Origin: Opitutia bacterium UBA977 | GTDB lineage: Bacteria > Verrucomicrobiota > Verrucomicrobiia > Opitutales > Coraliomargaritaceae | Length of the DNA stretch: 21,728 bases | Assembly (NCBI GenBank): GCA_002292345.1 | Contig: DBBT01000049.1 | Coordinates: forward strand, 458-22,185 | Direction of reading: 5' to 3' | Part shown: positions 1 through 21,728 of the stretch, in pieces | Position numbering within the stretch: the first letter of the stretch is position 1 | Layout of the letters: each line of letters opens with the position of its first letter | Program-made: the position numbers and the translations under genes | Notes under the pieces: model-generated | Database searches by the model: none | What the model was told of the DNA's origin: nothing | The model's input: the letters and a program-made list of their open reading frames with translations, nothing else

Positions 1-330
1 GTGGTGAACAATTACCGAGACCTCGAGGAGGATCGCGCGGCGCGAAAGCGCACCTTGGTGGTCTTGTTTGGGCGCCGTTTTGCGCAGATTCAGTATTATG
101 TGTCGGCTTTGCTTGCGGGAGCGGTGGTGCTCGGCTTCTGGGCGATCGGATATGGCCCGTTTGTGGTTATTGCGCTCCTGCCAGTAGGGTATGCGGTGTT
201 GTTAGGCGTGCGTTTGCCTGTCGCCGAGGGGCCGGAGGAGTTTCTGGAAGCGTTGAAGGGTTCGGCGAAAGTAGTCGCGGCGTATGGTATGCTATTTTCC
301 GGCGGATTGCTGCTCGGGGTTCTTTTGTAA
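1..330 (+). CDS. menA: 1,4-dihydroxy-2-naphthoate polyprenyltransferase (UbiA family), C-terminal part
   Basis: This is the 3' end of a membrane prenyltransferase; the frame is open at the left edge, so the true start lies outside the window. The family joins a polyprenyl chain to an aromatic acceptor in the inner membrane, and MenA does this in menaquinone synthesis. The visible part opens with NNYRDLEEDRAARKRTL, which carries the second DxxxD Mg/pyrophosphate-binding motif of UbiA enzymes in the form typical of MenA (NN-RD---DR-A-KRTL). Three hydrophobic stretches follow, at about residues 34-53, 55-70 and 90-109, the expected last membrane helices. The assignment to MenA rather than UbiA rests on the residues around the motif. 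A hairpin lies just after the stop codon. Confidence 0.82.
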   Translation: MVNNYRDLEEDRAARKRTLVVLFGRRFAQIQYYVSALLAGAVVLGFWAIGYGPFVVIALLPVGYAVLLGVRLPVAEGPEEFLEALKGSAKVVAAYGMLFSGGLLLGVLL

Positions 331-336
331 AAGGAC

Positions 337-358
337 TGAGGGCGACTCGCCCTCATTT
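337..358 (+). terminator. Hairpin just after menA, possible terminator
   Basis: TGAGGGCG (337-344) and CGCCCTCA (348-355) form a perfect 8-bp stem with a 3-base loop, starting 7 bases after the menA stop. Only three T's follow, so it is a weak-tailed intrinsic terminator at best, but the position fits the end of the menA transcript. Confidence 0.5.
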
Positions 359-385
359 GCGAGTGGGAAATGCTGTGGGCGGATC

Positions 386-408
386 GGCCACTCACCTTTC
401 GAGTGGCC
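386..408. repeat. Perfect 8-bp inverted repeat in the menA-yajC gap
   Basis: GGCCACTC (386-393) and GAGTGGCC (401-408) are separated by a 7-base pyrimidine-rich loop. The stem would be stable in RNA, but no T-tract follows, so it is not a normal terminator. The rest of the gap (about 409-621) shows no coding frame, tRNA or clear promoter. The repeat could be part of a second transcript-end structure or a protein site. Confidence 0.5.
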
Positions 409-621
409 TGGCTGTGCTGCTCTTGTCGGCGAAATTGAATCTCAAGTGCGTTTAACGCGGCGATAGCACCCAAGGCATCATAAAGCCGCCTGCTACAAAT
501 CAACCGAATTGCGCTGAGCCTGACTTATTATCAAACCTCTAAAACACTACAAAGAGAATAGATACTTGCCATTTAGGGGCGACTACCTTTGCTTCTCCCG
601 TTTTTCAACGTTTACAATCTT

Positions 622-948
622 ATGGTACTTTCAGAAATTCATTCTCTCTTTCCTCTTGCTCAAGCAGCGCCCGCTGGCGGCGGGCTTGAGCAGTTCCTGC
701 CGATTGTCCTGTTGTTTCTTGGCATGTGGTTTCTCATTATCGCGCCTCAGCGCAAACGCCAGAAAGCGCATGATAAGATGCTTAGTGAGATCAAGAAGGG
801 CGATGAAATCGTCACGACTGGCGGTCTTTTCGGCACGGTTACTCGCGTGAAAGACGATCGCTTTGTCGTCGAAATCGCCGATAACACAAGAGTCGAACTC
901 GGCAAGGGCTTTGTCTCCAGCAAAATCGAAGCAACCATCGTCGAGTAA
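622..948 (+). CDS. yajC: Preprotein translocase subunit YajC
   Basis: YajC is a small single-span membrane protein that associates with SecDF and the SecYEG channel. The protein from ATG 622 is 108 residues. It has a short Ala/Pro/Gly-rich periplasmic N-terminus (LAQAAPAGGG), one strongly hydrophobic helix at about residues 26-44 (LPIVLLFLGMWFLIIAP), then the family signature PQRKRQKAHDKML and the cytoplasmic segment GDEIVTTGGLFGTV. The usual family length is 85-115. The same frame extends upstream to a TTG at 589 that has AGGGG 9 bases before it, so a start 11 codons earlier is possible; ATG 622 gives the more normal N-terminus. It is followed after 27 bases by secDF, the classic yajC-secD-secF order. 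Confidence 0.93.
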   Translation: MVLSEIHSLFPLAQAAPAGGGLEQFLPIVLLFLGMWFLIIAPQRKRQKAHDKMLSEIKKGDEIVTTGGLFGTVTRVKDDRFVVEIADNTRVELGKGFVSSKIEATIVE

Positions 949-975
949 TTCGACCTGAATTCATATTAATATCCC

Positions 976-3513
976 ATGTCCGGTAACATATTTTGGAAAT
1001 TCGTCCTCACGGCAGTCATCATCTTTTGGTGCGTCGCTGAGATCTCTCCCTTAAAGGATCGTCCTTTCGAGGACTACATCGTCGCGCAGGCCACTGCTGA
1101 AAATGCTGAGTTCGCTTCCATCATGGCACGTGCTGGGGCTCGCGTGGATTCGAAGAAGTCGAAAACACTGTTTTTGGCATTACGTGAGATGGGTGCTGAA
1201 GAAGACATCGACTATGCGGTGTTCTTTCCGCAGGTGAACCTGCGCGACGTTGCGAATCAAAATAAGCGTAACGATATTCTACTTAAGTACATCCTCACCT
1301 CCGCGCAGAGTAATCTACGCCTTGGCCTCGATCTTAAAGGCGGTGTTGGTGTGACACTGAAGATTGCAGAGGATGCTCCAGGTAGTAAATTCGAACAAGC
1401 TGAGCAGTTGAAGGACGCCATCGAAATCATGGGTAGTCGTTTGGATGGTCACGGCGTGGCCGAGCCAATCATTCGTCCCGTCGGCGATGACGCGATTGAG
1501 ATTCAAATCGCTGGCCTGTCCACTAAGGATAATCCAGAGGTGCTAGAAGACTTGAAAAAGCCCGCCCGCCTCGAGTTCCGGTCGGTGCATGAGACATTGA
1601 GCCCCGACACGACTCCAAAGAGCAAATATCCTGTCGGCTATGAAGTACTCGCTGAAGAAAATGAAGATCGTAAGACGGGTGAAGTCTTTGAGCGTCGCAT
1701 GTTTGTCAAACTAATCCCAGAAGCGACTGGTGAAATCGTCGATGATGCTTATGTCTCGCAAACGCAGACTGGTGGTTTTCAGATCAATCTCGAGATGACG
1801 AGCGAGGGTGCGGATATTCTTGCTGCTGTTACTGGGAGAATGATTGGCAAGCCGCTTGCTATCGTCCTCGACGGCAAGCTTTACTCGGCGCCAACCGTGA
1901 ATGGTGTTCTTTCCAGTCGCGCGCAGATCACTGGTACTTACTCACAACGAGAGGCGATCGACCTAGCCAACGTCCTGAACAACCCACTCGCCGTTGAGCT
2001 GCGTGTGGACCAGATGTATGAAGTACAACCAACATTGGCTGAAGGTGCACGTGCTAGCTCGATCAATGCGGCTCAGTGGGGTGCTGGTCTAGTGGTCGGA
2101 TTTATGCTCCTTTATTATTTTGCTGGCGGCGTGGTCGCGGTCATTTCTGCGTTGGTTAATATCGTCATCGTTCTCGGTGTGCTTGCCAGCCTCGGTGCGA
2201 CGCTGACACTTCCTGGTGTCGCGGCACTGGTGCTGACACTCGGTATGGGTGTGGATGCCAACATTCTGATCTTTGAGCGTATTCGCGAGGAGCTTAAGAG
2301 CGGTAAAAGTATTAAGAATGCCACCGCAGGTGCATTCGATAAGGTTACTTCGACGATTGTGGACGCCAACGTCACGACTCTAATCACAGCATCGATCCTG
2401 ATCTGGCTCGGCACTGGCCCAGTTAAGGGCTTCGGAATCACGCTTGCAATTGGTATCTGTGCATCGATCTTCTGCGCATTGGTCGTCACTCGATTCCTGG
2501 TCGATTTCCTCGTGCATCGTATCGGGCTGAAAAAAGTCTTGGGCATGGATATTTTTCCATCCAAGAAGCTCGATTTCTTTAAATTCCGTAAGCCTGCGTT
2601 TATCGCTTCTTGGCTGATCGTGCTCGCTGGTGTCGTCAGTGTCGTTGTTCACCATGATAATATCTTGGGTAAAGATTTCACCGGAGGTGATGAGATGACA
2701 GTCGCATATGACCAACGCCTCGGTGCTGATGAGATCATGCAAGTGGTGGTGGACCAAGATCTCGGCGATGTGACTCCGATCTACCAGAGCCTGATTGGGC
2801 AGGATATTGAAATCCTGAAGTTGCAGACATCATTTGATGAAGCACGACCCGTTCTCAAGCAGCTACAAGCCGCTTTCCCGGATGCGAATCTAATCGAGAC
2901 CGGCATCACTCAAATCGGTGCATCTGTTTCGAAGAGCATCCAATGGAATGCTCTTTACTCGGTACTGTGCGCATTGGGTGGCATCCTCCTCTACGTTGCT
3001 TTCCGCTTCGAAGTCGGCTACGGAGTCGGCGCGGTCGTTGCAACGATTCACGACGTCTTGATGACGATCGGCATCTTCGTTATATGCGGCGAATTGGGTA
3101 TCTTTGTGAGTGGTCAGTTCACCGCTCCGATGTTGGCCGCGATCCTAATGATCGTCGGTTACTCGATCAATGATACGATCGTTGCCTTCGACCGTATCCG
3201 TGAAGAACTTGAGCTCAACCCGGGTACGGATTTGCGCTCGATTATCAATCTTGCGCTCAGTCGGGTGTTCTCTCGCACATTGCTCACCAGTATCACCACA
3301 TTGCTTGCGGCTCTTTCGCTGTACATCTTTGGAGCCGGAGTCATCACTGATTTCTCTTTCATCTTTATTATTGGTATTCTTACCGGAACGTTCTCCTCAA
3401 TCTTTATCGCTAGCCCCGTATTTTACTGGTGGCATAAAGGTGACCGTCGCCACGTCGAAGAGCATCAGCTCACGCCGAAGCGCTACGAGTGGGAGAGCTC
3501 TAGTGAGAATTAA
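976..3513 (+). CDS. secDF: Fused protein-export membrane protein SecDF
   Basis: This is a single 845-residue chain carrying both SecD and SecF, which use the proton motive force to pull secreted proteins out of the Sec channel. The SecD half has a first membrane helix at about residues 7-22, the conserved NLRLGLDLKGG at 113-123, the periplasmic P1 head, and five helices from about 365, with GMGVDANILIFERIREEL at about 423-440. The SecF half starts near 530 and contains LGKDFTGG (about 563-570), a final helix bundle and GYSINDTIVAFDRIREEL (about 728-745). The acidic residues in the two D-x(2-5)-FxRIREE motifs match those needed for proton coupling in the family. About 90 residues lie between the first helix and the LGLDLKGG motif, longer than in E. 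coli SecD. It forms a two-gene unit with yajC and is closed by a strong terminator. Confidence 0.96.
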   Translation: MSGNIFWKFVLTAVIIFWCVAEISPLKDRPFEDYIVAQATAENAEFASIMARAGARVDSKKSKTLFLALREMGAEEDIDYAVFFPQVNLRDVANQNKRNDILLKYILTSAQSNLRLGLDLKGGVGVTLKIAEDAPGSKFEQAEQLKDAIEIMGSRLDGHGVAEPIIRPVGDDAIEIQIAGLSTKDNPEVLEDLKKPARLEFRSVHETLSPDTTPKSKYPVGYEVLAEENEDRKTGEVFERRMFVKLIPEATGEIVDDAYVSQTQTGGFQINLEMTSEGADILAAVTGRMIGKPLAIVLDGKLYSAPTVNGVLSSRAQITGTYSQREAIDLANVLNNPLAVELRVDQMYEVQPTLAEGARASSINAAQWGAGLVVGFMLLYYFAGGVVAVISALVNIVIVLGVLASLGATLTLPGVAALVLTLGMGVDANILIFERIREELKSGKSIKNATAGAFDKVTSTIVDANVTTLITASILIWLGTGPVKGFGITLAIGICASIFCALVVTRFLVDFLVHRIGLKKVLGMDIFPSKKLDFFKFRKPAFIASWLIVLAGVVSVVVHHDNILGKDFTGGDEMTVAYDQRLGADEIMQVVVDQDLGDVTPIYQSLIGQDIEILKLQTSFDEARPVLKQLQAAFPDANLIETGITQIGASVSKSIQWNALYSVLCALGGILLYVAFRFEVGYGVGAVVATIHDVLMTIGIFVICGELGIFVSGQFTAPMLAAILMIVGYSINDTIVAFDRIREELELNPGTDLRSIINLALSRVFSRTLLTSITTLLAALSLYIFGAGVITDFSFIFIIGILTGTFSSIFIASPVFYWWHKGDRRHVEEHQLTPKRYEWESSSEN

Positions 3514-3540
3514 GCCCATCAATAGTTGATTTAAAACAGG

Positions 3541-3574
3541 AATGGCGAATCGGCAACGGTTCGCCATTTTTAAT
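3541..3574 (+). terminator. Strong intrinsic terminator after secDF
   Basis: AATGGCGAA (3541-3549) pairs with TTCGCCATT (3560-3568). The stem continues inward through a T-G wobble and two C-G pairs to a GCAA (GNRA) tetraloop at 3553-3556. A TTTTTAATTTT tract follows. It lies 27 bases after the secDF stop and separates the export unit from recJ. Confidence 0.9.
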
Positions 3575-3632
3575 TTTAAATGATCGATTAAAGTCGCCAA
3601 CCACCGGTGCCACCTTTCTAACATCCTTATTT

Positions 3633-5348
3633 ATGCTTTGGACCCTAACTGAGACCAACAACACAGTCGCCGCTGATTTAAGCGCGGAATTGGGTGTGTC
3701 TAAAGTGATGGGCAAATTACTCTCACAGCGCGATTTGGAGACGGTCGAATCAGCGGAAGAATTCCTCCGCCCGCGCCTTGCCCAGCTAGATAACCCATTT
3801 GCGCTGAAGAATCTTCGTGCAGCGGTGACGCGTATCGAGCAGGCAATTGAGGCTGCAGAGTCGGTCGTGGTGTTTGGCGATTACGATGTCGATGGCGTGA
3901 CTAGCACTGTGCAGCTTGTCAGTATGTTGAGGACGCTCGGGCTAGAACCCCGCTATTGTGTCCCGCTGCGTTTAGATGAGGGCTACGGCTTGAGCCGTGA
4001 TGCGATCAACCGTGTCTTCGCGGGCGAAGTGCCAGATCTATTTATTGCGCTGGACTGTGGTACCAACGCGCATGAGCCGATCGCGTATTTGCGTGAGTTA
4101 GGCTGCGATGTGATCGTGGTCGATCACCACCAGACTAAGACAGTCGCGCCAGAAGGATGCATTTTTGTAAATCCGCATGTGAACGATGTTGAAGATGCGC
4201 CGTGGCGCGATTTGTGTACGGCGGGTCTAGTGTTTAAGCTCTTGCACGGGCTCCTGAAGAGTCGGCGCGAGGCTGAAGATCCGCGCGTAGATGGCATTCA
4301 ACTTAAAGACTATCTAGACCTCGTCGCGATGGGTACAATTGCCGACCTCGTGCCGTTGCGCGGAGAAAATCGTATCCTCTCATGGTTCGGCTTGCGCCAT
4401 CTGCGTGCGAATGGCCGTATTGGTGTAGGCGCCTTAGCCGGAATCAGCGGTATGGATTCCGGTCAAGAAATGGCGGCATCTGATATTTCGTTTAAACTAG
4501 CGCCGCGCATTAATGCGAGTGGTCGCTTGGGCGATGCGTCACTGCCGATGAATCTGCTGTTGAGCGACGATCTAGCTGTCTGCCAAAAGATTGCGCAAGA
4601 GCTCGATACGTTGAATCGCGAGCGCCAAAGTATCGAGCGGGGCATTGCCGCAAAGGCAGAGCAGCGCGCGGCTGAGGAGTTTGCGGATGAACCGGGCATC
4701 GTGTTGTTTGGCGAAGATTGGCACCCTGGAGTCGTCGGTATCGTGGCAAGTCGCGTGAGTCGTCACTTTCATAAGCCATGTGTAATTCTCGGGGCGGATG
4801 GTGACGAGGCGCATGGTTCCGGGCGCAGTGTGGCGACGGTGAATTTAGTCGAAGTCTTTCAACGCTGTACCGACTTCCTTGGGCACTGGGGCGGCCATCC
4901 GATGGCAGCAGGTGTTTCGCTGAAAGTCGCGGATATAAAAGCATTTACGGAGTGCTATCTCAAAAGTTTGAAGGTGCTTTATCCCGATGGCTTACCTGAG
5001 CCATCGCTGCAGCTGTCCACTTGGTTGGATGTTGGAAATTTAGAAGAGGGCTTACTCGAAGAGTTAGATCGCTTGCATCCCTTTGGTCAGGGCAATGCTG
5101 AGCCTGTGTTTGGTTTGCGTGGCGTCGTCCTCGAAGAAGAGCCGCACCCCTTCGGTGAGGGCAACTTTCGCTTTCGTATGCCGAAAATGGACGGCAATCG
5201 AACTGGCGTCGCTGGTATAGCATGGCGCATGCACGGCTTGCCTGAAGTGGGCCAGTCGATTGATTTAGCGGTGCGCTTTTCGTGGAACTACTGGCGCAAT
5301 AGCCGCTATCCGCAGGTGACGCTGATCGACTGGAAGCCGACGGCCTAG
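3633..5348 (+). CDS. recJ: Single-stranded-DNA-specific 5'-3' exonuclease RecJ
   Basis: RecJ degrades single-stranded DNA 5' to 3' in recombination, mismatch repair and stalled-fork processing. The 571-residue protein has the DHH-family metal motifs in order: FGDYDVDGVTS (81-91), LDCGT (140-144), VDHHQTK (163-169) and VAMGTIADLVPL (231-242). These are followed by the DHHA1 part with RINASGRLGD (292-301), GVVGIVASR (366-374), GSGRSV (395-400) and GHPMAAGVSL (421-430), then a C-terminal OB-like domain ending WNYWRNSRYPQVTLIDW. All metal-binding Asp and His residues are present and the length is normal. It lies 119 bases after the secDF stop, beyond that gene's terminator, so it is probably transcribed separately. 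The ATG start has no visible Shine-Dalgarno. Confidence 0.96.
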   Translation: MLWTLTETNNTVAADLSAELGVSKVMGKLLSQRDLETVESAEEFLRPRLAQLDNPFALKNLRAAVTRIEQAIEAAESVVVFGDYDVDGVTSTVQLVSMLRTLGLEPRYCVPLRLDEGYGLSRDAINRVFAGEVPDLFIALDCGTNAHEPIAYLRELGCDVIVVDHHQTKTVAPEGCIFVNPHVNDVEDAPWRDLCTAGLVFKLLHGLLKSRREAEDPRVDGIQLKDYLDLVAMGTIADLVPLRGENRILSWFGLRHLRANGRIGVGALAGISGMDSGQEMAASDISFKLAPRINASGRLGDASLPMNLLLSDDLAVCQKIAQELDTLNRERQSIERGIAAKAEQRAAEEFADEPGIVLFGEDWHPGVVGIVASRVSRHFHKPCVILGADGDEAHGSGRSVATVNLVEVFQRCTDFLGHWGGHPMAAGVSLKVADIKAFTECYLKSLKVLYPDGLPEPSLQLSTWLDVGNLEEGLLEELDRLHPFGQGNAEPVFGLRGVVLEEEPHPFGEGNFRFRMPKMDGNRTGVAGIAWRMHGLPEVGQSIDLAVRFSWNYWRNSRYPQVTLIDWKPTA

Positions 5349-5392
5349 GGCATTGCGGTCGCTAGTTGCGTTTTATCGAAAGTCGCCATTTT

Positions 5393-5420
5393 GAAGTGCC
5401 TAGGGTGTCACTTCTACTTT
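5393..5420 (+). terminator. Weak hairpin after recJ
   Basis: GAAGTG (5393-5398) and CACTTC (5409-5414) form a 6-bp stem with a 10-base loop, followed by TACTTT. It is 45 bases past the recJ stop in the gap before pdxJ. The short stem and poor T-tract make it a weak terminator candidate only. Confidence 0.3.
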
Positions 5421-5482
5421 ACAGCAGAAATGTGAAACTCGTGTGGACACATTCGATGAAATCGCCAAATTGAACAGCTTGT

Positions 5483-6241
5483 ATGACTATCCCCGCTACT
5501 AACATTCTTCTTGGTGTCAATGTGGACCACTGCGCGACGGTGCGTCAGGCGCGCTTTCGCGAGCATGCGCTAGATCATGGTAACGAGGTCGAGCCAGACC
5601 CCGTGGCGTTTGCATTGCTTTGCGAGCAGGCGGGTGCCGATGGCATTACCATTCACTTACGTGAAGACCGCCGGCATGTGCAGGAATCGGACGTGCATCG
5701 TGCGCGTGAACAGATCGGCACGCGCTTAAATCTGGAAATGGCCTGCACGCCAGCGATGATTAAGTATGCATTAGAGTTGAAGCCAGATTCCGTCTGCCTG
5801 GTGCCGGAGAGCCGCGAAGAAGTCACCACTGAGGGCGGCCTTGATATCGTCGGTCAGAAGTTGCGCGTTGGCGAAGTGGTGTCGGCCATGACCGAAGCGG
5901 GTATTACCACGAGTCTGTTTATCGATCCAGATCCAGCGCAGATCGAGGCCTCGGCAGAGCTCAAGGCAGAGTGGATCGAGTTGCATACTGGGGCATATGC
6001 AAATGCTTATTATGGCGATCGTCGCGCAGCAGAGTTGGAGATTCTTTGTCAGGGCGCGGAGTTGGCGCACAGTCTTGGACTAGTGGTAAATGCTGGGCAT
6101 GGAATTAACTATACCAACATCAGTGAAGTGCTGAAGATCCCGCATCTGCATGAGCTGAACATTGGACATACCATCGTGAGCCGTGCTTTGTTTGTCGGCG
6201 TGGAGCAAGCCGTTCGTGAGATGAAGGCGTATTTGAAATAA
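5483..6241 (+). CDS. pdxJ: Pyridoxine 5'-phosphate synthase
   Basis: PdxJ condenses 3-amino-2-oxopropyl phosphate with 1-deoxyxylulose 5-phosphate to give pyridoxine 5'-phosphate, the last ring-forming step of the DXP-dependent vitamin B6 route in the cytosol. The 252-residue protein is a TIM barrel with [14 protein letters not shown] (11-24), [11 protein letters not shown] (55-65), LNLEMA (82-87), [15 protein letters not shown] (107-121), FIDPD (146-150), ELHTGAYA (166-173), NAGHGINY (203-210) and [11 protein letters not shown] (225-235). By comparison with E. coli PdxJ the active-site residues correspond to His58, Arg60, Glu85 and His206, all present. A roughly 10-residue insert after the first motif (before EPDPVAF) is longer than in E. 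coli. It stands alone, with gaps of 134 and 207 bases on either side. Confidence 0.97.
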
Positions 6242-6407
6242 AATATTCTATTTATTGGAGTGCCTAATTGGCTCAGCGAGCAGCCACTGTTCAGTCGAGC
6301 GGGCTTTGCGCGCTATAGATGGACCAAAGTGGCTATCTTTGGAATCGACAATGAACCTAATAAAAGCGTGCCTTTTAAGTACTAGCACGTTAAGATGAAT
6401 TCTCATT

Positions 6408-6430
6408 AAGTTGTTCTATAACAAACTTTT
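6408..6430 (+). terminator. Possible terminator between pdxJ and nnr
   Basis: AAGTTGTT (6408-6415) pairs with AACAAACTT (6420-6428) with one bulged base and a CTAT loop, followed by TT. A smaller stem, TAAAAG/CTTTTA, lies at 6361-6377. Both are A/T-rich and sit in the 207-base gap after pdxJ. The gap otherwise shows no gene. The tail of the hairpin is only about 19 bases before the nnr start, so it could also act on the nnr leader. Confidence 0.35.
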
Positions 6431-6448
6431 GCCCCTTATTCTTATCGC

Positions 6449-8032
6449 TTGAAACCGTTACTTTATGCTTCTCCCGTGCTCACATGCCAAGAGGCTGCGC
6501 AGCTAGAGGTTACAATTCTTGCGGATGAAGCGGCCGAATGGGCTGCTATGCAGCAGGCTGGGGTCGGTATAGCTAAGGCCATTTGCTTAGATTATCAAGA
6601 GCTGCAATCATTGCCACAAGGGCTTAGCGTGTTGGCTTTGATCGGGAAAGGCAACAATGGCGGAGATGCGCTGCTCACTTGCGGTCAGCTTTTAGCTGAT
6701 TTTCCACGGGCGCGTGTGACCCTAATCTTTGCAGGCGATCCTAGCGATCTAAAGCCTTTGGCTGCCCGAGCCTACCAACAGCTGAAAGATCGTGTTAGTC
6801 AACATCAGGTCGATGCCAGTTGCGATGTGGCAGCGATTCATGAGCTCTTGGACAAGGCTTCAGCGGCTCGTGCGTTTGATATTTGTATTGATGGGTTATT
6901 GGGCATGTCGTTCCAGCCTCCAGTGCGCGCGGCTATGCGTGTGCTAATTGAGGCAGTCAATTGCTACGAAAAAATCGGTCTGCGGGCTGCAGTTGATGTG
7001 CCGAGCGGCAAGGGCGAGGTATCCGATGATTTGACGTTTCATGCCGACTTCTCGTATGCGACTGGAGTCGCGAAAAAAGTATTGTTCGAAGGCAACGTCG
7101 AATGCGGACGAGTGCGAACGGTCGATCTAGGATTTTCTAAGACACCCGCAGGCGCAAGCGTGGATGCTAAGGAGATGGTACTGCACGACGATGTACTCGA
7201 TTCGTTGCGGACTTTGCGGCCTGCAGGGGTGGATAAGCGTGCATTTGGCCACTTGTTTGTACTAGGCGGCTCGGCCTTTATGCCTGGCGCTTTATTAATG
7301 GCAGTGCAGGCAGCAGTGCGCTCAGGCGTTGGTCTCGTGACAGCCTTCGCGCCAGCTTCAGTGGCGGCCGCGCTTGCCGCCCAGGTGCCGGAAGCGATGT
7401 GGGTGCCATGGCCCGAGACTACCAATGGCACACTGAATCCTAGGGCGCTGCCGTTGCTACTGGATCGTATTGATCAGGCGACCGCAGTGCTGCTTGGCCC
7501 AGGAATGGGCAAGGACCGTAATACCGAGACAGTGACACAAGAAATTGTCGGCAACGTGGAGTTACCGGTCATTTTGGATGCAGACGCACTACGGACGGGC
7601 GTGATGAACTTCGTTCCGAAGCGTAGGGCCTCAGCGGGCCCGGTGATATTAACGCCGCATATGGGCGAGTTTATGCGGATCGCGAAGCTCGATGCGCCTG
7701 ATTATTCAAATGAGACCTTGAGGACGTTTTGCCAGAGTTCCCGAGTGACGACGGTTCTTAAATCGGCGCATACGCGAATCTGCGACGGTGAAAATATCTG
7801 GTATAATACCTATGGCGGCCCCGTTCTGTCGCGCGGCGGCAGCGGCGACTTGCTTGCCGGTTTAATTGGCGGTATGATTGCACAAGATCAAACGTGTACG
7901 CAAACATCGGTGGCTCGTGGTGTCGTGCTGCATGGGTTGGCCGCGCAGCGACTAGCGCGCGCACATGGGCAAGTCGCAGTGCATACGACGCAACTGCTTG
8001 ATTATCTGTCGAGCGCGCTGCGTCGAGCTTGA
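6449..8032 (+). CDS. nnr: Bifunctional NAD(P)H-hydrate epimerase / ADP-dependent NAD(P)H-hydrate dehydratase
   Basis: The enzyme repairs NADHX and NADPHX, the damaged hydrated forms of NADH and NADPH. The N-terminal YjeF_N domain (about residues 10-230) epimerises the S and R forms and has LIGKGNNGGDA (64-74), CIDGLLG (146-152) and AVDVPSGK (181-188). The C-terminal ribokinase-like carbohydrate kinase domain (about 245-525) dehydrates with ADP and has GHLFVLGGSAFMPGA (267-281), LLGPGMGKD (348-356), VILDADAL (374-381), LTPHMGEF (401-408) and RGGSGDLLAGLIGG (462-475). Length (527) and order match E. coli NnrD/YjeF. The start is TTG at 6449; an in-frame stop lies 10 codons upstream and no ATG fits, with GTG 6476 the next choice. 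The epimerase motif ends GGDA rather than the common GGDG, a mild change. Confidence 0.93.
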   Translation: MKPLLYASPVLTCQEAAQLEVTILADEAAEWAAMQQAGVGIAKAICLDYQELQSLPQGLSVLALIGKGNNGGDALLTCGQLLADFPRARVTLIFAGDPSDLKPLAARAYQQLKDRVSQHQVDASCDVAAIHELLDKASAARAFDICIDGLLGMSFQPPVRAAMRVLIEAVNCYEKIGLRAAVDVPSGKGEVSDDLTFHADFSYATGVAKKVLFEGNVECGRVRTVDLGFSKTPAGASVDAKEMVLHDDVLDSLRTLRPAGVDKRAFGHLFVLGGSAFMPGALLMAVQAAVRSGVGLVTAFAPASVAAALAAQVPEAMWVPWPETTNGTLNPRALPLLLDRIDQATAVLLGPGMGKDRNTETVTQEIVGNVELPVILDADALRTGVMNFVPKRRASAGPVILTPHMGEFMRIAKLDAPDYSNETLRTFCQSSRVTTVLKSAHTRICDGENIWYNTYGGPVLSRGGSGDLLAGLIGGMIAQDQTCTQTSVARGVVLHGLAAQRLARAHGQVAVHTTQLLDYLSSALRRA

Positions 8033-8204
8033 GGCGAATTGATTGTGTAGCTGTAGTTAGCCTGCGCCTTGCTAATTTCGGTGGCAAAACGCGGGTAAAG
8101 AACACAAGTGTATTGCGCTTTATCCTGACTGATCGTTCAGCAAAAGAAAGATAACCTAGACACAATAAGATTGTCCTTGGAAATGGCAGTGCTAGTGTTT
8201 GTAA

Positions 8205-9329
8205 ATGTCTTCGTCGCTGAATCAACGCCAAGCATTGCTAGTGCTCAACGGCTTACCCCATGTGGGACCGATTATGCTGCGACGTTTGATGGATGCCTTT
8301 GAAGGCGATGCGGTGGCGGCGCTTTCGGGGCAACGCGCGAAGCTACATAGTGTCCCGGGGATTGGGCCTAAAGCTGCTGATGTTTTGATGCATTGGGAAG
8401 ATCGCTTTGATCTCGCCAAAGAAGTAGCGCAGATGCGCCGGACTGGAACTCGCTTCTTCATTCAAGGCGACGAAAAGTATCCAGAGTTGCTCAGAGAGAC
8501 GTATGATCCACCAATTGGTTTGTATTGGCAGGGTGAATACATTGTTGATCGTCCTTGTGTGGCGATTGTCGGCACGCGCCGCTCAACATTGTATGGGCGA
8601 AGTGTGACGAAAAAGTTCGCGTCCGAACTCGCACGGCTTGGGTTTTGTATTGTTAGTGGTATGGCGAGTGGCACCGATACGGCTGCCCATGAGGGTGCGC
8701 TGGAGGCCGGCGGTAAAACCGTCGCCGTGTTCGGCTGCGGCTTGGATACAATTTATCCGCCGGAGAATAAAGACTTGTATGAAAATATAGTCACGCATGG
8801 CGCGGTCGCGAGTGAGTTCCCTTTTGGGCGCCGTGCAGATAGGCAGACTTTTCCGATGCGCAACCGAGTGGTGGCTGGTATGTGCCAAGGAGTGATTGTG
8901 ATCGAAAGTGCAGTGTCGGGTGGCAGTATGATTACTGCGCGTTTTGCGGGTGAGCAGGGGCGCACGTTAATGGCGGTGCCTGGCCGAATCGATCAAGCCA
9001 GTAGCGGTGGTTGCCATCAGTTAATTCGCGATGGCGCAATCATGGTGACTTCGGTAGATGATATTTTGGAAGAGCTTCGCTACAAGCGCACGCAGTTTCC
9101 GGCGCAGGAGTCGGATCTGGGCCTAAAGGATGCAGAATCACAACCGCCGTCTCTATCAGTGGCTGAGCAAGCGGTTCTGAATTGTTTCGCTGGTGGTGAA
9201 ATCACATCACCAGATGCATTGGCGGAGCGCCTAGACAAGCCGATCTCCGAGATCTCTGGTGTTCTGATGGGCTTGGAGTTGAAGCGATTACTTGGTAAGC
9301 GAGCGGATGGTCGCTTTGAGCCCCGGTAA
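8205..9329 (+). CDS. dprA: DNA-processing protein DprA (Smf)
   Basis: DprA binds incoming single-stranded DNA during natural transformation and loads RecA. The 374-residue protein has an N-terminal helical/helix-hairpin-helix part with SVPGIGPKAADVL (49-61), a Rossmann-like core with CVAIVGTRRST (118-128), IVSGMASGTDTAAH (149-162), VFGCGLDTIYPPEN (175-188), FPMRNRVVAG (216-225), SGGSMITARFA (238-248) and VPGRIDQASSGGCHQLI (258-274), and a C-terminal winged-helix DprA domain at about 310-372 (LSVAEQAVLNCFAGGEI). The signature is SGMASGTD where many family members have SGLARGID. In E. coli and some others the role of the gene is unclear, so its presence alone does not prove competence. It ends 33 bases from the pyruvate carboxylase stop, facing it. 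Confidence 0.95.
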   Translation: MSSSLNQRQALLVLNGLPHVGPIMLRRLMDAFEGDAVAALSGQRAKLHSVPGIGPKAADVLMHWEDRFDLAKEVAQMRRTGTRFFIQGDEKYPELLRETYDPPIGLYWQGEYIVDRPCVAIVGTRRSTLYGRSVTKKFASELARLGFCIVSGMASGTDTAAHEGALEAGGKTVAVFGCGLDTIYPPENKDLYENIVTHGAVASEFPFGRRADRQTFPMRNRVVAGMCQGVIVIESAVSGGSMITARFAGEQGRTLMAVPGRIDQASSGGCHQLIRDGAIMVTSVDDILEELRYKRTQFPAQESDLGLKDAESQPPSLSVAEQAVLNCFAGGEITSPDALAERLDKPISEISGVLMGLELKRLLGKRADGRFEPR

Positions 9330-9362
9330 TTGGCGTCTGTGAGAGTAAGCGTTGTGCTAGGC

Positions 9363-12300
9363 TTATCGGAGGCTGACTAGTAGGTCTTTGGAATCCACTT
9401 GGTCGCCAGCTTGAACTTCGACTTTGTCGATGACACCATCGGCTAGGGCGTAAACTGTGGTTTGCATTTTCATCGCTTCGAGCACGAGGAGCTTGTCTTT
9501 CTTCTTCACCTTTTGACCCACGGAAATGGCGACACTGCTGACCATTGCTGGAATTGGTGCGCCAACTTGCATCTTATTTGCAGGATCGGCTTTCGCGCGC
9601 TTTTTGGACTCAGTCTTGATGGACTTATCTAGGATCACGCATTCTCGAGCACGGCCATTGAGTTCAAAGGTCAAGGTGCGTTCGCCATCTTCGTTTGGCT
9701 CTGAGACATAGATGAGTTTTACGATCAGGGATTTGCCTTCTTCGATCTCCACCGTAATTTCTTCGCCCGGCTTGAGGCCGTAGAAGAAGGCTGGCGTAGG
9801 TAACACGCGAGCGTGTCCATTTTGTTTTATATACTTATCGAGGTCGGTGTAGACCTGCGGATACATAAGATAGGCAAATAGGTCGTCGTTGTTGATCTCG
9901 CGCTTGAACTGTTTGCTGATTTCTTGCCGTTTCGCTTCTAGGTCAACTTTCTCGGCGCGCGCGCCAGGGCGCCCCTTGAATGGCTTGCGGTCCCCGAGCA
10001 CGACTTTTTGCACTGCCTTGGGCCAGCCGCCCTTGGGTTGTCCTAGACCGCCTGAGAGCATGTCGACGACGGATTCTGGAAACGCAGTGCCAGGCTCGAG
10101 GTTGACGAGGTCTGCGGGTTCGACGCCCTTGGTGAGCAAGAACATTGCAAGATCGCCGACGACTTTTGAGGATGGAGTGACTTTGACGATGTCGCCAAGT
10201 AAGTGATTTACTTCGTGGTAGTAGCGCACGACTTCGGGCCAGCGCGCGCCGAGTCCAAGGGCACGGGCTTGCTCACGAAGGTTCGTGTATTGGCCACCTG
10301 GCATTTCGTGTGTGTATACCTCGGCGGATCCGAACTTTGGGCTGGTATCAAAGGGACCGTAGAATTGGCGAACCGCTTCCCAGTAGATCGATAGTTCATT
10401 GAGAAACTGAAGATCCAGACCTGTATCGCGTTTGTCGCCGCGCAATGCGTTGACGATAGAGTTGAGGTTTGGTTGCGACGTGAGGCCTGACAGCGACGCG
10501 GTAGCAAGGTCGACGACATCAACGCCGGCTTCCGCTGCCTTGATGATCGAGGCTCCAGCGATGCCGGAAGAGTCGTGCGTATGAAAATGCACAGGGATGG
10601 CGATTTCGCTGCGCAGCGCTTTAACGAGTTTGAATACTGCGTGTGGAGTACAGAGGCCTGACATGTCTTTGAGTGCGAGGACGTGTGCGCCCATCTGCTC
10701 GAGCTCTTTGGCCATATTGACGTAGTATTGGAGCGTATATTTGTCGCGATTGTCGTCCAAGATATCACCTGTATAACAGATAGTGGCCTCACACACGGAG
10801 TTGGTGTCCTTGCGGATCGACTCCATCGCTACTTTTAAGTTGGGCAAATAGTTGAGCGAATCGAAGACGCGAAAAATATCCATGCCCGACTCAGCAGAGT
10901 GCTTAATGAAACCGCGAATCACATTGTCGGGATAGTTGGAGTAGCCCACTCCGTTTGCGCCGCGCAGTAGCATTTGGAAGCAAATGTTCGGAATGCGCTC
11001 GCGTAGTCGGCGAAGGCGCTTGAATGGGTTCTCATGCAGGAAGCGCATGGAGGTGTCGAAGGTGGCACCGCCCCAGCACTCCAGTGAGTATAGGTCGCCT
11101 GCGCGCTGTGCGATAGCGTCGGCCACCTTGAGTTGGTCGTAACTGCGCATGCGGGCCGCGAGTAGTGACTGGTGGGCGTCACGCATCGTGGTATCAGTGA
11201 CGAGTAGCTTCTTCTGATTGCGGGTCCACTGAGCGAATTTCTCTGGGCCGTGCTTGGTTAGGTAATCCTTAGTGCCCTTGGGCAGTGAGTGCGTGTGGTC
11301 GTACTTTGGAATGATCACCGGCAAATCCATTACAGGCACGGGACGGCCTTTGACTTGGTCGTTGCCGTTGACGATCGTTTCTCCGAGCAAGTTTAAGAGC
11401 TTAGTTGCACGGTCACGACGGCGCTTAAAGTTGAAGAGCTCCTTGGAGGTGTCGATCAGTGTGGTGGTCGCTTGGCCTGATACGAAGATCGGGTGGTTGA
11501 CCACATTTTCGATGAAAGGGATGTTGGTCTTCACGCCGCGGATGCGCATTTCGCTAAGCGCACGGTCCATGCGCTGAATCGCGAGTTCGAAGGTGCTGGC
11601 AGATGCGGTGAGTTTGACTAGAAGGGAATCGTAGAAGGGAGTGATAATTGCTCCGGTATCGCCCATTGCTCCGTCGAGTCGGATACCGAGCCCTGCTGCC
11701 GAGCGGTAGTTGACGATTTTGCCATAGTCGGGGGCAAAGTTCTTCTCTGGATCTTCCGTGGTAATCCGTGCTTGAATTGCAACGCCGTTGCGTGGGACGT
11801 CTTGTTGCTGAGGAATGCCGACTTCTTTGGAGTGTAGGCTGTGTCCTTGGGCAATTAGAATTTGGCTACGCACGATGTCGATGCCTGTAATGACTTCGGT
11901 AACGGTGTGCTCGACCTGAATGCGTGGATTCATTTCGATGAAGAACCACTCGTCGCAATCAAGGTCGTAGAGAAATTCGACAGTACCAGCGCTATAGTAG
12001 CCAATTGACTTAGCGATTTTGACGGCAGCATCGCAGAGTTCAGCGCGCACGTCGTCGGGCAAACCAATTGATGGCGCAATTTCGACGACTTTTTGGTGGC
12101 GGCGCTGCACAGAGCAGTCGCGCTCATGCAGATGTACGACATTGCCCTGCTTATCGCCTAAAATTTGCACTTCGATGTGTTTGGCGCGCTCGATATAGCG
12201 CTCAAGGAATACAGCTGAATTGCCAAACGCGCGTTGCGCTTCGCCCTGTGCCTCTTCGAGGGAGTCCTTCAAGTTTTTAGGATCTTTCACCACACGCATC

Positions 12301-12800
12301 CCGCGGCCGCCGCCACCAAAGGCTGCCTTAATGATGAGTGGAAAGCCGATTTTCTTGGCAGTTTTGAGCGCTGCGTCTGGATCAGAAATCGGGTCTTCGG
12401 TGCCAGGTAGTGTAGGGACGTTTGCTTGATCAGCTATCTTGCGTGCCTCGATTTTATCTCCCATGCGGGCGAGTAAGTCAGAGCTTGGGCCAACAAAAGT
12501 GATGCCATTTTCTTCACATGAGCTCGCGAAGTTAGCATTCTCGGAAAGGAACCCGTAGCCTGGGTGGATCAGGTCGATTTTTTTGTCTTTCGCTAGAGCG
12601 ACGATGCTATCGATGTCGAGGTAGTCGGCGACTGGACCTTTGCCCGATCCCACTTTATAGGCTTCATCGGCTTTAAAGCGATGAACGCCGAAGCGGTCTT
12701 CATTCGCGTAGATAGCAACTGTGCGGCAACCCATTTCGGTTGCGCTTCGGAATATACGAACAGCGATTTCGCTACGATTTGCGGCAAGTAATCTCTTCAT
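9363..12800 (-). CDS. pyc: Pyruvate carboxylase (single-chain, biotin-dependent)
   Basis: The enzyme makes oxaloacetate from pyruvate, bicarbonate and ATP, refilling the TCA cycle. The 1145-residue chain has the full four-domain order. Biotin carboxylase covers about residues 1-450, with the ATP loop KAAFGGGGRGMRVV, HLHERDCSVQRRHQKVVE and FIEMNPRIQVEHTVTE. The carboxyltransferase covers about 530-800, with VTDTTMRDAHQSLLAAR (about 532-548), a metal-bridging lysine in ALKDMSGLCTP (about 707-717) and HFHTHDSSG (about 736-744). The allosteric/linker part and the biotinyl domain follow, with LEAMKMQTTV, the lysine at 1111 being the biotin site. Length and order match tetrameric bacterial pyruvate carboxylase; the carboxyltransferase domain rules out acetyl- or propionyl-CoA carboxylase. 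It is transcribed alone, divergent from the metal efflux genes. Confidence 0.97.
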   Translation of the reverse strand: MKRLLAANRSEIAVRIFRSATEMGCRTVAIYANEDRFGVHRFKADEAYKVGSGKGPVADYLDIDSIVALAKDKKIDLIHPGYGFLSENANFASSCEENGITFVGPSSDLLARMGDKIEARKIADQANVPTLPGTEDPISDPDAALKTAKKIGFPLIIKAAFGGGGRGMRVVKDPKNLKDSLEEAQGEAQRAFGNSAVFLERYIERAKHIEVQILGDKQGNVVHLHERDCSVQRRHQKVVEIAPSIGLPDDVRAELCDAAVKIAKSIGYYSAGTVEFLYDLDCDEWFFIEMNPRIQVEHTVTEVITGIDIVRSQILIAQGHSLHSKEVGIPQQQDVPRNGVAIQARITTEDPEKNFAPDYGKIVNYRSAAGLGIRLDGAMGDTGAIITPFYDSLLVKLTASASTFELAIQRMDRALSEMRIRGVKTNIPFIENVVNHPIFVSGQATTTLIDTSKELFNFKRRRDRATKLLNLLGETIVNGNDQVKGRPVPVMDLPVIIPKYDHTHSLPKGTKDYLTKHGPEKFAQWTRNQKKLLVTDTTMRDAHQSLLAARMRSYDQLKVADAIAQRAGDLYSLECWGGATFDTSMRFLHENPFKRLRRLRERIPNICFQMLLRGANGVGYSNYPDNVIRGFIKHSAESGMDIFRVFDSLNYLPNLKVAMESIRKDTNSVCEATICYTGDILDDNRDKYTLQYYVNMAKELEQMGAHVLALKDMSGLCTPHAVFKLVKALRSEIAIPVHFHTHDSSGIAGASIIKAAEAGVDVVDLATASLSGLTSQPNLNSIVNALRGDKRDTGLDLQFLNELSIYWEAVRQFYGPFDTSPKFGSAEVYTHEMPGGQYTNLREQARALGLGARWPEVVRYYHEVNHLLGDIVKVTPSSKVVGDLAMFLLTKGVEPADLVNLEPGTAFPESVVDMLSGGLGQPKGGWPKAVQKVVLGDRKPFKGRPGARAEKVDLEAKRQEISKQFKREINNDDLFAYLMYPQVYTDLDKYIKQNGHARVLPTPAFFYGLKPGEEITVEIEEGKSLIVKLIYVSEPNEDGERTLTFELNGRARECVILDKSIKTESKKRAKADPANKMQVGAPIPAMVSSVAISVGQKVKKKDKLLVLEAMKMQTTVYALADGVIDKVEVQAGDQVDSKDLLVSLR

Positions 12801-12854
12801 TGGTAGTAGTATCGGTTGGGTAGGATCGATTAGGAAAGGCAGCTAATTGCCACA

Positions 12855-12860
12855 AGTCAA
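12855..12860 (-). promoter_or_regulatory. Candidate -35 box for pyc
   Basis: Read on the minus strand this is TTGACT, about 55 bases upstream of the pyc ATG. The bases downstream at normal spacing read TTTCCT, and CCTAAT comes 20 bases on, so no clear -10 accompanies it. It is kept only as a position to test. Confidence 0.25.
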
Positions 12861-12897
12861 GATGCGGAGTTTATTCATCGAGTGACCCGGCGAGAGG

Positions 12898-12932
12898 GAA
12901 CCCATCCGCGCGAGCCTTGACAGTATGGGTTC
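12898..12932. repeat. Inverted repeat flanking a TTGACA box upstream of the efflux genes
   Basis: GAACCCAT (12898-12905) and ATGGGTTC (12925-12932) are perfect complements separated by 19 bases. The TTGACA element lies inside the spacer, next to the right arm. The centre-to-centre spacing of about 27 bases could suit a dimeric regulator on one DNA face or an RNA hairpin. Its placement at the head of a metal efflux island makes it a candidate operator. Confidence 0.55.
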
Positions 12933-12947
12933 TATTTTTCATATCTA
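12917..12947 (+). promoter_or_regulatory. Candidate promoter of the metal efflux island
   Basis: A consensus TTGACA lies at 12917-12922. Possible -10 sequences are ATATCT at 18-base spacing (12941) or TATCTA at 19-base spacing (12942), both imperfect. A long spacer is seen in MerR-type activated promoters, but the dyad here surrounds the -35 box and is not between the boxes. If used, the transcript would begin close to the TTG start at 12956 and be nearly leaderless. Confidence 0.4.
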
Positions 12948-12955
12948 ACTACTTC

Positions 12956-13384
12956 TTGATCAAGAAATCGACAGTTATATGGCTGCTTAGCCTATTTGTT
13001 TGGAACGTCGCGTTAGCCGAGGTCCCGAGTTTGTTGCTGTGCTTGCACCATGATTTTGAGGTGCATGTTGAGTCTGCGGATCAGGAGCATGGGCATTGCG
13101 GAGATGAGCACGTACACGTTGAGTCCCAAGAGGTGGGACTGTGTATTGATAAAGATGATTGCACCGATCTCGAATTGCAGGGTGGTGAGCAAATCCCATC
13201 ACGCTTAAATGAAGTGCACTCGGTTAATTTACCGATGCTCGCTGTGGCTGAATATAACTTTCATGCTCTGATCGTCCGACCATTGGAGGTCTTGAGTTCG
13301 ATGTTTCCACGGCCGCGCGGACCGCCGCTGTCGGTGCATTGGTTGACCGATCGCTATATTCAGAAGACAGTCCTTCGGGTCTGA
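12956..13384 (+). CDS. Secreted His/Cys/Asp-rich protein at the head of the metal efflux island
   Basis: I do not recognise a named family. From TTG 12956 the 142-residue product starts MIKKSTVIWLLSLFVWNVALA|E, a good Sec signal peptide cut near residue 21. An earlier in-frame TTG at 12917 is also open but coincides with the TTGACA box and gives a worse N-terminus. The mature N-terminal half is dense in metal ligands: His at 31, 32, 37, 45, 47, 52 and 54, Cys at 29, 48, 63 and 69, and an acidic run CIDKDDCTDLEL (63-74). The C-terminal half is ordinary and ends with PRPRGPPLSVHWLTDRY. It precedes the outer-membrane channel gene by 94 bases on the same strand. Small periplasmic metal-binding proteins next to HME-RND operons (CusF, CzcE, CzcI, SilE) are known, but no similarity to these is claimed. 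A role in periplasmic metal binding or sensing is inference. Confidence 0.7.
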   Translation: MIKKSTVIWLLSLFVWNVALAEVPSLLLCLHHDFEVHVESADQEHGHCGDEHVHVESQEVGLCIDKDDCTDLELQGGEQIPSRLNEVHSVNLPMLAVAEYNFHALIVRPLEVLSSMFPRPRGPPLSVHWLTDRYIQKTVLRV

Positions 13385-13385
13385 T

Positions 13386-13478
13386 ATCCTAATACACACT
13401 TAGCTTTTCTGGTTTAATCAAACCAGTTGTATTTGTAGCACTACGCTACGCCTCAGCTTCATTGTATTAGGATTTTTT
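13386..13478 (+). promoter_or_regulatory. Candidate structured RNA leader of the efflux channel gene
   Basis: An 11-bp perfect closing stem joins ATCCTAATACA (13386-13396) to TGTATTAGGAT (13463-13473). Inside are CTGGTTT/AAACCAG (13409-13415 / 13420-13426, AATC loop) and GTAGC/GCTAC (13435-13439 / 13445-13449, 5-base loop), giving a possible three-way junction. The closing stem's 3' arm contains AGGA (13469-13472), which is 6 bases from the ATG at 13479, and is followed by six T's. The structure could hide the ribosome site or act as an intrinsic terminator. It could also simply end the upstream transcript. Confidence 0.5.
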
Positions 13479-14756
13479 ATGGTTAACTTTTTGAAATTAA
13501 AACGCGCTGGCGCGTTCGTCCTCATCGCCCAATCGATGTTGACTAGCCTGGTCGCCGCACCGCTCTCGCTTAGCAAAGAGCAAGCAGTGGCACGTGCATT
13601 GCAGCAGAACCCAGCGCTTAACGCGGCGCGCACCACGATCGATCGTGCGCTAGGCAATCACCAGCAAGCGGGCCGCTGGGCGAACCCAGAGCTCAGTATT
13701 GATTACGCTACCGATCAGACCTTCAACGACGAAGGGGAGTATGGTTACTCCATTGGCTTCGTACAGCGCTTTCCCGTAACGAACCGACTGCGCCTGCAAA
13801 AGTCGATCGCGCAAGATGAGATTGAGCTGGCGGCAGCGGAAGTTGCCAATCAAGTGCGACTGCTCACGCTCGAGGTTGAGACCACGGTCGCTGCTGCGAC
13901 TGCCCTAGAAGCTCAAATCGAATTACGGGACGAACGCCTGCAGCTGAATCGTAAATTCGCAGCGTTCATGGAGTCGCGGGTTCGGACCGGGGAAGTCTCT
14001 TCAGTCGAGACCAATCAAGTACAGATCGAACTCTATGCGGTGGAACAAGAGAAGCAGGAACTCTCGAATACATTGTCATCGAAACTCGCTAAATTGAAGC
14101 AACTGATAGGAGCTGATGTGGATGCCGAGCTCAGCTTAACTCATCAATTTGAACTGCCTGCCGCGCCGCCGCAGTTGGCGAGCCTGACGCAGGAGTCACT
14201 CATGCAGCATCCAGAATATCGCATGAAGGCGTTGCTGTCTCGTATCTCCGATAAGCGAGTCTCCGTGGTCAAGGCTGAGCGCTGGGCTGATATCGCGGTG
14301 CGTGTATTTTTTGATGAAGAGCGCAGTGTCGATGATCCTGGCGGTTTAGGCACAGATCGTTTCTTTGGCGTCGGTGTGTCAATTCCGCTGCCGTTTTTGG
14401 ATCGCAAAGACGGCGCGATTCTGGCGAGTCGAGCTGAGCAGCGACAATTTAAATACGAACTCGATCGCGTCGGTCTAGAGGTGCGCAGTGAAGCACATAC
14501 GCAGGCGACACTCGCGGTGAGTCTGTATCAGCAAGCGCGCGACTATGATCAACGCTTAACGCAGTTAGTGGAGAAGAACCTTGCCGAGATGAAGTCCGCT
14601 TATGGGGCGGGGCAAATTAACCTCGTCGAGCTGTTCCGCTCACAAGAACAAGGTCTTCGAGTGCAATCTGCCCAACTAACAAAGCTGCACAATTTCGAGC
14701 AGGCGATGATCCGCTGGAAAGCCGCGACGGCCAAAGCACAACCAGTGCTCCAATAA
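13479..14756 (+). CDS. Outer-membrane efflux channel (TolC superfamily, CzcC/CusC-like)
   Basis: The 425-residue protein is the outer-membrane exit duct of a tripartite efflux pump. It starts with a signal peptide (MVNFLKLKRAGAFVLIAQSMLTSLVAA, cut near residue 26-27; no lipobox Cys), then the first OEP repeat with SLSKEQAVARALQQNPAL (29-46) and WANPELSIDYA, where N-P-E-L is the usual beta-strand entry. Long Glu/Gln/Ala-rich coiled coils follow, and a second repeat with HPEYRMKALL, FFGVGVSIPLPF and a final helix pair with YGAGQINLVELFRSQEQGL. The two-fold repeat and length match CzcC/CusC proteins. It is second in the island, 20 bases before the adaptor gene. Unlike its neighbours it has a clear Shine-Dalgarno (AGGA at 13469), and that site lies in a potential stem. 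Confidence 0.9.
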   Translation: MVNFLKLKRAGAFVLIAQSMLTSLVAAPLSLSKEQAVARALQQNPALNAARTTIDRALGNHQQAGRWANPELSIDYATDQTFNDEGEYGYSIGFVQRFPVTNRLRLQKSIAQDEIELAAAEVANQVRLLTLEVETTVAAATALEAQIELRDERLQLNRKFAAFMESRVRTGEVSSVETNQVQIELYAVEQEKQELSNTLSSKLAKLKQLIGADVDAELSLTHQFELPAAPPQLASLTQESLMQHPEYRMKALLSRISDKRVSVVKAERWADIAVRVFFDEERSVDDPGGLGTDRFFGVGVSIPLPFLDRKDGAILASRAEQRQFKYELDRVGLEVRSEAHTQATLAVSLYQQARDYDQRLTQLVEKNLAEMKSAYGAGQINLVELFRSQEQGLRVQSAQLTKLHNFEQAMIRWKAATAKAQPVLQ

Positions 14757-14776
14757 CCCAAATATTTTTTAATTAA

Positions 14777-15904
14777 ATGAAACAAACAAATTTTAATATC
14801 AGCCTGAGTACCATCTGCCTATCGCTACTAAGCGTCACTGTAATCTCGGCCGCTACCGATGCGCCTATTATTCTCGATGCGTCGGGAGTGGCGAATCTTC
14901 GGATCCAAACTGTGGAAGTGGAAGAGCGTGATTTTGAGACTACGGTTTTTGCGATTGGTCGTATTGAAGAAATCCCATCGAAGCACTCCGTGTTGTCCTC
15001 GCGAGTCGCCGGGCGTGTGATCGAGTTGCATGCTTTTGAGGGAGATGCTATCGCCAGTGGCGATGTGGTGGCGACGATAGAGACTCGGCTAATTGGCGAC
15101 CCGCCGCCGCAGGTGCAGTTGAAGGCGCCGCAAGGTGGTTTGGTGGTGAATTCACACATACGCCTCGGGCAACCCGTGCAACCTGATGTCGAGTTGATGG
15201 ATATCTCGGATCGTTCGAGCATGTGGGCGGTCGCGAAAATTCCTGAAAATGAAGCTGCGCGCGTGCAAGTGGGCAGTCATGCGCACATTCGTGTGCCTGC
15301 TCTGGGAGAGTCTTTGTTTGGAGCGACTCTAGTGCGCTTCGGTGTGAATGCCGACCGAGGTGCAGGGGCAGTGGAAGGGATTTTTCTTTTGGAAAATAAG
15401 GATGGCCGACTGCGCCCGGGAATGCGCGTGGAGTTTGCCGTAGTGCTTGATTCGCGTGCGGATGTCTTGGCTGTGCCACGTGCGTCAATTCAGGGGGGGC
15501 CTGCCAATCGTGTCGTGTTTGTGAAGGATTTCGATCTACCTAATGCATTTCTACGTGTCCCCGTAGTGATCGGGGAGCGCAATGACCGATTCGTCGAGGT
15601 GCTAAGTGGTTTGTTTCCTGGTGATGAAGTCGTCACGCAGGGCTCGTATTCCTTGGGCTTCGCTGATGGCGGGCAGAATATCTCGCTGAAGGAGGCGTTG
15701 GACGCCGCGCATGGGCACGAGCACAATGAGGATGGCTCAGAGCTCACTGATGCCGATAAAGCCAAGCGAGCCGAGGCTGAGCACGATCACGAAGGAGAGA
15801 CAGCGACGCATGCGTTGAGTCTGCCACTGATGATTTATGCAGGCGTGTTGACGTTACTCGTCCTGGTCGCTTCACAGCGTTGGTGGAGCCAACGCCGTGG
15901 ATAA
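14777..15904 (+). CDS. RND efflux periplasmic adaptor (membrane fusion protein, CzcB/CusB-like) with His-rich tail and C-terminal membrane helix
   Basis: The 375-residue adaptor bridges the inner-membrane pump and the outer-membrane channel. A signal peptide (to about residue 25) is followed by a beta-barrel/lipoyl core with SRVAGRVIELHAFEGDAIASG (about 75-95), a lipoyl return strand LKAPQGGLVVNSHIRLGQPV, WAVAKIPENEAARVQVGS, LRPGMRVEFAV and the C-terminal membrane-proximal domain with FPGDEVVTQGSYSL. The long alpha-hairpin is short or missing, since the two lipoyl halves are close together. Unusual features follow: HGHEH at 312-316, an acidic linker with HDH at 336-338, then a hydrophobic helix at about 347-366 (LSLPLMIYAGVLTLLVLVAS) and a basic end (QRWWSQRRG) that would face the cytosol. 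A run of seven G's lies at 15493-15499. The pump gene follows 30 bases later. Confidence 0.88.
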   Translation: MKQTNFNISLSTICLSLLSVTVISAATDAPIILDASGVANLRIQTVEVEERDFETTVFAIGRIEEIPSKHSVLSSRVAGRVIELHAFEGDAIASGDVVATIETRLIGDPPPQVQLKAPQGGLVVNSHIRLGQPVQPDVELMDISDRSSMWAVAKIPENEAARVQVGSHAHIRVPALGESLFGATLVRFGVNADRGAGAVEGIFLLENKDGRLRPGMRVEFAVVLDSRADVLAVPRASIQGGPANRVVFVKDFDLPNAFLRVPVVIGERNDRFVEVLSGLFPGDEVVTQGSYSLGFADGGQNISLKEALDAAHGHEHNEDGSELTDADKAKRAEAEHDHEGETATHALSLPLMIYAGVLTLLVLVASQRWWSQRRG

Positions 15905-15907
15905 GGG

Positions 15908-15937
15908 CATGATCTTCATTCAAAATTACAGATCATG
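15908..15937. repeat. Inverted repeat covering the start codon of the RND pump gene
   Basis: CATGATCT (15908-15915) and AGATCATG (15930-15937) are perfect complements with a 14-base A/T-rich loop. The right arm includes the ATG start codon (15935-15937), and no Shine-Dalgarno precedes it. In mRNA this would hide the start codon between the adaptor and pump genes. Whether it is used as a control is unknown. Confidence 0.55.
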
Positions 15938-18900
15938 TTAAATCAACTCATACGATTTTCTCTTTCACAGAGGCCATTAATTTTGGCCTTAGTTGTCATC
16001 GTGCTTGTTCTAGGAATTAAGAAAGCGGTGGAGCTTCCGGTCGAAGTGTTGCCGGATTTGACTAAGCCGACGGTGACAATTTTAACCGAGTCCGCTGGCT
16101 TCGCTCCCGAAGAAGTGGAAACACTGGTGACGATTCCATTAGAGAATTCGCTGATGGGTGTGACGGGCGTGTCGCGCCTGCGTTCGATCAATGATGTGGG
16201 TTTGTCCTTAATCTTCGTCGAATTCGAATGGGGCACAGATATTTATCAGGCGCGTCAGTTTGTGCAGGAGCGTTTGACTGGTGCGAGTGAAACATTGCCC
16301 GAAGGAGTGAGCCCTTACATGACGCCAGTCGCATCGCTTATGGGTAACATCCTGCTGGTTGGATTAGCGGATCCTACAGGCGAGACGAGTCCGCGCGAGT
16401 TGCGCTCACTGGCGGATTGGAAGGTTGCTCGAAAACTTCAATCCATTCCAGGAATTGCCGAAGTGCTGTCGATGGGCGGCGGGGTGAAGCAGGTGCAAGT
16501 GCAGCCAGATCCAGATAAGATGCTCGCGATGGGTGTATCCTTTTTGCAAATACGCGATGCCTCTGCTCAAGCAGTTAAAAATACGACTGGTGGATTTTTA
16601 ACCGAATCGGCTCAAGAGATCATGGTGCGTAATTTGGCGATGACGACTGATCTGGATGAGATCGGTAACACGGTTGTGACGTACGAGAATGATCGTCCGA
16701 TTCGTCTGCGCGATGTTGCTTCGTTGGTGTGGGATATTGAGCCGATGCGTGGCGATGCTGGTCTTGGCACAAAGCACATTAAGCAGGATGGTGCGGTCAA
16801 GGGTTACCCAGGAGTGATACTCAGTGTGACAAAATCGCCGGGATTCGATACCATTGATTTGACTGAGAGAGTGGAAGCCGCCCTCACGGCGCTGCAACAG
16901 ACGCTTCCCGCAGGAGTCGAAGTGATTACGCTCTATCGGCAATCCGACTTTATTAATCTCTCGATTGGAAATCTGGAAGAAGCCCTTCGTGACGGTGCCA
17001 TCATAGTGGGCTTAGTGTTGTTTCTGTTTCTGTTCAATGTGCGGATTACATTGATTACGCTCACTGCGATTCCGCTTTCACTCGGCATCACGATTCTGGT
17101 GTTCGACCTGATGGACTTGAGCGTCAACTCGATGACACTCGGTGGACTTGCCGTGGCGATTGGTATGGTGGTCGACGACGCGATTGTTGATGTGGAAAAT
17201 GTGTTTCGCCGTTTGTGCGAGAATGCTAGTTTATCGAAGCCACGTCCGAGGCTTGAAGTGATCGCCAGTGCCTCGGCCGAAGTGCGCTCATCTATTTTAT
17301 ATGCCACCGTGTTGATCATTTTAGTGTTCCTGCCGTTACTGGCATTGAGTGGCGTGGAGGGGCGGCTATTCTCGCCGATTGCGATTGCAACAATTGTCAG
17401 CATGAGTGCGTCGTTCGTGGTGTCGTTGACTGTCATCCCGGTACTGTGTTCGTTTTTATTAAACCCGAAGGCGGGTAAAATGCATACCGAAGGGGTCGTC
17501 GTGCGTGGTTTAAAGAGGGGCTTTCACAAGACATGGCTCAACTTTTCGCTGTCACAGCCGTTTCTCGTAGTACTGATTACTGGGGTGCTGCTATTAGTCG
17601 CGTATGCAGCGCTGATTTCAATGGGGGGCAACTTTTTGCCGGCGTTTCGAGAACCGACTGCATTGGTCGCAATGACCACTGCACCAGGTACCTCGCTGAA
17701 GCAAACCACCGAACTCTCCGATACTGCGCAGGACTTGCTGCTGCAGATTCCAGAAGTCGAAACTGTGGGTTATCGTGTCGGCCGCGCCGAACGTGGTGAC
17801 CATGTGGTGCCAGTGTCGACGGTTGAGTTTGATATCGAATTTACCGAAACGTCTGATCGGGATCGTGCGGAAGTGTTGGAAGAAATACGTGTCACGATGC
17901 GCACCATCCCAGGCACATTCAGTGCGATGAGCACGCCATTAGCCGACCGCATTGGGCACATGCTTAGTGGTGTGTCTGCGAAGGTCGCAGTCAAAATCTA
18001 TGGGCCTGATTTGAGCGAATTACGCCGCCTCGGCAACCAAGTCACTGAGATCGCACGGGCGATTCCGGGCATGGAAGAAGCACGTGCGGAGCAGCAGGCG
18101 ATGATTCCGCAGCTACGGATCGAAGTCGATCGCGACCGTGCGCTGGCGTATGGCGTGACGCCCGGGCAATTGAACGAGCAGTTGGCTTCCTTGATGGGTG
18201 GCGAAGTGGTGGCCGAAATTTACCAAGGGCAGCGTGTGTATGATTTAGTGGTGCGTCTGCCGCTTGAGTGGCGTGAGTCGCCAGAGCGGTTGTCGAACTT
18301 GTATGTCGATACACTGAGTGGGCAACGGGTGCCATTGAGTTACGTAGCAGAAATTCATCAAGCGACGGGGCCGAATACAATTCTGCGCGAGAATACGCTG
18401 CGTCGTTTCGTGGTCTCGATCAATCCGACGACGGACGATTTGAATGCAGTGGTGGAAACCTTGCAGAGTAAAATCGCGGAGGAGTTGATTTTCCCGCAAG
18501 GCTATAGCGTAGCGTTTGAAGGCGAATATCAGGCGCAGCAAGAAGCGCGGCGTACCATCTTTATTATGTGTGCGGTTATTCTGCTGCTGATCATTTTCCT
18601 ACTCTATAGTTATTTCAAAACCTTCACTTTTGTGTGGCTTGTATTGAGCATCATTCCGATTTCGCTGATCGGCGGGGTCTTTTATACCAGTTTTACATTG
18701 AATAATATTAGCATCGCCACGCTGGTTGGCTTCATCGCAGTGACTGGTATTGCTGCGCGTAATAACATTATGCTGCTTTCGCACTATCTGCACTTGATGC
18801 GTCACGAAGGTGAAGCATTTACGCGCGAGATGGTGGTGCGTGGCACACTAGAGCGACTCGTGCCGATCTTAATGACTGCGATCTCTGCAGGTCTCGCCTT

Positions 18901-19087
18901 GATCCCGTTGATCATGGCCGCCGATGAACCTGGCAAAGAAATTCTCAATCCCGTCGCGATCGTCATCGTCGGCGGCTTGATCAGCTCGACGCTGCTCGGC
19001 CTGGCGGTGACGCCTGCCATCTTCTATACCTTCTTTCAAAAGTCGGCCGAAAAGTCTATTCGCCTAGAAGCCGCAGCTTCTGAGTGA
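15935..19087 (+). CDS. Heavy-metal efflux RND transporter permease (CzcA/CusA-like)
   Basis: The 1050-residue inner-membrane pump uses proton flow to expel substrate through the adaptor and channel. Family features include MLNQLIRFSLSQRPLILAL at the N-terminus, LPVEVLPDLTKPTVTI after helix 1, EVETLVTIPLENSLMGV in the porter domain, twelve expected helices in two groups, ISMGGNFLPAF opening the second half, and IAVTGIAARNNIMLLSHY near helix 10. Helix 4 reads LAVAIGMVVDDAIVDVEN (405-422). D414 and E421 match the D408/E415 positions used for CzcA, while the first CzcA Asp (D402) is replaced by Ala, as in CusA, and a second Asp follows at 415. A third Asp is at 419. The helix-4 motif therefore looks like a CusA/AcrB mixture, but the whole operon and the N-terminus place it in the heavy-metal class. 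Metal specificity (Cu/Ag versus Zn/Co/Cd) is not decided by what is visible. Confidence 0.9.
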   Translation: MLNQLIRFSLSQRPLILALVVIVLVLGIKKAVELPVEVLPDLTKPTVTILTESAGFAPEEVETLVTIPLENSLMGVTGVSRLRSINDVGLSLIFVEFEWGTDIYQARQFVQERLTGASETLPEGVSPYMTPVASLMGNILLVGLADPTGETSPRELRSLADWKVARKLQSIPGIAEVLSMGGGVKQVQVQPDPDKMLAMGVSFLQIRDASAQAVKNTTGGFLTESAQEIMVRNLAMTTDLDEIGNTVVTYENDRPIRLRDVASLVWDIEPMRGDAGLGTKHIKQDGAVKGYPGVILSVTKSPGFDTIDLTERVEAALTALQQTLPAGVEVITLYRQSDFINLSIGNLEEALRDGAIIVGLVLFLFLFNVRITLITLTAIPLSLGITILVFDLMDLSVNSMTLGGLAVAIGMVVDDAIVDVENVFRRLCENASLSKPRPRLEVIASASAEVRSSILYATVLIILVFLPLLALSGVEGRLFSPIAIATIVSMSASFVVSLTVIPVLCSFLLNPKAGKMHTEGVVVRGLKRGFHKTWLNFSLSQPFLVVLITGVLLLVAYAALISMGGNFLPAFREPTALVAMTTAPGTSLKQTTELSDTAQDLLLQIPEVETVGYRVGRAERGDHVVPVSTVEFDIEFTETSDRDRAEVLEEIRVTMRTIPGTFSAMSTPLADRIGHMLSGVSAKVAVKIYGPDLSELRRLGNQVTEIARAIPGMEEARAEQQAMIPQLRIEVDRDRALAYGVTPGQLNEQLASLMGGEVVAEIYQGQRVYDLVVRLPLEWRESPERLSNLYVDTLSGQRVPLSYVAEIHQATGPNTILRENTLRRFVVSINPTTDDLNAVVETLQSKIAEELIFPQGYSVAFEGEYQAQQEARRTIFIMCAVILLLIIFLLYSYFKTFTFVWLVLSIIPISLIGGVFYTSFTLNNISIATLVGFIAVTGIAARNNIMLLSHYLHLMRHEGEAFTREMVVRGTLERLVPILMTAISAGLALIPLIMAADEPGKEILNPVAIVIVGGLISSTLLGLAVTPAIFYTFFQKSAEKSIRLEAAASE

Positions 19088-19134
19088 CATAATCCATCGG
19101 TGCGGTAGGCATGACTTTCATGTCATCGGTTTTT
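19085..19134 (+). terminator. Weak hairpin between pump and last island gene
   Basis: ATGAC (19111-19115) pairs with GTCAT (19122-19126), followed by CGG and five T's, a short terminator-like element. An alternative stem, TGACAT (19085-19090) with ATGTCA (19120-19125), would exclude it. This could lower read-through into the gene at 19164. Confidence 0.3.
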
Positions 19135-19163
19135 ATCTTTATTCAATTAAACCCAAAAATATT

Positions 19164-19670
19164 ATGAAACAGAAAACACAGCTCAAAGTTCTCCTCATTG
19201 CGACGCTAGCCATATTCGGGACAAGCTATTGCTATGCGAGCGCGGGACACGGTCTGGGCAATGGCGGGCATAGCCACGCAACCAGTAAGGTTGCCGCGCA
19301 GAAAGTTCAGGGCGGCCCCAATGGTGGTCGTCTTATCACCATCGTGGATCCGCACATGGAGTTCTTAGTCACGTCCGAGCGCTTGGTGCAGATTACATTC
19401 CTAGGGCGCGATGGCCAAGTCGTCCCAGTAGCTGATCAAGTCGTCTCTGCGGTCGGCGGTGATCGCAGTGCCCCGACGAAGGTGGAGTTTGTTAAAAATG
19501 GTGATGGCTTAATCTCAACCGCAGCGTTGCCAGAGATGAAGCGCATGCCGATCATTTTACAGATCAAAGCGACTCCTGCTGCGCCGGGTGTGCGAGAGAC
19601 ATTTTATTTAAATATGAGCAATTGTCCCAGCTGTGAGTATAAAGAATACGCCTGTATTTGCGGGCATTGA
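19164..19670 (+). CDS. Secreted protein with His-rich N-terminus and Cys-rich C-terminus, last gene of the efflux island
   Basis: I do not recognise a named family. The 168-residue product has a Sec signal peptide (MKQKTQLKVLLIATLAIFGTSYCYA, cut near residue 25). The mature chain begins ASAGHGLGNGGHSHA, followed by GGPNGGRLITIVDPHMEFLV (50-69), a strand-rich central part likely to be a small beta-domain (about 55-150), and a C-terminus YLNMSNCPSCEYKEYACICGH with Cys at 154, 157, 164 and 166 and a final His. CPSC plus CxC-GH could hold a metal or cycle as disulfides. It follows the pump gene by 76 bases on the same strand, with a weak hairpin in between. Proteins of this general shape near HME pumps are plausible periplasmic metal donors or sensors, but that is inference. 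Confidence 0.75.
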   Translation: MKQKTQLKVLLIATLAIFGTSYCYASAGHGLGNGGHSHATSKVAAQKVQGGPNGGRLITIVDPHMEFLVTSERLVQITFLGRDGQVVPVADQVVSAVGGDRSAPTKVEFVKNGDGLISTAALPEMKRMPIILQIKATPAAPGVRETFYLNMSNCPSCEYKEYACICGH

Positions 19671-19698
19671 TTGATTCGTTTTATAGCGAGTCCACGCA

Positions 19699-19726
19699 GC
19701 ACATGCTCTCTGCTAGTAGCATGTGC
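19699..19726. repeat. Perfect 8-bp inverted repeat after the efflux island
   Basis: GCACATGC (19699-19706) and GCATGTGC (19719-19726) face each other across a 12-base loop. No T-tract follows, so it is not a standard intrinsic terminator. It lies 28 bases after the last island gene and about 65 bases before ppnP, and may be a transcript-end structure or a site near the ppnP promoter. Confidence 0.5.
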
Positions 19727-19792
19727 CACAACTCCTTCGGTTCTAAGTAAATCCTGATTGTAAATTTTAGCGGAATCGCCATCACCTTTTGC

Positions 19793-20113
19793 ATGTCTGA
19801 AAATTTTGAAAACATCTCTATCGTAAAAAAAGCCAATGTGTATTTCGGCGGCCAAGTCACTAGTCGCACGGTTGTGTTTGCGGATGGGTCTAAGAAGACC
19901 CTCGGCTTCATGCAGGCGGGTGATTACGAATTCGGCACTGAAGCGGCTGAGCTGATGGAAATGCTCGGAGGCGAGATGGATGTGAAGCTCGACGGTTCTG
20001 ATGAGTGGATCACTTATGCTGCAGGCACTTCGTTTAACGTCCCGGGCGACTCGAAGTTTGCCCTGAAAGTCAAAGAAGGCGGCGCGGACTATTGCTGCAC
20101 TTATCTTGATTAA
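19793..20113 (+). CDS. ppnP: Pyrimidine/purine nucleoside phosphorylase (PpnP, DUF1255)
   Basis: PpnP phosphorolyses a broad range of nucleosides to base and ribose 1-phosphate. The 106-residue protein has the single-domain cupin-like layout: [47 protein letters not shown] and [19 protein letters not shown], ending CCTYLD. It resembles E. coli PpnP (formerly YaiE, 94 aa) with FNVPxxSxF and a final cysteine-tyrosine-leucine region, plus a roughly 10-residue longer N-terminus. It stands alone between the efflux island and convergent minus-strand genes. The ATG has no Shine-Dalgarno. Confidence 0.93.
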
Positions 20114-20116
20114 TTG

Positions 20117-20136
20117 AAACTGCGGTCGCAGTTTTG
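20117..20136 (+). terminator. Short hairpin after ppnP
   Basis: AAACTGC (20117-20123) pairs with GCAGTTT (20128-20134), with a GGTC-like loop, 3 bases after the ppnP stop, ending in TTTT. It is a candidate ppnP terminator. A GC-rich hairpin follows at 20145-20176 (CCCCGGCTC with GAGCC and GGGG). Confidence 0.5.
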
Positions 20137-20190
20137 CGCGCGATCCCCGGCTCTGGGATGCCGGAGCCCGTCGGGGCGGATGAAATGGAT

Positions 20191-20214
20191 AAAGCCCTCT
20201 TCGCGGAGGGCTTT
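20191..20214. terminator. Bidirectional terminator between convergent genes
   Basis: AAAGCCCTC (20191-20199) and GAGGGCTTT (20206-20214) form a perfect 9-bp stem with a 6-base TTCGCG loop. Because the arms end in A's and T's, it works as a short-tailed terminator on both strands. It lies between ppnP (plus) and the minus-strand pair beginning at 20313, so it probably serves both. Confidence 0.75.
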
Positions 20215-20312
20215 AAGTCAGTGATTTGGGACCCTGTGCGGTGCCTTGATGTCGGCTGCGGGGCGGTCGATCACCACGCAGCCGGCTGTATCCAATGAGG
20301 CGAACTCCGAGA

Positions 20313-20681
20313 CTAGCCCTCCGGCATTGCGGATGAGTGGTGCTCGACAATCTTCCAGTCCTGACCGTTCCAGCGGTAGACGTAGGTGAAGCGGGCTTGC
20401 ACCGTTGCCCCATCCGCAAAAGCGAAGGTATAGACGCCGGAGTTGATCGCGACATCTTCGAAGATGCGGACGTTGGACTCGTCGATAGTACCTTTCGGGC
20501 CCTTGGCGAGGAACGCGACGAAATAGTCCTCGATTTCTGCGTGATTGTGACGCACCTGGTTGGAGACGGTCGGCAGCAAGATGGCATTGTTCTCGTAGAG
20601 TGCGGCAACATTCTTCGGCTCACCCGTTTGGAGAGCCGCGTTCCATTGGTCGAAGAGTGACGTGATTTCGGTAGTATTCAT
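20313..20681 (-). CDS. SgcJ/EcaC family protein, SnoaL-like / CaMKII-association domain
   Basis: The 122-residue protein belongs to the NTF2-like superfamily with the calcium/calmodulin-kinase II association fold. It starts EITSLFDQWNAALQTGEP and continues VAALYENNAILLPTVSN, IEDYFVAFLAKGPKG, YTFAFADGATVQARFTYVYRW and WKIVEHHSSAMPEG. The WKIVEHHSS ending and the D/E-rich pocket strands are the family hallmark. Members are mostly of unknown activity, and oxidoreductase labels in databases come from distant antibiotic-pathway relatives. There is no signal peptide, so it is cytoplasmic. It lies 72 bases downstream of the dapL stop on the same strand and could be co-transcribed with it. No Shine-Dalgarno is seen. 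Confidence 0.85.
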   Translation of the reverse strand: MNTTEITSLFDQWNAALQTGEPKNVAALYENNAILLPTVSNQVRHNHAEIEDYFVAFLAKGPKGTIDESNVRIFEDVAINSGVYTFAFADGATVQARFTYVYRWNGQDWKIVEHHSSAMPEG

Positions 20682-20753
20682 AATGTAGTTGGTCTGGATG
20701 AGGAGGACGCCTCTGGAACAGCGACCATCAATGGAGTGTCAGCCGATGTGCCG

Positions 20754-21728
20754 CTAAAAGGCAAAGCTGTACTTCGCAAGGCGCTGGCCGATTTCGGCGG
20801 CGATGGCTTTTTCAGCTTCGACACCTTGAGCGGCGAAGGTCACCGAGAAGCGTACGAAGTTGCCGCAATCATCCCAAGGCACCGTGCTGATGAGCTCTTC
20901 AGTGATCAGCCATTGGCTGCAGGCTTCACCAGATTCGAACTCGGTGGTCTTGCCGTCGATCGTCACCGACTTTGGTGCGGCTACGTAAAGGAAGAAGCTG
21001 CCCTTGGGCTTTTTCGCTTTGAAACCTGCACCGTTGAGAGCGTCGACGAGTAGATCCATGCGGCGTGAGTATTTCGCGGAGATCTCTTCAGTGATTTGAG
21101 GATTCGCGAGCGCGACTGCGCCAGCCTTTTGAATGGCGAGAAATTGGCCAGAGTCGGAGTTGTCCTTCATGTCGGCGTAAGCTTGCACCACGAGCGGGTT
21201 GCCAACGACGAAGCCGATGCGCCAGCCTGTCATGTTGTAGCTCTTCGAAAGCGAGTGCAGCTCGATGGCGACGTCCTTCGCACCTTCGACCTGAAAGATG
21301 GAGATCGGTGTGCCTTCGAAGATCAGTGACGAGTAGGCGGCGTCTTGTAGGATGATCAGGTGGTTGGCCTTGGCGAATGTAATGGCTTTTTCGAAGAACT
21401 CGAGGGTCGCAGATGCGCCAGTCGGATTGTTCGGGTAGTTGAGTACCATAATCTTTGCTCTCGAGACGACGTCGTCGGGCACTGCATCGAGCTCAGGAAG
21501 AAAGTCATTTTCTTCCTTGAGTGGCATGTTGAAGACTTCCCCGCCAAGATATTTGGCGTGAGTGCCCAGCACTGGGTAGCCAGGCGATGTCATCAGGACG
21601 ACCTCATCTGGGTTGATGAAACAGGCTGGGATCATCGAAAGGGCAGTCTTCGAGCCGATCGAGTGGACGACTTCGGTGGTTGGATCAATGTCGTTTACGC
21701 CAAACACGGTGGACATGTATTGCGCGGC
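20754..21728 (-). CDS. dapL: LL-diaminopimelate aminotransferase, C-terminal part (runs off the right edge)
   Basis: DapL converts tetrahydrodipicolinate with glutamate directly to LL-diaminopimelate, feeding lysine and peptidoglycan synthesis and bypassing the succinyl/acetyl branch. The frame is open to the right edge, so the N-terminus (about 80-90 residues) is missing; the visible part is about 324 residues. It has the fold-type I signatures TEVVHSIGSKTALSMIPACF, TSPGYPVLGTHAKYLGG, MVLNYPNNPTGASA, QDAAYSSLIFEG, the PLP lysine in HSLSKSYNMTGWRIGF (lysine codon at 21243-21245) and DNSDSGQFLAIQKAG, and the C-terminal STVPWDDCGNFVRFSVTF. The pattern matches DapL closely, better than aspartate or methionine aminotransferases. 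DapL is known in Verrucomicrobia, Chlamydia and plants. Confidence 0.9.
   Translation of the reverse strand, partial: AAQYMSTVFGVNDIDPTTEVVHSIGSKTALSMIPACFINPDEVVLMTSPGYPVLGTHAKYLGGEVFNMPLKEENDFLPELDAVPDDVVSRAKIMVLNYPNNPTGASATLEFFEKAITFAKANHLIILQDAAYSSLIFEGTPISIFQVEGAKDVAIELHSLSKSYNMTGWRIGFVVGNPLVVQAYADMKDNSDSGQFLAIQKAGAVALANPQITEEISAKYSRRMDLLVDALNGAGFKAKKPKGSFFLYVAAPKSVTIDGKTTEFESGEACSQWLITEELISTVPWDDCGNFVRFSVTFAAQGVEAEKAIAAEIGQRLAKYSFAF

Follow-up and report, generated by a model that had tools for sequence, protein, structure and literature searches.

Sensing of copper by a nascent chain has been reported from Rhodobacter and Bordetella. According to PMC9973294, CutF of the CutF-CutO system of Rhodobacter capsulatus is a small leader protein that is exported and carries metal ligands as well as a proline motif at the C-terminus, and an RNA stem hides the Shine-Dalgarno sequence of the next gene. 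The same source states that CutF-like genes most often precede the outer-membrane channel genes of RND systems and counts CzcI among the CutF-like proteins; it describes CzcI as lacking a C-terminal proline motif. CruR of Bordetella pertussis, as presented in PMC9426467, lowers expression on copper via Rho-dependent termination; its RAPP motif is located 3 residues from the end, and the account given there describes no Shine-Dalgarno helix. RGPP and RAPP are reported to be able to arrest ribosomes (PMC12992588).

CzcI of czcICBA is encoded before the channel gene, is small and secreted, and contains Cys and His; PMC10127602 reports that it quenches CzcCBA towards Zn and Co. In nieIC-cep-nieBA (class HME5), as reported in PMC7060636, nieI precedes the channel gene and cep, located between C and B, encodes an extra exported protein. 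CrdA of Helicobacter pylori, encoded in crdAB-czcBA (operon name from PMC12319023), is a secreted beta-sandwich protein that accompanies an RND metal pump; PMC9182242 ascribes to it a Met-rich copper motif and no Cys or His.

The window analysed here, a stretch of 21,728 nucleotides from Opitutia bacterium UBA977 (Verrucomicrobiota), contains an operon that probably represents an RND system for metal efflux, preceded by a translational sensor and followed by a periplasmic accessory that binds metal. The initial annotation had proposed a candidate for an undescribed periplasmic metal-handling system. CutF-like leaders before RND channel genes have already been described, and this claim is therefore reduced: the arrangement itself is of a known kind, and the protein families and an RNA element are new.

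Gene order and the RND pump

ORF and family searches gave the following genes.

12953–13384, plus strand: p1, small secreted Cys/His-rich leader protein (ORF 12917–13384, probable TTG start at 12953), supported by homologues
13479–14756, plus strand: outer-membrane channel of the OEP/TolC family (PF02321, E 6.9e-35)
14777–15904, plus strand: periplasmic adaptor of the RND pump (PF16576, TIGR01730)
15935–19087, plus strand: heavy-metal RND pump, HME5-like (TIGR00914; His623, His675, VVDDAIVDVEN)
17801–17803, plus strand: pump His623, aligned with the HAEGVH motif (NieA type) at its first His; all 50 class I pumps have it
17957–17959, plus strand: pump His675, at the position of CusA Met672 and of the final HRLDH His; likewise in all 50 class I pumps
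19164–19670, plus strand: p5, secreted protein with a predicted beta-sandwich fold and a His-rich N-terminal arm (homologues, fold prediction, synteny)

The ORFs and the tight order of channel, adaptor and pump with a small secreted protein on either side are as first annotated, except that position 12898, given as the start, is not a gene start. Scans for sigma-70 promoters and terminators gave matches no better than chance level.

The pump scores 762 bits against TIGR00914 (HME-RND; cut-off 701). A CusA-type Cu(I)/Ag(I) pump was rejected, since the Met573-Met623-Met672 site reported for CusA (HME4, PMC8092243) corresponds to Ala, Thr and His. Two of the three His of the HME5 motifs HAEGVH and HRLDH are present, as in all 50 class I pumps, so that the motifs are partly common to the nie system. 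Five plasmid pumps are 44–47% identical to the window pump, and three of these have both motifs in full. Judged from these residues, the pump is HME5-like and not CusA-like, with NieA compared by its reported motifs only.

The leader p1 and the RNA element behind it

Homologues of p1 start with M/L-IKK at the position of TTG 12953, which is the probable start. A signal peptide (judged by eye) is followed by LCLHHDFEVHVE...HGHCGDEHVH...DDCTD. At E ≤ 1, the protein search yielded a family of 38 members. Within the 132 genomes drawn from the order, the range in which these counts and the RNA element search are unbiased, p1 was found at 26 places in 19 genomes; 23 places precede RND genes and three lie at contig ends. 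In another search set, seven of 38 p1-like places do not precede a channel gene. Both p1 and p5 belong to conserved families and are therefore not chance ORFs. Furthermore, both co-occur with RND metal pumps and are not found mostly away from them; for part of these neighbourhoods the loci were chosen by p1 or p5 hits.

Neither window protein has a Pfam or NCBIfam match above cut-off. NF033807 (CopL) gave none above cut-off in p1, p5 or 36 p1-family members, and PF11604, the CusF accession according to PMC9973294, is not among the Pfam matches of p1, p5 or their family members. The structure prediction of p1 is poor (pLDDT 60, pTM 0.34). A family with the pattern C-x-G-x-DGH-x-x-x-E is approached by weak matches in the phylum, such as L206, L209 and L210; this family stayed out of reach of the large protein search.

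The C-terminal region of p1 contains an arrest-like motif, and the RNA behind the stop codon is predicted to fold.

13316–13327, plus strand: codons for the arrest-like RGPP motif of p1, 18 residues from the C-terminus (C-terminal motif count)
13385–13478, plus strand: structured RNA of 94 nt, a closing helix around two hairpins (fold, covariation, genome search)
13386–13396, plus strand: 5' strand of the closing helix, beginning 1 nt past the p1 stop codon (predicted fold)
13463–13473, plus strand: 3' strand of the closing helix, holding the channel Shine-Dalgarno AGGA at 13469–13472 (predicted fold)

Inspection of 59 unique p1 ORFs showed [RQH][AG]PP 16–18 residues from the C-terminus in 40 (exactly 17 in 34); in 19, a few of them because they are truncated, the motif is absent from the last 40 residues. 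R[AG]PP occurs within the last 40 residues of 61 of the 64 p1-family proteins of a large database, against a background of nine in 331,297 residues of the other large ORFs of the loci. The C-terminus is mostly -LR[IVL].

In the predicted fold the bases just 3' of the p1 stop codon pair with the channel Shine-Dalgarno. The fold of 13382–13484 has a z of -4.3, and both sides changed in six of eight pairs. In RNAalifold with 19 sequences only the 7-pair closing helix is supported, with both-side changes in three pairs; the inner hairpins are not conserved in sequence. (L206 was dropped from the covariation counts, L071 and L203, with regions below 30 nt, from the fold counts, and near-identical intergenic regions and lengths outside 80–110 nt from the comparison of the homologous intergenic regions.) The genome search gave 21 hits, the 15 best of which lie directly 3' of p1 genes. 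Eight of the 19 p1-bearing genomes had no hit to the element (R1) at E ≤ 0.05, under filters stricter than those of the p1 count. In the homologous regions the element starts 0–6 nt past the p1 stop codon.

In a fixed-window control, plain pairing of the Shine-Dalgarno is not discriminating (24 of 40 for p1, 17 of 29 for the adaptor, 38 of 78 for the pump). Pairing with the distant 5' part discriminates: 22 of 40 for p1, compared with 7 of 29 for the adaptor, 23 of 78 for the pump and 4 of 17 for p5.

The element might act as a metal riboswitch or transcription attenuator independent of p1 translation, which we regard as distinctly unlikely. The multibranch fold would suit it, and at least five U among the final 9 nt in 24 of 37 regions would fit a transcription terminator too; the remaining regions lack the U-run, however. 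Riboswitch identity was rejected because Rfam gave no match, relaxed threshold included. Moreover, conservation is limited to the closing helix with no sequence-conserved core, and a free riboswitch would not need to start 0–6 nt behind the p1 stop.

Several traits of CutF-like leaders are found in p1 and its surroundings: secretion signal (by eye), metal ligands, proline motif, first position in a metal operon and, by predicted fold and covariation, an RNA stem over the next Shine-Dalgarno. RAPP-type arrest peptides likewise have R[AG]PP close to the C-terminal end of a short secreted ORF that lies upstream. By analogy, the architecture looks like that of the CutF and CruR nascent-chain copper sensors in a different protein family. 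Unlike in CutF, DUF2946 (PF11162) is unmatched up to E 10 in 22 members of the p1 alignment A1, the window p1 lacks CxxxC, and its PP motif is set back 18 residues from the end; the operon is HME5-like and from Verrucomicrobiota, and the RNA is multibranched and about 94 nt long. In contrast to CruR, the motif is 16–18 residues from the end, a Shine-Dalgarno helix is predicted and the proposed response is not a decrease.

Alternatively, p1 could act in trans as a periplasmic protein that binds metal or modulates the pump, like CzcI, with the RNA providing ordinary translational coupling. The place before the channel gene, the similar size and the secreted Cys/His-rich nature agree with this, and hhalign aligned the p1 family (A3) with CzcI of pMOL30 at a probability of 67% (E 5e-5, 80 columns; controls 20% and 14%). 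The aligned part is largely signal peptide, however, and the narrower alignment A1 gave 3%. The C-terminal motifs and the spacing of stop codon and helix would remain unexplained, and CzcI itself is classed as CutF-like in PMC9973294. This explanation therefore appears rather improbable. PF11162 matched three of five CzcI relatives (E 6e-5 to 2e-4); the CzcI sequence was located in locus L299.

The secreted protein p5 and the adaptor tail

15677–15901, plus strand: C-terminal tail of the adaptor with LKEALDAAHGHEHNEDGSE, an HDH linker and a C-terminal membrane helix (about 15818–15874) (homologous adaptors)
19623–19667, plus strand: C-terminal CxxC...YACxCxH motif of p5 (all four Cys and the His unchanged across 118 sequences)

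The p5 family comprises 458 proteins at E ≤ 0.01. The protein ends in CPSCEYKEYACICGH, its core contains an invariant GG and its His-rich N-terminus varies freely among homologues. The fold is confidently predicted as a beta-sandwich. In two locus sets that overlap in genomes (the named set being the best 80 of 149, with 79 loci that are distinct), the gene immediately before p5 encodes an RND metal pump for 67 of 69 and 74 of 81 copies. Nine copies were not scored as adjacent: for L080 and L290 the ORF caller gave ORFs overlapping the pump, L218, L246 and L256 lie at contig ends, L250 and L252 are each a second copy, and a single exception (G018) accounts for both L067 and L244. In a FastTree tree with long-branch warnings, built from loci picked by p1 or p5 hits and so not from an unbiased sample, p5 occurs beside two pump lineages.

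The nearest solved fold, with modest similarity, is Helicobacter CrdA, the best VIA-align match (7% identity); in Foldseek it ranks fourth (E 5.6e-3) after unrelated chains. Unlike CrdA, p5 has a Cys/His end, and the Met-rich copper motif is absent from 27 p5 sequences. Among 27 members, one matched NF033807 at E 0.18. That p5 copies a CzcB-type adaptor N-terminal domain was rejected as the less likely reading, since these 27 members showed no such Pfam match; an adaptor is not among the structure matches listed. A relocated Cep was rejected as well. P0186, which a Variovorax plasmid encodes in the Cep position, has no profile similarity to p5 (hhalign with alignment A4, 0.8%, a single sequence), and p5 sits after A and not between C and B. 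Identity with CzcE of pMOL30 looks unlikely, since the p5 profile aligns with it over 11 columns only (probability 21%). The plasmid collection contained no p5 match at E 0.01.

The initial annotation had also pointed to extra potential metal sites outside the pump. The HGHEH and HDH clusters of the adaptor are present beyond chance, as LKEALDAAHGHEHNEDGSE and the His-rich linker recur in homologous adaptors; in the two locus sets, 49 of 65 and 59 of 61 homologues have the helix-like C-terminal stretch. The sites as such are putative, being read from residues. Could p5 and the adaptor tail be His/Cys-rich low-complexity appendages without a defined role? The freely varying arm of p5 and its NCBIfam matches, which look compositional (ZrgA in six of 27 members, best E 3.6e-6), are in line with this. 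Against it stand the invariant GG core and CxxC/CxCxH end, the confident fold, the strict synteny beside two pump lineages and the conserved adaptor motif, and we consider it very improbable. By its residues p5 is likely a periplasmic metal-binding accessory of an unnamed family and a good candidate for one that is undescribed. For p1, classed there as a metal-handling protein, the conserved RNA hiding the Shine-Dalgarno behind the stop and the arrest-like C-terminus favour a regulator of the CutF/CruR type.

A proposed sensor read during its own translation

Thus, p1 looks less like a metal carrier and more like a sensor read during its own translation. It would be exported during synthesis, and its Cys/His part would sample metal outside the membrane. 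The C-terminal end, from R[AG]PP over 16–18 residues to -LR[IVL], may set the progress of the ribosome. A ribosome arriving or pausing at the stop codon would cover the bases 3' of it and open the closing helix; the channel Shine-Dalgarno would then be free, and channel, adaptor, pump and p5 could be made. The pump would export a histidine/acid-bound metal ion; Ni2+ or a different divalent ion is likelier here than Cu(I)/Ag(I). The CxxC/CxCxH end and the His-rich arm of p5 may bind metal, which p5 would buffer or pass to the pump or to the His-rich adaptor tail.

A stall at R[AG]PP, 16–18 codons before the stop, would by itself leave the helix closed. A two-step gate is a tentative further reading: without metal, the ribosome would be arrested at R[AG]PP with the helix shut, whereas a metal-bound chain would be pulled free and the ribosome at -LR[IVL]-stop would melt the helix, so that the pump genes start. 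Such logic, equally tentative, would be opposite to that of SecM and CutF. If true, it would represent a nascent-chain sensor of a divalent metal (nickel-type pump) that drives efflux via a covarying multibranch RNA. In the literature searched, no nascent-chain metal sensor was found described in Verrucomicrobiota.

An apparent metal-handling protein would become a testable sensor, and from the distances between the arrest-like motif, the stop codon and the helix over the Shine-Dalgarno one can predict mutations that break control. Additionally, p5 represents a conserved, unnamed and metal-ligand-rich family behind two separate pump lineages. If the proposal for p1 is true, nascent-chain metal sensing extends to a further protein family, a further phylum and probably a different metal. 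This suggests that the small Cys/His genes before many RND metal pumps are regulators.

Operon order and distribution of the flanking families

The five-gene order claimed in the initial annotation was recovered as five open reading frames (ORFs) on the plus strand. Small secreted Cys/His-rich proteins, p1 and p5, flank the RND genes:

12917-13384, +, p1, ORF
13479-14756, +, outer-membrane channel, OEP match (Pfam/NCBIfam)
14777-15904, +, adaptor, RND adaptor match (Pfam/NCBIfam)
15935-19087, +, pump, CusA/CzcA-family model, 762 bits (cut-off 701)
19164-19670, +, p5, ORF

In line with that annotation, which recognised no CusF, CzcE, CzcI or SilE features in the two small proteins, p1 and p5 of the window have no Pfam or NCBIfam match above cut-off. 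Matches of other scanned family members are weak or chance-like, the strongest being to ZrgA (E 3.6e-6, in 6 of 27 p5 members). The assembly (2.43 Mb, 139 contigs) contains a single p5 copy and a single close pump. Outside the operon, the window encodes a pyrimidine/purine nucleoside phosphorylase (19793-20113, PF06865), a CaMKII-association/SnoaL-domain protein (20313-20681) and, on the opposite strand, a long ORF that resembles pyruvate carboxylase by eye (9363-12800).

Protein searches returned 458 relatives of p5 and 38 of p1, or 57 with a wider p1 profile. The closest named p5 relative, among the best 80 of 149, is from a Puniceicoccaceae MAG. Two p5 loci (L219, L230) are from a MAG titled Gammaproteobacteria. 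Of 132 Opitutales genomes, 19 carry p1 and 23 carry p5; in 387 Verrucomicrobiota genomes the wider p1 profile matches 21 and p5 is present in 46.

The neighbourhoods bear out the proposed association with RND pumps. A pump lies immediately 5' of p5 in 67 of 69 copies (genome set) and in 74 of 81 (named set, overlapping with the former). Searching the 132 genomes by pump found p5 directly behind 21 of 24 places with at least 57% identity; two of the other three stop at a contig edge and one is an exception (genome G018). There, p5 is about 15 kb away from its class I pump (L067 5570-6160, L068), next to ORFs resembling FecR-type and sigma-factor-type proteins by eye.

The 26 p1 places in the order lie ahead of RND genes (23) or at contig ends (3); at the G089 place the channel gene escaped recognition. 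With the wider profile, 7 of 38 p1-like places in the phylum are not ahead of a channel gene (L201, L202, L204, L205, L207, L208 and G049 C51:46491). The p1-like paralogues of L204, L205, L207 and L208 are located 0.8-1.3 kb 3' of a pump. Weak p1-like places in L211 and L212 precede an adaptor-like gene, with no channel recognised.

The RNA element and the C-terminus of p1

A structure is predicted for the stretch that separates the stop codon of p1 from the ATG of the channel gene:

13385-13478, +, RNA element of 94 nt, two hairpins inside a closing helix (predicted fold)
13386-13396, +, 5' strand of the closing helix, starting one base 3' of the p1 stop
13463-13473, +, 3' strand of the closing helix, containing the Shine-Dalgarno AGGA

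The predicted fold has a folding z of -4.3 (13382-13484). This pairing is predicted in 39 of 45 p1-channel regions of at least 30 nt (mean z -5.0), and the helix begins 0-6 nt behind the p1 stop in 37 measured cases. In a 34-sequence alignment 93.4% of the cells pair and six of eight pairs have changes on both sides, compared with 83.1% and 2.6 pairs in shuffles and at most 43% in the slid alignment. Low folding energies are absent from channel starts without p1 and from adaptor, pump and p5 starts; simple Shine-Dalgarno pairing did not discriminate in this control. The RNA signal ahead of channel genes without p1 is weak, and an Rfam search of the element gave no match.

A covariance model found 21 rows in 15 of the 132 genomes. 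The top 15 rows (E <1e-5, 11 genomes), 12 of which are seed sequences, all lie immediately 3' of p1 genes. One further place, in G033, is matched on both strands (4e-4, 1e-3) and directly follows a p1 paralogue. Four weaker rows (0.006-0.02) come from genomes that lack p1, and 8 of the 19 p1 genomes gave no match.

The motif [RQH][AG]PP is present 16-18 residues before the end of 40 of 59 unique p1 ORFs, at exactly 17 residues in 34; RAPP (21), RGPP (10) and QAPP (9) occur, and p1 of the window has RGPP at 18 residues. At least 45 of the 59 terminate in LR[IVL]. In a large database, 61 of 64 p1-family proteins have R[AG]PP within their last 40 residues, whereas the other large ORFs in these loci contain it 9 times across 331,297 residues. 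RAPP and RGPP are reported to give robust arrest, RGPP being the most stable; such motifs concentrate close to the C-terminal end of short ORFs that are often secreted and lie upstream of genes for metal homeostasis and other functions (PMC12992588).

With p1 and the other families pooled, a small Cys/His-rich secreted ORF precedes the channel gene in 21 of 42 and 31 of 61 cases at p5 loci. The corresponding counts are 2/72 and 0/65 for adaptors, 0/69 and 1/74 for pumps, and 7/164 and 5/163 for other large ORFs. Other families occupy the place of p1 in L061, L155, L171, L227, L271 and further loci, with recurring ends such as KPPLI, GRFLI, RFGVMRL and RAPSxV. PP occurs in the last 30 residues of 26 of 33 distinct non-p1 ORFs of this kind and of 113 of 1465 control ORFs.

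Pump lineages and the adaptor tail

In a tree of 103 pumps, from loci selected by p1 or p5, p5 occurs in two groups (support 100). Class I, which includes the window pump, has 50 rows, 49 with p5. The 17 rows of class II all have p5; together with CzcA they fall into a group of 19 rows (support 98). Ahead of the pumps, p1 is found in the order's class I and in a third class (19 of 20 rows). Thus p1 and p5 each accompany different pump lineages. In L215 (3764-6922) and L218 (2181-5830) the pump genes come out as several fragments in different reading frames.

His623 and His675 are kept in all 50 class I pumps, VVDDAIVDVEN nearly always, and Met is absent throughout from the three CusA positions taken from PMC8092243. 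Five plasmid pumps compared (44-47% identity) all possess both His of the HRLDH site; HAEGVH is present in those of Magnetospirillum, Methylorubrum and Variovorax. The literature describes these motifs in NieA, an HME5 pump with nickel as its predicted substrate (PMC7060636). The class is therefore called HME5-like, set beside NieA by its described motifs alone, and from these motifs its metal is more likely divalent. However, a cyanobacterial copper pump is also assigned to HME5 (PMC7060636).

Class I adaptors end in LKEALDAAHGHEHNEDGSE or a close variant, then a linker rich in His and a membrane helix. Of the adaptors in two overlapping locus sets, 49 of 65 and 59 of 61 have a helix-like stretch; short class II adaptors in these sets end in GGGHSH, CxCGH or similar. 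HME5-like plasmid operons (L293 2758-3330, L296 2689-3315, L292 2851-4494) encode a protein that is rich in His and has a membrane helix, either between channel and adaptor or fused to the adaptor N-terminus, whereas Verrucomicrobiota carry the His-rich membrane tail on the adaptor itself.

Likeness to CutF and CruR

CutF senses copper as an exported nascent chain that carries a Cys motif and is rich in Pro at its end, and the stem behind it hides the cutO Shine-Dalgarno; RND channel genes are the commonest downstream neighbours of CutF-like genes, among which CzcI is classed (PMC9973294). CruR senses copper via CxxC and a RAPP end (PMC9426467). These working parts are common to p1. However, p1 has no DUF2946 model match, its motif is farther from the end and its RNA is longer and covarying. 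By this analogy p1 is regarded as a CutF/CruR-like variant, which would work like them; family membership is not claimed. No description of such a combination with Verrucomicrobiota appeared among the listed matches from the open-access literature.

R[AG]PP lies at a distance from the closing helix that argues against a simple SecM model. Two routes are proposed for gating by p1: arrest at R[AG]PP would be released, or the ribosome would pause on the p1 stop codon.
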